Assembly (NCBI GenBank): GCA_016868455.1
Contig: VGGV01000002.1
Location: forward strand, 62,001-126,000
Reading direction: 5' to 3'
DNA length: 64,000 nt
Source: Bacteroidota bacterium
Lineage (GTDB): Bacteria; Bacteroidota; Bacteroidia; Chitinophagales; Chitinophagaceae
Within the stretch, counting starts at the first letter, position 1, and each line of letters opens with the position of its first letter. Below, one piece after another: positions 1 to 64,000 of this stretch. The notes under the pieces were generated by a model, which was given only the letters and a program-made list of their open reading frames with translations, ran no database searches and was not told where the DNA came from. A program made the position numbers and the translations under genes.

Positions 1-1002
1 CGGATCCCTGTGTTCAATAAACCGGTTGGCGTAAGTGACCACTGTACAGTGAGTGAACTGGTAATCGCCGCCTTTGGCCAGTAAAAGATTTTTACCGCAG
101 TTGCTGATGAGGCAGTTTCTTGCCCTGATGCTGGAATTGAGTGAGATAATCCCGGCATCATAAGCATTGTCAATCACACACTCATTCAGTACAAGTTTTG
201 GATTGGCATTGGGTGACGGGTCGGTGATGCCGATACCCTGGTAGGCATTTTTTATCACGGCATAATTCAGCACATTGTCTTTTGATCCTGCAAGGAAAAA
301 AATACCCGGCCAGCTTGCCGGATAATCTTTATAAGGTTCATCAAGCCGGTCGCCCTGAAAATACACCCGGTCAATAGTGTCTTTTAACCCGTTTACATCC
401 AGTGTTCCATTCACTATAACGGGCGCATCAGCATGTACATATATCCTGCAGCCTTTGTTAATGGTAAGTGTTTGATTTGCGTTTACAATTAACGAGCCTA
501 AAATCACATAAGGCAGATTATTATTCCAGGTTTCATTTGCTGTTACCACTTTATCCCTGAAGAAATTGGCATTCTGCCCCCATGCTTCTAATTGTACCAG
601 CCTGTTTCGGCCGTTATAACTTACCTGTATGCTGTCGCGGATAATAAAGGGCAGGTTGCCTGCCCCGGGATTCACAGTTACCTGTACAAACACATACAGG
701 CTGTCGTTGGCTTCGATATCCAGGTTACTGAACTGTGTGCCGGCAATGCCATCCACATTCATTTTGTAAACAGAAGCGGCGCCGCCCATCAGCTTTAATG
801 CAGGCAGTTTCAGTTTTTGGTTGTTGTCATTAATGATCTTCAGTGTCCGGTAAGTTGAGCCGGCAGTGACAAATACCGTATCAAATTTTAATGTATCGGC
901 TGAAATGGTCACCCTTGCATCCGGTGAAGTGATATAAGCATCTTTACGGCAGGAACAAAGCAGTAATACAAAGGATACCGTAAACAGGATGCAGGTCTTC
1001 AT
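1..1002 (-). CDS. Lipoprotein with right-handed beta-helix-like region, C-terminus outside window
   Basis: The frame is open from an ATG at 1002 to the window edge, so only the first 334 residues are seen. The N-terminus is a lipoprotein signal (MKTCILFTVSFVLLLCSC), with lipidation expected near residue 19. A beta-sandwich-like region of about 130 residues follows, then repeated short strands rich in N, G and V (for example NAYQGIGIT and NCLISNCG), as in parallel beta-helix proteins of Bacteroidota. It is probably an outer-membrane or periplasmic surface lipoprotein; no substrate can be inferred. It lies 30 bp downstream of comF on the same strand and may be read through from radA-comF. I am sure of the lipoprotein and fairly sure of the fold class. 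Confidence 0.75.
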   Translation of the reverse strand, partial: MKTCILFTVSFVLLLCSCRKDAYITSPDARVTISADTLKFDTVFVTAGSTYRTLKIINDNNQKLKLPALKLMGGAASVYKMNVDGIAGTQFSNLDIEANDSLYVFVQVTVNPGAGNLPFIIRDSIQVSYNGRNRLVQLEAWGQNANFFRDKVVTANETWNNNLPYVILGSLIVNANQTLTINKGCRIYVHADAPVIVNGTLDVNGLKDTIDRVYFQGDRLDEPYKDYPASWPGIFFLAGSKDNVLNYAVIKNAYQGIGITDPSPNANPKLVLNECVIDNAYDAGIISLNSSIRARNCLISNCGKNLLLAKGGDYQFTHCTVVTYANRFIEHRDP

Positions 1003-1032
1003 GCAAATCAAAAATAGCTTGACTAATTGATA

Positions 1033-1731
1033 TTAACGGGAAGCATAACAAAGGGTTGCCACACTGAGTTGAACTCCCGGAGCCTTGAGCAATTCAGTGC
1101 CACAGGCTTCCAGGGTGGCGCCGGTAGTCACCACGTCATCTACCAATAAGACTTTTTTATTAATAACAGCATCGGGACCAGTAAGAAAGAATTTCCCTTC
1201 GATATTTTTCCACCGCTCAATTCTTCCCTTCTTGGTTTGTGTTTCGGTATGCTGGGGCCGGCTTACAACTTTGTTAAGCACAGGTATTTTCATGGCCTCA
1301 GCCATTCCATCACATAAAACGGCAGCCTGGTTATAGCCCCTTCTTTTTTCTTTTGCAGGAAAAAGCGGAAGGGGTATCAAAGCGTCCGCATCAAACCGCC
1401 CGGACTTGTTTATTTGTTCGCCCATGATACGGCCCAATTGCAAGCCCAGGTCTTTATTCCCCCTGTACTTGAACTGATGCATCAGGTGCTGCATCAGCGA
1501 TTCTTTGGTGAAATAAAACTGTGCCGTGGCGGCTGCCAGGGGTAATCTTCCCCAGAAAGTTTTTTCAACCGGATTTCCGGGATGCAGCTCAAAATTGGTT
1601 TCCGGCATTGCTTCCATGCATCGCATACAAAGAAGTGATTCTTCACTCAGCAGATCACTCCCGCATCCCGTGCATACATGCGGAAACAGCAGGTGCAGAA
1701 CCGAATCTTTTATTTCCCTGAGCTTAATCAT
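1033..1731 (-). CDS. comF: ComF family phosphoribosyltransferase-like protein
   Basis: A 232-residue protein with an N-terminal zinc-ribbon-like segment (CTGCGSDLL, then CMRCME, about residues 20-40) and a C-terminal type I phosphoribosyltransferase fold with the PRPP loop LLVDDVVTTGAT near residue 200. ComF proteins take part in DNA uptake and transformation and act in the cytosol at the inner membrane; the exact reaction is not established. The ATG at 1731 overlaps the TGA of radA (ATGA), so the two are translationally coupled. With comEC at 27.7-29.9 kb, the strain carries at least two competence-family genes. Confidence 0.9.
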   Translation of the reverse strand: MIKLREIKDSVLHLLFPHVCTGCGSDLLSEESLLCMRCMEAMPETNFELHPGNPVEKTFWGRLPLAAATAQFYFTKESLMQHLMHQFKYRGNKDLGLQLGRIMGEQINKSGRFDADALIPLPLFPAKEKRRGYNQAAVLCDGMAEAMKIPVLNKVVSRPQHTETQTKKGRIERWKNIEGKFFLTGPDAVINKKVLLVDDVVTTGATLEACGTELLKAPGVQLSVATLCYASR

Positions 1732-3119
1732 GTAAATAAATAGCGGTACATTTCTTCCACTCTCCCCATCATGACCACTTCAATATCAAAGTTTTTTTTA
1801 CTTAACCCTTTCTGGTTGTATTTGGAAACAATAATTTTTTCAAACCCCATTTTTTCTGCTTCGGCAATGCGCTGATCAATTTTATTGACCGCCCGTATTT
1901 CACCGCTCAAACCCACTTCGCCGGCAAAGCAAATATGCTGGGGCAGGGAAACATCTTCGTATGAGGAAAGTAAAGCGCAAAGAACAGCAAGATCAATGGA
2001 AGGGTCTTCCACTTTGATACCGCCGGCAATGTTTAAAAACACATCCTTTACGCCGAAATGAAATCCGCCTCTTTTTTCCAGCACAGCTAAAAGTAATTGC
2101 AATCTGCGAAGATCAAACCCGCTGACAGTCCGTTGCGGTGTGCCATAAACCGATTGGGTAACCAATGCCTGTACTTCAATCAGCAGCGGCCGCATACCTT
2201 CAATAGTAGCGGCAATAGCGATTCCGCTCAACTGGTCTTCTTTCTGGGTAATCAGTATTTCACTCGGGTTCAGCACTCCCCGCATCCCTTCATCAGTCAT
2301 TTCATAGATGCCCAGTTCAGCTGTGCTGCCAAAACGGTTCTTTAATGTTCGCAAAATGCGGTAGGCATAATGCCGGTCGCCTTCAAACTGCAGTACAGTA
2401 TCCACCATGTGTTCCAGTATTTTAGGCCCGGCTATACTTCCGTCCTTAGTGATATGGCCTATTAAAAAAACGGGGGTATTCGTTTCTTTGGCAAAACGCT
2501 GGAATTCGGCTGCACATTCCCTTATCTGCGAAACACCGCCGGGGGATGAATCAATAAACGGGGTTTGAAGGGTTTGAACAGAATCAACAATAACCAATTG
2601 CGGCTTTAGTTTTTTTATTTCCTGGAAAATTACCTGTGTGGAGGTTTCAGTAAGCAAATAAAAATTGTCATTCTTTGCTGAGCCTGCCGGGGCAACCAGC
2701 CTGTCGGCCCTCATTTTTATTTGCTGTTCGCTTTCTTCGCCGCTTATATACAGTACCGTCAAATCTTTCAGCCATAATCCGTTTTGTAAAAATAAAGTTG
2801 ATTTGCCGATGCCCGGTTCCCCTGCAACTAAAACCAAACTCCCGGGAACAATACCACCACCCAATACCCGGTTTAACTCAGCATCAGCTGTCAGCAATCT
2901 TTTTTCTTCACTGCTATTAATCTGTTTTAAGGAAATGGTACGGCCTGATCTTTTTTCTTCATTGTAATCCTTCCAGCCATTATTACTTTTGGAGGAATCT
3001 TTTTGAATAAGCTCTTCAACAAATGTGTTCCATTGATTGCATGAAGGGCATTGTCCCACCCACTTCACACTCTCGTAGCCGCAGTTCTGGCAAAAAAAAG
3101 ATGTCTTTATTTTACTCAT
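1728..3119 (-). CDS. radA: DNA repair protein RadA (Sms)
   Basis: A 463-residue RadA, the usual length. It has an N-terminal four-Cys zinc finger (CQNC at 10-13, CPSC at 24-27), a Walker A GEPGIGKST at 100-108, the RadA-specific KNRFG at about 260-264, and a C-terminal Lon-protease-like domain. RadA is a hexameric helicase that drives branch migration during recombination and transformation. An upstream in-frame ATG at 3218 would add 33 residues unlike any RadA N-terminus. I therefore start at 3119, where the sequence begins MSKIKTSFFCQNCG. It is the first gene of a radA-comF pair with a 4-nt overlap, which suits a shared role in DNA uptake and recombination. Confidence 0.96.
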   Translation of the reverse strand: MSKIKTSFFCQNCGYESVKWVGQCPSCNQWNTFVEELIQKDSSKSNNGWKDYNEEKRSGRTISLKQINSSEEKRLLTADAELNRVLGGGIVPGSLVLVAGEPGIGKSTLFLQNGLWLKDLTVLYISGEESEQQIKMRADRLVAPAGSAKNDNFYLLTETSTQVIFQEIKKLKPQLVIVDSVQTLQTPFIDSSPGGVSQIRECAAEFQRFAKETNTPVFLIGHITKDGSIAGPKILEHMVDTVLQFEGDRHYAYRILRTLKNRFGSTAELGIYEMTDEGMRGVLNPSEILITQKEDQLSGIAIAATIEGMRPLLIEVQALVTQSVYGTPQRTVSGFDLRRLQLLLAVLEKRGGFHFGVKDVFLNIAGGIKVEDPSIDLAVLCALLSSYEDVSLPQHICFAGEVGLSGEIRAVNKIDQRIAEAEKMGFEKIIVSKYNQKGLSKKNFDIEVVMMGRVEEMYRYLFT

Positions 3120-3280
3120 ATATTTAATAAAATTAAATGATTGAACCATGCCAGAATCACCGGCATTCAAATGTTTGAACAATGAATTATGATAAAATGA
3201 AAACAGATGAAAAAACAAATTGAAATAAGTGCAGAAAGCAACAACCAGAAAGCCAGGCAGAACACTGTTTTTTTAAATGT

Positions 3281-3307
3281 AAAAAGGGCCAATCTTTCGA
3301 TTGACCC
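3281..3307 (-). terminator. Rho-independent terminator with GAAA tetraloop, minus strand
   Basis: On the minus strand a 9-bp stem (GGGTCAATC / GATTGGCCC, one G-U pair) closes a GAAA tetraloop and is followed at once by five T. On the plus strand the same bases give an A-C mismatch and no T run, so the signal belongs to a minus-strand transcript. No protein gene ends just upstream of it on that strand. Confidence 0.65.
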
Positions 3308-3333
3308 CCTTACTTACTAACCCATTAAATTCT
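3281..3333 (-). ncRNA. Candidate short noncoding RNA, about 50 nt
   Basis: The 497-bp gap between radA (start 3119) and the protease gene at 3617 holds no convincing protein gene. On the minus strand it has a promoter-like pair at 3338-3368 and a GNRA-loop terminator at 3281-3307, defining a short transcript. The only reading frame inside is ATG-GGT-TAG. The RNA could be a free small RNA, or a short attenuated leader upstream of radA, whose start lies 160 bp further on in the same direction. The family is not recognised. Confidence 0.35.
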
Positions 3334-3337
3334 GTTG

Positions 3338-3368
3338 CTAAATTACAATTATGCCCCACATGTCAAAA
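3338..3368 (-). promoter_or_regulatory. Candidate promoter for a short minus-strand transcript
   Basis: On the minus strand TTTTG (3368-3364), an 18-nt spacer and TAATTTAG (3345-3338) resemble the Bacteroidota -33/-7 pair TTTG/TAnnTTTG, with one mismatch in the -7 box. It would start a transcript near 3332 that reaches the terminator at 3281 after about 50 nt. Confidence 0.35.
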
Positions 3369-3616
3369 TAAATTTTTGATACTGTGCATAACTTTAAAAC
3401 TTCTGTTCAGTGCTATTTTATTTGATTGGCGGGACCCTAAAAAACATATTTATTTGATTTTCAAATATTTATGTTCTTTCAGACTGAATAAAACAGGGGA
3501 TGTATTAATAAAGAATTAAGCATTTAGTTTTCAAAAGTGACAAAAAGACCGGGAAAAATACTCCAACCAGATTGGTAGCAAATTTGTTGGAATTTTGACC
3601 TAAAACTGTTTGAAAA

Positions 3617-4318
3617 ATGATGATGTCAAATGAAATTTTTGTGGTGTCACTTATCTTCCTGGGCATTAGTTTCCTGGTCTCGGCTATACTCAAAAGTAAG
3701 TTCACCAAATACAGCAAAATTGGGCTTGCCAATGGCTTGTCCGGTAAGGGAATAGCTGAAAAAATGCTGAAAGAAAATGGCATTTATGATGTAAAAGTAA
3801 CCTCCGTAGAGGGTTTTTTGTCCGACCACTATAACCCCCTCAACAAAACAGTAAACCTCAGTCCTGAAGTTTACAACGGAACCAGTGTTTCTGCAGCCGC
3901 GGTAGCAGCGCATGAATGCGGCCACGCTGTACAGCATGCGACCCGCTATGGCCCTCTCATGTTCAGGAGCCGGTTGGTACCGGTAGTGCAGGTTAGTTCC
4001 ATGCTGGTCAATTGGATTTTGCTGGCCGGCATGATCGTGGTGGCAACCACTAAAAATCCCACCATCCTGCTTATCGGTATCATTGCAATGAGTCTAACGG
4101 TTCTTTTTACCCTTATTACCCTTCCCGTGGAGTTTGATGCCAGTAAAAGAGCACTCGCATGGCTCGACCGGACTAATGTTACCAACCAGCAGGAATATCC
4201 AAAAGCCAAAGACGCCCTGAAATGGGCTGCCACCACCTATGTGGTAGCCGCATTGGCTGCGGTAGTTACCCTTATTCAATACATTATGATCTACCTGTCA
4301 AGTCGTGACAGGGGTTAA
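3617..4318 (+). CDS. Membrane zinc metallopeptidase, YugP family
   Basis: A 233-residue protein with a transmembrane segment at about 8-25, the zinc-protease motif HECGH (H99, E100, H103) and three further hydrophobic helices after residue 115. Length and layout match the YugP / Zn_peptidase_2 family of membrane-bound neutral zinc peptidases, whose physiological substrates are unknown. The start lies in an ATGATGATG run (3617, or two codons later). The gene stands alone: a 12-G tract and a strong terminator follow it. Confidence 0.88.
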   Translation: MMMSNEIFVVSLIFLGISFLVSAILKSKFTKYSKIGLANGLSGKGIAEKMLKENGIYDVKVTSVEGFLSDHYNPLNKTVNLSPEVYNGTSVSAAAVAAHECGHAVQHATRYGPLMFRSRLVPVVQVSSMLVNWILLAGMIVVATTKNPTILLIGIIAMSLTVLFTLITLPVEFDASKRALAWLDRTNVTNQQEYPKAKDALKWAATTYVVAALAAVVTLIQYIMIYLSSRDRG

Positions 4319-4338
4319 ATCCTGATGATATTACATAA

Positions 4339-4350
4339 GGGGGGGGGGGG
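4339..4350. repeat. Homopolymer tract of 12 G
   Basis: Twelve consecutive G lie 21 bp after the stop of the protease gene and 17 bp before the terminator hairpin. It is the longest G run in the window. It lies upstream of the terminator and the susC promoter, so slippage there would not change a reading frame. Confidence 0.9.
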
Positions 4351-4367
4351 AAATAATTGATAAAAGG

Positions 4368-4394
4368 CCGTGCAGCAGTATGCACGGTTTTTTT
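4368..4394 (+). terminator. Rho-independent terminator
   Basis: A perfect 7-bp stem CCGTGCA/TGCACGG with a 6-nt loop is followed by seven T. It ends the YugP-family gene transcript and insulates the susC promoter that begins 11 bp later. Confidence 0.85.
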
Positions 4395-4404
4395 ATCCTC
4401 ATTT

Positions 4405-4436
4405 TTTGGCGGGAATTATCCAAGCCTTTATATTTA
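4405..4436 (+). promoter_or_regulatory. Promoter of the first susC operon
   Basis: TTTG (4405-4408), a 20-nt spacer and TATATTTA (4429-4436) match the Bacteroidota primary sigma consensus TTTG/TAnnTTTG with one mismatch. The predicted start near 4443 gives a leader of about 27 nt before the ATG at 4470. No ECF-sigma or anti-sigma gene is adjacent. Confidence 0.65.
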
Positions 4437-4469
4437 CAAAATTATAATTTAACAAAAAACTAACAACAC

Positions 4470-7400
4470 ATGAAAAAACGTCTGCTTTTGTTCGCAGCAT
4501 TGTTCTTCATGCTTGCGCAAATGGTTTTGGCTCAAACCGTGGAAGTGTCAGGAAAAGTGACCGATGAAAACGGTGATCCGATTGTAGGAGTTTCTGTTTC
4601 GCAAAAAAACAGCAGCATAGGCACCACTACAGGTCCGGATGGTATGTTCAAAATACAGGTTGACAAAGGCTCCACCCTTGTATTTACCAGCATAGGGTAT
4701 GGACGCAGGGAAATACCATCTTCAAATGCCTCCTCTGTAGTCCTTTCCATTTCATCGGAAGCCATCAGCGAAGTGGTAGTAACCTCTTTTGGTATTAAGC
4801 GGGAAAAGAAAGCCCTGGGTTATGCAGTAGCCACCGTGGATGCTAAACTGCTGGAGCAAAGACCGGAGTCGGATGTGGTAAGGCTGCTGAACGGCAAAGC
4901 CCCCGGTGTTGATATTATGAACACCAGTGGTATTTCCGGAAGTGGTACCAATATCATTATCCGCGGGGTAAGCACCATTACGGGCAGTTCTACCCCTTTA
5001 TTTGTTGTGGATGGCGTACCCTTTGACGCCTCTACCAATGCACAGGCAAGCTTTGTGTATGGAAACACCACTTCCAGCCGTTTTCTTGACCTTGACCCGA
5101 ATAATATTGAAAGCATCAGTGTTTTAAAAGGAGTAAGTGCCACGGTGCTGTATGGTGAATTCGGCAGAAACGGCGTGGTGCTTGTTACCACTAAAGGCGG
5201 CGCGGGCAGAAGAACAAAAAGTAAGGCTGAAGTTACGGTTACTCAATCAATGTTTGCAAACAGGGTTTCCAACCTGCCTGATTACCAGGATACCTATGGC
5301 GGGGGTTTCGACCAGAGCGTTGGTCTTGTATTTTTCAGTAACTGGGGCGCAGCGTTTAGAAACCCGCCTCAAAAAGTAGCACACCCTTACGACAGGGCCG
5401 CCCTGCATGTCGCATTTCCGGAGTATAACCAGATACCCGGCGCCGGCAATGACACGATTTATGAATACAAGCCTTACAACAGCGTAGAAAGGTTTTTCAG
5501 GACAGGCCTGCTCTCCACCACATCAGTAGGTGTTCAGTCCGGCGGACCAAACGGAAGTTTCAGCGCCAATTATTCCTATACATACGATAAAGGGTTTACG
5601 CCGGGTAATACCTTAACAAAAAATAATTTCTCTGTTGGGGGTAATGCCAAACTAACCAATAAACTGGATGTTGGGGGTGTGTTTAACTATGTGATTACCG
5701 ATTTTAAAACCCCGCCTACCGCCACCAGTTTCGGAAGTAACCCGTCGGTGTCTTCTGTTTTTGGAAACCTGATCTACACACCTCGTGCAGTAAACCTGAT
5801 GGGCGGCCCCGAGGACGGAAATAATTACCTGCCCTGGGAAAATCCGCTTGATAAATCATCCGTTTATTTTAGGGGAAACAACGATATTCAAAACCCACGC
5901 TGGACGGTGGCTAACAGTTTTGCCGGCCAGAAAATCAACAGGGTATTTGGTCACCTCCGTTTCGGCTACCAGTTGCTGAAAAGCCTCAATCTTACTTACC
6001 GGGTTGGATTTGACAACTATACTGATTTTAATTTCCTTTCGCAACACAAAGGGGGCACAGTGGGCGCCGACCTGATTTACAGAAGAGGTATCCACCGCAC
6101 CGTTACCGGCCAAAACAATATATGGGATCATGCCTTCCTGCTTGACTGGGCAAAAAACCTCTCCTCAAGCTGGAGGCTCAATGTAGACGCAGGCTTGAAC
6201 TCACAAGAAAGACGGTATGAGCAAACCGGGCAGAGAAGCACCCAACAACTGGTTTACGGTCTTTTCGATCATGACAATTTTATAGTACATGATAATTTTG
6301 ATGAAGAAGGGGGACAAATAGATTTTAAAGTTGAATCTTTTTCGCTCGGCGCATTTGCGCAGGCTACTATTGCTTATAATGAATTCCTCTACATGACACT
6401 CGGCGGAAGGAACAGTTGGACTTCCAACCTGGAAAGAGATAACCGTACGCTTTTCTATCCCAGCATCAGCAGTTCATTTATTCCAACTACAGCCTTCGAA
6501 TCGCTGAGGAACAGCAAAATGGTGAATTATTTGAAGATAAGGGCGGGCTATGCCACCAGCGCCAACTTTGGCCGTCCTTATACCACCCGGCCTATTTTAA
6601 ATATCAACACCAACGTATTTGAAGACAGGGTGGGTACGGTAATCAACAGTAATAGTATATCTAACCGTCTGCCCAATCCCGATTTGAAACCAGAACTGAT
6701 TGGTGAAATAGAACTGGGTATTGAAGGTAAGTTCATCAATAACCTGATTAACCTTGACCTTACTTTCTACCGCAGGCTGTCAGAAGACCAGATACTTGAC
6801 AGGTCGCTTGACCCCTCAACCGGGTTTACGGTTCAGTCCATCAATGCCGGTAATGTACGGAACAAGGGCATTGAGCTGGGGCTTGGCGTTACAGCTATAA
6901 GGTCTAAAAACTGGAGATGGCAACTGGATGGAAACTTTACCCTGAACCGCAGCTTAGTGAGCAAGCTCCCCGATGATATTAAACAAATTGTTGTGGACGG
7001 ATTCAGCGACGAAGGCCTTTTTGCCATCAACGGTCAGCCCCTTGGCGTTATCCAGGCTAGCTATGTGGTAAAGGTGGACCCCAAAAACGGACAGCCTACC
7101 GGCGACCCGCTAAAAGGTAGCAGACTGGTAGCTCCGGGTGGTGATTATGTGGCTTCGTCTCAAATTGGTGTTATAGGGAACCCGATACCTGATTTCAAAC
7201 TGGCGGGTATCAGCACCCTCAGCTATAAAGGATTTTCGTTCCGTATGCAGTGGGACTGGACACAGGGCGGCGATATGCTTGCCTACACACCCGGCACATT
7301 AATTGGCCGCGGACTGACAAGAGATACTGATTTTGACCGCCTCCTTCCTTTGATACTTCCCGGAGTGCAGGCAGACGGAACTCCCAATACAGTTCAAATA

Positions 7401-7724
7401 AGCGCCAGCCAGGCCTACTTTAATAATTACAGTGGCTTCTTTTCCCTGCAGGATCTGATTACTTACGATGCTACCGTGATTAGGCTCAGGGAAGCTTCAC
7501 TTGCTTATTCCGTACCGGCTAAGGCATTGAAGAAAACGCCTTTTGGCTCTTTGTCGCTTACCATTTCAGGGCAGAATTTGTGGTATAATGCCCCTAATTT
7601 CCCCAAGCACACCAACTTTGACCCCGAGGTAACCAGCCTTGGCGTTAGCAATGTTCGCGGACTTGAATACCTGGCGGGACCCACTTCAAGAAGGCTGGGG
7701 GCGAGCCTGAGGGTAACATTTTAA
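4470..7724 (+). CDS. SusC/RagA family TonB-linked outer membrane transporter
   Basis: A 1084-residue TonB-dependent porin. It has a signal peptide (cleavage after about residue 22, LAQMVLAQ), a carboxypeptidase-regulatory-like beta-sandwich (about 25-100), a plug domain (about 105-220, with VVDGVPFD and VTTKGG) and a long C-terminal beta-barrel ending in an aromatic-rich strand (LGASLRVTF). There is no N-terminal STN signalling domain, so it is not itself a transducer to an ECF sigma factor. It imports a ligand captured by the SusD-like partner 21 bp downstream. The substrate is unknown: no glycoside hydrolase, sulfatase or peptidase gene adjoins the operon. Confidence 0.95.
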   Translation: MKKRLLLFAALFFMLAQMVLAQTVEVSGKVTDENGDPIVGVSVSQKNSSIGTTTGPDGMFKIQVDKGSTLVFTSIGYGRREIPSSNASSVVLSISSEAISEVVVTSFGIKREKKALGYAVATVDAKLLEQRPESDVVRLLNGKAPGVDIMNTSGISGSGTNIIIRGVSTITGSSTPLFVVDGVPFDASTNAQASFVYGNTTSSRFLDLDPNNIESISVLKGVSATVLYGEFGRNGVVLVTTKGGAGRRTKSKAEVTVTQSMFANRVSNLPDYQDTYGGGFDQSVGLVFFSNWGAAFRNPPQKVAHPYDRAALHVAFPEYNQIPGAGNDTIYEYKPYNSVERFFRTGLLSTTSVGVQSGGPNGSFSANYSYTYDKGFTPGNTLTKNNFSVGGNAKLTNKLDVGGVFNYVITDFKTPPTATSFGSNPSVSSVFGNLIYTPRAVNLMGGPEDGNNYLPWENPLDKSSVYFRGNNDIQNPRWTVANSFAGQKINRVFGHLRFGYQLLKSLNLTYRVGFDNYTDFNFLSQHKGGTVGADLIYRRGIHRTVTGQNNIWDHAFLLDWAKNLSSSWRLNVDAGLNSQERRYEQTGQRSTQQLVYGLFDHDNFIVHDNFDEEGGQIDFKVESFSLGAFAQATIAYNEFLYMTLGGRNSWTSNLERDNRTLFYPSISSSFIPTTAFESLRNSKMVNYLKIRAGYATSANFGRPYTTRPILNINTNVFEDRVGTVINSNSISNRLPNPDLKPELIGEIELGIEGKFINNLINLDLTFYRRLSEDQILDRSLDPSTGFTVQSINAGNVRNKGIELGLGVTAIRSKNWRWQLDGNFTLNRSLVSKLPDDIKQIVVDGFSDEGLFAINGQPLGVIQASYVVKVDPKNGQPTGDPLKGSRLVAPGGDYVASSQIGVIGNPIPDFKLAGISTLSYKGFSFRMQWDWTQGGDMLAYTPGTLIGRGLTRDTDFDRLLPLILPGVQADGTPNTVQISASQAYFNNYSGFFSLQDLITYDATVIRLREASLAYSVPAKALKKTPFGSLSLTISGQNLWYNAPNFPKHTNFDPEVTSLGVSNVRGLEYLAGPTSRRLGASLRVTF

Positions 7725-7745
7725 TAATTATAAATCAATTTTGAT

Positions 7746-9431
7746 ATGAAAAAAATATTTGTAATACTAACAGCGGCAGCGGTGCTGGGGGGCTGTACCA
7801 AAAAATTAGATGAACTCCTGGTAAACCCCAACGGCCCCACGCCTGAAACTGCGAGTACTGACTTGTACCTCACACAGGCACAGTTGAGTTTTGTCGGGTT
7901 CTTCAATACGGCTTCGGCTTTTGGAATGGAACTTACCAGGATGATTTCGATGTTCGGGCCAAGGTATGACAATGCCTATCAGCCGCAGAGTTATGATGGA
8001 ATCTGGACAACAGCTTATACCGGTGTGCTGAAGCATTGCAATGCGTTGATACCATTGGCAGGGGCGGAAAAAAAGTTCATTCACTCGGCCATGGCCAGGG
8101 TAATGAAAGCTTATGTGTTGATGACACTGGTGGATATGTTTGGCGATGTGCCCATGGCAGAGGCCAACCAGGGGGTTGATAACCTGAACCCAAAAGTTGA
8201 CCCCGGGACAGCGGTATATGCCGCCGCCATAGTTCTGCTGGACGAAGCCATTGCCGACCTTGCAAAAACTTCTGCTTCCAGCCCTGGCACCCAGGATTTG
8301 TTTTATGGAGGTAACATAGCAAGATGGAGAGCCTGTGCCAAAACATTAAAGCTCCGGGCTTTTATTGCCACAAGACTTGCTGATCCTACCGTAACAGCAA
8401 AAATTCAGGCGTTGTTAACAGAAAACGACCTCATTGACACCGATGCAGAAGATTTTGAATTTAAGTACAGCAGAAAAGGCGCAAACCCCAACAGCCGGCA
8501 CCCCAGGTATGTAACCAACCATACCTCAACCGGGGCCGGTAATTATATTGCCAACTTCTTTATGTGGGCTTTGGCCCAGGAAAAAGGACAGGGAGATGCT
8601 AACAACGACCCCCGTATCCGTTACTACCTGTACCGTCAGCGTACCAATTATGCTGAAGTGAACGAAAACACCATCAACTGTTTCGGCCAGGCATACCCCG
8701 GGCATTACAGTACCGGTATGGCAAACCCTTATATCGGCGGGTCCAATAACATGCCATTTTGCCTGCTGATAAGCGGCTATTGGGGCCGTGACCACGGAGA
8801 CAACAGCGGTATTCCGCCAGACGGGCAAAGACGTACCACAGTAGGTGTATATCCATTCGGCGGCCGGTTCGACAATAACCAGGGTGCAAACGTAGCTGTT
8901 GATTTTGGCGGGCAGGGCGCCGGCATCCAGCCTATATGGCTATCGTCTTACACCGCATTTTTGAAAGCCGAATATGAATTGTTGCTCAACAGCAGTTCTG
9001 CCAATGCAAGAACGGCCATGGAAAGCGGCGTTCGCACATCAATTAATAAGGTCATCAATTTCCCGGCATCTATCGGTTATTCGGAAGCCATACCGACAAC
9101 CCGCGTACCGGATGCGACGAGAATAAACGGATATGTGAACAAAGTGCTGAACGCATATGACGCAATGGCTACTAATGATGCGAGGCTGAACATTATAATG
9201 AAGGAATATTTCCTGGCCCTTTGGGGCAACGGGGTGGATGCATATAATATGTACCGCAGAACGAACAAACCCGGCAACATGCAATTTACCATAGAGCCGG
9301 AGCCCGGCATATATATCAACTCGCATCTTTATCCTTCGGTGTTTGTAAACAGGAATCTCAATGCTGTGCAAAAAGCCAACGTGGGGGTGCAGGTATTCTG
9401 GGATAAAAACCCGCCTAATTCCCGTAAATAA
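7746..9431 (+). CDS. SusD/RagB-family nutrient-binding outer membrane lipoprotein
   Basis: A 561-residue protein with a lipoprotein signal ending in LGGC (Cys18) and helical TPR-like regions typical of SusD-fold proteins. Sequence style (TKKLDELLVNPN at the N-terminus) suits the SusD-like subfamily annotated as nutrient-binding lipoprotein rather than the classic SusD. It forms the lid over the SusC barrel and delivers ligand to it. It follows susC by 21 bp and precedes another lipoprotein by 20 bp, giving a three-gene operon. Confidence 0.92.
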   Translation: MKKIFVILTAAAVLGGCTKKLDELLVNPNGPTPETASTDLYLTQAQLSFVGFFNTASAFGMELTRMISMFGPRYDNAYQPQSYDGIWTTAYTGVLKHCNALIPLAGAEKKFIHSAMARVMKAYVLMTLVDMFGDVPMAEANQGVDNLNPKVDPGTAVYAAAIVLLDEAIADLAKTSASSPGTQDLFYGGNIARWRACAKTLKLRAFIATRLADPTVTAKIQALLTENDLIDTDAEDFEFKYSRKGANPNSRHPRYVTNHTSTGAGNYIANFFMWALAQEKGQGDANNDPRIRYYLYRQRTNYAEVNENTINCFGQAYPGHYSTGMANPYIGGSNNMPFCLLISGYWGRDHGDNSGIPPDGQRRTTVGVYPFGGRFDNNQGANVAVDFGGQGAGIQPIWLSSYTAFLKAEYELLLNSSSANARTAMESGVRTSINKVINFPASIGYSEAIPTTRVPDATRINGYVNKVLNAYDAMATNDARLNIIMKEYFLALWGNGVDAYNMYRRTNKPGNMQFTIEPEPGIYINSHLYPSVFVNRNLNAVQKANVGVQVFWDKNPPNSRK

Positions 9432-9451
9432 TAAACCTTAAAAGAAAAATT

Positions 9452-10339
9452 ATGAAGAAACTAGCATTTATACTGACAGCCCTCTCCTTTCTGCTGCTTG
9501 CAGGTTGTAAGAAGGGGGGCATCAACGGCGATTTTTCTGAAGTGGGCACCGGCTCCTATGTTACCAAGGTGGCAATAGGAAATATTATCATTGACTATTC
9601 TAACCTCGGTGCGGCAAAAGTGGATGTAACCGTCCGGGAATTTGGGTCGCCAGTTGATAAAATCAAAGTGTTTGTTACCAAAGGTTCAGCCACCACCAAC
9701 AAGGCGGCCTGGAAGGAGGTAAAAGAATTTCCCTACAGTGGCGATACCAAACTGGAGGTAACCGCCGTCCAGATAGCTGCTGCGCTGGGCATACCCGTAA
9801 CAGGACTTGAAACCGGGGCCACTTATACCCTGTATAACCAGGTGATTAGTAAGGACGGCCTGGTGCATGATATTTCGAATACGGGGAGCAGTTATTACGG
9901 TAACCCCAATTACAATATGCTGATGACCTGGCAGGCCGTGGTGGTTTGTCCATTTAATCCTGCCGCATGGGGCGGAGTGGGCGCCAACTTTTCGGCCCGT
10001 GTGCTGGAAGATGGCTGGGCGGATTATTCTCCCGGCGATATCATCTTCAATATCGAAATCACTTCAGCCACACAACTCAGGTTTAACAGTATGTGGCTAA
10101 CTGATTTAACTGACACGAGGCCAGTTTTAGTAAATATTAATGCTGCCACGGGAGCTGCCACTGTGCCCAGGCAGATTTACGGCGATTACGGATTTTACGG
10201 TATCTATGATATTTCCTGTGCTTCAAGCGGCACTAACAACTGGGTGTTTTCCTGTGTGAACCTGATTACATTAACGCTGAACCACACCGCAGGCAGTACA
10301 AACTATGGTACCTATCTGTTGAGATTGCAGAAATTATAA
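9452..10339 (+). CDS. Lipoprotein of unknown function, third gene of susCD operon
   Basis: A 295-residue protein with a lipoprotein signal (LLLAGCKKGG, Cys about residue 19) and all-beta sequence character. By position it could be a surface ligand-binding lipoprotein in the role of SusE/SusF, but I do not recognise a specific family. The first 120 residues look like an immunoglobulin-like or fibronectin-like sandwich. The operon ends with a strong terminator 26 bp after its stop. Role is inferred from operon membership only. Confidence 0.8.
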   Translation: MKKLAFILTALSFLLLAGCKKGGINGDFSEVGTGSYVTKVAIGNIIIDYSNLGAAKVDVTVREFGSPVDKIKVFVTKGSATTNKAAWKEVKEFPYSGDTKLEVTAVQIAAALGIPVTGLETGATYTLYNQVISKDGLVHDISNTGSSYYGNPNYNMLMTWQAVVVCPFNPAAWGGVGANFSARVLEDGWADYSPGDIIFNIEITSATQLRFNSMWLTDLTDTRPVLVNINAATGAATVPRQIYGDYGFYGIYDISCASSGTNNWVFSCVNLITLTLNHTAGSTNYGTYLLRLQKL

Positions 10340-10364
10340 ACCAAATTGAACAAATTATTATATT

Positions 10365-10393
10365 AACAAACCCCCGCCGGGGTTTGTTTTTTT
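10365..10393 (+). terminator. Rho-independent terminator of susCD-lipoprotein operon
   Basis: A perfect 10-bp stem AACAAACCCC/GGGGTTTGTT with loop CGCC overlaps a run of seven T. It sits between convergent genes (rng ends at 10407 on the minus strand), and the hairpin itself could serve both, but the T run favours the plus strand. Confidence 0.85.
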
Positions 10394-10406
10394 CTACGAT
10401 TAGAGG

Positions 10407-11960
10407 TCAAATTTTTATTTCCTCATCATGCTGACCAAAAAAGCGGTATTCAGTAAGGTGGTAGTTGCTGTCCTGCTCCAGCTTGGTTTTTTGGCCCAGC
10501 TTTTTGTTCCAGGTGGCCATTTTGGTTTTCCAGAACCAGCCCCTAGTAAGATAGGCATACATAATGGGGTGCACCACTAGTTTCAGGTTGGCATTTTTAT
10601 GCATCACCAAGTAAGTAAGGTTCTTTTCAATTTCATCTTCGAGCAGTAATGTGGATGATATTTTGCCGGTACCATTACAACTGGGGCATAACTCCTGTGT
10701 ATTGATATTCACCTCCGGCTTCATGCGCTGGCGGGTGATTTGCATGATACCGAATTTGGAAATGGGAAGCACGGCATGTTTGGCCCTGTCGGGTTTCATA
10801 AACTCTGCCATCTTTTCCATCAGCTTCCGCTTGTTTTCCGGCAGCTTCATATCAATAAAGTCCACCACGATGATGCCGCCAAGATCCCTTAACCGGAGCT
10901 GGCGGGCAATTTCTTCGGCTGCCTCCAGGTTGGTCTCCAGCGCATTTTGCTCCTGGTTATTGCTTACACTTTTATACCCGCTGTTCACATCAATTACATG
11001 CAGCGCTTCTGTATGCTCAATGATGAGATAAGCGCCGCTTTCCAGGTTCACCGTTTTTCCAAACGAAGATTTTACCTGCTTGGTAATGCCGAATGAATCA
11101 AAAATAGGAGAACCGTTCTGGTAATAAGATACTATGTCTGCTTTCTCCGGGGCTATTTTCTGAATGTAGCTTTTAGTATCGCTGAAAATGGTACGGTCAT
11201 TCACAACGATTTTATTAAAATCCTCATTCAGCAGGTCGCGGAGGATACTGGTGGTTTTTGTCTGCTCACTTAAAATCCGGGTGGGGGCCACCGCCCCTTT
11301 CAGGTTTTGCATGATGGTCTTCCACATGACAATAAGGGCAGAAAGATCTTCATGAAGCTCGGCAGTATTCTTGCCCTCTGCAGCAGTTCTTACAATAACT
11401 CCGAAATTTTTTGATTTAATGGCCTCCACGATTTTCTGCAGTCTTTTTCTTTCTTCTGAAGAATGGATTTTGCGGGAAACCGCAACAATATCATTGAATG
11501 GGGTAAGTACTACAAAACGACCCGGCAGGGAGATCTCACAACTCAGCCTCGGACCTTTGGCCGCAATAGGTTCTTTTAATATTTGAACGAGGATATTCGG
11601 CTTTCCGTTCAACACCTCGTTTATTTTTCCGGTTTTAATGATCTCTGGTTCTACGGTGAATTTGCTGAAATCAAGTCCCTGTTCACTTTTATCATTCATG
11701 CACATACTGGTGAACTTGAGCAATGACCTGGCGTAAGGGCTCAGGTCGGTATAGTGAAGAAAAGCATCTTTTTCAAACCCCACATCTACAAAGGCAGCAT
11801 TCAGCCCGGGTATCAGTTTTTTTACCTTACCCAGGTACAGGTCTCCTACAGCAAAACGGGCATCGCTTTTTTCGCTGTGCAGTTCTACCAGTTTCCTGTC
11901 TTCCAGCAGGGCTATTTCCACTCCCTGCGGGGCTGCATTAATAATCAGTTCTTTGTTCAT
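10407..11960 (-). CDS. rng: Ribonuclease G (Rne/Rng family)
   Basis: A 517-residue RNase E/G-type endoribonuclease without the long C-terminal scaffold of RNase E. An N-terminal S1 RNA-binding region is interrupted early, as in the family. The two catalytic aspartates are seen in HVIDVNSG and VVDFIDM, and the zinc-link CPSC motif that tethers subunits is present in LCPSCNGTG. It processes rRNA precursors and decays mRNA. A TATGTTTG box on the minus strand at 12081-12074 could be its -7 element, giving a leader of about 105 nt. Nearness to HU, mutY, ssb, gldE and gldD matches gliding-locus gene orders known in flavobacteria. Confidence 0.96.
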   Translation of the reverse strand: MNKELIINAAPQGVEIALLEDRKLVELHSEKSDARFAVGDLYLGKVKKLIPGLNAAFVDVGFEKDAFLHYTDLSPYARSLLKFTSMCMNDKSEQGLDFSKFTVEPEIIKTGKINEVLNGKPNILVQILKEPIAAKGPRLSCEISLPGRFVVLTPFNDIVAVSRKIHSSEERKRLQKIVEAIKSKNFGVIVRTAAEGKNTAELHEDLSALIVMWKTIMQNLKGAVAPTRILSEQTKTTSILRDLLNEDFNKIVVNDRTIFSDTKSYIQKIAPEKADIVSYYQNGSPIFDSFGITKQVKSSFGKTVNLESGAYLIIEHTEALHVIDVNSGYKSVSNNQEQNALETNLEAAEEIARQLRLRDLGGIIVVDFIDMKLPENKRKLMEKMAEFMKPDRAKHAVLPISKFGIMQITRQRMKPEVNINTQELCPSCNGTGKISSTLLLEDEIEKNLTYLVMHKNANLKLVVHPIMYAYLTRGWFWKTKMATWNKKLGQKTKLEQDSNYHLTEYRFFGQHDEEIKI

Positions 11961-12073
11961 TATAGCTTAACACATGAAACACCTTGGTGCTGTAAAAAAC
12001 ACCAGTTGTATAAACATCCGTAAGAATGCTGAGGTTGTATCTGCAGGATAGGTAACTGAGAATGGGTATGGCG

Positions 12074-12081
12074 CAAACATA
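12074..12081 (-). promoter_or_regulatory. Possible -7 element for rng
   Basis: TATGTTTG on the minus strand fits TAnnTTTG exactly. No TTTG lies 19-21 nt upstream of it, so only half of the promoter is supported. Confidence 0.3.
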
Positions 12082-12111
12082 TACGGCAACAACCGGTGGA
12101 CTGAGGTTTTT

Positions 12112-12192
12112 GGTTAATTGGTAGTTTGTTAATTTGTTTATCGGGGGTACACGAAAGAACTAATCCCCAATTAACGAATGAACCAATTAACC
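12112..12192. repeat. 81-bp element with 11-bp terminal inverted repeats built from GTTAATTn units
   Basis: GGTTAATTGGT at 12112-12122 is inverted perfectly at 12182-12192 (ACCAATTAACC). Each arm continues with further GTTnATTn-like units of 7-8 nt, reading inwards. The right end abuts the stop codon of the 31-residue ribosomal-type gene (12192-12194), so on that strand the element starts as translation ends and could fold as a long, loose hairpin. Confidence 0.6.
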
Positions 12193-12287
12193 TATTTATT
12201 CCTCTTCTTATGTCGGTTCTTTCTCAGTCTTTTTTTACGCTTGTGCGTCGCAATTTTATGACGCTTTCTTTTTTTACCACAAGGCAT
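12192..12287 (-). CDS. AURKAIP1/COX24 domain-containing protein, 31 residues
   Basis: A very short, extremely basic ORF begins MPCGKKRKRHKIATHKRKK, the signature of the COX24/AURKAIP1 (DUF1713-type) family. Members are 30-35 residues long in bacteria and correspond to mitochondrial ribosomal protein mS38, so a place on the small ribosomal subunit is expected. Residue 3 is Cys where I would expect Ser in most relatives. It lies 56 bp downstream of the TPR gene on the same strand and just upstream of rng, so it may share a transcript with either. Confidence 0.88.
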   Translation of the reverse strand: MPCGKKRKRHKIATHKRKKRLRKNRHKKRNK

Positions 12288-12343
12288 GTTCAAATAATTT
12301 TTAATCTTGTTTAATAATAATTTTAAACTATTTCAGTAGGGAG

Positions 12344-13204
12344 TTACTTGCGCAGTTCCCCTATTCTTTTTTCAATCTCTTTTTTCAGATCAGCCTGAGG
12401 TACCAACGGAAGGCTTTTTTGATACCAAACGATGGCAGCTGTTTTATTATTCATTCTCTCGTAAACATCAGCCAGCATCAGTATCGCATCAATATTTGCC
12501 GGTTGCAACCGGTTTACATTTTCTAAACGGCTCACCGCTTTATCATATTGCCCTGACATCACAGAACCTTTTGCCAGCATCAGCTGGGCATATACATTGG
12601 TACTGTCTTTTTCAACTACGGCCCTGATCTTCATAATACCTTCCATGGGCGTAGCAGATATGCCTCCAAACAAATAGCAGGCGCCAAGACCTACTTTGGC
12701 GGAGTCATTTTCAGGATTGATCTTCAAAGACCTTTCAAACAAATCTTTGGCCTGCAGGGCTTTCCACTGTCTTCTCTGCGCCACTTCATCTATCTGCAGG
12801 TTATCCAAAAAGAGTTGGGCGGCAAAGGTGAGCCTTTTTTCCGAATTTTCCAATCTGGCGGCCTCGGCCTGGTACCAGGCATATGGTTCAAACATTTTTG
12901 CCGAATCGGCCCAAAACCTGGCCAACTGGTGGTAAACATGCAACTGCTGATCCTTTACAGCACCCCTTGAAATTGAATTTTCCAATGTGCTGATCCGCAT
13001 CACCTGATCCGGTGTAAGTTGTTTTTTGGCCATTGCAAGAACGGTATCAATAGTTACGGCAGTTTCATGATCCTGACCATCGCCAGGGGCATGCTGCTCA
13101 ACCGCGGCGATAACTTTCTTTTTGGAAGTCGGTTGGACAAAAAAATAAATGCCTGCCGTCAGCAGTAATCCAATAGCAATAGTAATCAGTTGGGGTTTTT
13201 TCAC
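12344..13204 (-). CDS. Tetratricopeptide repeat membrane-anchored protein
   Basis: A 286-residue protein with an N-terminal transmembrane anchor (LITIAIGLLLTAGIYFFV, about residues 5-22) and a periplasmic TPR domain (last ~170 residues; repeats include AKVGLGACYLFGG and AIVWYQKSLPLVP). I choose the GTG at 13204. The in-frame ATG at 13291 would add 29 residues that are the translation of a palindromic repeat (13222-13257) and have no signal character. TPR proteins are interaction scaffolds; a partner cannot be named. Its neighbours are HU and the ribosomal-type small protein. Confidence 0.82.
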   Translation of the reverse strand: MKKPQLITIAIGLLLTAGIYFFVQPTSKKKVIAAVEQHAPGDGQDHETAVTIDTVLAMAKKQLTPDQVMRISTLENSISRGAVKDQQLHVYHQLARFWADSAKMFEPYAWYQAEAARLENSEKRLTFAAQLFLDNLQIDEVAQRRQWKALQAKDLFERSLKINPENDSAKVGLGACYLFGGISATPMEGIMKIRAVVEKDSTNVYAQLMLAKGSVMSGQYDKAVSRLENVNRLQPANIDAILMLADVYERMNNKTAAIVWYQKSLPLVPQADLKKEIEKRIGELRK

Positions 13205-13221
13205 ACAATAAATTTTGAGGG

Positions 13222-13257
13222 GCCCTCCTTCTCCGCCGGTTGGCGGATACGGAGGGC
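13222..13257. repeat. Nested palindromic element upstream of TPR gene
   Basis: Outer arms GCCCTCC/GGAGGGC (13222-13228, 13251-13257) enclose inner arms TCCGCC/GGCGGA (13232-13237, 13242-13247) with a GGTT loop. The same C-rich/G-rich arm style recurs at 52196-52243 and 26675-26708. It lies 18 bp before the chosen GTG start, in the 5' region of the TPR gene. Confidence 0.65.
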
Positions 13258-13412
13258 AGGCAAAGGTACTGGCAAAACAAGATGATTTCAACCTGTTTAT
13301 TGTAACAGTACTCTGTTTCCACCATACCTAAAACCAAAGACTTTGCTGTAACCGGGGATTCCTTGTCTTAATTCATTTATTCACCATATCAGACGATTCT
13401 AAAACCTGTTTT

Positions 13413-14117
13413 ATGCGATCTGTTCTTTTCCAATTATTCAGTATCGCAGCCATTAGTACAGTTGTTTCCTGCGGAGGGGAAAATAATAAATCACCTGAAT
13501 CAAATTCGGATTCCTCAGAAAAGAGCAAGACAGAATCCCTGATGAATAATTCGGATGCAGACAGCAGCCTTGCACCGGTAAAACAGTTTTTTGAAAAAGA
13601 ACTCGCTGTTTAGGCCCGGTCTTTTCAAAGTTTTCATATTGATTCCTTCCGGATGACGCAAAAAACCAGCTTTGACACTATGGATGCCAGCGGTGAAACA
13701 GACTTAAACCAATTTTTTGAACTCTATAAGGCATCACTCAGTTATTCACCGGACAGCAGCCAGTTTATTGACCTGTACAGTTCAGGATTAACACTTGAGA
13801 AAAAAGGCAAAAAAATCATTGCAATCGCAGATGCTGATAATGCTATAACACTTTGCAACCTGAATACAAAAGAATGGAATCGTATTCTTTTCTTCGGTCC
13901 ATCGGCCGGTATAGAAGCAACAGCATGGATATCGTCCACATCATTTATACTTGCCGGAATGATATATAATGATGAAGGCAAGCAGCAGCCAGTTATTTTG
14001 TTGTGCGATGTAAACAGCCAATCCATTCGTTGGTTTGAGGCAAATACAATAAGGCCTGAAAATTCAAAGTATGAAGCCAGCGGACTGAAGAAGTTGAAAA
14101 TCAATGAATGGGAATAG
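13413..14117 (+). pseudogene. Lipoprotein gene interrupted by an in-frame TAG
   Basis: A lipoprotein signal (MRSVLFQLFSIAAISTVVSC) and a Ser/Asn-rich linker are read for 66 codons to TAG at 13611-13613. The same frame then continues without a stop for 168 more codons to 14117. The downstream part is a plausible folded domain with no signal of its own. The simplest reading is a 233-residue lipoprotein gene with a single nonsense change, possibly from a sense codon such as AAG or CAG. Function and family are not recognised. TAG is used as a normal stop elsewhere here (alaS, mscS), so recoding is unlikely. Confidence 0.6.
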
Positions 14118-14123
14118 CAATTA

Positions 14124-14444
14124 TTATTCGCTTTCCTCTCCCGGGCCTGCATCAGGCTTGGGCTCTTTCAGCTTTTTTACTTCTGCCACAAACTCTTTGG
14201 CAGGTTTGAAGGCGGGAATGTAGTGCTCGGGAATATGCACTGCAATGTTCTTCTTGATGTTGCGCCCTATTTTGGCTGCCCTTTTTTTAGTAATGAAGCT
14301 GCCGAAGCCGCGGATATAAATATTTTCGCCACCGGCAAGGGTGTCTTTTACTTCTTTGAACATAGTTTCAAGAGTAACAAGCACATCTACCTTAGGTATG
14401 CCTGTTTTTTCAGAAATCTGATTTACCAGGTCGGCTTTTCTCAT
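14124..14444 (-). CDS. HU/IHF family DNA-binding protein
   Basis: A 106-residue HU-type histone-like protein. It starts MRKADLVNQISEKTGI and has the beta-arm core RGFGSFITKKRAAKIGRN. An extra acidic/proline tail of about 15 residues (KEPKPDAGPGEESE) goes beyond the usual 90. HU bends DNA and organises the nucleoid. It lies divergent from mutY with 132 bp between. In F. johnsoniae a himA-like gene also sits by the gldE/gldD cluster, so the order is conserved. Confidence 0.95.
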   Translation of the reverse strand: MRKADLVNQISEKTGIPKVDVLVTLETMFKEVKDTLAGGENIYIRGFGSFITKKRAAKIGRNIKKNIAVHIPEHYIPAFKPAKEFVAEVKKLKEPKPDAGPGEESE

Positions 14445-14576
14445 GGTTGCAGTTTTTGTGGGTTTACGAAGCCCAATTTAGGACAAAATAATATGATATT
14501 CAACTAAATAGGCATATTTTTTTTAACCGGGTGTGAATTACAGCGCAGGAAATACCGGATATTTAGCCCTGAGAGC

Positions 14577-15641
14577 ATGAAAAAACAAGGGTTCATCATA
14601 GCAAAACCAGCCTTTTCCCGGTTCTTACTAAAGTGGAACAGGGAGCAAAACACCCGGCAAATGCCATGGAAAGGTGAGAAAGACCCCTATAAAATCTGGC
14701 TGAGTGAAATCATCCTGCAGCAAACAAGGGTAGAGCAGGGGCTTCATTATTATAAGAGTTTCATCAACATATTTCCTGATGTACACAAACTGGCCAGGGC
14801 GCCCGGGGCTAAAGTGTTCAAACTTTGGGAGGGCCTGGGCTATTATACCCGCTGCCGGAACCTGATTGCCTCAGCAAAATATATTTCACGGGAGCTGAAA
14901 GGAAAATTTCCTGACAAGTATGAAGCTATTAAAGCGCTGAAAGGCGTGGGCCCCTATACTGCGTCAGCCATTGCATCATTTGCCTATAATCTGCCCCATG
15001 CGGTGGTTGATGGCAATGTGTTCCGGGTGCTGGCCCGGGTGTTTGGAATTGATAAGGCAACGGATTCTGTCAAAGGCAAAAAATATTTTACAACACTGGC
15101 GCAAGAACTGCTGGACAAGAAACAACCGGACCTCTACAACCAGGCCATTATGGATTTTGGCGCCACGGTGTGCAGGCCGGCAACGCCGCTTTGCAGCGGC
15201 TGTGGTTTTAAAAAACATTGCTTTGCCTTTCTGAATAATAATGTCAATGAACTGCCGGTAAAAGGAAAGAAGATACAGATAAAGAAGCGCTGGTTTTATT
15301 ACCTGGTGCTTGAAAATAAAAACACCATCGCCATCCGGCAGCGAACGGGGAAAGACATCTGGCAGGGGCTTTATGAATTTCCTTTGATTGAAGCGGAGAA
15401 GGAAACGGATATTAGGATAATTTTGAAAATGGCCAGCAGGAATGGCTGGTTAAGCAAAAATGATAAACTCATTTCTGTTTCACCAATACATAAGCAGAAG
15501 CTTTCGCATCAATTGATAGCCTGTCAGTTTGTTCAGGTAATGCTGAAGAAAAAAAATGCTGCCGATTTTTTTAGGGTGAAGAGGAATAAGCTCAGCAAAT
15601 ATGCTTTTCCGAAGTTGGTTAACCAGTATTTGCGGCGTTGA
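14577..15641 (+). CDS. mutY: A/G-specific adenine glycosylase MutY
   Basis: A 354-residue base-excision repair glycosylase that removes adenine mispaired with 8-oxoguanine. Catalytic Glu44 (SEIILQQT), the helix-hairpin-helix LKGVGPYTAS at about 121-130, the catalytic Asp145 (VVDGNVFR) and the 4Fe-4S ligands C199-x6-C206-x2-C209-x5-C215 are all present. The C-terminal 120 residues form the NUDIX-like domain that reads 8-oxoguanine. It opens the mutY-ssb-gldE-gldD run. Confidence 0.97.
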   Translation: MKKQGFIIAKPAFSRFLLKWNREQNTRQMPWKGEKDPYKIWLSEIILQQTRVEQGLHYYKSFINIFPDVHKLARAPGAKVFKLWEGLGYYTRCRNLIASAKYISRELKGKFPDKYEAIKALKGVGPYTASAIASFAYNLPHAVVDGNVFRVLARVFGIDKATDSVKGKKYFTTLAQELLDKKQPDLYNQAIMDFGATVCRPATPLCSGCGFKKHCFAFLNNNVNELPVKGKKIQIKKRWFYYLVLENKNTIAIRQRTGKDIWQGLYEFPLIEAEKETDIRIILKMASRNGWLSKNDKLISVSPIHKQKLSHQLIACQFVQVMLKKKNAADFFRVKRNKLSKYAFPKLVNQYLRR

Positions 15642-15785
15642 AAACTTATCCAGGTTTGTACGCTGCAACTCCCTGCCAACTAAGCCGCCCAATCTCCCAT
15701 TTTTACGTTTGGTCTGAAAAATATTCTAACTTTAAGAGGCATTCGCCGGCCCTTCGACGATTTGTTAACCCCAAAGATTAAATGT

Positions 15786-16220
15786 ATGAGAGGAGTAAAC
15801 CGAGTAATGCTGATTGGCAACCTGGGTAAGGACCCGGATGTACAGCACCTGGAAGGCAATATTGCTGTGGCTAAATTTCCCCTGGCCACAACTGAAACTT
15901 TTAAAGACCGCACGGGCAAGCTGGTATCACAAACTGAATGGCATACCGTTGTGCTCTGGCGGGGTCTTGCGGAACTGGCGCAAAAATACCTGCATAAAAG
16001 CAGCCTTGTTTATATCGAAGGCCGCCTGCGCACCCGCAGTTGGGATGATAAGGATGGTAACCGGAAGTTTGCCACCGAAGTAGTGGGAGATAATCTCATA
16101 ATGCTCGACAAACGGGCTGATGCACCGGGCCAGTCATCACCCGGAGAAAGCAGCGGCATGGAAGGTATCGGCGGAGGAGATATGTCAATGAGCGACCCGT
16201 CAGAGTCGTTGCCCTTTTAA
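15786..16220 (+). CDS. ssb: Single-stranded DNA-binding protein
   Basis: A 144-residue SSB: OB fold from RGVNRVMLIGNLGKDP to about residue 105, Gly/Ser-rich linker, and a C-terminal tip SESLPF that serves as the docking peptide for replication and repair partners. The start at 15786 gives the family N-terminus MRGVNRVML; the ATG 24 bp upstream adds residues not seen in SSB. It lies between mutY and gldE, an order known from Bacteroidota gliding loci. Confidence 0.96.
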   Translation: MRGVNRVMLIGNLGKDPDVQHLEGNIAVAKFPLATTETFKDRTGKLVSQTEWHTVVLWRGLAELAQKYLHKSSLVYIEGRLRTRSWDDKDGNRKFATEVVGDNLIMLDKRADAPGQSSPGESSGMEGIGGGDMSMSDPSESLPF

Positions 16221-16303
16221 CCATCATTGCTAAATACAATACCTTTGCTTCATAACAGGGCGGGCCGTATGACCTGCCTTTTTCTTCAACAAAAACCCTT
16301 GTA

Positions 16304-17650
16304 TTGGAAGGTATCCCATTAGCCGGTTTACTTCATGATGGCCTGCTGCCTGTTTTGCTGGCGATCAAATCGCAGGGAACTACCTTTCTGGCCGTGTCAC
16401 TGGTACTCATGCTTATGCTCCTCTTTACTATTTCCGGCGCCGAAGTGGCACTGTTTTCACTTAACAGCAAAGATGTGAATATGCTGAAAACAAAACAGCA
16501 TACAGCCGCCAGGCGCATTGTAAATCTGCTGGAAGAGCCCAAAGAAGTATATGCTTCGCTGATGATTGCGGGCACATTTGTCAATATCAGCATTATTGTA
16601 TTGGCCAATTACCTCATGAACCAGTTTATATCGCTGGAAAAAGCAGGCACCATCGGCTCCTTGCTTATCAAGGTGGTTGTAATAGCTTTTGTGCTGGTTT
16701 TCTTTGGGAAAATATTACCCAAAGTGTGGGCCACGCAAAACAATCTTCGTTTTGCCTATGGCTCATCTTTTGTAATTGAGGCGCTTCACCTGCTGCTCTG
16801 CCGCATCAGCAAATGGATTGTTTCACTGGCAGATGGGATTGGTAAAAGGGCCGGGGCCTACCGCAGCGAAGCCATGAGTCTGCAGGAACTGGATGAGGCC
16901 ATTGATATTAAGTCAGACGACGAAGCCTCGCCGGAAGAAAAGAATATCATGAAAGGAATTGTAAAGTTTGGCAATATCACGGTAAAACAAATTATGCGAA
17001 GCCGGCTGGATGTAAGCGGGGTGGATTACCAGTCTTCTTTTACAGAAGTTATACGCCGGGTAGAGGAACTGCATTACTCCCGCCTGCCGGTAATGTATAA
17101 GAACAGCCTGGATGAAGTGGCCGGCATCATCAACACCAAAGATCTGATCCCCTACCTGCACGAGGATGATGACTTCAACTGGCACCAGTTGATGCGCCAG
17201 CCTTATTTTGTACCCGAAACCAAATTAATAGAAGACCTGCTGAAAGAATTTCAGCAGAAGCGGATTCATTTTGCGGTTGTGGTGGATGAATTTGGCGGCA
17301 CCAGCGGCATCGTAACCATGGAAGATATACTGGAAGAAGTGATCGGCGACATTAAAGATGAATTTGATGAAGAAGAGAGCGGCAATAAAAAACTGGATGA
17401 CAATCATTACCTGTTCGACGGTAAGACCATGATCCATGATATGTGCAAGACAATGAAACTGCCTATGGATACGTTTGATACCGTGCGGGGCGAAAGCGAA
17501 TCGTTGGCCGGGCTGGTACTGGAACTGGCGGGAGAATTTCCGGCGGTGAACACAGCAATACCCTGCGGGGATTTTGAATTTACTGTGATGCAGGCCGATA
17601 ACAACCGTATCCGGCAGGTCAAAGTGACGATACCCCCCCATGTTCAATAA
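16304..17650 (+). CDS. gldE: Gliding motility-associated protein GldE (CNNM/CBS membrane protein)
   Basis: A 448-residue protein with an N-terminal CNNM-type region of three to four transmembrane helices (about 25-160), a CBS-domain pair (about 205-330, with RLPVMYKNSLDEVAGIINTKD) and a C-terminal CorC/HlyC domain (about 345-430). The family resembles magnesium/cobalt efflux and haemolysin-like proteins; in F. johnsoniae GldE supports gliding and partly overlaps in function with GldD. No ATG fits the start; TTG at 16304 is the likely initiator. gldD follows 9 bp later. Confidence 0.9.
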   Translation: MEGIPLAGLLHDGLLPVLLAIKSQGTTFLAVSLVLMLMLLFTISGAEVALFSLNSKDVNMLKTKQHTAARRIVNLLEEPKEVYASLMIAGTFVNISIIVLANYLMNQFISLEKAGTIGSLLIKVVVIAFVLVFFGKILPKVWATQNNLRFAYGSSFVIEALHLLLCRISKWIVSLADGIGKRAGAYRSEAMSLQELDEAIDIKSDDEASPEEKNIMKGIVKFGNITVKQIMRSRLDVSGVDYQSSFTEVIRRVEELHYSRLPVMYKNSLDEVAGIINTKDLIPYLHEDDDFNWHQLMRQPYFVPETKLIEDLLKEFQQKRIHFAVVVDEFGGTSGIVTMEDILEEVIGDIKDEFDEEESGNKKLDDNHYLFDGKTMIHDMCKTMKLPMDTFDTVRGESESLAGLVLELAGEFPAVNTAIPCGDFEFTVMQADNNRIRQVKVTIPPHVQ

Positions 17651-17659
17651 ATACAGCTG

Positions 17660-18280
17660 ATGAAAAAAAACATTTTGTGTATAGGGTTGCTGGTTGCTGG
17701 TTGCTGGCTGCTCACTGCATGTAACAGTCCTTATACGCAGGGTAAGAAGAAAGGATATTTTAAGATTGACTTTCCGGAAAAAAAGTATCAGAAATTCAGT
17801 CAACCTGGTTATCCATACACATTTGAGTATCCGGTGTACGCCAATGTGGTGAAGGATTCTACTTTTTTTGATGACAAAGCCGGCGATTACTGGATCAATA
17901 TTGATATTCCCCGTTTCAATGGCCGTATCCATGTAAGCTACAAATCCATCAATGAGCAAAATAACTTTGATTCGCTGGTACGGGATGGTTTTAAGATGGC
18001 CTATAAGCAGCATGTGAACATGGCTACAGGAATTAATGACAGCCTGATGCAGACACCCAACGGAGCAGAAGGGATTTATTTTTCGCTGGGCGGTAATACT
18101 GCTACTGCCAACCAGTTTTTCCTCACAGACTCTACCAGGCATTTTTTGCGGGGGGCTTTATATTTTGATGCCGCACCCAATGCTGATTCGCTGGGAATAG
18201 TGAATGATTTTTTAAAACAAGACCTGCAGCACTTAATTAATACACTGCAATGGTCAGGCGCAACATCCGGGGAGAAATAA
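17660..18280 (+). CDS. gldD: Gliding motility lipoprotein GldD
   Basis: A 206-residue lipoprotein: signal with lipobox LLTAC (Cys at about 21), then the conserved GldD core (GYFKIDFPEKKYQ, YPYTFEYPVYA, WINIDIPRFNGRIHVSYK). GldD is an essential gliding and type IX secretion-associated envelope protein. Its signal peptide is encoded partly by four tandem 7-bp units (17685-17712), unusual for this gene. The stop overlaps the terminator of the convergent minus-strand gene. Confidence 0.92.
   Translation: MKKNILCIGLLVAGCWLLTACNSPYTQGKKKGYFKIDFPEKKYQKFSQPGYPYTFEYPVYANVVKDSTFFDDKAGDYWINIDIPRFNGRIHVSYKSINEQNNFDSLVRDGFKMAYKQHVNMATGINDSLMQTPNGAEGIYFSLGGNTATANQFFLTDSTRHFLRGALYFDAAPNADSLGIVNDFLKQDLQHLINTLQWSGATSGEK
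17685..17712 (+). repeat. Four tandem 7-bp units inside the gldD signal peptide
   Basis: GGTTGCT is repeated three times, followed by a fourth unit GGCTGCT, encoding the hydrophobic core of the signal peptide (GLLVAGCWLLTA). Seven is not a multiple of three, so gain or loss of one unit would shift the frame from codon 9 on. Confidence 0.85.
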
Positions 18281-18304
18281 AAAGTCCCGCCACAGGTGCG
18301 GGAC
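18279..18304 (-). terminator. Rho-independent terminator, minus strand
   Basis: GTCCCGC / GCGGGAC with a 7-nt loop is followed on the minus strand by five T. It ends the transcript of the gene at 18329-18802. It overlaps the last codons of gldD on the other strand, so the two convergent units share it. Confidence 0.8.
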
Positions 18305-18328
18305 GCAGGATAAGGTTCTGTTCTTCTT

Positions 18329-18802
18329 TTACAACTCCTTGCTTTCTGTTTTTTTAGTTTCTTTTTTAACCGGTTCAATTTCTATCTCTTCTTCAGGCAT
18401 CCGGCCGCGGCTGAAAAATTCCTTTCTTACTTTCTTTTTCTTAACTGTTTTAATGGCACTGCTTTCTTTGGCGGGCTCTTTGATTACAGCGGGCTCTTCC
18501 TTAAGCTTCTTTTTTTCAACCACCATTTTATCTTCTTGGGCGATGGGCTTAATGGGATCAATGGTTTCTTTTTTAGCTGCAGCCCTTTTCCTGCTAACTG
18601 CCGGTTTTTCAGTTACGGCTGTTATTTTTTCGGGTACAGCTGTTTTTTCTTTGTCTGCAACAGCCGTTACCGGGGCGGCGGCTTTTTTTTCAGCATACAT
18701 TTCTTTAAATTCCTTCTTCTTATGCGTTTGCCTGTAGTCCACAAACCCATAAATGCTGGCGCCTATCATTAACGTGGCGCCTACGTACAACATTGATTTC
18801 AT
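18329..18802 (-). CDS. Membrane-anchored Lys/Glu/Pro-rich protein, unknown function
   Basis: A 157-residue protein with an N-terminal hydrophobic segment (residues 3-20, MLYVGATLMIGASIYGF) and a highly charged, low-complexity remainder made of K, E, A, P and V. There is no recognisable fold. A single anchor with a long disordered tail suggests a spacer or TonB-like periplasm-spanning segment, but nothing proves it. The gene has its own terminator and follows DUF2306 by 42 bp, so they may be co-transcribed. Confidence 0.7.
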   Translation of the reverse strand: MKSMLYVGATLMIGASIYGFVDYRQTHKKKEFKEMYAEKKAAAPVTAVADKEKTAVPEKITAVTEKPAVSRKRAAAKKETIDPIKPIAQEDKMVVEKKKLKEEPAVIKEPAKESSAIKTVKKKKVRKEFFSRGRMPEEEIEIEPVKKETKKTESKEL

Positions 18803-18844
18803 GGTTATTTTTTTTAAACGTTTAAAAAGCTGTGATCAGTTTTG

Positions 18845-19519
18845 TTATTTAATGAAAGATTTGAGATAATTTTTACTCTGCCTCCAGATGATCCATTCAG
18901 CAAACAGCATATTACCCACCACACTTATCCAGAGCGACAGTTCATAGTTTTCTAGGTGATTCCAGTCAAGCAAATAAAAGATGATGTGATAGACCCTGAA
19001 GGTAACCGCTGTCATGGCCATGGCGTAACTGCGCATCATCCATATTTTATGGGCAATCACATTTCTTTTGTGAATAGTTATTAACCCGTAAAGGGTGGTA
19101 ATGAACCACCACCCCGCCATGAACATGAACAGGGCCCTTTCCAGGAAACTGCCTTTTGCAAAAAAGGACATATACAGGCCGGTGGGTGCTCCAAGAAACA
19201 GGACCACGAACACATAGACTTTACCGGAAAAACGATGGATACCTTTTGATTTTTTAAGGATATACCGGGAAAACTGGATAAGGGCCGTGCCGATGCAAAG
19301 TGCTCCGGCAGCAATGTGGATGTAAAAACAGGTATAATAAAGATTGCTTTTGAAAAGCAACTCCCTTTCTTCAATAAAGGAAAAATCTTTTTCAAAAGTG
19401 AAATAGGGGACCGTATTATATATAAGGAGTAAACTGAAGCCGGCTACCGGAACCCAGAACAGCATCTGGAAGAATACCTTTGCTGATTTTTGAAAAGTGG
19501 CGACACGGGTGTTATGCAT
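18845..19519 (-). CDS. DUF2306 domain-containing membrane protein
   Basis: A 224-residue protein with about seven hydrophobic helices and conserved polar positions in the membrane (YIHIAAGALCIGTALIQF, HRFSGKVYV, HKIWMMRSYAMAMTAVTFRVY). This fits DUF2306, a predicted membrane family that keeps His residues in its helices; its activity is unknown. I start at ATG 19519 (MHNTRVATF). The longer reading to 19996 runs antisense through the DUF3109 gene and is not credible. It is divergent from the DUF3109 promoter. Confidence 0.85.
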   Translation of the reverse strand: MHNTRVATFQKSAKVFFQMLFWVPVAGFSLLLIYNTVPYFTFEKDFSFIEERELLFKSNLYYTCFYIHIAAGALCIGTALIQFSRYILKKSKGIHRFSGKVYVFVVLFLGAPTGLYMSFFAKGSFLERALFMFMAGWWFITTLYGLITIHKRNVIAHKIWMMRSYAMAMTAVTFRVYHIIFYLLDWNHLENYELSLWISVVGNMLFAEWIIWRQSKNYLKSFIK

Positions 19520-19585
19520 ACAGTCGGTTGTGAAGAAGGGAGATGCTGCTGTAAAAATCTCTCCATAATCCGGGGGTGTTACAAG

Positions 19586-19616
19586 TTTGTTAAAGGATTT
19601 TGAATGCCTAACTTTG
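19586..19616 (+). promoter_or_regulatory. Promoter with perfect Bacteroidota consensus for DUF3109-lutB
   Basis: TTTG at 19586-19589, a 19-nt spacer and TAACTTTG at 19609-19616 match TTTG/TAnnTTTG with no mismatch. The expected start of transcription is about 19620-19623, that is at the ATG of the next gene (19622), so the mRNA would be leaderless or nearly so. Confidence 0.75.
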
Positions 19617-19621
19617 AGGCC

Positions 19622-20233
19622 ATGATAGTAATTGACAATATCATTATAAGCGATGATGTGGCGGACAAGCAGTTCGTTTGCGACCTCAATAAATGCAGGG
19701 GGGCCTGCTGCGAAGAAGGGGATGCCGGGGCTCCCCCGGATGATGAGGAACTGGATATTATTCTTGAAATGTATGAAAAGGTTGAGCCCTATCTTACAGA
19801 AGCAGGTATCAAAGAAATAGAACGGAACGGTAAGTATGTATATAATAAAGAGTTTGGCTGGGTTACTCCAACACTTAGTTATGATAAAGAAATATGTGTT
19901 TATGGAGTAAGGGATGAAAAAGGCATCATCAAATATGCTTTTGAGCAAGCATATTATGACGGAAAGATTCCCTGGGAAAAACCCATCAGCTGCCATCTGT
20001 TCCCTGTAATTATTGAAAGAGGGAAAAAAGGAGAGTACGACCGCATGAACTATGAGCCAAGAGAAAAATCATGCAACCCCGCCTGTGCATTGGGAAAAAA
20101 GTTACAGATGCCGTTGTATGAATTCCTGAAAGAGCCATTAATAAGAAAGTATGGTGAAGCATTTTACAAGGCACTGGACAAAGCAGCTAAAATGCATTCA
20201 GGCAAAAAGGGGAATAACAAAGTAACATCGTGA
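19622..20233 (+). CDS. DUF3109 family protein (Cys-rich, putative metal or Fe-S cluster)
   Basis: A 203-residue protein with CDLNKCRGACC near residue 25, ISCHLFP near 125 and SCNPAC near 145. Such cysteine spacing resembles YkgJ-type cluster-binding proteins and is the hallmark of DUF3109. I start at 19622, since the upstream ATG (19604) would put the promoter -7 box inside the gene. Its stop overlaps the GTG start of lutB (GTGA), so the two are translationally coupled and perhaps work together on a redox or cluster-handling task. Confidence 0.88.
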   Translation: MIVIDNIIISDDVADKQFVCDLNKCRGACCEEGDAGAPPDDEELDIILEMYEKVEPYLTEAGIKEIERNGKYVYNKEFGWVTPTLSYDKEICVYGVRDEKGIIKYAFEQAYYDGKIPWEKPISCHLFPVIIERGKKGEYDRMNYEPREKSCNPACALGKKLQMPLYEFLKEPLIRKYGEAFYKALDKAAKMHSGKKGNNKVTS

Positions 20234-21606
20234 AGGAAACAGCAGCAAAATTTATTGCCAAAAGCGCATTAAAATCGGCGGACAAAGAGCACCGGCGCAA
20301 AATCAATTTTAATATCGGGAAGTACAACGCAATAGTACCCCAGGGCAAGCAGCAGTTTATGGATGTGGACCTGGCCAGGGAAAAAGCCAAAAACATCAAA
20401 TGGAAAGCGATTGAAACACTGGACAAACAACTAGAAACATTTGAAGCTATTATTACAAAAAGGGGAGCAACAGTTATTTGGGCGGAAGATGCACAGCAAG
20501 CGCTGGATTCGATAAAAAAGATCTGTGAAGTAAAGAAATGCAGAACACTGGTGAAGAGTAAAAGCATGGTAACGGAAGAAATTCACCTGAATGATTTTTT
20601 GGAAAAGCAGGGCATTGAAAGTATCGAAACTGATTTGGGGGAATATATCCAGCAACTCGATGGTGAGCCGCCTTATCACATCGTTACCCCTGCCATGCAC
20701 AAGAGCAAGGAAGATGTGGCCAAATTATTTGCTAAGAAATTAGGAACAGACCCCAAAGCCACACCGGAACAATTAACGCTTACTGCAAGAAAAGTTCTGA
20801 GAGAAAAATATGTGCAGGCAGAAGTGGGAGTTACAGGCGCCAATTTTATTGTTGCTGATATCGGCGGTATTGCTATTACAGAGAACGAAGGTAATGCCAG
20901 GCTAAGTTGCTCCATGCCGAAAACCCATATTGTGATTGCGGGTATTGAAAAAGTGATTCCTTCCATGACCGATCTGGGTTTGTTCTGGCCCCTGTTGGCA
21001 ACTTTCGGAACCGGACAAAGGGTTACTGTTTATAATACTATAGTTACAGGCCCCCGGCAACCCGGAGAAACAGACGGGCCGGAGGATATGTATGTGATTC
21101 TGCTGGATAATGGCCGCACCAATATACTTGCTAATGAAAAGCAACGGGAAAGTTTGTATTGTATCCGTTGCGGCGCCTGTTTAAATGCATGCCCTGTTTA
21201 TAAAAATATCGGCGGCCATACTTACGCTACAGCTTACAGCGGGCCGATTGGATCTGTTATCACTCCGCATTTAAAGGAATTGGGAGAATGGAAACATTTG
21301 AGTTATGCTTCTTCGCTTTGTGGTAATTGTACTGAAGTATGTGCCGTTAAAATTAACCTCCATGAATTATTGCTGGAGAACCGTCATGAAGCCGTGGAAG
21401 CAAGGCACATCTCTTTTACAGAACGCATGGCCTGGAAGATGTGGAAGCAGGGCATGCTGCGCCGCAAGTGGATGAACATGGCGGGGGGTGGTACCAAGAA
21501 CTGGATTGTAAACACAGTGGTAAAAGGCTGGGGTGCACACCGGGGAAGGATGGAGTTTCCAAAGAAATCATTCAACCAGATATGGAAGGAGAAACATGGA
21601 AAGTAA
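20230..21606 (+). CDS. lutB: LutB/LldF family iron-sulfur protein of L-lactate oxidation
   Basis: A 458-residue protein with an N-terminal LUD domain and two ferredoxin-like cysteine sets (CIRCGACLNACP near residue 312 and CGNCTEVC near 360). The family forms the LutABC complex that oxidises L-lactate to pyruvate in the cytosol. It starts with GTG, overlapping the DUF3109 stop by 4 nt. A LutC-type protein is encoded 20 kb away at 41128; no LutA is in the window. A hairpin begins at its stop codon. Confidence 0.92.
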   Translation: MKETAAKFIAKSALKSADKEHRRKINFNIGKYNAIVPQGKQQFMDVDLAREKAKNIKWKAIETLDKQLETFEAIITKRGATVIWAEDAQQALDSIKKICEVKKCRTLVKSKSMVTEEIHLNDFLEKQGIESIETDLGEYIQQLDGEPPYHIVTPAMHKSKEDVAKLFAKKLGTDPKATPEQLTLTARKVLREKYVQAEVGVTGANFIVADIGGIAITENEGNARLSCSMPKTHIVIAGIEKVIPSMTDLGLFWPLLATFGTGQRVTVYNTIVTGPRQPGETDGPEDMYVILLDNGRTNILANEKQRESLYCIRCGACLNACPVYKNIGGHTYATAYSGPIGSVITPHLKELGEWKHLSYASSLCGNCTEVCAVKINLHELLLENRHEAVEARHISFTERMAWKMWKQGMLRRKWMNMAGGGTKNWIVNTVVKGWGAHRGRMEFPKKSFNQIWKEKHGK

Positions 21607-21639
21607 TCTTCCCCCGGGAAGAATGCCCGGAGGAAGATT
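21605..21639. terminator. Long hairpin between convergent genes, no T tract
   Basis: AATCTTCC...GGAAGATT plus an inner CCGGG/CCCGG arm form a 14-position stem with one mismatch and a 7-nt loop. It begins in the lutB stop codon. There is no run of T on either strand, so it is a weak or Rho-assisted terminator, or an mRNA-end stabiliser. Confidence 0.45.
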
Positions 21640-21647
21640 GTATATTA

Positions 21648-22522
21648 TCATCCCTTGTCCTTTTCTTTTGCTTTGTATAGTATTCCCAGAATTTCTTTGA
21701 TGGTGCCTGGGTCTTTGTTTAGCTCCAGCGAACGTTCCAGGAAGCTGATTGCTTTTTTGTAATTGCCATTCTCATAATATCCTTCGCCAAGGCTGGAAGC
21801 AGTGTTGGATGACTCGGGATATAAAGTATAATTCATCCGGAAGATTTGCAGCGCTTCTTTTTTCTTGCCCTGTTTCACCAGCAGATAGCCAAGACTGTTG
21901 AGTTCATGTTCTCCGGCTACCAACGTTCTCAGTTGCTCAGCAAGTCCCCTGGAGCTGTTGTTATCATCACCTAAGCTGCCGTCATTCAGCCAGCGCAGCA
22001 CCGTGCTGAAAGACCGGTAATTGGGTGAATAAGATTGGCCACAGAGAATGGCGAGCAAATCTTTTTCCAATGAGTTAACCGGAAATTCGTTGATCCGGGT
22101 TATTTCAACCCCTTTTTTATAAACGATGAAAACAGGTACCCGAAAAACACCCAGTCCGTCTTCTTCATGTTGCGGACTTTGCTTGTAAAGAGAATCGGTG
22201 CCGCCCAGGGCAATTAGCTGTGGTTTGTATTCAGGAAAGGAAATGGCAGAAAGCGAGGTACTTCCCTTTTACTGTCGCCGCACCAGCTGCCAAAGAAAAT
22301 TTTAATACTGATGTTATCAAAATTTTGCTTTTTAAGAGCAGTCACTACAGTTGTGTTTGGGTTATAGGATTTATAACCGCTGTCAAACCATTTTACAAAC
22401 GGTTTGATGTAAAGACTGTCTTTTGTACAGGAGCCGTATAGTATCCTGTCCTTTTCGGCAGTGGTTTGCGCCATGACAGAACATGAAAATGCTATAAAGA
22501 GCAATATGATTCTGAATTTCAT
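21648..22522 (-). pseudogene. Secreted thioredoxin-like protein with TPR tail, frameshifted
   Basis: The 5' part (from 22522) has a signal peptide (to CSVMAQ) and a thioredoxin-like segment with FFGSWCGDSKREVPRF, then leaves frame at about 22215-22260 and stops. The next frame continues the same domain (FPEYKPQLIALGGTDSLYK, GVFRVPVFIVYKKG) and then a TPR region (ALQIFRMNYTLYPESS) to 21648. One net 1-nt loss explains it. The active-site motif is CGDS, not CxxC, so it may never have been a disulfide oxidoreductase. It is related in its first domain to the gene at 44992-45522. Confidence 0.75.
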
Positions 22523-22602
22523 ACAATAGTTTTTAAGCTGAATGAATAATTCAATAACTGATGAGGCAGTTGAATAACTGCTGCGTTAAAACGATATGCA
22601 GT

Positions 22603-22938
22603 TCAGCTGTTGGGCGGCTGCCAGGGAGCAGGATAATGGCCGGCACATTCATTGCTGAAATGGGCCGGCAGTTGTTGTAAAATCAGGTGTAAAAACATTT
22701 TCAGTTCCGTTTCCCCGGTAAACGGGAAAAATTCGTCCATTCGGATATGAAAATGTGCTTTATGCACAGGGGCCTCTCCATCTTCCTGTTTGTCAAAACC
22801 AGCCTGTTTGGCGCAATCGCATTGCTGGTCGGGCTGTTTTACTGTATTCAGGAGGGTGCATTGCAGGTAGCTGAGTTGCCGGGCATATTGCGAAAAGGAA
22901 AAGATTCCAATAAGCAGTATGGCTGAAAATTTCCTCAC
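22603..22938 (-). CDS. Small secreted protein with Cys/His-rich region, unknown
   Basis: A 111-residue protein with an N-terminal hydrophobic segment (FSAILLIGIFSFSQYA). A pair of close cysteines (CDCAKQ), an upstream Cys (LQC) and a His cluster (HKAHFHIRM) could bind metal. I do not recognise a family. The start at 22938 gives a normal signal-peptide N-terminus. It is followed by the frameshifted thioredoxin-like gene on the same strand. Confidence 0.6.
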   Translation of the reverse strand: MRKFSAILLIGIFSFSQYARQLSYLQCTLLNTVKQPDQQCDCAKQAGFDKQEDGEAPVHKAHFHIRMDEFFPFTGETELKMFLHLILQQLPAHFSNECAGHYPAPWQPPNS

Positions 22939-23035
22939 GGAAATGCGTTGGTTGGTTTATGCTGCAAAGTGTTTGCAGCAGTAAAGTCGGGCTTGTCTGT
23001 AAAAAGGATGCAAGGGGATAATTTTTTTTTAATCT

Positions 23036-24510
23036 ATGGTTGGTTACAGAGAAGTATATTCGTTTACCGAATATCCGGGTATGCTGATTTACAGTCCCCT
23101 AATCACACCAAGGCTTAATTATGTGGCAGATTTTTCCGGCAAGGAACTTACGGGGCGGCCTGCTGCGGTTACCAGTAATGCCGGTGATTTTTTAGCTTAT
23201 GATGGTGTAAAAATTAATTACAGTCATCAGCGGATTGCTGATAGTGAGCTTTGGATCTGCCCGCATCATTTGTTATTTGAAACAGGCATAAAAGAACAGC
23301 CTGTTGATTGTTTTGAATGGCATGGGACAAAAGCTTTTTTTAAAACAGAAGGAGATGTTGAGTTTGATATCTTCGCAGCTTCTTTTTACCTGCTCAGCCG
23401 GTATGAAGAATACCTGGTGTATAAAAAAGATATGTATGGCCGGTACGCTCATGAGAACTCACTTGCCTTTAAGGAAAACTTTCTTAACATTCCTCTTGTA
23501 AACATCTGGCTGCAGCAATTTAGAATTATGTTGCAAACCCAATTTCCCGGCCTGCCTGCCGGACAGGCAGGTTCTCAATTTCGCATTCCCCAATTCACCT
23601 TTCTGCCTACTTATGATATTGATGAAGCCTTTTGCTACAAATACAAAAGCTGGTGGCGAACTTGGGGCGGCTGTTTGCGGTCTGTTTTCAAAAGACAATG
23701 GTGGGAAGTAAAAGAAAGAAGTAATGTATTAAAAGACCGTATGAATGATCCTTATGATTCTTTTGAATGGATAAAAGAACTGCATTATCTCCGCCGTTAT
23801 CTGGACGCATTTTTTTTATACTGGTGGCAGAAAAAACCGGTCGTTATGATAAAAATAACTCACCGCACAATAAAGAACTGAAGAAGATATTTCAGGATTT
23901 TTTCAGCAAAGAGCCTGATTAGATACGACCCGGTGTGGAGAAACCTTTTTTCTGGCCCGGTCTTCATTCTTCATGGCAAAGCGGCGACAAACCCCAGCTT
24001 TTGAAAAAAGAACAGGCCTTATTATGTGAACTTACAGATGCCGGGTTCAGGAATTGCTCACGGCAGCATTTCATCCGCTTCACCCTTCCGCAAACTTTCA
24101 GGCAACTGATTGAGGCGGGCATAAGCGACGATTATTCCATGGGCTATGGCAGTATCAATGGTTTCCGGGCCTCGGTAGCGTCATCATTTTACTGGTATGA
24201 TCTTGCAGCAGAAACAACAACTTCACTCAAATTGCATCCGTTCTGTTACATGGATGCCAATTCCTTTTATGAACAAAATCAAACACCTGAAAAGGCTTTC
24301 GGGGAAATGCTGCACTACTTCAATATTATCAAATCAGTAAACGGAAGTATGATCACCATCTGGCATAATACATTTCTGGGAACACACAGAAGGTTTGCCG
24401 GGTGGCAGGAGGTATATAAAAAATTTATACACCACATTTACTATGAAATACCTTGTGTAAACGCTCAAATTGATAATGAAGGAATGGATAAAAGGCATTT
24501 CCCCCATTAA
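23036..24510 (+). pseudogene. Polysaccharide deacetylase-like protein, frameshifted and with a TAG
   Basis: The first part (about 280 codons) has features of the Bacteroidota deacetylase-like proteins that begin MLIYSP (TYDIDEAF, PYDSFEWI). The frame breaks after the T8 tract at 23810-23817: a 2-nt surplus (TA) separates FF from LVAEKTGRYDKN. The new frame meets TAG at 23920-23922 and then reads on, in frame, through HSSWQSGD, DYSMGYG and IWHNTFLG to 24510. NodB-type motifs H-x-S-W and D-I-D-E are seen, so the ancestral enzyme acted on a cell-surface or capsular glycan. True start may be 23036 or 23081. A palindrome sits inside at 23551-23571. Confidence 0.75.
23551..23571. repeat. CCTGCCTG palindrome inside the deacetylase-like gene
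   Basis: CCTGCCTG (23551-23558) and CAGGCAGG (23564-23571) flank CCGGA. In the protein frame it encodes PAGQAG in a stretch not needed by the fold. The same arms form a perfect 20-bp palindrome at 47370-47389. Confidence 0.75.
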
Positions 24511-25517
24511 ACCCCTTCCGTTTCCGGCTGCTCAGGCGCAGGCACGGCCTTGAATGCTTTGTTTACAAGGTACACACCGAGCAGCGTAACAATTCCTCCT
24601 ATGGTAATAAAAAGAGTTACTTTTTCTCCAAACACTATCCATCCGCAAAGCACTGCCACTATCGGGTTAATATAAGCATATACGGAGGCCTGTTCGGTAG
24701 GCAGATTTTGCAATGCATACAGGTAGCAAATAAAGGCAAGCAAAGATCCGAAGATGATGAGATAGGCAATGGCGGCCCATGATTGCCAGGGTATCTTACT
24801 GACTGATACAGCGGTTCCGTTTATGTTTGTAAACATGGTAAGGCAAATTCCTGAAATCATCATTTGTAAACCCAGGCTGAAGTAGGGATTAAAATTAACA
24901 GCCTGTTGCTTGGTATAAAGGGTGGCAAAGGCCCAAGTCCAGGTAGCGATCAGCGACAATATGATTCCAAGACGAAAGCTGGCATTGAAAAAATCATCAA
25001 GGTGATCAGAAAAAATTATACATACTCCCGAAAATCCAAGTAATAAACCCATAATAGCCCTTGATGGGATTTTTTCGCTTGAAGCAAATAATCCTATCAC
25101 CACAAGCCATAGCGGAAAGATGGCGCCAATGATAGAGCCCAGGCCGGCAGAAATGTATTTCACCCCCCAGGTACTAAGCCCGTTACTCATAATAAAATTC
25201 AGGAAACTGAGCACCAGCACGGGTATCCATTCTTTGCCTTTTGGAAAAGCTGCACCTTTATAGAGAAAAAACCCAACATACAAAGTACCGGCCATTAATT
25301 GCCGGATACCTGCAAGCTGCAAAGCGGGCATGTGCCTCACACCTTCTTTGGAAGCAATCCAGGTGGTGCCCCAGAAAAAACAAACCAATGCCAGTGCAAA
25401 CCAGGCCTTGGCCCTTGTTCCTTTCTTACGAATGGTCAACGGGTTAAAGGCCGATAGTTTTTTCAGGTAATCAGCAGGGGCGTTGAGCATTGTTTTATGA
25501 AAATCAAAGATGTTCAT
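24507..25517 (-). CDS. EamA/DMT family transporter
   Basis: A 336-residue protein with ten hydrophobic helices in two EamA repeats; FFWGTTWIASKEG opens the first, and the C-terminal helix ends near YLVNKAF. These transporters export amino acids or small metabolites across the inner membrane; the substrate is unknown. Its ATG (25517) shares a base with the TGA of purH (TGATG), so translation is coupled. The first 35 residues before helix 1 are longer than usual, and a later start such as 25488 is possible. Confidence 0.88.
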   Translation of the reverse strand: MNIFDFHKTMLNAPADYLKKLSAFNPLTIRKKGTRAKAWFALALVCFFWGTTWIASKEGVRHMPALQLAGIRQLMAGTLYVGFFLYKGAAFPKGKEWIPVLVLSFLNFIMSNGLSTWGVKYISAGLGSIIGAIFPLWLVVIGLFASSEKIPSRAIMGLLLGFSGVCIIFSDHLDDFFNASFRLGIILSLIATWTWAFATLYTKQQAVNFNPYFSLGLQMMISGICLTMFTNINGTAVSVSKIPWQSWAAIAYLIIFGSLLAFICYLYALQNLPTEQASVYAYINPIVAVLCGWIVFGEKVTLFITIGGIVTLLGVYLVNKAFKAVPAPEQPETEGV

Positions 25518-27055
25518 CAGTGCTTAAAATGCCGCATGCCCGTCATCACCATTGCCAGGTTGTGTTGTTTGCAATAATCAATGGAGTCATTATCCCTTAT
25601 TGAACCGCCTGGCTGAATGAAAGCCGTAATACCGGCTTCATGCCCCATTTTTACACAATCATTAAAAGGAAAGAAAGCATCGCTGGCCATAACGGCCCCT
25701 TTCAGGTCAAAATTAAACTGCTTTGCTTTTTCGATAGCTTGCCTTAACGAATCAATGCGGCTGGTTTGCCCGCAGCCTTTGCCGATAAGTTGTTTGTTTT
25801 TTACCAGCACAATGGCATTGGATTTTAGATGTTTGCAGATGAGATTTGCGAAAATCATATCTTCTTTTTCAGCATCCGTAGAATTTCTGCCACCCGCTTC
25901 TCTCCATTCAGTATAGCTGCCTTCATCCATACCTTGTACCAGTACTCCATTAAGTATGGATTTGTATTGTTCGTTCACCCGGGGATGTGATTTTAGCTGC
26001 AACAAAATACGGTTCTTCTTCAATTTCAATAAAGCCAGTGCATCCTCATCAAACGCCGGGGCAATCAGCACTTCAAAAAAGATTTCATTGATGGCGCCGG
26101 CTGTTGCGTTGTCGATAGTACCGTTACAAACCAATACTCCTCCAAATGCACTTTCCGGATCACCCGCCAGCGCAGCACACCAGCTTTCTTTAACAGTCTC
26201 CCGCTGTGCTATGCCACAAACATTGGTATGTTTGATAATGCCAAATATGGTGCTGGTAAATTCATTGATGATTTGTACCGCAGCGTCAACATCCACCAGG
26301 TTATTGTAGCTAAGCTCTTTTCCGCTAAGCTGGTCAAAAACCGGGTTCAGATCGCCATAAAACACGGCGGTCTGATGAGGGTTCTCCCCGTACCGAAGCG
26401 GCTTCGGATCGGTAACTGATTCCAGGAAATACAGGGAATCAGAGGGGTTAAAATATTTTGCGATTACCACATCATAATGGGCCACCACTTCAAAGGCTTT
26501 TGCCGCAAAAGCCTTCCGTTGTTCCAGCGATGTTTCTCCATTTTGTTCCTTCAGCAGGGTTTCCAGTTCAGGGTAATCTTTTTTAGCTGCAATAACTACC
26601 ACATCCCGAAAGTTCTTGGCAGCGCCCCGTATCATCGAGGGCCCGCCGATATCAATTTTTTCGACAATAGTGGCCTCCCCCTGACCCCCTCCGGAGGAGG
26701 GGGAAGAAGAAACAGCCGCAACTGTTTCCTCAAACGGATATAAGTCAACTATTACTAAATCTATCTCTGGAATCTTGTATTGCTTCATCTCAGCCATATG
26801 AGTTTCATCATCTCTTTTTCCGAGAATGCCGCCGAATACAGACGGATGTAATGTTTTTACCCTTCCGCCAAGAATGGATGGATATGAAGTAAGATTTTCT
26901 ACCGGGGTAACTTTTATTCCGAGGCCTTCCATAAAACTTTGGGTACCCCCGGTGGAGTAAATGGTCACCCCCAGCCGGGAAAGCTCCTGTACAATAGTTT
27001 CCAGTCCCTCTTTGTAAAAAACAGAAATAAGCGCAGATTGAATCTTTTTGTTCAT
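25517..27055 (-). CDS. purH: Bifunctional AICAR transformylase/IMP cyclohydrolase PurH
   Basis: A 512-residue enzyme for the last two steps of IMP synthesis. The N-terminal cyclohydrolase domain (about 1-150) has STGGTQ, GGRVKTLHP and KIDIGGPSMIRGAAKN. The C-terminal transformylase has RYGENPHQ, KHTNVCG and SDAFFPF. Between VDLYPFEETVA and IVEKIDIGG it carries an extra Ser/Gly segment of about a dozen residues (116-128, SSSPSSGGGQGEA). This is the translation of a palindromic DNA repeat (26675-26708). PurH normally has a short loop here. Otherwise the protein is complete. Confidence 0.97.
   Translation of the reverse strand: MNKKIQSALISVFYKEGLETIVQELSRLGVTIYSTGGTQSFMEGLGIKVTPVENLTSYPSILGGRVKTLHPSVFGGILGKRDDETHMAEMKQYKIPEIDLVIVDLYPFEETVAAVSSSPSSGGGQGEATIVEKIDIGGPSMIRGAAKNFRDVVVIAAKKDYPELETLLKEQNGETSLEQRKAFAAKAFEVVAHYDVVIAKYFNPSDSLYFLESVTDPKPLRYGENPHQTAVFYGDLNPVFDQLSGKELSYNNLVDVDAAVQIINEFTSTIFGIIKHTNVCGIAQRETVKESWCAALAGDPESAFGGVLVCNGTIDNATAGAINEIFFEVLIAPAFDEDALALLKLKKNRILLQLKSHPRVNEQYKSILNGVLVQGMDEGSYTEWREAGGRNSTDAEKEDMIFANLICKHLKSNAIVLVKNKQLIGKGCGQTSRIDSLRQAIEKAKQFNFDLKGAVMASDAFFPFNDCVKMGHEAGITAFIQPGGSIRDNDSIDYCKQHNLAMVMTGMRHFKH
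26675..26708. repeat. C-run/G-run palindromic element inserted in frame in purH
   Basis: Two C-runs (CTCCCCC and CCCCC) are followed by the perfect palindrome CCTCCGGAGG (26688-26697) and a G5 run. On the coding strand it reads SSPSSGGGQG, extending a surface loop of PurH with no frame change. Confidence 0.75.
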
Positions 27056-27185
27056 AAAGAAGATGAATTAAAAAGCAGGCAAATTACTAGAGAGTTGCAA
27101 AGGTAAGAGTATGCCATTTTATAGCAAAAGCGCAGCATCTGAGAAATTATGTTTTAAACCGCAGTAGAGATAATATCCATTTTTG

Positions 27186-27377
27186 CTAAATACTCATTTT
27201 GTTGCTTTCCGCTACAAGTGCTGTAACAAATTTTTCTAATGACTGTTGGGATAAATTTTTTATAGAAAATTCCAGTTTGTTATTCTTGCCATAGATTTTT
27301 ATATAATTAACCTTTGAAAACAGAAAAATTATTAACGAAATGAAAGAAAAAGATAGGGCAAGCCAAAATAGAATCAT
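27186..27377 (-). CDS. Downstream half of a two-frame small membrane protein gene
   Basis: A 63-residue reading from ATG 27377: one transmembrane segment (MILFWLALSFSFISLIIFLF) followed by strands and a helix (VNYIKIYGKNNKLEFSIKN, SLEKFVTALVAES). The frame is open further upstream, back to a TGA near 27450. It reads continuously into the upstream ORF if the ribosome slips -1 at 27404-27410. On its own it would be half of a PH-like fold, so I think it is the second half of one gene of about 170 codons, not a separate protein. Function unknown. Confidence 0.5.
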   Translation of the reverse strand: MILFWLALSFSFISLIIFLFSKVNYIKIYGKNNKLEFSIKNLSQQSLEKFVTALVAESNKMSI

Positions 27378-27397
27378 TATTGATTGAAATTCTTTAT

Positions 27398-27697
27398 CTA
27401 TCTCTTTTTTAAAGAAATAACTTCGTCTAATCCGTAGCTGTTCCTGTATAGAAATTCATTATTTTCTTCATTCTTAAAATAAGCCCACACACCAATCGCT
27501 ACGCTTATTAATAACAAGAAAATAAATAGCACCTTATAGTACTGTACCCTTTTCCGGATTATTTCATAAGAAATAAAATCTTTAAGTAATAATTCGCTGT
27601 GTTTATTTTTCGACTTATGTAAAACACGGTGCGTTGTAAGAACAACAGAGTTGTCATTTGAGATTAATATTGCTTCCTCTTTTTGGGAATGGGTCAT
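27398..27697 (-). CDS. Upstream half of a two-frame small membrane protein gene, PH-like
   Basis: A 99-residue ORF. The first 45 residues (AILISNDNSVVLTTHRVLHK, KDFISYEIIRKR) look like the first strands of a bacterial PH-like domain. One transmembrane helix follows (VLFIFLLLISVAIGVWAYF). It ends LKKR-stop at 27398. Two codons before the stop is the heptamer A AAA AAG in phase. A -1 slip there continues as EIDKEFQSI into the second membrane segment of the next ORF. The block (27.1-27.7 kb) is visibly more AT-rich than purH and comEC around it. Confidence 0.6.
   Translation of the reverse strand: MTHSQKEEAILISNDNSVVLTTHRVLHKSKNKHSELLLKDFISYEIIRKRVQYYKVLFIFLLLISVAIGVWAYFKNEENNEFLYRNSYGLDEVISLKKR
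27404..27410 (-). other. Slippery heptamer A AAA AAG, possible -1 frameshift site
   Basis: On the minus strand the zero frame reads TTA AAA AAG AGA TAG. The heptamer A AAA AAG is the dnaX-type slippery sequence in the correct phase, two codons before the stop. A -1 slip gives AAA AAA GAG ATA GAT and joins the next ORF. A lost base in an A7 run would look the same. Confidence 0.45.
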
Positions 27698-27744
27698 ATA
27701 TGACTTAATTTAGTACTGAAAAGATATGATTTTCGAGTCTACTG

Positions 27745-29856
27745 TTAATTAATTTTCATCACAAAAGCACCTTTCATACTAACATCATGCCAGGGGATTT
27801 TTAGTGAATCACAGTCTTTTTTCCAGTAATTTACTTTCCATGCAGGGGCAGAGCCGTCAAAAACAACCTGTTTGATATCCAGGGCTGTTACCAGGTTTTT
27901 GAAATATAATCTGGGGTTTTTGGATATTATAAGCAGATCAATTGTTTGTTTTGTAAACGAGGTGTCAAATGAAATGGATTCACCGGCAAGCATGATATGT
28001 TTGCCTTTATAGGCAATGAATTTTCCTTCCTGCTGAAATCCCTGCACATTGTAAACCCGGCTGAGGCGAAGCAAAATCCGTGAAGGTTTAAGATGAAAAT
28101 TGCGGGCAAAACCTTCAAACAGGACATCGCTGTCGCCAACGAACTGAAATTTTCTTCCGCTGATAAAATCTATAGCGGTTTTCTGCGGAACATTATAGAC
28201 GATGATTTTTTGTTGCTGATTGCTTTTGATGAATGAGGCTGTCCGGAAAATTGTGAAGAGAAACAGGGAGGCAAGCCCCCAATAAAGGCCCTGTTTTTGT
28301 TTTTCCATCAGCCAATAGCTGATGCCTGCGGTGAAAACAATTAAGAGAACAACTTGTGAAATACTTATCTGAAGCCCGTCCCACAGCGAGCCTGGAATCA
28401 GTTCTACCTGTTCTACATAGGTATTCATAACCCAAATTAGCCAGAACAGCGCTTTGCCAAGCAGCATGGCCGCTGCGGGAATAAAGGATATGCAGCATAG
28501 CAGGATTTCTCCTAACAAAATAATGCTGGATAAGGGTACCGCAAGAAAATTAGTAAGGAAAAACAGCAGAGGAAACTGGTGGAAATGATAAATGCTAAGA
28601 GGAATAGTAAGTATTTGGGCGGCCAGCGTTACCGCATTCAGTTTCCAGATAAAGTCCAGCGCCTTGTTTTTTATATAAAACCAGTTGTAAATAGGCCGCA
28701 TGAAAATAATGATGCTGAGAACTGCCGCATAGGATAACTGGAAGCCTACATCCCAGAGCCCGTACGGGTTAATACACAAAAGGAGGAAAGCCGAAACAGC
28801 CATTGTATTATAAATGGAAGTTTTCCGGCTGAAGGTTTCGCCCAGAACAATAAAGGAAAACATAAATGCGGAACGAAGTACGGAAGGTTGCGCCCCCGCA
28901 AGCAGACTAAAGCCCCAAAGACCAGTAATGATCAGCAGGGGCCGGAGCCATTTTGTTTTTTTGTTCCTGGTCAGCGGTTTCAACAGCAAAGCCAGCAGCC
29001 AGTAAATAAGACCCAGGTGCAGGCCTGATATAGCGATAATATGCACAACGCCGGTGTTGGTATAAGATTGGACCAGGGATTGATCCAGATCATCTTTGTA
29101 GCCTATCAGCAGGGCTTCGGCCAGCCCCAGTTCTTTTGGCCCGGGAATATTTTTCCTGAGTATGTTCAATACCTTTTGCCGGGTGGAGTAAATAACCTGC
29201 TTAGCGGGGTTTACAGTTCTGCCAGGAATAATTTCATATTCATCCCTTTTCAGGAACACCTGGTAAGTGATGCCGCGGAATAAAGAATACCGTTTATAGT
29301 CAAACCCTCCGGGGTTGCCGGAGTTTTTTATTTCCTGCAGCGGGTTTTTAAAAATGATTTTTGAGCCATAAGACAACTGCAGCGGCAGCGAATCAGTTTG
29401 AGAAGCGCTGTCTTTCCGGAAATAAAGTATCAGGCGGCATCTTACAGGTATTTGTAATCCATCTCGTATAACATACTGCACATTTGCGTCAGCCTTAAAT
29501 GACTTTGTTTTTTCTACCGGAGGTTCATCCAAAACAGCAATAATTGCTTCACCATTTTTATAGGTGTGCCCAAGCCAGTCTTTATCCTTTCTTACATCCT
29601 TGTTCCATGCCAATATACCTCCTGCAGCTGCAAAAATTATTGCAATGGCCAATCCTGTGAAAAATGCAAACTTAAACCGACTGAAAAAAGGGAGAAAAAG
29701 GAACCCTGTTAAACAAACCAGACCTGTTAACAGCAATATCAGCCATATGTAAAGAACAGGCTGAAGATGCAATTGTAAAATAATACCCGCAGCAAATGCC
29801 AGCAGCAGCTTTACAAACGGGGCTTTTTTCCAGAAATGGGCCGTGTACAGAGCCAT
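27745..29856 (-). CDS. comEC: ComEC/Rec2 family DNA uptake channel
   Basis: A 703-residue inner membrane protein. It has N-terminal membrane helices, a DUF4131-type OB-like segment (about 110-200), the ComEC competence core (NTGVVHIIAISGLHLGLIYWLL near residue 275, then about eight helices to 520), and a short C-terminal domain. The C-terminal part is shorter than the full metallo-beta-lactamase domain of B. subtilis ComEC and lacks a clear HxHxDH motif, as in many Bacteroidota. It carries single-stranded DNA into the cytosol during transformation. comF and radA at 1-3 kb would act in the same process. Confidence 0.92.
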   Translation of the reverse strand: MALYTAHFWKKAPFVKLLLAFAAGIILQLHLQPVLYIWLILLLTGLVCLTGFLFLPFFSRFKFAFFTGLAIAIIFAAAGGILAWNKDVRKDKDWLGHTYKNGEAIIAVLDEPPVEKTKSFKADANVQYVIRDGLQIPVRCRLILYFRKDSASQTDSLPLQLSYGSKIIFKNPLQEIKNSGNPGGFDYKRYSLFRGITYQVFLKRDEYEIIPGRTVNPAKQVIYSTRQKVLNILRKNIPGPKELGLAEALLIGYKDDLDQSLVQSYTNTGVVHIIAISGLHLGLIYWLLALLLKPLTRNKKTKWLRPLLIITGLWGFSLLAGAQPSVLRSAFMFSFIVLGETFSRKTSIYNTMAVSAFLLLCINPYGLWDVGFQLSYAAVLSIIIFMRPIYNWFYIKNKALDFIWKLNAVTLAAQILTIPLSIYHFHQFPLLFFLTNFLAVPLSSIILLGEILLCCISFIPAAAMLLGKALFWLIWVMNTYVEQVELIPGSLWDGLQISISQVVLLIVFTAGISYWLMEKQKQGLYWGLASLFLFTIFRTASFIKSNQQQKIIVYNVPQKTAIDFISGRKFQFVGDSDVLFEGFARNFHLKPSRILLRLSRVYNVQGFQQEGKFIAYKGKHIMLAGESISFDTSFTKQTIDLLIISKNPRLYFKNLVTALDIKQVVFDGSAPAWKVNYWKKDCDSLKIPWHDVSMKGAFVMKIN

Positions 29857-29908
29857 ACTGAAAAATAGGCAGGTTGTATTTTTTTGCCAATACTACTTTC
29901 CGGGTATG

Positions 29909-30379
29909 CTATCGCAGCATCTTATGGATATACGCAATTTGACCGAGGTGGTAAATATTATGCTCTATCAGTCCGTTTATCAGAAACCTGTAATTGTAAT
30001 TTCTGTAATCCACTATTTCTTTCAAAAAAGCGTCGTCCTTCTTCTTCAGCAAGGCAGCTATTTTTTTATGGATTGATTTAAACTCAGCCAGCCCTTTCTT
30101 CCAGGTATGCACTTTGGGATATATTTTCCGCCAGTCAATTTTTTCAAAGGCTGCCATATCCTGTTCTTTATCCAGTTCCAGCCGCTTCAGGGTAAAGCCG
30201 GCCCAGGTATTCATGTGCCACAGCAGTTCCAGCATGCTGTGTTCTGTTCCATTGGGTTTTATCCCGGCTTTTTTTGCATCTATTTCTTCCAGTATTGTAT
30301 ATACCGCCCTGCCAAACCAGGGTTGACCGGTGAGAGTTATCTCAAAATTTTTGATGATGGATTGAACCTCTTCATTCAT
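29909..30379 (-). CDS. DinB family protein
   Basis: A 156-residue four-helix protein with the DinB-fold histidines: LLWHMNTW near residue 55 and HNIYH (EHNIYHLGQIAY) near 140. These set a metal site seen in DinB/YfiT-like putative hydrolases and thiol transferases. The actual reaction is unknown. It sits 7 bp downstream of carB on the same strand and is probably co-transcribed with it. Confidence 0.85.
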   Translation of the reverse strand: MNEEVQSIIKNFEITLTGQPWFGRAVYTILEEIDAKKAGIKPNGTEHSMLELLWHMNTWAGFTLKRLELDKEQDMAAFEKIDWRKIYPKVHTWKKGLAEFKSIHKKIAALLKKKDDAFLKEIVDYRNYNYRFLINGLIEHNIYHLGQIAYIHKMLR

Positions 30380-30386
30380 AAGGGGC

Positions 30387-33245
30387 CTATTTACTCAAAT
30401 ACATACTCCTGTCCTTATATAACTGTCTGAAGTAAGGATCCCTCAGGTTTTTGATAAAGCGGATGGCTTCGCCGGTTGATTTCATTTCAGGCCCCAGTTC
30501 TTTATTTACCCCGGGAAATTTATTAAAACTGAACACCGGTTCTTTAATGGCAAATCCGTCAAGAATTTTTTCTTCCGGAATATCACCCACTTTTATTTCC
30601 CCTAACATCACTTTAACGGCATAATTCAAATAGGGTTTGTTGTATGCCTTGGCAATGAACGGGGTTGTTCTCGAGGCACGGGGGTTCGCCTCTATTACGT
30701 ATACTTTCCCGTCTTTGATGGCAAACTGGATATTGATTAAACCTTTCACCTTAAGGGCCAGTGCAATTTTTTTGGCATAATCCACCATATCCTGTATCCC
30801 CAAGGGAGAAAGATTGAATGCCGGCAGCACCGCATTACTGTCGCCGCTGTGGATGCCCGCCGGCTCAATATGCTCCATAATGCCCATTACATGGAATTTC
30901 TCGCCGTCGCAGATAGCATCTATTTCCGCTTCCTGGCTGCGGTCCAAAAAATGATCAATCAGTATTTTGTTACCAGGAATATGCTTTAATAAACTCACCA
31001 CGGCTTTTTCTACTTCTTCATCATTCAGTACGATCCGCATTCTTTGCCCGCCGAGCACATACGAAGGACGAACCAGGACGGGGTAACCTACCTTATTGGC
31101 AACCGCAATGGCATCATCAACGGAAAAGGCAGTGCCATAGTTTGGGTAGGGGATATCCAGTTCTTTCAGCATATCACTGAAGCGGCCGCGGTCTTCGGCA
31201 ATATCCAGACTGTTAAATGATGTGCCGATAATATTGACTCCTTTTTTGTGCAGCTTTTCAGCCAGTTTCAATGCCGTTTGGCCGCCCAGTTGAACAATAA
31301 CTCCGTATGGTTTTTCATATTCAATAATTTCCCAGAGATGCTCCCAGTAAACCGGTTCAAAGTACAGTTTATCGGCCATGTCAAAATCCGTGGACACGGT
31401 TTCGGGGTTACAGTTTACCATAATAGCTTCGTAACCGCATTCTTTGATGGCCAGCAGGCCATGCACACAGCAGTAGTCAAATTCAATGCCCTGTCCGATA
31501 CGGTTGGGGCCGCTGCCCAATACAATGATTTTCTTTTTACCCGAGGCTTTGGATTCATTGGAGTCCAGTGGTTCTTTCTGCCCGGAAATCTGAAGCGGAC
31601 TTTCCTCAAAGGTGGAATAGAAATAAGGCGTTTTTGCTTCAAACTCGGCAGAGCAGGTATCCACCATTTTGTACACCCTTGTTATACCCGCAGCTTTTCG
31701 TTTATTATATACATCTTCTTCATCGCCGTGGCCGGTAATGCGGCTTATCTGCTCATCGCTGAAGCCATGCACTTTGGCTTCTCTCAGCAATTCAAGAGGT
31801 AAATCATCAAGATCATACTTCACCAGTTCTTTTTCCAGATTGCAGATCTTTTGTATTTCGTAAAGAAACCAGCGATCAATACCGTTGGTGGCTTTTGAAA
31901 TGGAGCTGACGGATATCCCGGCCATCAGCGCATCTTTAATGCGGAAGATGCGGTCCCACCTGGGAGTTTTGATATATTCCAGCAGTTCATCAGCATGCAT
32001 CAGGCTTTTTCCATAATAGCCGAGGCCAACGGCATTGTTCTCCAGGCTCTGGCAGGCTTTCTGAATAGCTTCGGTAAAACTTCTGCCAATGCCCATCACT
32101 TCGCCTACACTTTTCATCTGAAGCCCCAATGTATCATTAGCGCCTTTGAATTTGTCAAAATTCCAGCGGGGGATTTTGACAATTACATAATCCAGTGCAG
32201 GTTCAAAATAAGCGGATGTGGTTTTGGTAATCTGGTTCTCCAGTTCATCAAGCCGGTAACCGATTGCAAGCTTAGCGGCTATTTTGGCAATAGGGTAACC
32301 GGTGGCCTTACTCGCCAGCGCCGAAGAACGGCTTACCCGTGGATTAATTTCAATAGCAATGATTTCTTCCGTATCAGGGTTCAGCGCAAACTGAACATTA
32401 CAACCGCCGGCGAAATTGCCGAGATCCCTCATCATTTTAATGGCCGTGTTGCGCATGAGCTGCATAGCCGTATCGCTCAGGGTCATGGCAGGCGCTACGG
32501 TAATGGAGTCACCGGTATGCACCCCCATGGGGTCTAAATTTTCAACCGTACAGATGATGCATACATTATCTGCCGAGTCCCGCAGCAGTTCCAGTTCAAA
32601 TTCTTTCCAGCCCGGTACAGCCTTCTCCACCAGTACCTCATGGATGGGCGAAGCCTGCAAACCCCTGTTCAGCGCTTCATCCAGGTCATCTTTATCATGT
32701 ACAAAACCGCCACCGGTGCCGCCGAGTGTAAACGAAGGACGGATTACCAGCGGAAAACCGATTTCCTGTGCAAATTCTTTTCCTTCGAGGAAAGAGTTGG
32801 CTGTTTTGGCCTGGGCCACCTTTACACCGAGGTCAATCATCCAGCGCCTGAATTTTTCCCGGTCTTCAGCCTTATCAATCGCTTTGATGTCAACACCAAT
32901 CAACCGTATATTATATTGCTTCCACAGACCAAGGTCTTCAGCTTCTTTAGCAAGATTGAGTGCAGTTTGTCCTCCCATAGTGGGCAGCACGGCATCTATT
33001 TGATTTTCCTGTAAGATTTGTTCAATACTTTCTACCGTGAGCGGCAAAAGATAAACCCGGTCTGCCATCATAGGATCTGTCATAATGGTGGCAGGGTTGC
33101 TGTTGATCAGGATAACTTTAATACCTTCTTCCCGCAGGCTTCGGGCCGCCTGTGTGCCGGAGTAATCAAATTCGCAGGCCTGTCCGATAATAATAGGGCC
33201 GGAGCCGATGATGAGTACCGACCGGATGGATGTGTCTTTGGGCAT
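30387..33245 (-). CDS. carB: Carbamoyl-phosphate synthase large subunit
   Basis: A 952-residue CarB with two ATP-grasp halves (first half GSGPIIIGQACEFDYSGTQA, second half GSGPNRIGQGIEFDYCC). It makes carbamoyl phosphate for arginine and pyrimidines from bicarbonate, ammonia and ATP. E. coli CarB has about 1073 residues. This one ends just after the FNKFPGVNKELGPEMKSTGEA block and so lacks the C-terminal MGS-like allosteric domain. I start at ATG 33245 (MPKDTSIRSVLIIG). The upstream ATG at 33308 would translate a palindrome (33286-33303). carA is not in the window. Confidence 0.95.
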   Translation of the reverse strand: MPKDTSIRSVLIIGSGPIIIGQACEFDYSGTQAARSLREEGIKVILINSNPATIMTDPMMADRVYLLPLTVESIEQILQENQIDAVLPTMGGQTALNLAKEAEDLGLWKQYNIRLIGVDIKAIDKAEDREKFRRWMIDLGVKVAQAKTANSFLEGKEFAQEIGFPLVIRPSFTLGGTGGGFVHDKDDLDEALNRGLQASPIHEVLVEKAVPGWKEFELELLRDSADNVCIICTVENLDPMGVHTGDSITVAPAMTLSDTAMQLMRNTAIKMMRDLGNFAGGCNVQFALNPDTEEIIAIEINPRVSRSSALASKATGYPIAKIAAKLAIGYRLDELENQITKTTSAYFEPALDYVIVKIPRWNFDKFKGANDTLGLQMKSVGEVMGIGRSFTEAIQKACQSLENNAVGLGYYGKSLMHADELLEYIKTPRWDRIFRIKDALMAGISVSSISKATNGIDRWFLYEIQKICNLEKELVKYDLDDLPLELLREAKVHGFSDEQISRITGHGDEEDVYNKRKAAGITRVYKMVDTCSAEFEAKTPYFYSTFEESPLQISGQKEPLDSNESKASGKKKIIVLGSGPNRIGQGIEFDYCCVHGLLAIKECGYEAIMVNCNPETVSTDFDMADKLYFEPVYWEHLWEIIEYEKPYGVIVQLGGQTALKLAEKLHKKGVNIIGTSFNSLDIAEDRGRFSDMLKELDIPYPNYGTAFSVDDAIAVANKVGYPVLVRPSYVLGGQRMRIVLNDEEVEKAVVSLLKHIPGNKILIDHFLDRSQEAEIDAICDGEKFHVMGIMEHIEPAGIHSGDSNAVLPAFNLSPLGIQDMVDYAKKIALALKVKGLINIQFAIKDGKVYVIEANPRASRTTPFIAKAYNKPYLNYAVKVMLGEIKVGDIPEEKILDGFAIKEPVFSFNKFPGVNKELGPEMKSTGEAIRFIKNLRDPYFRQLYKDRSMYLSK

Positions 33246-33285
33246 TTTTTTTTTAGAGGGGTATCCCTGCCGGGGGCTGAAAAAA

Positions 33286-33303
33286 TCCCGGTTGCTGTCG
33301 GGA
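33286..33303 (-). repeat. 18-bp palindrome with T run upstream of carB
   Basis: On the minus strand TCCCGACAGCAACCGGGA is followed by six T, 40 bp before the carB ATG. It matches the family CCCGA-YAGYWA-YCGGG found also at 37718-37735 and 50937-50954. The short stem plus T6 could act as a weak terminator in the carB leader. Confidence 0.55.
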
Positions 33304-33362
33304 CGCAAAAGTAGGGGAAAGCGGGTTTTTTAGGGGTGTAAATATTCTTTTTTTGCCAACAC

Positions 33363-33923
33363 TCAGTTGGAAGGAAAGATCTGTTGCGGTTTGGGAATCT
33401 TGCGGTATTTCAGGGAATACTGATCATCATATATATTCCGTTGCCGGGCCAGCATGTCGGTTACCAGGTTTTTAAACTCTTGTGAACTGGCAAAATACTT
33501 CCGGGTGGAGAAGCTTTCGGTAATGATTCTTACATCCAGGGTGTCATTTTTTCTGTCGAAGGCTGCTGCATAAAATACTTTTTGTTTTTTAAGCAATGGT
33601 TTTTCCGGGTCCCTTCATCAATGATTACAGAACCCTCCACATTCATAAACTGCTGGGTGCCGATCCAGGAAGTGTATCCGGTAAAATAGGCAGTATCCGG
33701 CATAACCATATCGCCTTTTATGGCTTTTCCATAGCGGATAATTGAATAAACGGAATCGGACTGGCGGGATATTTCCAGCGCTTCAATGCCAAAGTAGTCG
33801 CTGCCGTCTTTAATAATGCCGTACCAGTAACCCATCAGGCTCCATAGGCACCGTTGACTCAAACGGGCAGGCCGATAATATAGTGCACAGGGGCAGTAGC
33901 CACCACCATTTTATTTTATCCAT
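33363..33923 (-). pseudogene. Lipoprotein of unknown function with two compensating frameshifts
   Basis: Starting at ATG 33923 there is a lipoprotein signal (MDKIKWWWLLPLCTILSAC) and a short linker. At about 33835-33860 the frame changes to one that reads GYWYGIIKDGSDYFGIEALEI and so on. At about 33595-33610 it returns to the first frame and reads FYAAAFDRKNDTLDVRII to 33363. The pieces join into one plausible beta-rich lipoprotein of about 185 residues. Family not recognised. The two shifts are opposite in sign, consistent with two single-base errors or mutations. Confidence 0.65.
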
Positions 33924-33991
33924 ATGAATCCAAAAGGTACAAACATACTAGCATTTAACTGATACAGCGAAAGCAGGTATTTTGATTGGCT

Positions 33992-33999
33992 TATTTTTG
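33992..33999 (+). promoter_or_regulatory. -7 element next to the M23 peptidase start
   Basis: TATTTTTG fits TAnnTTTG. It ends 4 nt before the ATG at 34003, so transcription would start at or next to the start codon. No -33 TTTG is found at 19-21 nt upstream. Confidence 0.35.
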
Positions 34000-34002
34000 T
34001 AT

Positions 34003-35850
34003 ATGCAGTCGCGGTTATTTGTTCTGACGGTAATAGTTTTCTATGCGTTGTCTGTTCATGCCCAGCCTTTTCCTTTTCCCGGAAATTATTTCAGAAACCC
34101 GGTGGGTATACCTATTGAGCTCTCAGCCAATTTTGGCGAACTACGTCCCAATCACTGGCATATGGGCCTGGATATTCGCACCAACGCCAAAGAAAATTAC
34201 CCGGTTTATGCTGCAGCTGAGGGATATATTGCCCATATTGGCATCCGGCCGCAGAGTTTTGGCCGCTTTATCATCATCAATCACCCCAACGGTCTTTCTA
34301 CACTGTATGCCCACCTGAATGATTTTTTTCCTGGGCTGGAGGAATATGTAACTGCAAAGCAGTATGAAAAGGAAAGCTGGGCTATTGAACTGGACTTTGC
34401 AAAAGGGCAATTCCCGGTTACAAAAGGAGCTTTTATTGCTTATAGCGGCAACACCGGCGGCTCACAGGGCCCCCACCTGCATTTTGAAATTTTTAATACC
34501 CGCACACAAAAAAGGCTGAACCCTTTGTTGTTTGATTTTTTTGTAAAAGACGATGTGCCGCCCAACCTGGTGAAACTGGCCATATACGACCGCAACAAAA
34601 GTGTGTACGAACAAACCCCGCAGTTCTTTAACCTGAAAAATACAGACAGCGGTTACGTTATTCCAAAAATACCGGTAATTAAAACCGGGTTTCGCAGGGT
34701 GAGTTTTGCATTACAGGCATATGACCGGCTCAGCGGAAGCAATAATCCCAACGGTATTTATTCAGCCCATATTTTCAAAAACGACGAGGCACAACTAAGT
34801 TTTGTGCTTGACAGTATTGATTACGATGAAACCCTTTATATCAATGCACATGTAGACTATAAAATACGGTACAACGGCGGGGCATTCCTTCAGCATCTTT
34901 CGCAATTGCCGGGTGATAAATGCACGGCTTACCGGCAAATAAACGGGGATGGGGTGCTGGAACTGACTGATAGCATTCAGCAAGCCATCCGGATAGAGGT
35001 AAAAGATGTGGCCGGCAATGTATCACAGCTGAACTTTTTTATTCAGTATGATGACAGCCTGGCTGTTGAATATGGCCACAGCAGCCGGACAAATGTGTTT
35101 GCGCCAAATATGGTAAATATGATGGATAAACCCGGGTTTGAGCTATACCTGCCGGAGGGAAGTTTATATGATACCGTTTCGCCGGTTTATTTTGTTACTG
35201 CCGCTTCCTTGCCGTATTCTTTTTCCGATATTCATCATGCAGGCGATGCTTCCGTTCCGCTGCATGAGGATGCAATAGTTCGGTTAAAATTAAAAAGGCC
35301 TGTGCCTGCAGCAGGGCAGGATAAGCTGCTTATTCTGCGAAGCGACCGAAGGGGAAACAGTGTTCGGAAAGCTGTATGGCAGGAGCAATGGGTATCGGCC
35401 AGGTTTGGAGGCTTTGGGACATTTCAGATAATAGCTGATGTAACGCCGCCCCGGGTAAATGATCCCGGTAAAGGAGATACCATCAATCTCAGCGCTGCCA
35501 CCCGTATCATTTTTTCCCCGGCAGATGATTATGGGATAAAATCTTTCCGGGCAGCATTATCTTCCTGCACTGCGGATATATTGGGTTATCATTGTATTGA
35601 AGATTCATTAAGCCGAAGCCGGTGGCTGCGTTTTACCAACGATAAAAGCCGCAACTGGATTTACCGCTTCGATGAACAATGCCCCTATGGCGTACACCAA
35701 CTGAAAGTAACGATTGAAGATATTGCCGGAAACATCACGGTAAAGGAATGGTGGATCAAAAGATTTCCCTATACACCCCCGCCGCCAAAGAAAAAAACAG
35801 GAAAAAAGACTAATGAAAAAGCTAAGAAGTCAGTCAAAAAGAAAAATTAA
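34003..35850 (+). CDS. Secreted M23 family metallopeptidase
   Basis: A 615-residue secreted protein: signal peptide (cleavage after about residue 20, ALSVHAQ), an M23/LytM zinc peptidase domain with H53-M-G-L-D57, YAHL (H104) and HLH (H158, H160), then a long beta-rich region of about 430 residues with an Ig-like segment, and a Lys-rich tail. It probably cuts peptidoglycan cross-bridges or is a structural LytM-like factor. I use ATG 34003, since the TTG at 33982 would lie upstream of a promoter-like -7 box. The Bcp-like pseudogene follows by 3 bp. Confidence 0.9.
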   Translation: MQSRLFVLTVIVFYALSVHAQPFPFPGNYFRNPVGIPIELSANFGELRPNHWHMGLDIRTNAKENYPVYAAAEGYIAHIGIRPQSFGRFIIINHPNGLSTLYAHLNDFFPGLEEYVTAKQYEKESWAIELDFAKGQFPVTKGAFIAYSGNTGGSQGPHLHFEIFNTRTQKRLNPLLFDFFVKDDVPPNLVKLAIYDRNKSVYEQTPQFFNLKNTDSGYVIPKIPVIKTGFRRVSFALQAYDRLSGSNNPNGIYSAHIFKNDEAQLSFVLDSIDYDETLYINAHVDYKIRYNGGAFLQHLSQLPGDKCTAYRQINGDGVLELTDSIQQAIRIEVKDVAGNVSQLNFFIQYDDSLAVEYGHSSRTNVFAPNMVNMMDKPGFELYLPEGSLYDTVSPVYFVTAASLPYSFSDIHHAGDASVPLHEDAIVRLKLKRPVPAAGQDKLLILRSDRRGNSVRKAVWQEQWVSARFGGFGTFQIIADVTPPRVNDPGKGDTINLSAATRIIFSPADDYGIKSFRAALSSCTADILGYHCIEDSLSRSRWLRFTNDKSRNWIYRFDEQCPYGVHQLKVTIEDIAGNITVKEWWIKRFPYTPPPPKKKTGKKTNEKAKKSVKKKN

Positions 35851-35853
35851 AGT

Positions 35854-36325
35854 ATGGCAATAACGCTTAAAGAAGGGGACAAAGCTCCTGCTTTCACCAG
35901 CAAGGACCAGGACGGTAAAAAAGTTTCTTTAGCTGATTATAAAGGAAAGAAACTGATTTGTATTTCTATTCAGAAGCCGGTTCTCCCACCTGTACAATTG
36001 AATCATGCAACCTGAGAGATAATTATGACCTGCTGATGAAAATGGTTTTGAAGTTTTAGGAGTAAGCCCGGATACCCAGGTCAAACAAAAGAAATTTGAG
36101 ACCAAATACAGGCTGCCTTTCAGGCTAATTGCTGATAATGAGAATAAAATAACGGACCTGTACGGTGTACATGAGATGAAAAAACTTTTCGGTCGTGAAT
36201 ACATGGGTATTCTCCGTACTACTTTCGTTCTTGATGAAAGAGGATTCATCCGAAGAATATTTCTTAAACCAAAGAATAAAGCCCATGCAGAGGAAATTCT
36301 TGCGGGCTATGCAGGTTTGCCGTAA
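35854..36325 (+). pseudogene. Thioredoxin-dependent peroxiredoxin (Bcp/AhpC-TSA), frameshifted
   Basis: The start (MAITLKEGDKAPAF) and the remainder of a 1-Cys/2-Cys Bcp peroxiredoxin are present, but in three frames. A base is missing in a T run near 35960 (LILYFY is broken) and one in an A run near 36042 (the codons before NGFEVLGVSPD). The catalytic part reads SPTCTIESCNLRD in the middle frame. The last frame runs KKFETKYRLPFRLIADNEN to TAA at 36323. It would detoxify peroxides if intact. Both changes are single-base losses in homopolymers, which could be sequencing errors. Confidence 0.75.
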
Positions 36326-36397
36326 TTTAAACTGGCCATAAGCAACCCCTCATCCATCATCAACGATGTATTATAAAATATTCTAAAAGAGTTAAAC

Positions 36398-37303
36398 ATG
36401 AAAACAACAGCATTGTTTATTCTACTTGGCATTTCGCTGCAGCTCACTGCACAGGATAAAAAAGAAAACAAAACGGTGCAGGTGTTCAGCTCCACCAAAA
36501 CCATCAATGCCCGAACCCCGGAAGTGATTGGCAAGGGCAAACTGGATTTTAATGTTACACATAACTTCGGGGATATTGGCGGAAGCAACGGCGGAATTAA
36601 AAGATTCTTCGGTCTTGATAATGCAGCCGACATCCGTATAGCCTTTACAGTGGGTTTAGGTGAGCATTTCGATGGCAGTATTGCAAGGGTAAAAGGAGCA
36701 GGTCCGCAGCAGCAGCTATATGAAATAGGCGCCAAATACCAGATCATGCAGCAAAGGGAAAATGATCCTTCTCATCCTTTGTCGCTGGCGGTGTTCGGCA
36801 ATTTAGTGATCGCTGCCAGCCCGCAAAACCCCTTTCCCAACCAGGATAACAGCTATGATGATCTGGGTGACCGTACCAGTAACGTACTGCAGCTGATCAT
36901 CGCTAAAAAAATGGGAAAGGTGAGTGTACAGTTGAACCCCACCTTCGTTACAAGGGGCTATGCTATCACCTACGACAAGAAAAGCATGTTTGCCCTCGGC
37001 GGGGCAGTGAGGCTTCCGCTGGGCGGAAGAGTAAACCTGCTGCTGGATTATTTTCATCCGTTCAGAAGTGATGCCAGTAAAGATTCATTCCGCATCAATG
37101 ACAATATCAGGTTTTATGATCCTCTTGGAGTCGGGTTTGAAATACTCACCTCCGGCCATATCTTCCGTCTGAACTTTACCAATGCCACCGAGATACTGGA
37201 AAACCGCTATATCCCCCGCACCATCACCTCGTGGGGCAAAGGGCAGTTCCGGTGGGGCTTTACTATTTCCAGGAAGTTCACATTGTGGAGGGATAAGAAG
37301 TGA
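36398..37303 (+). CDS. DUF5777 family outer membrane beta-barrel protein
   Basis: A 301-residue protein with a signal peptide (to LQLTAQ) and amphipathic strands typical of a small beta-barrel. The sequence VTHNFGDIGG followed by FFGLDNAADIRIAFTVGL is characteristic of DUF5777, common in Bacteroidota and of unknown function. The C-terminus ends in an aromatic/charged strand (RWGFTISRKFTLW), as for BAM substrates. It stands between the broken peroxiredoxin and a small HExxH protein. Confidence 0.85.
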   Translation: MKTTALFILLGISLQLTAQDKKENKTVQVFSSTKTINARTPEVIGKGKLDFNVTHNFGDIGGSNGGIKRFFGLDNAADIRIAFTVGLGEHFDGSIARVKGAGPQQQLYEIGAKYQIMQQRENDPSHPLSLAVFGNLVIAASPQNPFPNQDNSYDDLGDRTSNVLQLIIAKKMGKVSVQLNPTFVTRGYAITYDKKSMFALGGAVRLPLGGRVNLLLDYFHPFRSDASKDSFRINDNIRFYDPLGVGFEILTSGHIFRLNFTNATEILENRYIPRTITSWGKGQFRWGFTISRKFTLWRDKK

Positions 37304-37371
37304 GTGGTGAGTAGCCCATCTTTGGCCTTTTTTTACTGCAACGAAAGATGCAGTTTTAGTGTTATTGCTTT

Positions 37372-37689
37372 ATGAAAATCCGGATTAAAGAAAACTCCTG
37401 GGAGGCAAAACTGGCCGCTGCAAAACTGAAATCACGCAAAGTGGCAATTGTATTTGGCAGCACCATTCATCTGCACAATACCAGCCGTTCAGAGTTTTTA
37501 AGTGACAGGGAATGGGTTTGCCATGAACTGAAACATGTGGAGCAATACCGGCGGTTCGGCTTTGCAGGTTTTATTTCCCGTTATTTGGTTGAATGGGTGA
37601 AGAACGGGTATTATGATAACAAATTTGAAACGGAAGCGAGACAAAGCGAAAAAGATGTAAGCCTGACAAAGGGAGTAATTTTTTCTTAA
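37372..37689 (+). CDS. Small HExxH-motif protein, DUF4157-like
   Basis: A 105-residue protein. It contains HELKHVEQYRRFG (HExxH, near residue 51), which may bind zinc as in small metallopeptidase-like proteins of the DUF4157 type. A downstream Glu (ETEARQ) could be the third ligand. It has no signal peptide. Its stop overlaps the end of birA by 4 nt in convergent orientation. Confidence 0.75.
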   Translation: MKIRIKENSWEAKLAAAKLKSRKVAIVFGSTIHLHNTSRSEFLSDREWVCHELKHVEQYRRFGFAGFISRYLVEWVKNGYYDNKFETEARQSEKDVSLTKGVIFS

Positions 37690-38477
37690 AGCATCCACTC
37701 TACTTCCCCAAAATCGAACCCGATAGTTATCGGGTCTTCTTCAATGGAATGGTCAGTAATCAGTTTACCGGCACAGCTTACACCTTTTATCACCGCTTCA
37801 AACACCCGGTTTTCTTTTTTTAGTTTTACTTTCTCATTCAGTTTGTACAAATTCCTGTTATAGATACTGAAAATATTTTCAAATCCGGCAGAGGTAAGTT
37901 CATTAAAGCGATGCTCAACCATGCCGCATAATTCTTTGGCGAGGTCAACAACTTTAAAATCGCTGCCGGTAATCTGTTTGAGTGAAACAGGGTTGGGCAG
38001 ATAATCAGGAAAAATGGTTTGGTTGATGTTGAGGCCAATACCAGCTATAGCCCAGTTCCACTTGCCCTTAATTTCCGCCTCCTGACTATTGACTATTGAC
38101 TCTATTAAAATTCCCCCTGCCTTTCTGTCCTGCCAATACAGGTCATTCGGCCATTTAATACTCGTTTTGTTTTCCGCATATTTTGTAAAAAATTCAAGTA
38201 CGGCAACGGTTATGCAGGCGCTTAGCTGAAATTGCTGATTCAGCAGCAGCTGTTCTGGTTTTATTACCATACTCAGGGTAATATTCATATCTTTTTCAGA
38301 GGCCCACACCCGGCCTCTCTGCCCCCGGCCAGACAGTTGTTCATGGCTAAAAACGACCATACCGTGTTGTGCCAAACCTGCATGAATTTGCTGCCGGGCA
38401 TAGTTATTGGTACTGTCAACCGATTGCAGTTCAATGAATGGTGAGCCAATCATATTTGTAACAGGGGCTTGTGACAA
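37686..38477 (-). CDS. birA: Biotin--[acetyl-CoA-carboxylase] ligase
   Basis: A 263-residue catalytic-only BirA, without the DNA-binding helix-turn-helix found in E. coli BirA, so it does not act as a repressor. It has SGRGQRGRVW (biotin/ATP loop), IKWPNDLYW and GIGLNIN. It attaches biotin to the carboxylase carrier. A segment VNSQEAEI after GGILIES is longer than in usual BirA and is encoded by 7-bp repeats (38083-38101). The C-terminal EDPITIGF is encoded by an 18-bp palindrome (37718-37735). It is divergent from rsfS. Confidence 0.94.
   Translation of the reverse strand: MSQAPVTNMIGSPFIELQSVDSTNNYARQQIHAGLAQHGMVVFSHEQLSGRGQRGRVWASEKDMNITLSMVIKPEQLLLNQQFQLSACITVAVLEFFTKYAENKTSIKWPNDLYWQDRKAGGILIESIVNSQEAEIKGKWNWAIAGIGLNINQTIFPDYLPNPVSLKQITGSDFKVVDLAKELCGMVEHRFNELTSAGFENIFSIYNRNLYKLNEKVKLKKENRVFEAVIKGVSCAGKLITDHSIEEDPITIGFDFGEVEWML
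37718..37735. repeat. 18-bp palindrome inside the 3' end of birA
   Basis: ACCCGATAGTTATCGGGT has 8-bp perfect arms about a GT centre. It is the same family as CCCCGATAGCTATCGGGG at 50937. It encodes DPITIG in BirA without breaking the frame. Confidence 0.75.
38083..38101. repeat. Tandem TGACTAT units inside birA
   Basis: Two full TGACTAT units and a partial third (TGACT) lie in tandem. On the coding strand they specify part of SIVNSQE, an extension of the GGILIE loop. Seven-base units also occur in gldD and alaS. Confidence 0.7.
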
Positions 38478-38485
38478 TTAATCGC

Positions 38486-38493
38486 TATTTTTG
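38486..38493 (+). promoter_or_regulatory. -7 element upstream of rsfS
   Basis: TATTTTTG fits TAnnTTTG 41 bp before the rsfS start, in the divergent birA-rsfS spacer. No convincing -33 box is at the right distance. Confidence 0.35.
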
Positions 38494-38533
38494 AACCAGT
38501 AAACATAAACTAAAAACCAAACACTCTCAATTT

Positions 38534-38938
38534 TTGGAACAATTGGCAGTATTGACCAACCGCAGAAAAAAAAGTGCAGTCAGGTTAACGAGGAGTTCAA
38601 AAATCATCAAAACCATAATTGCTGCTATTCAGGAAAAAAAGGGGAGGCAAATCATTTCCCTCGACCTAAGAAAAATAAACGAGGCCGTTGCTGATTTTTT
38701 TATAATCTGCGAAGCAGGCAGCCAGCCACAGATCAGGGCGATTGCCGAAAATGTGGAAGATAAAGTGAAAGAAAGGTGCGGTGAAAACCCATATCACCAT
38801 GAGGGCTACCAGAATTTGCAATGGGTACTGATAGATTATGTAAATGTGGTGGTGCATGTAATGCTTCCTGAAAACAGGAAGTTTTACAAACTGGAAGAAA
38901 TGTGGAGTGATGCCGCCACTGAAGTACATAAAGACTAA
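38534..38938 (+). CDS. rsfS: Ribosomal silencing factor RsfS
   Basis: A 134-residue RsfS with the family core IISLDLRKINEAVADFFIICEAGSQPQ and YHHEGYQNLQWVLIDYVNVVVHV. It binds ribosomal protein uL14 and keeps subunits apart when nutrients are low. No ATG precedes the core; TTG at 38534, or the TTG at 38543, is the likely start. The Bacteroidota order rsfS-ftsH-LUD protein is kept here. Confidence 0.93.
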   Translation: MEQLAVLTNRRKKSAVRLTRSSKIIKTIIAAIQEKKGRQIISLDLRKINEAVADFFIICEAGSQPQIRAIAENVEDKVKERCGENPYHHEGYQNLQWVLIDYVNVVVHVMLPENRKFYKLEEMWSDAATEVHKD

Positions 38939-39011
38939 TCTTTGTTAATTATGCCGGCGGTTTCAAGTTTTTAACCGGATAATCATTAACTAGCAGAACA
39001 TAAAACTTACT

Positions 39012-41111
39012 ATGTCACAGGATTCAGGAAACAGACCGCCCAGGTTCGACAGACGTCAGCAGGGTCCGATGGGGGAAGACCCGGGTCAGGGTCCCGGGAA
39101 AGGCCCCCGATTTAATATTTACTGGATTTATGCAATGATTCTGGCGGTGCTGATCGGTTTTTCCTGGTTTGGCCCGTTTTCACGGAACATGTCCAAAGTC
39201 AATGAACTTGACTTTAAAAACATGATTGATTCCGGCGATGTGGCGAAGTACACCATTATAGATAACAGGAAAAGGGTCAAAATATTTCTTACGAAGGCCG
39301 GCCGGGCCAGGCATGCTGAAAAGCTACGGAAAGGGGTAAGTGGTAAAGTAGCGGAAGATGGCCCGCATATGTATTTTGCTATTACCAGCGGTGATACCTT
39401 TAAAAAAGGGATTGATGACTTTTACAAAGAATATCCAACTGTAGCTAAAGTTCCTTTTGATGTAGAAAATGAAAGAGACATCTTCGGCGGCATATTACAG
39501 TTTTTACTGCCTGTGCTGATTTTTGTGGGTTTATGGATACTGCTGATGCGAAAAATGGGCGGTGGCGCCGGCGGAGGCGGTGGTCCCGGCGGTATTTTCA
39601 ACATCGGAAAATCAAAAGCCCAGCTTTTTGATAAGGGCACAAGAGTCAATATCACCTTTGCAGATGTGGCGGGTCTGGATGAGGCAAAAGTAGAGGTGAT
39701 GGAGATTGTTGATTTTCTCAAGAGTCCCAAGAAATACACCAACCTCGGCGGAAAAATTCCCAAAGGAGCTTTGTTGATCGGCCCTCCGGGCACTGGTAAA
39801 ACCCTGCTGGCAAAAGCAGTGGCAGGGGAGGCTCAGGTACCCTTCTTCAGCCTCAGCGGTTCTGATTTTGTAGAAATGTTTGTAGGCGTAGGTGCCAGCC
39901 GGGTAAGAGATTTGTTTAAGCAGGCAAGGGAAAAAGCGCCCTGCATCATCTTCATTGATGAGATTGATGCCATTGGCCGTGCCCGGGGCAAAAATGTAAT
40001 GATGAGCAATGATGAAAGGGAAAGCACCCTGAACCAGTTGCTGGTGGAAATGGATGGGTTCGGAACAGATTCAGGGATTATCGTTTTGGCTGCCACTAAC
40101 CGCCCGGATGTGCTTGATTCTGCACTGCTGCGCCCGGGACGTTTCGACAGACAGATTACGATTGACAAACCAGATCTGGCCGGCCGTGAAGCAATTTTTA
40201 AAGTGCACCTGAAGCCCATTAAGATTTCAAAGACACTTGATATACATAAACTGGCGGAACAGACACCGGGGTTTGCAGGCGCTGATATTGCCAATGTGTG
40301 CAATGAAGCAGCCCTCATAGCCGCTAGAAAAAACAAAGAGGCGGTGGATATGCAGGATTTCCAGGATGCGGTGGACAGGGTTATCGGCGGGCTGGAGAAA
40401 AAAAACAAGATTATTTCACCTGAAGAGAAAAAGATTATTGCTTACCATGAAGCGGGCCATGCTATCTGCGGCTGGTACCTTGAACATGCCTATCCGCTGC
40501 TGAAAGTAACAATTGTACCCCGTGGCACGGCTGCACTGGGGTATGCCCAATACACACTCAAGGAGCAGTATTTGTACAATACCGACCAGCTTAACGACCA
40601 GATTTGTATGACACTGGGAGGCAGGGCCAGCGAAGAAATTTTCTTCGGCAAAATTTCCACCGGCGCACAGAACGACCTGCAGCAGGTAACCCGGATTGCG
40701 TACGCCATGGTAACGGTGTATGGTATGAATGACAAAATTGGCAATATCAGTTATTATGATCCGCAACAGGAAACTGCCTTTACCAAGCCGTATTCAGACG
40801 AAACCGCTAAAATGATTGATGAGGAAGTCAGAAAGCTGATAGACGATGCGTATGACAGAACAAAAGAATTGCTGACAGAGAAAAAAGCGGATGTCGAAAA
40901 ACTGGCTACTGCGCTGCTGGAAAAAGAAGTATTATTCCAGAGCGATGTGGAGGCCCTGATTGGCAAACGCCCCTTTGAGGAAAAGAAACCCCTGACTGTG
41001 GAGGCGGCGGCTTTGGCCCCGGCGGAAGAAACACCGGCGCCTGTAAAAAAAGAAACAGAGGAAAAGGCGGATGATCAGATCGGCGGATTTGATCTGGCAC
41101 CTTCAGTATAA
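39012..41111 (+). CDS. ftsH: ATP-dependent zinc metalloprotease FtsH
   Basis: A 699-residue membrane protease: a Gly/Pro-rich cytosolic N-terminus, two transmembrane helices (about 35-55 and 160-180) around a periplasmic domain, a Gly-rich linker, AAA+ ATPase with Walker A GPPGTGKT (257-264), and the zinc peptidase motif HEAGH (H479, E480, H483). It removes misassembled membrane proteins and short-lived regulators such as LpxC. The Ala/Pro/Glu-rich tail is typical for the phylum. lutC follows by 16 bp. Confidence 0.97.
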
Positions 41112-41127
41112 TCTAAACTGCTGATTC

Positions 41128-41763
41128 ATGAATATTTCTCCTTCCAAAGAGACTATTTTAAAAAAGATACGCAAGGCGTTGAGTCATTCAACGCCTTTGC
41201 CTTTTCCGCAGAGTGAGGGCAATCAAACTGTATTTCCGCCATTGCAGCAGGAGCCGGAAGTGGAATTTGCAGAACAGTTTACCAAACTGCAGGGAAAATT
41301 CATCTATTGCATCAACCAGCAGGAACTGGCTTTTCAGCTTACCAGCCTTATAAAAAAACGGGATTGGCACAAGGTATTTTGTACGGAAGACGGGCTGATA
41401 GCTGCCGCCATACCCCAGTTGGCAGACAGGCTGGTGAAAACCAGCCTGTCACATTGTGATGCTTCTATTACAGGTTGTGAATACCTGATAGCGAGAACCG
41501 GGAGTATTGTTTTGAGTTCAGCACAACAAAACGGCCGCTCCGTAAGTGTATATGCACCCGTTCATTTATGCATTGCATATACCAGCCAACTGGTATATGA
41601 TATTAAAGATGCCCTGCAGGCTGCTAAGGAAAAATACGGGAATAACCTGCCTTCACTGCTTTCATTCGCCACAGGACCCAGCCGTACAGCTGATATTGAA
41701 AAAACACTGGTTGTGGGAGTGCATGGACCGAAGGAAGTGTATTTATTCCTGGTGGAATCATAG
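41128..41763 (+). CDS. lutC: LUD domain protein, LutC/YkgG family
   Basis: A 211-residue LUD-domain protein with family motifs ITGCEYLIARTGSIVLSS and TGPSRTADIEKTLVVGVHGPKEV. It is the LutC-type partner of the iron-sulfur LutB encoded at 20230, which suggests L-lactate oxidation. It is placed after ftsH, an order common in Bacteroidota. An intragenic hairpin with 10-bp arms (41173-41182/41188-41197) covers codons 16-24, early enough to influence expression. Confidence 0.88.
   Translation: MNISPSKETILKKIRKALSHSTPLPFPQSEGNQTVFPPLQQEPEVEFAEQFTKLQGKFIYCINQQELAFQLTSLIKKRDWHKVFCTEDGLIAAAIPQLADRLVKTSLSHCDASITGCEYLIARTGSIVLSSAQQNGRSVSVYAPVHLCIAYTSQLVYDIKDALQAAKEKYGNNLPSLLSFATGPSRTADIEKTLVVGVHGPKEVYLFLVES
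41173..41197. other. Hairpin in the early lutC coding region
   Basis: AAGGCGTTGA and TCAACGCCTT pair perfectly around a 5-nt loop, followed by TGCCTTTT. It lies 45-70 nt after the lutC start codon, inside codons for KALSHSTPL. Confidence 0.55.
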
Positions 41764-41807
41764 TTTATCTCCTTTCCACATTTCATCTCTTAGCTTATCT
41801 TTACAGC

Positions 41808-42233
41808 ATGACAAATCCCGGCGTTTACCAGTTATTTGTGTACGGTTCGCTCCGAAGCGGATTTTATAGCCATGCCTATGATTATATCAGCCTTTTCTTT
41901 TCATTTGTTGGCGAAGCAAAAGTGAGAGGAAAACTGTTTGATATGGGCAGCTATCCGGCCGGCCTGCCCACAAAAGACAACAGTTTTATCATCGGTGAAC
42001 TTTACAGGATCAAACATGAAAAAAAATTTTCCTGGGCCATCGGACAACTGGATGACTATGAAGGTATGTCTGTGGAGCCCGATGAAATTCAGCTTTACCG
42101 CCGGGAAATAACTGAAATGTACATAAACGGAGAGGTAACCCATGCATGGATTTACTGGTACAATGGCGATATAAGCGGGAGACCTGTTATTGCTTCCGGA
42201 GACCTGATGCAGTACATGAAAGAAAAGAAATGA
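41808..42233 (+). CDS. Gamma-glutamylcyclotransferase (AIG2-like) family protein
   Basis: A 141-residue protein with the nucleotide-like loop VYGSLRSGF near residue 9 and a central Glu in LDDYEGMSVEP, the general base of GGCT enzymes. These release pyroglutamate from gamma-glutamyl peptides or amines. The specific substrate is not known. lpxH follows by 9 bp, so the pair may be co-transcribed. Confidence 0.88.
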   Translation: MTNPGVYQLFVYGSLRSGFYSHAYDYISLFFSFVGEAKVRGKLFDMGSYPAGLPTKDNSFIIGELYRIKHEKKFSWAIGQLDDYEGMSVEPDEIQLYRREITEMYINGEVTHAWIYWYNGDISGRPVIASGDLMQYMKEKK

Positions 42234-42242
42234 TTACACCGG

Positions 42243-43025
42243 GTGTTGCTTCCTCACAATAAAAAAATCTACTTTCTTTCCGACTTTCACCTCGGCGCAC
42301 CCAACCATACAAGCAGTCTTGAGAGGGAAAAAATCATCGTTAGTTTTCTGGAAAAGATAAAAGATAATGCGGCCGAAATCTTTCTGGTTGGCGATATGTT
42401 TGACTTTTGGTATGAATACAGAAAAGTAGTGCCTAAGGGATATGTAAGATTATTTGGTAAACTGGCCGAATTATCTGATGCGGGGATTGCCATGCATTTT
42501 TTTACGGGCAACCATGATATGTGGATAAGAGATTATTTCCAGAAAGAACTGGACATGCCTGTATATTTTGAACCCCGGGATTTTGAACGAAATGGCAAAA
42601 AATTTCTTATTGGTCACGGCGACGGCCTTGGCCCGGGAGATCATGGTTATAAGCGGTTAAAAAAATTATTCCGTAACCCGGTAAGTAAATGGCTGTTTGG
42701 CATTCTGCCGCCGGTGGCCGGGATAAGCCTGGCCCATTACCTCAGCAGCTGGAGCCGGGCGCAAACCGGTGCATCAGAAGAAGTTTTTCTCGGGGAAGAC
42801 AAAGAATGGCTGATTATCTACTGTAAAGAGGTTTTGAAGAAGAAATTTTACAACTATTTCATATTCGGGCATCGTCATCTGGCTATAGATTACCGGCTGG
42901 GTGAGCAAAGCAGGTACATTAACCTAGGCGACTGGATACGTTATTATACCTATGCTGTTTTTGACGGGGAAAATCTGGAGCTGAAATCATATAAAAACAT
43001 GGATGGAAAGATCATCCGAAAATAA
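42243..43025 (+). CDS. lpxH: UDP-2,3-diacylglucosamine diphosphatase LpxH
   Basis: A 260-residue calcineurin-like phosphoesterase that makes lipid X in lipid A synthesis at the inner membrane. Metal and catalytic motifs: DFHLGAP, GDMFDFW, GNHD, GHGDGLGPGD and GHRH. The best start is GTG 42243 (reading MLLPHNKKIYFLSDFHLG). Its stop touches the ATG of the next gene. Confidence 0.94.
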   Translation: MLLPHNKKIYFLSDFHLGAPNHTSSLEREKIIVSFLEKIKDNAAEIFLVGDMFDFWYEYRKVVPKGYVRLFGKLAELSDAGIAMHFFTGNHDMWIRDYFQKELDMPVYFEPRDFERNGKKFLIGHGDGLGPGDHGYKRLKKLFRNPVSKWLFGILPPVAGISLAHYLSSWSRAQTGASEEVFLGEDKEWLIIYCKEVLKKKFYNYFIFGHRHLAIDYRLGEQSRYINLGDWIRYYTYAVFDGENLELKSYKNMDGKIIRK

Positions 43026-43856
43026 ATGAGCAGAACCCGGTACATCCTATTATTTCTGTTATTGCTGCCTGCGGCAGCAGGGGCGCAGAGCGATACAGTT
43101 TTCCGTTTACTGAGGGTAATGAAGGGAGATATTGTTGATTTCACAGTTGACAACCTTGACAATGTTTATGTACTCAACAGCCGTAACCAGGTTAAAAAAT
43201 ATAATGTCAATGGCGACTCTGTAGCCGTATATAATGATATAAGAAAATTCGGGCAGGCTACCCTTATTGATGTGACCAATCCGCTCAAGGTGCTTTTATA
43301 TTACAGGGATTTTGCCACTGTGGTAATGCTGGATCGTTTCCTGAATGTGGTGAATGTGGCGGATTTGCGAAAACAGGGTGTATTGCAGGCCAAAGCCATC
43401 GGGCAGTCGTATGACAATAAAATATGGGTGTATGATGAACTGGAAGCCAAACTGAAAAAAATGGATGAAGACGGGAAACTGCTGCAGGAAACGCCCGACT
43501 TCCGGTTACTGCTCTCCCAATCCATAACCCCGGTAAAGATATTTGATGAGAACAGGTATGTTTATCTGTACGATTCCCTGAAAGGGATATATGTATTTGA
43601 CTATTTCGGCGCCTTTAAGAACGGGATCCTTATTCAAAACTGGCAGAATCTGAAAGTAAGCGGCCAATACATTTTTGGTTCAAAAGCAGATACATTGTAC
43701 CGCTATAAGATCAGCACCTTTCGGTATGATGACTGGAAAATGCCGGAACCTATACTGAAAAGCAGAAGCTTCAATTTCAGTTCTTCAAGGGTCTATGCAC
43801 TGAAGAATGAGTGCAGTGAAAACATAAACTGCCTGTATATTTACTCCCTGCGCTAA
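43026..43856 (+). CDS. Secreted protein of unknown function, beta-propeller-like
   Basis: A 276-residue protein with a signal peptide (cleavage after AGAQ, about residue 20) and a regular series of strand-turn repeats with aromatic and Asp positions (VDNLDNVYVLN, YDNKIWVYDE, ENRYVYLYDS). I read it as a beta-propeller. Its ATG follows the lpxH stop directly, and a MscS gene follows by 50 bp. No function known to me. Confidence 0.75.
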   Translation: MSRTRYILLFLLLLPAAAGAQSDTVFRLLRVMKGDIVDFTVDNLDNVYVLNSRNQVKKYNVNGDSVAVYNDIRKFGQATLIDVTNPLKVLLYYRDFATVVMLDRFLNVVNVADLRKQGVLQAKAIGQSYDNKIWVYDELEAKLKKMDEDGKLLQETPDFRLLLSQSITPVKIFDENRYVYLYDSLKGIYVFDYFGAFKNGILIQNWQNLKVSGQYIFGSKADTLYRYKISTFRYDDWKMPEPILKSRSFNFSSSRVYALKNECSENINCLYIYSLR

Positions 43857-43906
43857 AACGGTGGTGTGGCCGGGATTCAATATTTTTAATCCTGAATTAT
43901 TGCTGC

Positions 43907-44995
43907 ATGAATGATTTCATGAATCAGATCTGGTGGGGCAACCCGGTAAAGCACTATTTTATCATTGGCGGAGTTATCCTGTTTATCTGGCTGTTCAAAA
44001 AATTCATCTCCCGGTATTTTGCCGGTTTATTATATAGCCTGATGCATCAGGTATGGAAAGATGTAGATAAGCAATCCTTCACAAAACTGGTGGTAAAGCC
44101 GCTCGGGCGCTTCCTGGCAATACTGGTATCAATAGGGGCGCTGTATAAGCTGAATTTTCCGCAGCAATTAGATGCGGAGCTGTATAAATATACCGTTATA
44201 GAAATTGTTCATTGCATTGGCAATATCATTCTTATTGTTTCCTTCACAGCCCTGCTGATCCGTCTCATTGATTTTATCGCCCTTATTCTGGGGAAAAAAG
44301 CGAATCTTACACCGGACCAGAGCGATAACCAACTCATTATTTTCTTCAAAGATTTCTTCAAGGTCATACTCATTATCATCGGCATCATGCTGGTGTTGAG
44401 GTACGCATTTGGTTTAAATGTGGGGGGCTTGCTCACCGGTCTCAGTATTGTTGGCGCAGCTATTGCTTTGGCACTGCGGGAAAGTCTGGAAAACCTGATA
44501 GCATCTTTTATCATTTTTTTTGATAAGCCTTTCATCACCGGCGATTTGGTAAAAGTGCAGCAGGTAACCGGTACTGTAGAAAGAATCGGACTGAGGAGCA
44601 CCCGTATAAGAACCGATCAAAAGACCTTCGTTACTGTCCCAAACAAGCAGATGGTGGACAGCATATTGGATAACCATTCGTTGCGTACCCAGCGCCGCGG
44701 CGATTTAAAACTGGAAATCAGTCTGCAAACAGCTACGGCTGAAATTGAACAACTGATTGCCGGGGTTAAAAAAATTACGGGAGGAAAAGATATAGAAAGT
44801 GCTGAGGTATACCTGTCCGAGATTACGGGTAAAGCAATTATCCTTGTGGCTGAATATTATACTGCGCTGCTTTCTGTGCAGGAGTTCAATGCGATTAAAC
44901 AGGATGTCAACCTGCAAAGCCTGAAACTGATGGAAGAATTGAAAATTGAAATTGCCGGGACCAGTACAGATATAAGGCTGAGTCAGCAACCTTAG
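43907..44995 (+). CDS. Mechanosensitive ion channel, MscS family
   Basis: A 362-residue protein with about four to five hydrophobic helices, a pore-lining glycine/alanine-rich helix (LTGLSIVGAAIALALRESLENL) and a MscS beta-domain (ITGDLVKVQQVTGTVERIGLRSTRI). It opens on hypo-osmotic shock to release solutes. Its TAG overlaps the stop of the convergent thioredoxin gene. Confidence 0.92.
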   Translation: MNDFMNQIWWGNPVKHYFIIGGVILFIWLFKKFISRYFAGLLYSLMHQVWKDVDKQSFTKLVVKPLGRFLAILVSIGALYKLNFPQQLDAELYKYTVIEIVHCIGNIILIVSFTALLIRLIDFIALILGKKANLTPDQSDNQLIIFFKDFFKVILIIIGIMLVLRYAFGLNVGGLLTGLSIVGAAIALALRESLENLIASFIIFFDKPFITGDLVKVQQVTGTVERIGLRSTRIRTDQKTFVTVPNKQMVDSILDNHSLRTQRRGDLKLEISLQTATAEIEQLIAGVKKITGGKDIESAEVYLSEITGKAIILVAEYYTALLSVQEFNAIKQDVNLQSLKLMEELKIEIAGTSTDIRLSQQP

Positions 44996-45522
44996 TTGGC
45001 CCTGCTGAGTATTTCTGCCAGGTCCTTATCAAACATACCTGATGAACCGTATTCAATTACTCTTCCCAGCTCTTTTCCTTTTTTCATTACAATAATGGTT
45101 GGAACATTTGTAACATTCAGCGCTTCGCAAAGATGGCTGAGTGTTTTTTTGCTGCGGTCAACACCAATTAAAGTAATCCGGTCATCACTGAAACCGGCGG
45201 CATCGGTAAGTTTAAACAGGCGTGGTATCACAAAATGAGAATCCTCGCACCAGGTACCCATAAATACCAGCAACTGTACGGAGTCTCTGCTGTTTTGAAG
45301 CGCTGTCACCGCTTCAGTTTTTGGGGTATAAATCTTCTGGGCATCTGCATACCATTTAAAAGAAGTGTCATGGATAATGACATTTCTGGACAGGATGCCT
45401 TTCATTGATTTTTCATTGGGACGCTCCACCAGAATCTCATACTGGTGTTGTGCGGCTGCCGTGTTGTTTAGCAACAGGGTAAGGATAACAACGGGCAATA
45501 ATTTCTTTATAACGGTTCTCAT
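44992..45522 (-). CDS. Thioredoxin-like family protein with CxxS motif
   Basis: A 176-residue secreted protein (signal to NNTAAAQ). It has a thioredoxin-like core with FMGTWCEDSHFVIPRLF and the cis-proline strand NVTNVPTIIVMKKGKE. The active site is C-E-D-S, so a resolving cysteine is missing; it may be a chaperone, isomerase-like or metal-binding protein. It is related to the broken gene at 21648-22522 (FFGSWCGDS). I start at ATG 45522, which gives a clear signal peptide; the ATG 30 nt upstream does not. Confidence 0.87.
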   Translation of the reverse strand: MRTVIKKLLPVVILTLLLNNTAAAQHQYEILVERPNEKSMKGILSRNVIIHDTSFKWYADAQKIYTPKTEAVTALQNSRDSVQLLVFMGTWCEDSHFVIPRLFKLTDAAGFSDDRITLIGVDRSKKTLSHLCEALNVTNVPTIIVMKKGKELGRVIEYGSSGMFDKDLAEILSRAN

Positions 45523-45589
45523 AATGCGGCAATTGTAAAAGGGGGCAGGCAAAAGATGATGGAAGCAGTGTTAAAGTTGCAAGCTGTTT

Positions 45590-46207
45590 TTACAGATTGA
45601 CCTTCAACTCTAATAAAAATCCTTTTATTTTTTGCAGCGATTGAATGGCGGCAAACTTTTCCTCGGCCTTTTTGTTCTTTTTCAGGTATTCCCTGGCACC
45701 TTCAATGGTGAATTTGCGCCGGCGCAGCAGGTCGTAGATCAATACCAGGTTTTTGATATCCACAGGACGGAAAAAACGATCTCCCTTCCTGTTTTTCCGC
45801 GGTTCCAGTATGTCAAATTCGGTTTCCCAGTAGCGGATGAGCGACTGGTTTTCCCGGAACATGGAGGCTACTTCACCAATGGAATAATATTGTTTCTGAA
45901 AAAGTATCTCGTCTTCCGGAACCTGTATGAGGTCAGCGCTCCGGGTTATTTCTTTCAGTGATTTACGGCCCCGTTTACCCGGAAGCTTGTCTGACGCAGT
46001 ACCCGGAATTTCAGATGCAGGGGCGCTGATGGGGTCGGGCGGGGGTGCAACCACTGGTTCGTTTTCCGGCTTTTTTTTCTTTACTTTAAATACAACTGCC
46101 GGTTCAGCTGATTTTTTTTCAGCCATTGCCGGAGTAACAGATTGTACATTTTCAGCCTCCCCGGCTTCCACAAAATCAAAAGTTATTTGAGATAACGGCT
46201 TCGCCAT
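45590..46207 (-). CDS. MerR family transcriptional regulator
   Basis: A 205-residue protein: about 100 disordered residues rich in Lys, Pro and Glu, then a MerR winged helix (YYSIGEVASMFRENQSLIRYWETEF) and a short helical tail. It binds DNA as a dimer; the target is unknown. The C-terminal effector domain is absent, so signalling must go through its N-terminus or partners. It follows the M23 gene on the same strand, in the merR-M23-alaS block seen across Bacteroidota. Confidence 0.9.
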   Translation of the reverse strand: MAKPLSQITFDFVEAGEAENVQSVTPAMAEKKSAEPAVVFKVKKKKPENEPVVAPPPDPISAPASEIPGTASDKLPGKRGRKSLKEITRSADLIQVPEDEILFQKQYYSIGEVASMFRENQSLIRYWETEFDILEPRKNRKGDRFFRPVDIKNLVLIYDLLRRRKFTIEGAREYLKKNKKAEEKFAAIQSLQKIKGFLLELKVNL

Positions 46208-46323
46208 ACTGTAAAGGTACTAAGCCGGTCATCATTTTCAGGTAAGCACACCCCGGTGTGGAAAAGTCAAACTCACAGAGCATTTATCGGCCCCTAACGA
46301 CCGGTCATTTATTTCTGACTGCC

Positions 46324-47295
46324 TCAATCAAGACTTTGATTGGAGGCTGCAGCCTTTTTCAGTATCAGGTCAAATTGCTCAGGGGTCAGGTCATTATAAA
46401 AGAAATAGATGGGGTCTATTTTCTCACTGTATTTATGCACTTCATAATGACAGTGCGGCCCGGTGCTTTTACCGGTGCTGCCCACCCATCCGATCACCTC
46501 ACCCCGCTTCACCTTCTGCCCGACTCTTGCCTTTACTCTTACCATGTGGCCATATAAAGTTTCATAACCATAGGCATGATTAATGATAACATGATTGCCA
46601 TAGCCATTCCCTGTGTTTCCTGCAGTAGTAATGGCGCCATCGGCTGTTGCATAGATGGGTGTTCCCTGTGGCGCCGAAAAATCAAGCCCTGGATGAAACT
46701 TGGTGGTTTTGTACACCGGGTCAATGCGGTATCCAAAACCAGAAGCGATGCGGTTCAGGTCTTTATTGCTCACAGGTTGTATGGCCGGCGTGTGTGCCAG
46801 CAGTTGTTCCTTGTTCTTTACCAGTTCTTCCACTTCATTGTAAGATTTTTTTTGAGCCGCAATCCGGCTGGTAATGTTGCTGATGGTGGCATGAATGGAG
46901 GCGACCAGCTGGTTATCCTTCAGCCGTTCTACTTTGGCAATTTCCTGTTTTACTTCTATTTCCTTGGCCCGGGCGCTGTCGGGTACTGGGTTGGCTTCAA
47001 AAATGGTCCGGTACACATCATTATCCCTTTTTTCCAGTTCCTTCATCTGCCGCTGGATGGATTCCAGGGTGTCTTCCAGTTCCCGGTAATTATCCCGAAG
47101 TGCCTTGTTTTGCTGCTGCAGTATTCTTTCCTGCGGGGAGCCGATAAACTGAAAAGCCACATAAGAAATAAGGGCGGCCGTTACAAAAGCAGCCGCTATA
47201 AAACCAAATACCCGTAGCAGTTTTACCCGCAGGGGTGTTTCCAGCTTTTCATACCGGAGGGTGTTGGTGTTATAGTAATACTTGATCTTTTTCAT
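46324..47295 (-). CDS. Membrane-anchored M23 family metallopeptidase
   Basis: A 323-residue LytM/M23 protein. A short cytosolic start precedes one transmembrane helix (about 32-52, VFGFIAAAFVTAALISYVAF), a coiled coil (about 60-150, LRDNYRELEDTLESIQRQMKE) and the peptidase domain with FHPGLDF, YGHM and HCHYEVH (zinc ligands). It would act on peptidoglycan in the periplasm, likely in envelope growth or division. Start at ATG 47295; the TTG two codons before is a weaker option. Divergent from alaS. Confidence 0.93.
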   Translation of the reverse strand: MKKIKYYYNTNTLRYEKLETPLRVKLLRVFGFIAAAFVTAALISYVAFQFIGSPQERILQQQNKALRDNYRELEDTLESIQRQMKELEKRDNDVYRTIFEANPVPDSARAKEIEVKQEIAKVERLKDNQLVASIHATISNITSRIAAQKKSYNEVEELVKNKEQLLAHTPAIQPVSNKDLNRIASGFGYRIDPVYKTTKFHPGLDFSAPQGTPIYATADGAITTAGNTGNGYGNHVIINHAYGYETLYGHMVRVKARVGQKVKRGEVIGWVGSTGKSTGPHCHYEVHKYSEKIDPIYFFYNDLTPEQFDLILKKAAASNQSLD

Positions 47296-47342
47296 CAGCA
47301 AGCCTTAACCCTGTTTCAAACCTTAATGCGGCTTGAATAATT

Positions 47343-47350
47343 TACCTTTG
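47343..47350 (+). promoter_or_regulatory. -7 element for alaS
   Basis: TACCTTTG matches TAnnTTTG exactly. Transcription would start near 47356, giving a leader of about 85 nt that contains the 20-bp palindrome. No TTTG is found at 19-21 nt upstream. Confidence 0.4.
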
Positions 47351-47369
47351 CCCGCCAGTACGGGGCTGA

Positions 47370-47389
47370 CCTGCCTGCCGGCAGGCAGG
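47370..47389. repeat. Perfect 20-bp palindrome between divergent promoters of alaS and M23
   Basis: CCTGCCTGCCGGCAGGCAGG is a perfect inverted repeat. It lies between the alaS -7 box (47343-47350) and the -7 box of the divergent M23 gene (47390-47397). It would form a hairpin near the 5' end of the alaS mRNA. Confidence 0.85.
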
Positions 47390-47420
47390 CAAATATAACC
47401 CCATAAACAGCAAAAATCAA
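47390..47420 (-). promoter_or_regulatory. Promoter of the M23-merR unit
   Basis: On the minus strand TTG (47420-47418), a 20-nt spacer and TATATTTG (47397-47390) fit the Bacteroidota consensus. Transcription would begin inside the adjacent palindrome, about 85-90 nt before the M23 ATG. Confidence 0.55.
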
Positions 47421-47441
47421 CCCAGTTCAATCGGCTATATA

Positions 47442-50042
47442 ATGACCAGCGCAGAAATACGGAAAGCTTTTTTGGATTTTTTCAAATCTAAGGGACATGA
47501 AATTGTGCCTTCGGCCCCCATCGTAATGAAAAATGATCCATCACTTATGTTCACCAATGCGGGCATGAATCAGTTCAAAGATTATTTTCTGGGCAACAAA
47601 ATACCGCCTTACAGGCGGGTGGCCGATACACAAAAATGTCTTCGGGTAAGCGGCAAGCACAACGACCTGGAAGAAGTAGGTGTGGACACCCATCACCATA
47701 CCATGTTTGAAATGCTGGGTAACTGGAGTTTTGGTGATTATTTTAAAAAAGATGCCATTGCCTGGAGCTGGGAACTGCTCACCGAAGTGTACAAGCTGGA
47801 TAAAAACCGCCTGTATGTCACCATTTTTGAAGGGGATAAAAAAGAAGGGTTGCCCAAAGATGAGGAAGCATACCTTGAATGGAAAAAATGGATACCCCAG
47901 GACAGGATCCTGATGGGCGGCAAAAAAGATAATTTCTGGGAGATGGGCGATACCGGCCCCTGCGGTCCCTGCACGGAAATACATTATGATACCCGCCCGG
48001 TAGCCAGCAGTGACGGACATAAGCTGGTGAACAATGATGACACAGGGATGGTAATGGAGATATGGAACAATGTATTCATCCAGTTCAACCGTAAAAAAGA
48101 CGGCACTCTTGAATTACTACCTTCCAAACATGTGGATACGGGAATGGGTTTGGAAAGACTTGCAAGAGTGGTACAGGGGAAAATATCTAACTATGATACG
48201 GATATTTTTATTGAAATTATTTCATTTATTGAAAAGATAACCAGGAGAAAATATAGTTACGAAGACAGCAAACAGGATGTGGCTTTCAGAGTGATTGCCG
48301 ACCATATCCGGGCTATCAGTTTCACCATTGCCGATGGACAACTGCCTTCCAATACAGGGGCAGGTTATGTCATTCGCCGCATTCTTCGCCGGGCGGTACG
48401 CTACTATTATTCATATTTGGAGTATAAACAACCATTGCTTGCACAACTCGTTCCGGTGCTGGCAAAGCAGTTTGAAAATGTATTTCCTGAACTGCATCAA
48501 CAAGCTGATTTTGTAAGTAAGGTGGTGAAGGAAGAAGAAGAAGCTTTCTTAAGAACATTGGAAAAAGGCTTGAAGAGAGTGGATGACTTGATTGCAAAAG
48601 GAGAAATAACCGGTAAAGACTCTTTTGAGTTATACGATACTTATGGCTTCCCGTTTGACCTTACACAGCTTATAGCATCAGAAAATAATTTGAAGACAGA
48701 TGAAGAAAGGTTTAAAGTTGAAATGCAGCAGCAAAAATCCCGCAGCCGTGCCGCCACCGCTGTTGAAGCCGAAGACTGGATTGTGTTAAAAGAAGGAACA
48801 AGTGAATTTGTCGGTTATGGTTCTTTGGAAACAAAAGCAACTATTTTAAAATACAGAAAAGTAAAGGCAAAAGGAAAGGAACAATACCAGATTGTACTGG
48901 ATAAAACTCCTTTTTACGCTGAAAGCGGCGGGCAGGTTGGGGATAGGGGACAATTGACAATTGGCAATGAGCAATTGACAATTGTTGATACTAGAAAAGA
49001 TAATGATTTGATAGTTCATTTTGCAGAATCAATTCCCGAAGAATTATCTGGTGAAGTAACAGCGACTGTTGATGCATTTAAAAGGGAGATTACTCAACTG
49101 CATCACTCCGCTACGCATTTGCTTCACGCCGCTTTAAGAAAAGTATTGGGTACACATGTAACACAGAAGGGTTCTCTTGTAAATGAAGAACACCTCCGTT
49201 TCGACTTCTCACATTTTACAAAAGTAACCGATAAGGAGATTGCAAAGATTGAAGCGTTGGTAAATGAAAAGATCAGAGAGAACATACCTGTTGTCATCAA
49301 GGAAATGCCGAAGGATGAAGCTATGAAGATGGGAGCCATGGCTTTGTTCGGCGAAAAATATGGAGATGTGGTTCGTGTTGTTATTATTGATCCCAACTAT
49401 TCTTTAGAATTATGCGGAGGTACACATGTTGGCGCCACCGGTGAACTGGGTTTTTTTAAACTCACCAGCGAGTCGGCCATTGCTGCCGGTGTCAGAAGGG
49501 TGGAGGCGGTTTGCGGCAAACAGGCGGAGAATTATATCCATGAAAAGCTTGCCCTTATTGATACGCTGAGGGAAACTTTGAAAAACCCTAAAGACCTGAT
49601 AAAGTCAATTGAAAATCTTCAGCAGGAAAACAGCGAACTCAAGAAACACCTTGAAATAATGGAAGCCCGGCAACTGGTAGGTATCCGTAATGAGCTGCTT
49701 CAGAAAGATGAGATTGTCAACGGGGTGAATTTTGTGGGCGATATAGTGGAGGTCAGCAATGCCGATGCATTGAAACAACTTTGCTTTGATCTGAAAAATC
49801 ATCTCAGGGATCATGTAGCCGTACTCTGTGTAAACCTGGGGGGCAAACCATTTGTTGCCGTCAGTATTTCTGAAACAGTGGCAGCAGCCAAAAACCTGGA
49901 TGCCGGTAAAATCATCAAAGAACATGTGGCGCCACTAATAAATGGCGGGGGCGGTGGTCAGAAAACCCTGGCTACAGCCGGCGGGCAGGAAGCAGGAAAT
50001 CTGAGACAGGTGATTGAGTCAGTGAAGAAATTACTCTATTAG
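47442..50042 (+). CDS. alaS: Alanine--tRNA ligase
   Basis: An 866-residue AlaRS. N-terminal class II catalytic core (FFKSKGHEIVPSAPI, FTNAGMNQFKDYFLG), tRNA-recognition helices, editing domain with HSATHLLHAAL and CGGTH zinc ligands, and the C-terminal DHHA1 domain. It charges tRNA-Ala and clears Ser/Gly mischarging. Residues 504-514 (QLTIGNEQLTI) are encoded by five tandem 7-bp units (48951-48985), but the segment fits the usual length there. Stop is TAG. It is divergent from M23-merR. Confidence 0.97.
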   Translation: MTSAEIRKAFLDFFKSKGHEIVPSAPIVMKNDPSLMFTNAGMNQFKDYFLGNKIPPYRRVADTQKCLRVSGKHNDLEEVGVDTHHHTMFEMLGNWSFGDYFKKDAIAWSWELLTEVYKLDKNRLYVTIFEGDKKEGLPKDEEAYLEWKKWIPQDRILMGGKKDNFWEMGDTGPCGPCTEIHYDTRPVASSDGHKLVNNDDTGMVMEIWNNVFIQFNRKKDGTLELLPSKHVDTGMGLERLARVVQGKISNYDTDIFIEIISFIEKITRRKYSYEDSKQDVAFRVIADHIRAISFTIADGQLPSNTGAGYVIRRILRRAVRYYYSYLEYKQPLLAQLVPVLAKQFENVFPELHQQADFVSKVVKEEEEAFLRTLEKGLKRVDDLIAKGEITGKDSFELYDTYGFPFDLTQLIASENNLKTDEERFKVEMQQQKSRSRAATAVEAEDWIVLKEGTSEFVGYGSLETKATILKYRKVKAKGKEQYQIVLDKTPFYAESGGQVGDRGQLTIGNEQLTIVDTRKDNDLIVHFAESIPEELSGEVTATVDAFKREITQLHHSATHLLHAALRKVLGTHVTQKGSLVNEEHLRFDFSHFTKVTDKEIAKIEALVNEKIRENIPVVIKEMPKDEAMKMGAMALFGEKYGDVVRVVIIDPNYSLELCGGTHVGATGELGFFKLTSESAIAAGVRRVEAVCGKQAENYIHEKLALIDTLRETLKNPKDLIKSIENLQQENSELKKHLEIMEARQLVGIRNELLQKDEIVNGVNFVGDIVEVSNADALKQLCFDLKNHLRDHVAVLCVNLGGKPFVAVSISETVAAAKNLDAGKIIKEHVAPLINGGGGGQKTLATAGGQEAGNLRQVIESVKKLLY
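48951..48985 (+). repeat. Five tandem 7-bp units inside alaS
   Basis: Units CAATTGA, CAATTGG, CAATGAG, CAATTGA and CAATTGT follow one another, 35 bp in all. They encode the QLTIGNEQLTI segment in frame. The unit count is five, so the total (35) is not a multiple of three. Confidence 0.8.
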
Positions 50043-50046
50043 GAAG

Positions 50047-50178
50047 TCATGAACAGGATTCATCCTCGTCTTCATCCTTATTAGGGGCCATTTTACGGGT
50101 TTCCCTCACCACTTTTACCGCCAGGATGGCGACACCGGCCAAAAGGGCCGTACAAACCCCGAAAACTGCATAAGCCAT
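50047..50178 (-). CDS. Small single-span membrane protein, 43 residues
   Basis: In the 233-bp gap between alaS and the GNAT gene, the minus strand encodes a 43-residue protein. A hydrophobic segment (AVFGVCTALLAGVAILAV) is followed by Lys/Arg residues and an acidic tail (DEDEDES). Signature and composition are like a real one-helix membrane protein. It is too short to judge by family, and no clear promoter was found. Confidence 0.5.
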   Translation of the reverse strand: MAYAVFGVCTALLAGVAILAVKVVRETRKMAPNKDEDEDESCS

Positions 50179-50275
50179 AAGCCTGTTTCTAAACAGAATA
50201 ATGGATCAAAAATCTGCTTTTATATTTACCGGCCAATACCACTTTGTGGTAAGTAAAACTACCCATCGCCTGCTC

Positions 50276-50791
50276 ATGAACGTTATTATCGAAACCAGCC
50301 GGCTCCTGCTCCGCACTTTTACAGAAGAAGATGCAGTGCGTATCTATGAACTTAATCTTGATCCGGATGTAACCCGCTACACAGCCGACCCCGTAAGGGA
50401 TTTAAACCATGCGAAGGAAATACTGGAAAAAACGATTTTACCCCAATATACCTTATATAACCATGGCCGGTGGGCTGTGCATACAAAACCTGAAATGCAG
50501 TTCATCGGCTGGTGCGGCCTTAAAACCAGACCGGAGATGAAAGAGATAGACTTAGGCTATCGTTTGATAAAAACAGCCTGGGGCAGGGGATATGCCACAG
50601 AGGCCGCATTTGCCTGTTTACAGTATGGTTTTCAACGGCTTGCTTTGAAGAGGATTGTCGGCCGTGCCCTGCCGGATAATACAGCTTCGCTGAGGGTGCT
50701 GGAAAAATGCGGCATGACCTATATTGGAGAACAGGTTGTTGAGGGACTTCTCCACAAAACCTATGAAGCCCTTAATCCGCTTATCCGCTGA
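50276..50791 (+). CDS. GNAT family N-acetyltransferase
   Basis: A 171-residue acetyltransferase of the RimJ-type fold. Strand ETSRLLLRTFTEEDA opens it, IGWCGLKTRPEMKEIDLGYRL holds the central strands, and WGRGYATEAAFACLQYGF is the acetyl-CoA loop. Substrate is unknown. I start at ATG 50276 (MNVIIETSRLLLRTF); an ATG at 50201 adds 25 residues with no counterpart in the family. Confidence 0.9.
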   Translation: MNVIIETSRLLLRTFTEEDAVRIYELNLDPDVTRYTADPVRDLNHAKEILEKTILPQYTLYNHGRWAVHTKPEMQFIGWCGLKTRPEMKEIDLGYRLIKTAWGRGYATEAAFACLQYGFQRLALKRIVGRALPDNTASLRVLEKCGMTYIGEQVVEGLLHKTYEALNPLIR

Positions 50792-50820
50792 TGTTTCCGC
50801 AGGAAAAGTTAACCAGTTTT

Positions 50821-50886
50821 AACATTTCCGAAATGTTTCGTATTTAAAAAATCCTGTTTATATTTGACTACGAAACTTAACGTAGT
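50821..50886 (+). promoter_or_regulatory. Promoter of PDZ gene with two overlapping dyads
   Basis: TTTC (50836-50839), a 19-nt spacer and TATATTTG (50859-50866) form a near-consensus promoter. Dyad 1, AACATTTC-C-GAAATGTT (50821-50837), covers the -33 box. Dyad 2, ACTACG-N8-CGTAGT (50867-50886), begins directly after the -7 box and covers the start point. Dyad 2 resembles BlaI/MecI-type operators (TACnnnnGTA spacing). A repressor bound there would block the start. Confidence 0.6.
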
Positions 50887-50916
50887 TCTGTATTTAAAAA
50901 GTATAGTATGAAATGA

Positions 50917-51027
50917 GCCTTAAAATTTTCGAGGTACCCCGATAGCTATCGGGGCCAACCACCGACCTGCCGGCCTTGCTCCGCTGAAGCTATGCGAAGG
51001 CGAGCAGGCAGGTGAAAATTTTATGGC
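50917..51027. repeat. 111-bp element with 14-bp terminal inverted repeats, MITE-like
   Basis: Ends GCCTTAAAATTTTC (50917-50930) and GAAAATTTTATGGC (51014-51027) are inverted copies with one mismatch. Inside are the perfect palindrome CCCCGATAGCTATCGGGG (50937-50954) and a second pair ACCTGCC/GGCAGGT (50965-50971, 51007-51013). It has no ORF. It separates the PDZ promoter from the ATG at 51066, giving a leader of about 190 nt. Confidence 0.5.
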
Positions 51028-51065
51028 GAATTGCATGTGACCAAAAAACAATAAAAAATATTCAC

Positions 51066-52106
51066 ATGAAAAAGAAACTGTTCAGGAACCTCATCTTCAT
51101 TACCGTATTTGCTTTGCCGGCACCTGTTGCCCTCATGGCCCAGAAGGATGAAAAGGGCGAAAAAGGGGGTAAAGACAAAACAGAAAAGCAGCATATCATT
51201 ATCACCACAAAGGGAGATAAAAAAGAAAAAATTGTTGTTGAAATTAATGGCGACAATGTTACCGTAAACGGAAAGCCTATTGAGGAATACAAGGAAAAGA
51301 ACGGGGATATCAGCGTTAATATCAGTAAGCTGAAAGACCTGGAGTCGCTGAGTTATTTTAAAGGTCCGCGGGGCGGTGTGTGGCATTTCAGCCAGGGCGA
51401 CGGTGTGGGTGTCTTTAGCGGCGATGAAAACAGGGCTATGCTGGGTGTAACAACTGAGAAGGCAGAGGAGGGGGCCGAAATACAAAGCATTACCAAGGAA
51501 AGCGCTGCAGAAAAAGCAGGGCTGAAGGAAAAGGATATCATCACCAGGGTTGGAGATACAAAAATCGGGAGCCCCGATGACCTTTCAGCAGCTATAAAGA
51601 AACATAAGCCCGGTGATAAAGTTACCATCACCTATCTCCGCAATAAAAAAGAACTGAAAACCACCGCCGAACTTACCAAATGGGAAGGCGTCGGGGCGTT
51701 TTCATTTACACCCGGCCAGGATTTTAAATTTGATATGGATGATCTGAATAATTTGTACAAGGTTCCCGCTGTACCGGATGTTAAAATACCTCCCGATCAG
51801 TTCAGGTCTTTTACCTGGTCAGGCGGCTCACCCAAACTGGGACTCTCCGTTCAGGATACCGATGATGGTAAAGGGGTAAAAGTGATTGAGGTGGATGAAG
51901 AAAGCAATGCTGCCAAAGCCGGGATAAAGGAAAATGATATTATCACCCATTTGGATGATAAAGCGGTTAACAGTGTGGATGAAATTTCAAGACTGATCCG
52001 GGAGAAAAAAGATAATCTTACGGTTCGTTTCCAGCTTACCCGTAATGGCAAATCGCAGAACATTGAAGTAAAAATGCCAAGAAAACTAAAAACGACCAAT
52101 CTCTGA
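51066..52106 (+). CDS. Secreted protein with two PDZ domains
   Basis: A 346-residue protein with a signal peptide (to APVALMAQ), a Lys/Glu-rich N-terminal region, and two PDZ domains (about 115-210, ESAAEKAGLKEKDIITRVGD, and 265-346, SNAAKAGIKENDIITHLDD). There is no protease triad. It may be a periplasmic sensor or substrate adaptor, perhaps for a site-2- or BlaR1-like protease system, which would suit the operator-like dyads in its promoter. The true start is 51066; a longer frame from 51012 has no signal peptide. Confidence 0.85.
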   Translation: MKKKLFRNLIFITVFALPAPVALMAQKDEKGEKGGKDKTEKQHIIITTKGDKKEKIVVEINGDNVTVNGKPIEEYKEKNGDISVNISKLKDLESLSYFKGPRGGVWHFSQGDGVGVFSGDENRAMLGVTTEKAEEGAEIQSITKESAAEKAGLKEKDIITRVGDTKIGSPDDLSAAIKKHKPGDKVTITYLRNKKELKTTAELTKWEGVGAFSFTPGQDFKFDMDDLNNLYKVPAVPDVKIPPDQFRSFTWSGGSPKLGLSVQDTDDGKGVKVIEVDEESNAAKAGIKENDIITHLDDKAVNSVDEISRLIREKKDNLTVRFQLTRNGKSQNIEVKMPRKLKTTNL

Positions 52107-52129
52107 GTTAATCAGTATATATTTTTAAC

Positions 52130-52161
52130 AATGCCTCCGCCACCGGAGGCATTTGCTTTTG
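52130..52161 (+). terminator. Rho-independent terminator of PDZ gene
   Basis: A perfect 10-bp stem AATGCCTCCG/CGGAGGCATT with loop CCAC is followed by TTGCTTTTG. It ends 24 bp after the PDZ gene stop. Confidence 0.7.
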
Positions 52162-52195
52162 TAAACGGCTGCCTTAAATCAGCTAATTTTGTCTG

Positions 52196-52243
52196 CCCTC
52201 CTTCGGTCGCCGAAGGCGAAGCCGAAACTTTAGCGCAGGAGGG
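52196..52243. repeat. Palindromic element upstream of gatB
   Basis: Outer arms CCCTCCT/AGGAGGG (52196-52202, 52237-52243) enclose CTTCGG-TCG-CCGAAG and are followed by five T on the plus strand. The arms resemble the elements at 13222 and 26675. The element lies 38 bp before the gatB ATG. Confidence 0.6.
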
Positions 52244-52280
52244 TTTTTCCCAACGTATTACTCAGAGAATCACTTCACAT

Positions 52281-53756
52281 ATGACGGATTACAATGCATA
52301 CGAAACAGTAGTGGGTCTTGAGGTGCATGCTCAGCTTAAAACAGCAAGCAAGCTCTTTTGCGGCGACAGTACCGTATTTGGGGCTGAACCCAATACAAAT
52401 ATCAGCCCCCTTACACTGGCCCATCCGGGCACATTACCCCGGATGAACAGGAAAGCGGTGGAGTATGCTGTAAAAATGGGATTGGCCTGCCACTGCCGGA
52501 TAATAAAGCAGAACTATTTTGCCCGAAAGAATTACTTCTATCCTGATCTTCCCAAAGGATACCAGGTTTCACAACATACAACCCCCATCTGCTCCGGAGG
52601 GTATGTAAAAATAAAAACCGGATCAAATGAAGAAAAAAGAATCCGGCTGAACCGGATCCATCTTGAAGAAGATGCCGGCAAAAGCATACATGATGCTGAT
52701 GAAAACTCTACCTGCGTTGATTACAACCGGGCGGGAACTCCATTAACAGAGATTGTAACCGAGCCGGACATCCGCAGCGGCGATGAAGCCTTTGCGTATC
52801 TTACTGAAATCAGAAGGCTTGTTCGTTACCTTGATATTTGTGACGGAAACATGGAAGAGGGCAGCCTGAGATATGATGCCAATATCCCTGTTCGTAAAAA
52901 AGGGGAAACAGTGTTGGGAACGAGGGTGGAGGTAAAAAACCTTAACTCCATCCGCCATGTTAAGCGGGCTATAGAAGCAGAAGCGAAACGCCTTATAGAA
53001 ATTTTAGATAACGGAGGCGTCATCACACAGGAAACAAGAAGTTTTGATGCCGGTACCGGAACCACCTTTGCCATAAGGGATAAAGAAGATGCAGATGATT
53101 ACCGTTATTTTCCTGAACCGGACCTGACACCCTTTTCACTGGATGATGATTTCATTAATCAAATACAAAAGAACATACCTGCATTACAGGAGGAAAGAAT
53201 AAAAAAATATACCGCAGAGTACAAGCTTTCATTATACGATGCGACAGTAATTGCTGAAGAACGGGCTTTTGCTGATTATTTTGAAAGTATTGTTGCTCAG
53301 CTTTCCCCCCTGTTGGATGGAGTCGGGGGGAGGCCTAAAGCAGCAGCTAACTGGATGCTGGGACCTGTAAAAAACTGGCTGAATAAACTCAATTCTGAAA
53401 TTGATGGGTTTCCGCTGGCTGCATCAGCAATAGCAGGTATCATTTCATTGGTTGAATCCGGAAAGCTCAGTTTTTCAACCGCCAGCTCCCGCCTTTTTCC
53501 GATGTTATTAAATGACCCGGCTGCTGACCCTGAAGAGCTTGCAGAAAAGAATAATCTCCTGCAGGAGTCTGATTTGTCTTCTGTTGGACCTGTAATTGAC
53601 AACGTATTGAAGAAATTTGCCGATAAAGTGGCTGAATATAAAAAAGGGAAAAAAGGCCTGCTCGCATTGTTTGCAGGAGAGGTGATAAAACAGACAAAAG
53701 GCAAGGCCGATCCAAAAATGACCCATGAACTATTAATTGAAAAACTTAAAAAGTAA
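52281..53756 (+). CDS. gatB: Asp-tRNA(Asn)/Glu-tRNA(Gln) amidotransferase subunit B
   Basis: A 491-residue GatB: kinase-like catalytic domain (YETVVGLEVHAQL, FCGDS, PGTLPRMN), a C-terminal YqeY-like tRNA-binding tail (KAAANWMLGP, ADPKMTHELLIEKL). With GatA and GatC it forms Gln-tRNA(Gln) or Asn-tRNA(Asn). GatA and GatC are not in the window. The ATG at 52131 upstream would translate the palindromic element and has no GatB counterpart, so 52281 is the start. The next gene follows by 4 bp. Confidence 0.96.
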   Translation: MTDYNAYETVVGLEVHAQLKTASKLFCGDSTVFGAEPNTNISPLTLAHPGTLPRMNRKAVEYAVKMGLACHCRIIKQNYFARKNYFYPDLPKGYQVSQHTTPICSGGYVKIKTGSNEEKRIRLNRIHLEEDAGKSIHDADENSTCVDYNRAGTPLTEIVTEPDIRSGDEAFAYLTEIRRLVRYLDICDGNMEEGSLRYDANIPVRKKGETVLGTRVEVKNLNSIRHVKRAIEAEAKRLIEILDNGGVITQETRSFDAGTGTTFAIRDKEDADDYRYFPEPDLTPFSLDDDFINQIQKNIPALQEERIKKYTAEYKLSLYDATVIAEERAFADYFESIVAQLSPLLDGVGGRPKAAANWMLGPVKNWLNKLNSEIDGFPLAASAIAGIISLVESGKLSFSTASSRLFPMLLNDPAADPEELAEKNNLLQESDLSSVGPVIDNVLKKFADKVAEYKKGKKGLLALFAGEVIKQTKGKADPKMTHELLIEKLKK

Positions 53757-53760
53757 CATA

Positions 53761-54936
53761 ATGATCAATACGAAGAAAATGGTTTTAATGCTGGCGCCGG
53801 TTTTTTTCCTGGCTTCCTGCAAAGAAAATGCGGATGAAAAAAAACTCGAAGTGGCAGGAACCATCAATAATAACCCTGCAAAAAAAATTTACCTGGAAGA
53901 GATACCCATGACAACCATGGAACGGCTGGTAGTGGATTCAGCTGATCTGGGAAAAGACGGAAAATACAAACTGAAAACATCAACCGGAGAGGCCCGGGTG
54001 TATAATCTTCGCCTTGACCAGAACAATTATCCGCTGGCTGCGGTTATCAATGATGCCGGGAAAATCACGGTGAATGCCGTCTTCAGCAAGGAGAACACTC
54101 AGTTTCCCGAAAGCTATGAAGTAAAGGGATCGGCAGCCAGCCGGGAAATGAAAGAGTATATGACGGCATTCAACGACAAGCTGCAGCTAATTATTGCTGA
54201 TGCAAGGAAGTATGATAGCCTTTCAGGATCAGGAGGGTCAGACAATATCCTGAAAACAATTGAGGATAATGTTTCTAAAACAGCAGATGAGGTGAGAAGC
54301 CTTACCCTGAATGCCCTGAAAAAAAGCGGAAATGCGGCCTTGTCTATGTTTATTTTAGGCTACTATCAAAGTACTTCCAACATGCAGGGTTCGGGGCTGA
54401 AGGGATTAAGTAATGAAGAGGTGATTCAGATAGTAAATGAAGCATCGGCAAAGTTTCCCGAACACCAGGGGCTGATCGCTATTAAATCATCCCTGAGTGC
54501 AACTCCGAAAGGCTGGGTGGGCCAGCCGGCGCCTGAAATTGTATTACCCGATCCCAATGGAAAAGAAGTAAAGTTAAGTTCCTTTCGCGGCAAGTATGTA
54601 TTGGTTGATTTCTGGGCCAGCTGGTGCAGGCCCTGCAGGACCGAAAACCCGAATGTGGTAAAGGTCTGGCAAAAGTTCAGGGATAAAAATTTTACGATTC
54701 TTGGTGTGTCGCTTGACCAACCAGGGCAGAAAGATGAATGGATGAAAGCGGTAATGCAGGACAAACTTACCTGGACTCATGTGAGCGATTTGAAGTTCTG
54801 GAACAGTGTTGTAGTTCCTTTGTACAAAATTGAAGGAATACCTTATAATGTGCTGGTTGATCCCGATGGTAAAATTATTGCCGAATCGCTGCGTGGCAGC
54901 GACTTGGATAAAAAACTAACAGAGGTGCTTCAGTAA
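53761..54936 (+). CDS. TlpA-like thioredoxin lipoprotein with DUF4369-type domain
   Basis: A 391-residue lipoprotein (lipobox LASC, Cys about residue 20). N-terminal region (about 25-130) has the beta-sandwich DUF4369 look (EVAGTINNNPAKKIYLEEIP). The C-terminal 140 residues form a redoxin/TlpA thioredoxin with WASWCRPC (CxxC), so it is a thiol reductant in the periplasm. It is 4 bp after gatB and shares its transcript; a bidirectional terminator ends it. Confidence 0.92.
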   Translation: MINTKKMVLMLAPVFFLASCKENADEKKLEVAGTINNNPAKKIYLEEIPMTTMERLVVDSADLGKDGKYKLKTSTGEARVYNLRLDQNNYPLAAVINDAGKITVNAVFSKENTQFPESYEVKGSAASREMKEYMTAFNDKLQLIIADARKYDSLSGSGGSDNILKTIEDNVSKTADEVRSLTLNALKKSGNAALSMFILGYYQSTSNMQGSGLKGLSNEEVIQIVNEASAKFPEHQGLIAIKSSLSATPKGWVGQPAPEIVLPDPNGKEVKLSSFRGKYVLVDFWASWCRPCRTENPNVVKVWQKFRDKNFTILGVSLDQPGQKDEWMKAVMQDKLTWTHVSDLKFWNSVVVPLYKIEGIPYNVLVDPDGKIIAESLRGSDLDKKLTEVLQ

Positions 54937-54950
54937 GAAGACTGGGAATA

Positions 54951-54983
54951 AAAAAACGTCCCGCAATTGCGGGACGTTTTTTT
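54951..54983. terminator. Bidirectional Rho-independent terminator
   Basis: A perfect ACGTCCCGC/GCGGGACGT stem with AATT loop is flanked by A6 on the left and seven T on the right. It ends both the TlpA-like gene (plus) and the second susCD operon (minus). Confidence 0.9.
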
Positions 54984-55003
54984 ATGTGTCATAAACAGTT
55001 GGA

Positions 55004-56464
55004 TTAATATCCGGAGTTTTGCTGGCAGGCTCTGTTTACCAGCAGTTCACCAAGAGGAATGGGCCAGATATACTGGGTAGTTCCGGGGGCAACGGATGAA
55101 ACAGTGCCTTTGGCGGCATAAGTGGCCCCGGTGCGGCCCACATCAGAAGTTCTGAATCCTTCGCCCAGCAGTTCAATTCTTCTTTCATTCAGTATCAAAG
55201 CAACAAGGGCATTTTTATCAGCCGGGGTAAAGTTGGGAAGGGTTGGGTCCGAACGCTGGCGGATAGAGTTTAATATCGCCAGGGCCCTTGCATCCACAGA
55301 AGTGCCCGGAGCATTTCTTGCCAGCGCTTCGGCCAGGTTCAGCATCACTTCAGCATACCGTACAATGGGGCTCCAGTCAGCATCTGCCGCGGGTTTAGGC
55401 CATTTGCGCAGGTAGGTTCTTCCGCTTGTTACCTGGTTAAAGGCGCGGCGGGCATCTACAGCACTCCAGTTGGGATCGGCACAAATTCCATTGCCGGTCA
55501 GGTTCAGTTCATATTCGTTGCCACCATTAGGACCGGGATTATAATACCAACCAAGTCCATTCTGCGTTCCCGGAATATCCAATGTTGTAAACGGTGCAGA
55601 CCAGATTGATTCGTTGTTTGAATAAACAGTGAAAACGGATGAAATACTCGGGTTGAGACCATTGGCTACACCTGTTGGTGCATTCCACGGGGCAGCAGCA
55701 GGCACCAGTTTATTGCCTTCTGTTATTACAGATGCCCAGTTAGCCATGTTCAGGTAAACCCTTGTTTTAAGAGCTATCGCAGTGTTCTTATGTGCCCTTG
55801 TTGTGTTTAACAGGGTTGTAGGCGAGTTATTGGTGTAAAAACTAGGGAGGTTTGCTTCAGCATCATTAAGGTCCTGGAGAATCTGGGCATAAATAATCGC
55901 AGCAGTTGTTCTCGCCTGGTTATTATCACCAATGGATGTTTCTGCATTTAACTTCAGGATAACCCCGAGGTTGCTGCCATTTCCGTCAGTATATGGTTTT
56001 GCATATAACTGCATCAGCATAAAATATGCGGCGGCCCTTATCAGTTTAGCTTCAGCCGTCATATTGGTTTTTAGTGTACCGCTTATGGGAGCCGTTGCCA
56101 GTCCCGCAATCACTACATTACATCTGTTGATAGTGGCATAGCAGGCATTCCAGAAGAAGTTAACTTCATTGGTGCCGGCTGTCAGGTTAAACTGCCAGGT
56201 AAGCCATGCAGTTACAGCATTGTTGGTTACATTCAAAAATTCTTCGCCCCTCACATCCTGGTATACCATGTACCGCCCGGCCATCATTTGGCCCTGCTTA
56301 AAAGCGGAATAAAGACCATTGACCTGTTGTACACAACGGGCAGAATCGCTGAAAGCTACCGCCTCAGACAAAAAGGTTTGCGGAATAGGGCTAAGCTTTC
56401 CTTTGCTGCAACCGGCCAGGGCAAGTCCTGCAATTAAAGTATAAACTGTTATTTTAAGTTTCAT
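55004..56464 (-). CDS. RagB/SusD family nutrient uptake outer membrane protein
   Basis: A 486-residue SusD-family lipoprotein (LALAGCSKGK, Cys near 19). N-terminal SusD-like domain and a C-terminal SusD_RagB domain are complete. It follows susC by 19 bp and supplies the ligand lid. Sequence details (RAHKNTAIALKTRVYLNMANW) are canonical, unlike the nutrient-binding subtype at 7746. Substrate not inferable; no hydrolase in this operon. Confidence 0.94.
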   Translation of the reverse strand: MKLKITVYTLIAGLALAGCSKGKLSPIPQTFLSEAVAFSDSARCVQQVNGLYSAFKQGQMMAGRYMVYQDVRGEEFLNVTNNAVTAWLTWQFNLTAGTNEVNFFWNACYATINRCNVVIAGLATAPISGTLKTNMTAEAKLIRAAAYFMLMQLYAKPYTDGNGSNLGVILKLNAETSIGDNNQARTTAAIIYAQILQDLNDAEANLPSFYTNNSPTTLLNTTRAHKNTAIALKTRVYLNMANWASVITEGNKLVPAAAPWNAPTGVANGLNPSISSVFTVYSNNESIWSAPFTTLDIPGTQNGLGWYYNPGPNGGNEYELNLTGNGICADPNWSAVDARRAFNQVTSGRTYLRKWPKPAADADWSPIVRYAEVMLNLAEALARNAPGTSVDARALAILNSIRQRSDPTLPNFTPADKNALVALILNERRIELLGEGFRTSDVGRTGATYAAKGTVSSVAPGTTQYIWPIPLGELLVNRACQQNSGY

Positions 56465-56483
56465 TGTCAGTTAGTTTTATTAA

Positions 56484-59400
56484 TTAGAATCCTAAATTGA
56501 TACCAATATTTACGGTTCTGGCCTGGGGCACAGAATTCCGGTCAACACTGGGGTTACCAAAACCATTTCCGTTGGAAGAAATTTCGGGATCAAACCCTGA
56601 ATATTTCGTAAAAGTGAAAGCGTTTTGCATCTGTACATAAAAACGGATACTGGAGATACCCAGTTTATCAGTAACATTCTTGGGAGCGGCATAACCTAAT
56701 GTAATATTTCTTGCCTTCAGGAAATCGCCCTTTTCCACATTCTCACTGATAACGATACCTGAACCATTGGAGATATTATCACCAAATACCACCCTCGGGA
56801 TATCGGTAATATCACCCGGTTTTTGCCAGCGCTTCAGCATATCCTTCATATTGTTCCAGCTTCTCATATCCCGCTGGCCTGCTTTGGAGCCATTATACAC
56901 ATAATTGCCGCCGGAGAAAAACATCAGGATGTTCAGGTCAAAGTTTTTATAGCGGAATGTATTATCAAAACCACCCTGCCACTTTGGAAGAGCAGGCCCG
57001 ATAATAACACCATCAGAGGCCTGGTCAGCTACCCTGGGGGCAACCGCACCGTTTGATACCAGTGTCCAGCGGTTAACTGCTGATGCGGCGTGGTTATACT
57101 GAACAGCAGTCCCGTTGCTGTAGTAGTAAATACGCTGGCCGTTGGCCGGGTTTACACCGCCGGTACGAACAACGTAAAATACTCCAAGCGACTCACCTAC
57201 TCTTACCATGCTTGGTCTTTCAAGACCGGATGTGGCAGGTTGTATGTCGGCATTCTGGTTAGCCAGCCTTGTAACAACATTTTTTAGGGTGGTGATATTG
57301 AAACTGCTGTTCCAGGTAAAGTTTTTAGTTTGCACAACAGTGCCTGTTAAAGTTACTTCCCAGCCTTTATTGTACATACTGCCGATATTGGTGGTAATAC
57401 TGTTACCGGGAATACCTCTTGAAGGCGCTGTAGGTTCTGCAAGAATACCATCGTTGATAATATTCTTATAATAAGTAATCTCTGCTGTAAGTCTGCCCCT
57501 GAAGAAACCCATTTCTACGCCTATATCAGTTTTTTTACTGTTCTCCCATCTCAGGTCCCTGTTGCCTGCCTGTGAGAAGAATATAGATGGCGCTGCAGCA
57601 TATAAACCACTGGAGAAAGAGGTCCAAAAGGCAAAATCACCTATACCCTGTATATTACCTACTTCTCCGTAACTGCCCTTAAATTTCAAGAGGTTCATTA
57701 CACGGGAAAGTCCTGAGTTTTTGAAAAACTTTTCTTCACTTACCACATAGCCAAGGGATCCACCAAAGAAATTACCATACTTGTTATCGGGAGCAAATGC
57801 AGAGTAACCATCACGGCGGAAGTTAACTGAAGCCAGGTATTTTCTGGCATAGCCGTAATTCAAACGGGCGATATAGGAGATGAGATAGTTTTCACCAAGG
57901 AAGTTACCGGCGGGAAGGATATTGTTATATCCTCCCTGGTATTCATTATAGAAAGGATCTGTAACCCCCTGGCGGCTGGCGCCCCATCCATCGGATGATG
58001 TGTATTGTTCTTCAATACCGCCCAGCACACCGACTGTATGCTTACCGAATGTTTTATCATAAGTAAGCAGGTTTTGCCAGTTCCATCTTCTGTAGGTCTG
58101 TAATGTATTGGTGGCCGATCCGGCCTGCCCTACGCCATCGCCATGTAAGAAGTCCTGAAAAGCCTTGTTAGTAACCTGTAAATTGTCAATACCAAACACC
58201 ATTTTAAACTGCAGGCCGTCGAAGATCTTAACGGTGCCATAGGCATTGGCGAGTATCCTGTCATTTTCCGAAGTAAATATGTTTTTATCCAGCAAATACT
58301 TTGGATTGGTGAACTGGAGGGCTGTAATATTGCCGCCCTGGCCGATCGTATTGCTTGCTGTATTGATATTGTAGGCCCCGTTGTTTAAAAAGACCGGCAC
58401 ATTGGGCATCAGGTTAAATGCAAGCCGGCCCACACCGGATGTATTAAATGCCTGGCCGGGTAAAGAACCGGTATTGAGGCCGCTGTTTTTAGATGTGCTG
58501 TATTGGAATTTCCCGCCAACTGTAAATCTTGAGTTCACCTTGTGTTCAAGGCTCATCAGCGTGGTAAGGCGTTTGAAGTCGTTATTGAAGATCATTCCTT
58601 TTTGCTTGGTAAAACCGGCGGAGAAAAAGTAATTGGTCCGGTCATTAGCTCCGCTTACATTGATATTATGCGTATGCGAAACCCCCTGCCGGTAAACCAC
58701 ATCATACCAGTTGGTGTTAACGGGTTGGCCATCGGGCCCGATATAGGGATAAAAGCCGCGGGTAGTTCCGTTGGGCGGAGTGCCCGCATTGGTAAGCCCC
58801 TCATTTTTTATCAGTTCATATTCCCTTGCATCAAGCAGGGGTACCAGATTGAAAGGCCTTGTAAAGCCTACCCATGCATCATAGTTTACCCGGGCTTTAC
58901 CTTGCTTCCCTTCCTTGGTCGTTACAAGTATTACACCTGCAGCAGCCCTTGATCCGTAAATGGCCGCAGCTGCAGCATCTTTTAATACTTCTACGCTTTC
59001 GATATCACCGGGGTTAATATCAGAAAGCACATTGTTGGCAGCGCTGTTGCCGGCATTACCGCTGAAAGTCGGGATACCATCTATTACCACAAGCGGAAAA
59101 GAGCTAAGCCCCATTGCATTTATACCCCGTACCCGAACTACAGGCGGAGCATTTAAAACACCGTTCGGAAGGGTAACGCTTACACCGGCAGCCCTGCCAG
59201 ACAATGCCTGTTCAAAACTCTGAACGGGCAGGTCTTTTGTTTTATCGCCTGATATACGGGAAACCGAACCGGTAACATCCCTTCTTCTTTGTGTACCATA
59301 TCCCACTACCACCACTTCCGACATGGTTCTGTCTTCAGCTTTCAGGGTTGCATTCACAACTGAAGCTGTACCTATTGCCTGCTCAACCGGGCTCATATCC

Positions 59401-59621
59401 ACTGAAGAAAATACCAGCGCTTTTGCATTAGCTGGTACCGTTAGTGAGTATGTACCGTCTTCTTTGGTAGTGGTACCGGTTGTAGTGCCCCTTACCAGCA
59501 CGGATACATTTGCCAGGGGGTTGCCTTTTTCGTCTGTCACTTTTCCGGTGACGGTGCGTTGTGCCAATGCCTGTGCGGCAAAAAACACAACTCCCAAAAG
59601 CAGTAAATACAGTTTTCTCAT
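56484..59621 (-). CDS. SusC/RagA family TonB-linked outer membrane transporter
   Basis: A SusC protein of about 1045 residues: signal peptide (to AAQALAQ), carboxypeptidase-regulatory-like sandwich (about 22-100), TonB box-like and plug region (VVVVGYGTQRRRDVTGSVSRISG), and barrel ending VNIGINLGF. No STN domain. ATG at 59621 gives the usual MRKLYLLLL; ATG 59627 adds two residues. It is the first gene of a susC-susD pair; 235 bp separate it from the MMPL gene upstream, with a CTTCG-type repeat at 59659-59676. Confidence 0.95.
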   Translation of the reverse strand: MRKLYLLLLGVVFFAAQALAQRTVTGKVTDEKGNPLANVSVLVRGTTTGTTTKEDGTYSLTVPANAKALVFSSVDMSPVEQAIGTASVVNATLKAEDRTMSEVVVVGYGTQRRRDVTGSVSRISGDKTKDLPVQSFEQALSGRAAGVSVTLPNGVLNAPPVVRVRGINAMGLSSFPLVVIDGIPTFSGNAGNSAANNVLSDINPGDIESVEVLKDAAAAAIYGSRAAAGVILVTTKEGKQGKARVNYDAWVGFTRPFNLVPLLDAREYELIKNEGLTNAGTPPNGTTRGFYPYIGPDGQPVNTNWYDVVYRQGVSHTHNINVSGANDRTNYFFSAGFTKQKGMIFNNDFKRLTTLMSLEHKVNSRFTVGGKFQYSTSKNSGLNTGSLPGQAFNTSGVGRLAFNLMPNVPVFLNNGAYNINTASNTIGQGGNITALQFTNPKYLLDKNIFTSENDRILANAYGTVKIFDGLQFKMVFGIDNLQVTNKAFQDFLHGDGVGQAGSATNTLQTYRRWNWQNLLTYDKTFGKHTVGVLGGIEEQYTSSDGWGASRQGVTDPFYNEYQGGYNNILPAGNFLGENYLISYIARLNYGYARKYLASVNFRRDGYSAFAPDNKYGNFFGGSLGYVVSEEKFFKNSGLSRVMNLLKFKGSYGEVGNIQGIGDFAFWTSFSSGLYAAAPSIFFSQAGNRDLRWENSKKTDIGVEMGFFRGRLTAEITYYKNIINDGILAEPTAPSRGIPGNSITTNIGSMYNKGWEVTLTGTVVQTKNFTWNSSFNITTLKNVVTRLANQNADIQPATSGLERPSMVRVGESLGVFYVVRTGGVNPANGQRIYYYSNGTAVQYNHAASAVNRWTLVSNGAVAPRVADQASDGVIIGPALPKWQGGFDNTFRYKNFDLNILMFFSGGNYVYNGSKAGQRDMRSWNNMKDMLKRWQKPGDITDIPRVVFGDNISNGSGIVISENVEKGDFLKARNITLGYAAPKNVTDKLGISSIRFYVQMQNAFTFTKYSGFDPEISSNGNGFGNPSVDRNSVPQARTVNIGINLGF

Positions 59622-59658
59622 GTGCATTTTGTTTTAGTATATGAATAGAAATCAAAGC

Positions 59659-59676
59659 CTTCGGAGCCTGTCGAAG
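59659..59676. repeat. CTTCG/CGAAG short inverted repeat upstream of susC
   Basis: CTTCG-GAGCCTGT-CGAAG lies 38 bp before the susC ATG, in the leader on the minus strand. Its arms also occur in the element at 52196-52243. Confidence 0.45.
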
Positions 59677-59862
59677 AATTGGGGCTGAAATTAATTAACC
59701 TAAGCCTGATAATAAAAAAAATGTTAAGGTTTTAGCCTTCTCAGCCCCTCTTAAATCCACACCGTATTGACCATTTATCAACAGACAAGGGCCAATGCCG
59801 GTCTGCTGCTTGAATATTGTTGCTTTTACTCACTGATTTTCAAGGCAAACTATATAGCATAA

Positions 59863-62199
59863 CTATCTTTTTACCCTGAAAAATGAGATGAGAATTGCCG
59901 GCAACAGCACCAGGTTGGTAAAGGTGGCCGTTACCAGGGTAAGCGAGGTAAGCCACCCAAGCGCCTTGGTACCATCCAAGCCGCTAAAGCAAAAGATGAT
60001 AAAGCCTGCTATCAATACCAGCGAAGTGTAAATGATGCTGATGCCGGTACTGTGAATGGTTTCAATCACCGTTTGCTTCATGTTGAACCGGTTGCGTGGC
60101 AACTCCTGTTTATAATTCACCAGAAACCGTATTGTAATATCAATGGCAATTCCAAGCGCCACACTGAATACCAGAACGGTGGAAGGCTTTAGCGGGATGC
60201 CAGCCCAGCCCATTATTCCGGCTGTTATCAGCAGCGGAATAACATTAGGGATGAGGGAACAAACCAAAATTCTTGCTGACCGGAACAGGTATAACATGCA
60301 AAAAGCAATGAGTACAAATGCCCAGGCGATACTGTCTTTAAGCCCGTTGATGATATAACGGTTGCCTTCAGCAAATGTGACGCTGGTGCCTGTTAGCTGC
60401 ACATCAAACTTTTCTTTTGGGAATAAAGTGTTTATCCTGCTGCTGATGCTGTCAAGCAGACCGGGCAAACGGGCAGTTCCCACATCACCCATATTTACAC
60501 TGATGCGGGCTTTTTGCCGGGCACTGTCCATAAAGGTGCTTACCAGTTTTACGAATGAGTTCTTTGTGTTTCCGGGTTCTTTCGGCTGGCTCAGGTATTG
60601 TGATAGTGCAGGCAGGTCAAATTCAAGGGGCATGGAGTAATTGTTACTGTCTCCTTCAAAAAAAGCCTGCCTGGCAAACTTAAGCCCGTCAATAACACTT
60701 AACGGTCTTCCAACGTCGGGGAAAGAAGCCAGGTATTCCGCAAGTGAATCAATACGCAGCAGGTTATTGTAGTTCCGGGAAGCGCCCCGCTTTTCTTTGG
60801 TATCCACGATCACTTCAAGCGGCATTACCCCCTTAAATTGCTTTTCAAAAAATTTAAGATCGGTGTATAACTTATCCTCTTTGGGCAAATCGTCTACAAT
60901 AAAACCAAGTGTTTTCAGCCGCAGTATACCTGCAGCAGAAATTGCCACCACTGCGATGGTTATGCCATAGATTAGTTTTCGATGGTTCAGCGACCACCGC
61001 TCCAGCCGGTCAAGCCAGCGGTTCAGCCGCGGGTTTTCCAGGTACCGGGTATGCCGTGATTTGGGCGGTGGCAAAAAACTAAGAACAGCGGGAATTAGTA
61101 TCAGTGAAATAAAGAACAATGCGAAAATATTGATACCGGCCACAAAGCCAAATTCCCTCAGAATCTGGCTTTGGGTAAGGGCAAACACGGCAAAACCAAT
61201 AGCAGCTGTCAGGTTGCAAAACAGGGTAACCACTCCCATTCTGTCAATCATGGTCACCAATGATTTTTTTTTGTCGCCGCCAGAAACCGCCAAAGGATCA
61301 TTCCATGCCGTATGAAACTTGTTAAGAAAATAAATGCAGTTGGGAATACCAATCACCACTATCAGCGGAGGGATGAGTGCATTGAGCACACTTATTTTGT
61401 AGCCCATCAGCTGTATCGTGGCAAAGCTCCATATCACCCCGATAAATACAACGGCCAGCGAAAGCCACATGGCCGTAAATGAGCGGAAGAAAAGCAACAG
61501 GATTAAAGCAGACAGGACGATGGAAACGATGATGAACATCTTCATCTCTTTCACAATTCTTACAGATAATTCCGTACGGATATGCGGCAGGCCGCTTTTA
61601 TACACGGTAAGGTTCTTGGCCGAGCCAAACTCATCTGCCAGCCGGCCAATGGTATCTACTATTTCTATCCGGGCTTTGGAAGCCATCAGGTCTTTGTTGA
61701 TGCGCACACCCATAAGCCAGGCATGGGTTGACGGATTATACAGCAGGTTTTTGTAAAAAGGCAGGCTGAGAAAAAGGCTAGCGCCGCTGTCTGTTTCTGC
61801 TTGTGTAAGTTGATGTGCGGGGAAAATAGTATCGGCTTTTAATCTTTCTGTACCGGGAATTTTTACCAGGTTCACTGCCGAGGGTACAGCAATAATATCA
61901 TCCACACCGGTTACCTTTCTTATTTTTTGCTGCAGGTCAGCATACGCATTGAACATTTTTTCATTAAAAAAATCTTCTGTTTGTATGCCAATAACTAAAA
62001 GATTGCCGTCTTCTCCGAATTTTTTTCTGAACTCCTGGTACGCTTTGTATTTGGGGTTGTTGGTGGGGATGGCCCGGGAAAAATCATAGCTAAGCTCCAC
62101 CTTGCTTGCATGGTAGCCCATAAAAACAGTAAGGCCTGCCAGGGCTGCCAATAATGCAACCCGGTACTTCAATATAAACCTGCCAAGGCTGTGCCACAT
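59863..62199 (-). CDS. MMPL/RND family transporter
   Basis: A 778-residue inner membrane protein with two sets of six hydrophobic helices and two periplasmic domains (about 30-215 and 430-620), the plan of MMPL-type RND exporters. Sterol-sensing-like segment near 225-380 (LSLAVVFIGVIWSF) and charged membrane residues for proton drive are visible. It may move lipids, hopanoids or hydrophobic drugs; the cargo is unknown. No membrane-fusion or TolC partner gene is adjacent. Confidence 0.88.
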   Translation of the reverse strand: MWHSLGRFILKYRVALLAALAGLTVFMGYHASKVELSYDFSRAIPTNNPKYKAYQEFRKKFGEDGNLLVIGIQTEDFFNEKMFNAYADLQQKIRKVTGVDDIIAVPSAVNLVKIPGTERLKADTIFPAHQLTQAETDSGASLFLSLPFYKNLLYNPSTHAWLMGVRINKDLMASKARIEIVDTIGRLADEFGSAKNLTVYKSGLPHIRTELSVRIVKEMKMFIIVSIVLSALILLLFFRSFTAMWLSLAVVFIGVIWSFATIQLMGYKISVLNALIPPLIVVIGIPNCIYFLNKFHTAWNDPLAVSGGDKKKSLVTMIDRMGVVTLFCNLTAAIGFAVFALTQSQILREFGFVAGINIFALFFISLILIPAVLSFLPPPKSRHTRYLENPRLNRWLDRLERWSLNHRKLIYGITIAVVAISAAGILRLKTLGFIVDDLPKEDKLYTDLKFFEKQFKGVMPLEVIVDTKEKRGASRNYNNLLRIDSLAEYLASFPDVGRPLSVIDGLKFARQAFFEGDSNNYSMPLEFDLPALSQYLSQPKEPGNTKNSFVKLVSTFMDSARQKARISVNMGDVGTARLPGLLDSISSRINTLFPKEKFDVQLTGTSVTFAEGNRYIINGLKDSIAWAFVLIAFCMLYLFRSARILVCSLIPNVIPLLITAGIMGWAGIPLKPSTVLVFSVALGIAIDITIRFLVNYKQELPRNRFNMKQTVIETIHSTGISIIYTSLVLIAGFIIFCFSGLDGTKALGWLTSLTLVTATFTNLVLLPAILISFFRVKR

Positions 62200-62362
62200 A
62201 CTTCAGGTGAATGGTAGGCTGCAAAGAAACGTAAAAGAGGGTAAAGAGGTTAAAAAGGACAAACGGGTCAAGTGAGTCATAGGCTTTCCCAAACCTGTTT
62301 GACTATTTTGACCAGTATGGTTTATTTGACTATTATGACGGTATGACCGCTTTGACTTTCAT

Positions 62363-62370
62363 TATTTTTG
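62363..62370 (+). promoter_or_regulatory. -7 element directly before porZ start
   Basis: TATTTTTG fits TAnnTTTG and ends 4 nt before the GTG at 62375. The mRNA would start at or next to the start codon. No -33 box is found at the proper distance. Confidence 0.35.
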
Positions 62371-62374
62371 AAGT

Positions 62375-64000
62375 GTGAGATATTTTTTATCAGTTTTTTT
62401 TCTTCAGATCATTTTGCAATGCCGGGCACAGGATCCTCTTCCACCTGTTGGAGAGTGGCGGGAGCATTTACCGTACAATAATGCCATTGATGTAACAGCC
62501 GGCAACGGGAAACTGTATTGTGCCACCCCGTATAGTTTATTTTCTGTGAATAATGAAAACCTGATTGAAAGGTACAGCCGGGTAACCGGTCTGAGCGAAA
62601 CAGGGGTTAGCGCAATAAAATATGATGAAACAACCCAAAAACTTTTCATTGCCTACACGAACAGTAATATTGACATCATTTACCGGAATGATATTTATAA
62701 TGTTCCGGATATTAAGCGGGATAATATTATTGGTGATAAAACCATCTACCATATTTACCCGCTGGCAAAAAATTTTTATTTATCAACCGGATTGGGTGTT
62801 ATAGTGGTGGATGGTGAAAGATATGAAGTGAAGGATTCCTGGTTCATCGGTAACGGCGGCAACCAGGTAAGGGTGAGCGGGTTTACAAGTGATGGTGTTT
62901 TCTTTTATGCCGCCACGGCTGAAGGACTGAAAAAAGTTGCTGTTAATTCTGCTAATCCTGCTAACTATGCCAACTGGCAGGCGGTTAGTGGCAGCAATGG
63001 CCTGGCAACAGGAGCATGTCAAAATGTGATGACGGTGCAGGGAAAAGTAATAGTGCAGAAGGATGATTCACTTTTTGTGCAAAATGGAACAACCTGGTCT
63101 CCGCTTTATACGGATGGCTGGACTATCGTAAACTGCAACAGTACAGAAAATAAAATTCAGCTTTGCCAGCAACAGGGTACAGCAGCCCGGGTTATTATTT
63201 TGAATGCAGACGGAGCGGTATCCAGGACCATAGCGGGCAGCTCAGCAATAAAAGCTCCCCGCAAAGCCATATTGTTTAACAATAATCCCTGGGTGGCCGA
63301 CAGTATGGCCGGTCTTTCCAGGTTTGATGCAGGGACTTCTGCTGAAAATTATAAACTAAACTCTCCGGCCTCAGTTGCCGGTGGCGAAATAGTGGTTTAT
63401 AACAGCACCTTTTATGCTACTGCCGGAGCGGTAAACGGCTTATGGGCCGCACAGCAAAATAAGAATGGTGTTTTTAGTTTTAAAGAAAGTGTATGGACTA
63501 ATCTGAATGGAAATAAATATCCTCAGCTTGACTCCATACCTGATATTATTTCTATCGCCATCGATAAAAGGGATGAAACCATTTGGGCAGGCTCCTTCGG
63601 AGGAGGGCTGCTGCATGTAAAACCAGGGCCGGTGTTTGAAATATTTAAACAAAATAATCTCGGCGCAACAGTGGTTGATCCTGCAAGCTACCGTGTTGCC
63701 GGATCAGCCTTTGATGCAGATAATAATCTTTGGGTTTCCAACTTTGGAGCTGCCCAACCGCTGCGGGTAAGAAAAAGCGACGGCAGCTGGAAAAGCCTCA
63801 CCCCCCCCTTTTCACTTGTACAAAATGCACTGTCGCAGATCATAGTTGATAACAACAATTATAAGTGGATTGTTTCTCCGTTGGGAAATGGTTTGATTTG
63901 CTTTGACCATGGCGCCGCTATTGACAATACCGGGGATGACCGCTGGAAAAGATTCCGGATGGGTTCGGGCAGCGGCAACCTTCCTTCTAATGATGTGTTT
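62375..64000 (+). CDS. porZ: PorZ-like type IX secretion beta-propeller protein, 3' end outside window
   Basis: The frame is open from GTG 62375 to the window end, 542 codons. A signal peptide (RYFLSVFFLQIILQCRAQ) is followed by a beta-propeller with YNNAIDVTAGNGKLYCATPYSLF, GLSETGVSAIKYD, and WVSNFGAA repeats, the style of two-component-regulator-like propellers and PorZ N-terminal domains. PorZ sits at the cell surface and works with the PorU sortase to attach type IX cargo proteins to anionic LPS. The GTG start suits the signal peptide; the ORF lacks any ATG before the signal. The C-terminal type A sortase-like region is not seen. Confidence 0.85.
   Translation, partial: MRYFLSVFFLQIILQCRAQDPLPPVGEWREHLPYNNAIDVTAGNGKLYCATPYSLFSVNNENLIERYSRVTGLSETGVSAIKYDETTQKLFIAYTNSNIDIIYRNDIYNVPDIKRDNIIGDKTIYHIYPLAKNFYLSTGLGVIVVDGERYEVKDSWFIGNGGNQVRVSGFTSDGVFFYAATAEGLKKVAVNSANPANYANWQAVSGSNGLATGACQNVMTVQGKVIVQKDDSLFVQNGTTWSPLYTDGWTIVNCNSTENKIQLCQQQGTAARVIILNADGAVSRTIAGSSAIKAPRKAILFNNNPWVADSMAGLSRFDAGTSAENYKLNSPASVAGGEIVVYNSTFYATAGAVNGLWAAQQNKNGVFSFKESVWTNLNGNKYPQLDSIPDIISIAIDKRDETIWAGSFGGGLLHVKPGPVFEIFKQNNLGATVVDPASYRVAGSAFDADNNLWVSNFGAAQPLRVRKSDGSWKSLTPPFSLVQNALSQIIVDNNNYKWIVSPLGNGLICFDHGAAIDNTGDDRWKRFRMGSGSGNLPSNDVF

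What the first reader, a model, noticed from the sequence alone, without database searches (positions are those of the whole stretch)
27186..27697. Possible programmed -1 frameshift joining two small membrane ORFs
The upstream ORF ends TTA AAA AAG AGA TAG. The heptamer A AAA AAG is in the phase of the dnaX slippery site, and a -1 slip continues as EIDKEFQSI into the second ORF with no stop between. The first ORF carries the first part of a PH-like domain plus a membrane helix; the second carries a helix and the last strands. Together they make one plausible protein of about 170 residues. A simple 1-base loss in an A7 run would give the same DNA, so real frameshifting is only one of two explanations. 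The slip would yield both short and long products.
Basis: partly seen in the sequence, partly recalled or inferred. Interest (0 to 1): 0.65.

Follow-up and report, generated by a model that had tools for sequence, protein, structure and literature searches.

The report
Broken frame, not programmed frameshifting
Two short reading frames are the halves of one small membrane protein whose gene is broken by an apparent one-base loss in a run of A, most likely a sequence error or an ordinary mutation and not a regulated frameshift.

Summary
The two frames and the A AAA AAG heptamer (27404-27410, minus strand) are really there, and the halves belong to one protein. Twelve homologous genes in 12 other genomes of the order are all one open frame; the nearest is 37% identical over the full length. 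None of the seven aligned homologs has A AAA AAG at the break. Two have another in-phase slippery pattern, G GGA AAA, at or near it, but without a frame change. The site lacks a stimulating stem and a Shine-Dalgarno-like stimulator. The heptamer in phase is common: 69 of 508 sampled genes. The genome has other frame breaks: 7 in 5 of 217 genes tested against a relative, 0 of 204 in reverse. One is a double break in a thiol peroxidase of this window. This fits a sequence or assembly error, or a recent indel. Programmed -1 frameshifting is not strictly excluded, because no close ortholog was found, but little supports it. The protein is small, uncharacterised, PH-like at best, in a low-GC slot between comEC-like and purH-like genes.

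The parts
27398..27697 (-). ORF1: N-terminal part (LTTHR motif, first membrane helix, start of the loop); 99 aa
   Evidence: aligns to the N part of single-frame homologs
27404..27410 (-). A AAA AAG heptamer (six A then G), place of the frame change, in the loop between the two membrane helices
   Evidence: no A AAA AAG at the aligned place in the seven aligned homologs
27186..27410 (-). ORF2 in the -1 frame: second membrane helix and C-terminal part; its own first ATG is at 27377 (63 aa)
   Evidence: aligns to the C part of single-frame homologs
27745..29856 (-). upstream neighbour, ComEC-like competence protein (name recalled from its sequence, no family search run), intact frame
25517..27055 (-). 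downstream neighbour, PurH-like protein (name recalled from its sequence, no family search run), intact frame

Best explanation
A single ancestral gene for a small two-helix membrane protein of about 170 residues appears split in this one genome by the loss of one base in a run of A. Most likely this is a sequencing or assembly error (about 60%); a real recent indel that inactivates or truncates an accessory gene is the second choice (about 33%). The heptamer and its phase are by-products of the loss. Shown: the two halves match one protein, the homologs are whole, and the genome has other frame breaks. Inferred: that the loss is in the data and not in the cell. The confidence below is for 'broken frame, by error or indel'.
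For: Twelve homologous genes in 12 other genomes are single open frames of 143-223 codons stop to stop, with no stop inside the match: G025, G009, G001, G116, G283, G294, G398, G206, G494, G521, G525, G561. G294 is 37% identical over the whole length without a gap in the loop. The genome has more frame breaks: G037 proteins against 648 kb of G000 gave 7 frame changes in 5 of 217 genes over 222 kb aligned; G000 proteins against 1.2 Mb of G037 gave 0 in 204 genes over 216 kb. The p-value is 0.016 on sites (binomial) and 0.06 on genes (Fisher), both two-sided. In this window they include a thiol peroxidase broken twice (35854-36313) and a gene at 33.4-33.9 kb. A DUF7033 protein at 23.0-23.9 kb ends early here: 27 matches in 26 relatives align only up to query residue 251-263 of 281 and lie in frames of 373-471 codons. 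Five of the 7 measured changes have the net direction of a one-base loss, as here. GeneTack (PMC3711429, passages read) expects singleton frame breaks confirmed by BLASTp to be sequencing errors rather than genuine indels.
Against: At least three of the other breaks (two in the peroxidase, one in an ATPase gene) do not lie in runs longer than four, by eye, so one common error type is not shown. The difference in genes is only borderline (p = 0.06). 212 of 217 tested genes are intact, so the assembly is mostly good. One of the 7 changes rests on a short match (23 residues). Two homologs have a G GGA AAA pattern at or near the break. No reads were available.
Confidence: 0.92

Rival explanations
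1. A real, recent one-base deletion: the gene is a fresh pseudogene, or a slippable A run toggling between strains (phase variation). This is the second half of the best explanation, scored apart.
For: The gene is accessory: 29% GC against 44% for the window, patchy in relatives and absent from the comEC-purH slot of G037, where another gene sits. Both halves still align to homologs, so a loss would be recent.
Against: Other genes nearby, a thiol peroxidase with two breaks among them, are broken too, which fits errors better than selective loss. Six A is a short run for phase variation (general knowledge).
Confidence: 0.33
2. Programmed -1 ribosomal frameshifting at A AAA AAG giving a short and a long product, in the manner of dnaX or IS elements, evolved only in this lineage.
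For: Heptamer in the right phase with an open -1 frame. The only lysine tRNA found has anticodon UUU (30 of 36 tRNA loci read). A T TTA AAA overlaps it. Two homologs have G GGA AAA in phase at or near the aligned break, though in whole frames.
Against: 12 of 12 homologs are single-frame. No downstream structure beyond chance (z = +0.75). No Shine-Dalgarno-like pairing upstream beyond chance: 6690 of 8781 in-gene 20-mers pair as well or better. The heptamer is common in phase in this genome, 69 of 508 genes. The short product would lack the C-terminal part.
Confidence: 0.04
3. Two separately translated genes (coupled reinitiation at ATG 27377) whose products assemble into one split protein.
For: ORF2 has an ATG about 20 bases after the stop of ORF1.
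Against: None of the 12 homologs is split. The -1 frame is open back to the heptamer, so the ATG need not be a start.
Confidence: 0.03

Closest known systems
Singleton frame-transition genes of the GeneTack survey (PMC3711429, passages read)
   Same: One genome with a frame change, homologs whole, no conserved split
   Different: GeneTack used complete genomes; this is a 64-contig assembly
dnaX -1 frameshift signal
   Same: A AAA AAG heptamer in the same phase (dnaX motif as given in PMC3711429, passages read)
   Different: Here no conserved split, no stem-loop beyond chance, no Shine-Dalgarno-like stimulator beyond chance
Homologous single-frame membrane proteins of Chitinophagaceae (e.g. in JAEUVJ010000008.1, MAG-378)
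   Same: 37% identity over full length, two hydrophobic helices between N and C parts
   Different: Their frame is whole

Membership tests
Programmed -1 frameshift (dnaX / IS type) | slippery heptamer in phase, with the -1 frame open | tested here: met
   but A AAA AAG is in phase in 69 of 508 sampled genes
Programmed -1 frameshift (dnaX / IS type) | site and split conserved in homologs | tested here: not met
   12 of 12 homologs single-frame; no A AAA AAG at the break in the seven aligned; L011 and L002 have G GGA AAA at or near it, frames whole; homologs are distant
Programmed -1 frameshift (dnaX / IS type) | downstream stimulatory structure | tested here: not met
   z = +0.75, 155 of 200 shuffles fold at least as well; one 93-base stretch tested, no pseudoknots
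Programmed -1 frameshift (dnaX / IS type) | upstream Shine-Dalgarno-like stimulator | tested here: not met
   -1.0 kcal/mol with a recalled anti-SD tail; 6690 of 8781 in-gene 20-mers as good or better
Programmed -1 frameshift (dnaX / IS type) | both products made in the cell | not testable with these tools
   needs mass spectrometry or ribosome profiling
Transcriptional slippage gene | A or T run of about nine (PMC1088944, passages read) | tested here: not met
   run of six A
Singleton frame break (error or indel) | homologs whole, break in one genome only | tested here: met
PH-domain proteins | significant match to a PH family profile | tested here: inconclusive
   no hit over a cut-off; best Vps36_ESCRT-II E 3.4e-4 in homolog L014, 21.2 bits against a cut-off of 24.1

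The most novel reading that the evidence does not exclude
A lineage-specific programmed -1 frameshift in a cellular membrane protein that yields a one-helix short form and a two-helix long form.
Probability: 0.04. Interest if true: 0.5.

Novelty: not a real feature. Interest (0 to 1): 0.07.

Why it matters
It shows that a textbook-looking slippery heptamer at a frame break is weak evidence: such heptamers are common in phase in this genome, and losing one A from a longer run creates one automatically. For annotation, the two ORFs should be recorded as one broken gene, and this stretch of the assembly treated with care.

Tried and rejected
Programmed frameshifting, transcriptional slippage and two coupled genes were each considered and rejected as above. 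Pfam and NCBIfam scans of the halves gave nothing over a cut-off, and Pfam scans of six homologs did not name the family either. A profile search of solved structures found nothing credible (best E 2.5). No structure was predicted: the homologs came from the genome search, which is not among the sources that tool names. The genome-contig scan with ORF1 found no relative; the scan with the G294 protein returned one locus, its own record, which gave a name. Promoter-like sites were 3 against 3.8 expected by chance, and no terminator was found; no Rfam match at the gathering threshold. One paper search on indel errors listed one paper, which I did not open; another listed four, of which I saw passages of two. 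G016 (E 0.008, inside a 674-codon frame) was dropped as not a homolog. The first heptamer listing covers 10 of the 12 homologs, because L140 and L142 missed my motif filter; placing heptamers against the break was done for the seven homologs in alignment A2, not for the five. The thioredoxin-like ORF at 22.2-22.5 kb also looks cut short, but I did not confirm it with a relative.

Full report
Observation. On the minus strand, ORF1 (27697-27398, 99 aa) ends TTA AAA AAG AGA TAG, and the -1 frame is open from the heptamer at 27410-27404 to 27186. The description is accurate, except that the strand was not named.

One protein. ORF1 alone found G025 and G009 (97 genomes searched); ORF2 alone found no other genome at E 0.001 (97 genomes). 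Profiles containing the read-through found homologs in 12 other genomes: 3 in the genus (42 genomes searched), 4 more in the family (394 genomes) and 5 more in the order (396 genomes); these sets overlap and include the window's own genome. All 12 are one open frame of 143-223 codons stop to stop, without a stop inside the match. In the eight-sequence alignment the identities to the window protein are 22-37%; the nearest, in G294, covers the whole length without a gap in the loop between the helices. G294 is the same record as a Chitinophagaceae MAG (JAEUVJ010000008.1). The window gene is thus a single ancestral gene with its frame broken in the loop.

Heptamers in the homologs. In-phase X XXY YYZ patterns come and go in the family. 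A AAA AAG occurs in L003 and L008, 73 and 54 columns from the break, in whole frames. Near the break, L011 has T TTG GGA and G GGA AAA 2 and 1 columns before it; L002 has G GGA AAA 9 columns after it in alignment A2 and at it in A1; L012 has T TTT TTG 8 columns before it. A -1 slip there would give only 7-34 further codons. G GGA AAA in phase is found in 72 of 508 sampled genes of this genome, so I read these as chance; they are the part of the comparison that does not fit 'no heptamer at the site'. L013, the nearest homolog, has none.

Signals of recoding. The 93 bases that begin in the stop region fold no better than shuffles (z = +0.75). The 20 bases upstream pair with a recalled anti-Shine-Dalgarno tail at -1.0 kcal/mol, as well as or worse than 6690 of 8781 in-gene 20-mers. 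No Rfam family matches the locus. A AAA AAG in phase occurs in 69 of 508 sampled genes. The only lysine tRNA seen has anticodon UUU (30 of 36 tRNA loci read), which by general knowledge would permit slippage. [quoted passage not shown]

Genome background. Proteins of the relative G037 (940 ORFs from 1.2 Mb) were compared with 648 kb of this genome: of 217 genes with a best match of at least 50% identity, 5 show 7 frame changes. In reverse, 204 genes of this genome against G037 show none. For sites the two-sided binomial p is 0.016; for genes Fisher's p is 0.06. An earlier run on a smaller sample, at 40% identity, gave 3 changes in 2 of 70 genes. The broken genes include a thiol peroxidase with two breaks (window 35854-36313; the relative's copy passes the NCBIfam cut-off) and a gene at window 33.4-33.9 kb with two frame changes, one of them on a 23-residue match; outside the window, a HerA/CedD-like ATPase and an OmpA-like and a TPR-like protein, named from NCBIfam matches under their cut-offs. 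A DUF7033 protein at window 23.0-23.9 kb matches 26 relatives (27 matches, as G010 has two) only up to residue 251-263 of its 281, while their frames run to 373-471 codons; 6 of those 27 matches hold one or two stops, which I did not look into. Five of the 7 measured changes have the net direction of a one-base loss, as in the finding. At least three do not lie in runs longer than four, so the error type is not settled.

Reading. GeneTack (PMC3711429, passages read) requires a cluster with a conserved frameshift site for a programmed frameshift, and expects homology-confirmed singletons to be sequencing errors. This case looks like such a singleton. I put error at about 60%, real indel about 33%, programmed frameshifting about 4%, two coupled genes about 3%; these are judgements, not computed.

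Function. The gene is small, 29% GC against 44% for the window, and sits between a comEC-like and a purH-like gene, where G037 carries a different gene, a peptidase by my reading of its sequence. It is patchy in its order. It has two hydrophobic helices between an N part with an LTTHR motif and a C part, which would suit a PH-like fold interrupted by a membrane hairpin; only a sub-threshold Vps36 match in one homolog (and a weaker one in another) backs this. A membrane-anchored lipid or protein binding role is a guess.

Noticed in passing
window 35854-36313: Thioredoxin-dependent thiol peroxidase (NCBIfam match of the relative's copy) broken twice; intact in G037
   Followed up: yes
window 33363-33911: Conserved small protein with frame changes on the minus strand; intact in G037
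   Followed up: partly
window 23036-24510: DUF7033 protein that ends early near a run of T; relatives have longer single frames
   Followed up: partly
window 22214-22522: Thioredoxin-like ORF (by eye; no Pfam hit) that looks cut short by a frame change; not confirmed with a relative
   Followed up: no
L088 (G000:C4, contig positions about 50150-50260): HerA/CedD-like ATPase with a frame change and a changed residue in what looks like its Walker A motif, which again hints at errors or decay in this assembly
   Followed up: no
L011 and L002, loop between the two helices: G GGA AAA in phase at or near the place aligned with the window's break, in whole frames
   Followed up: partly
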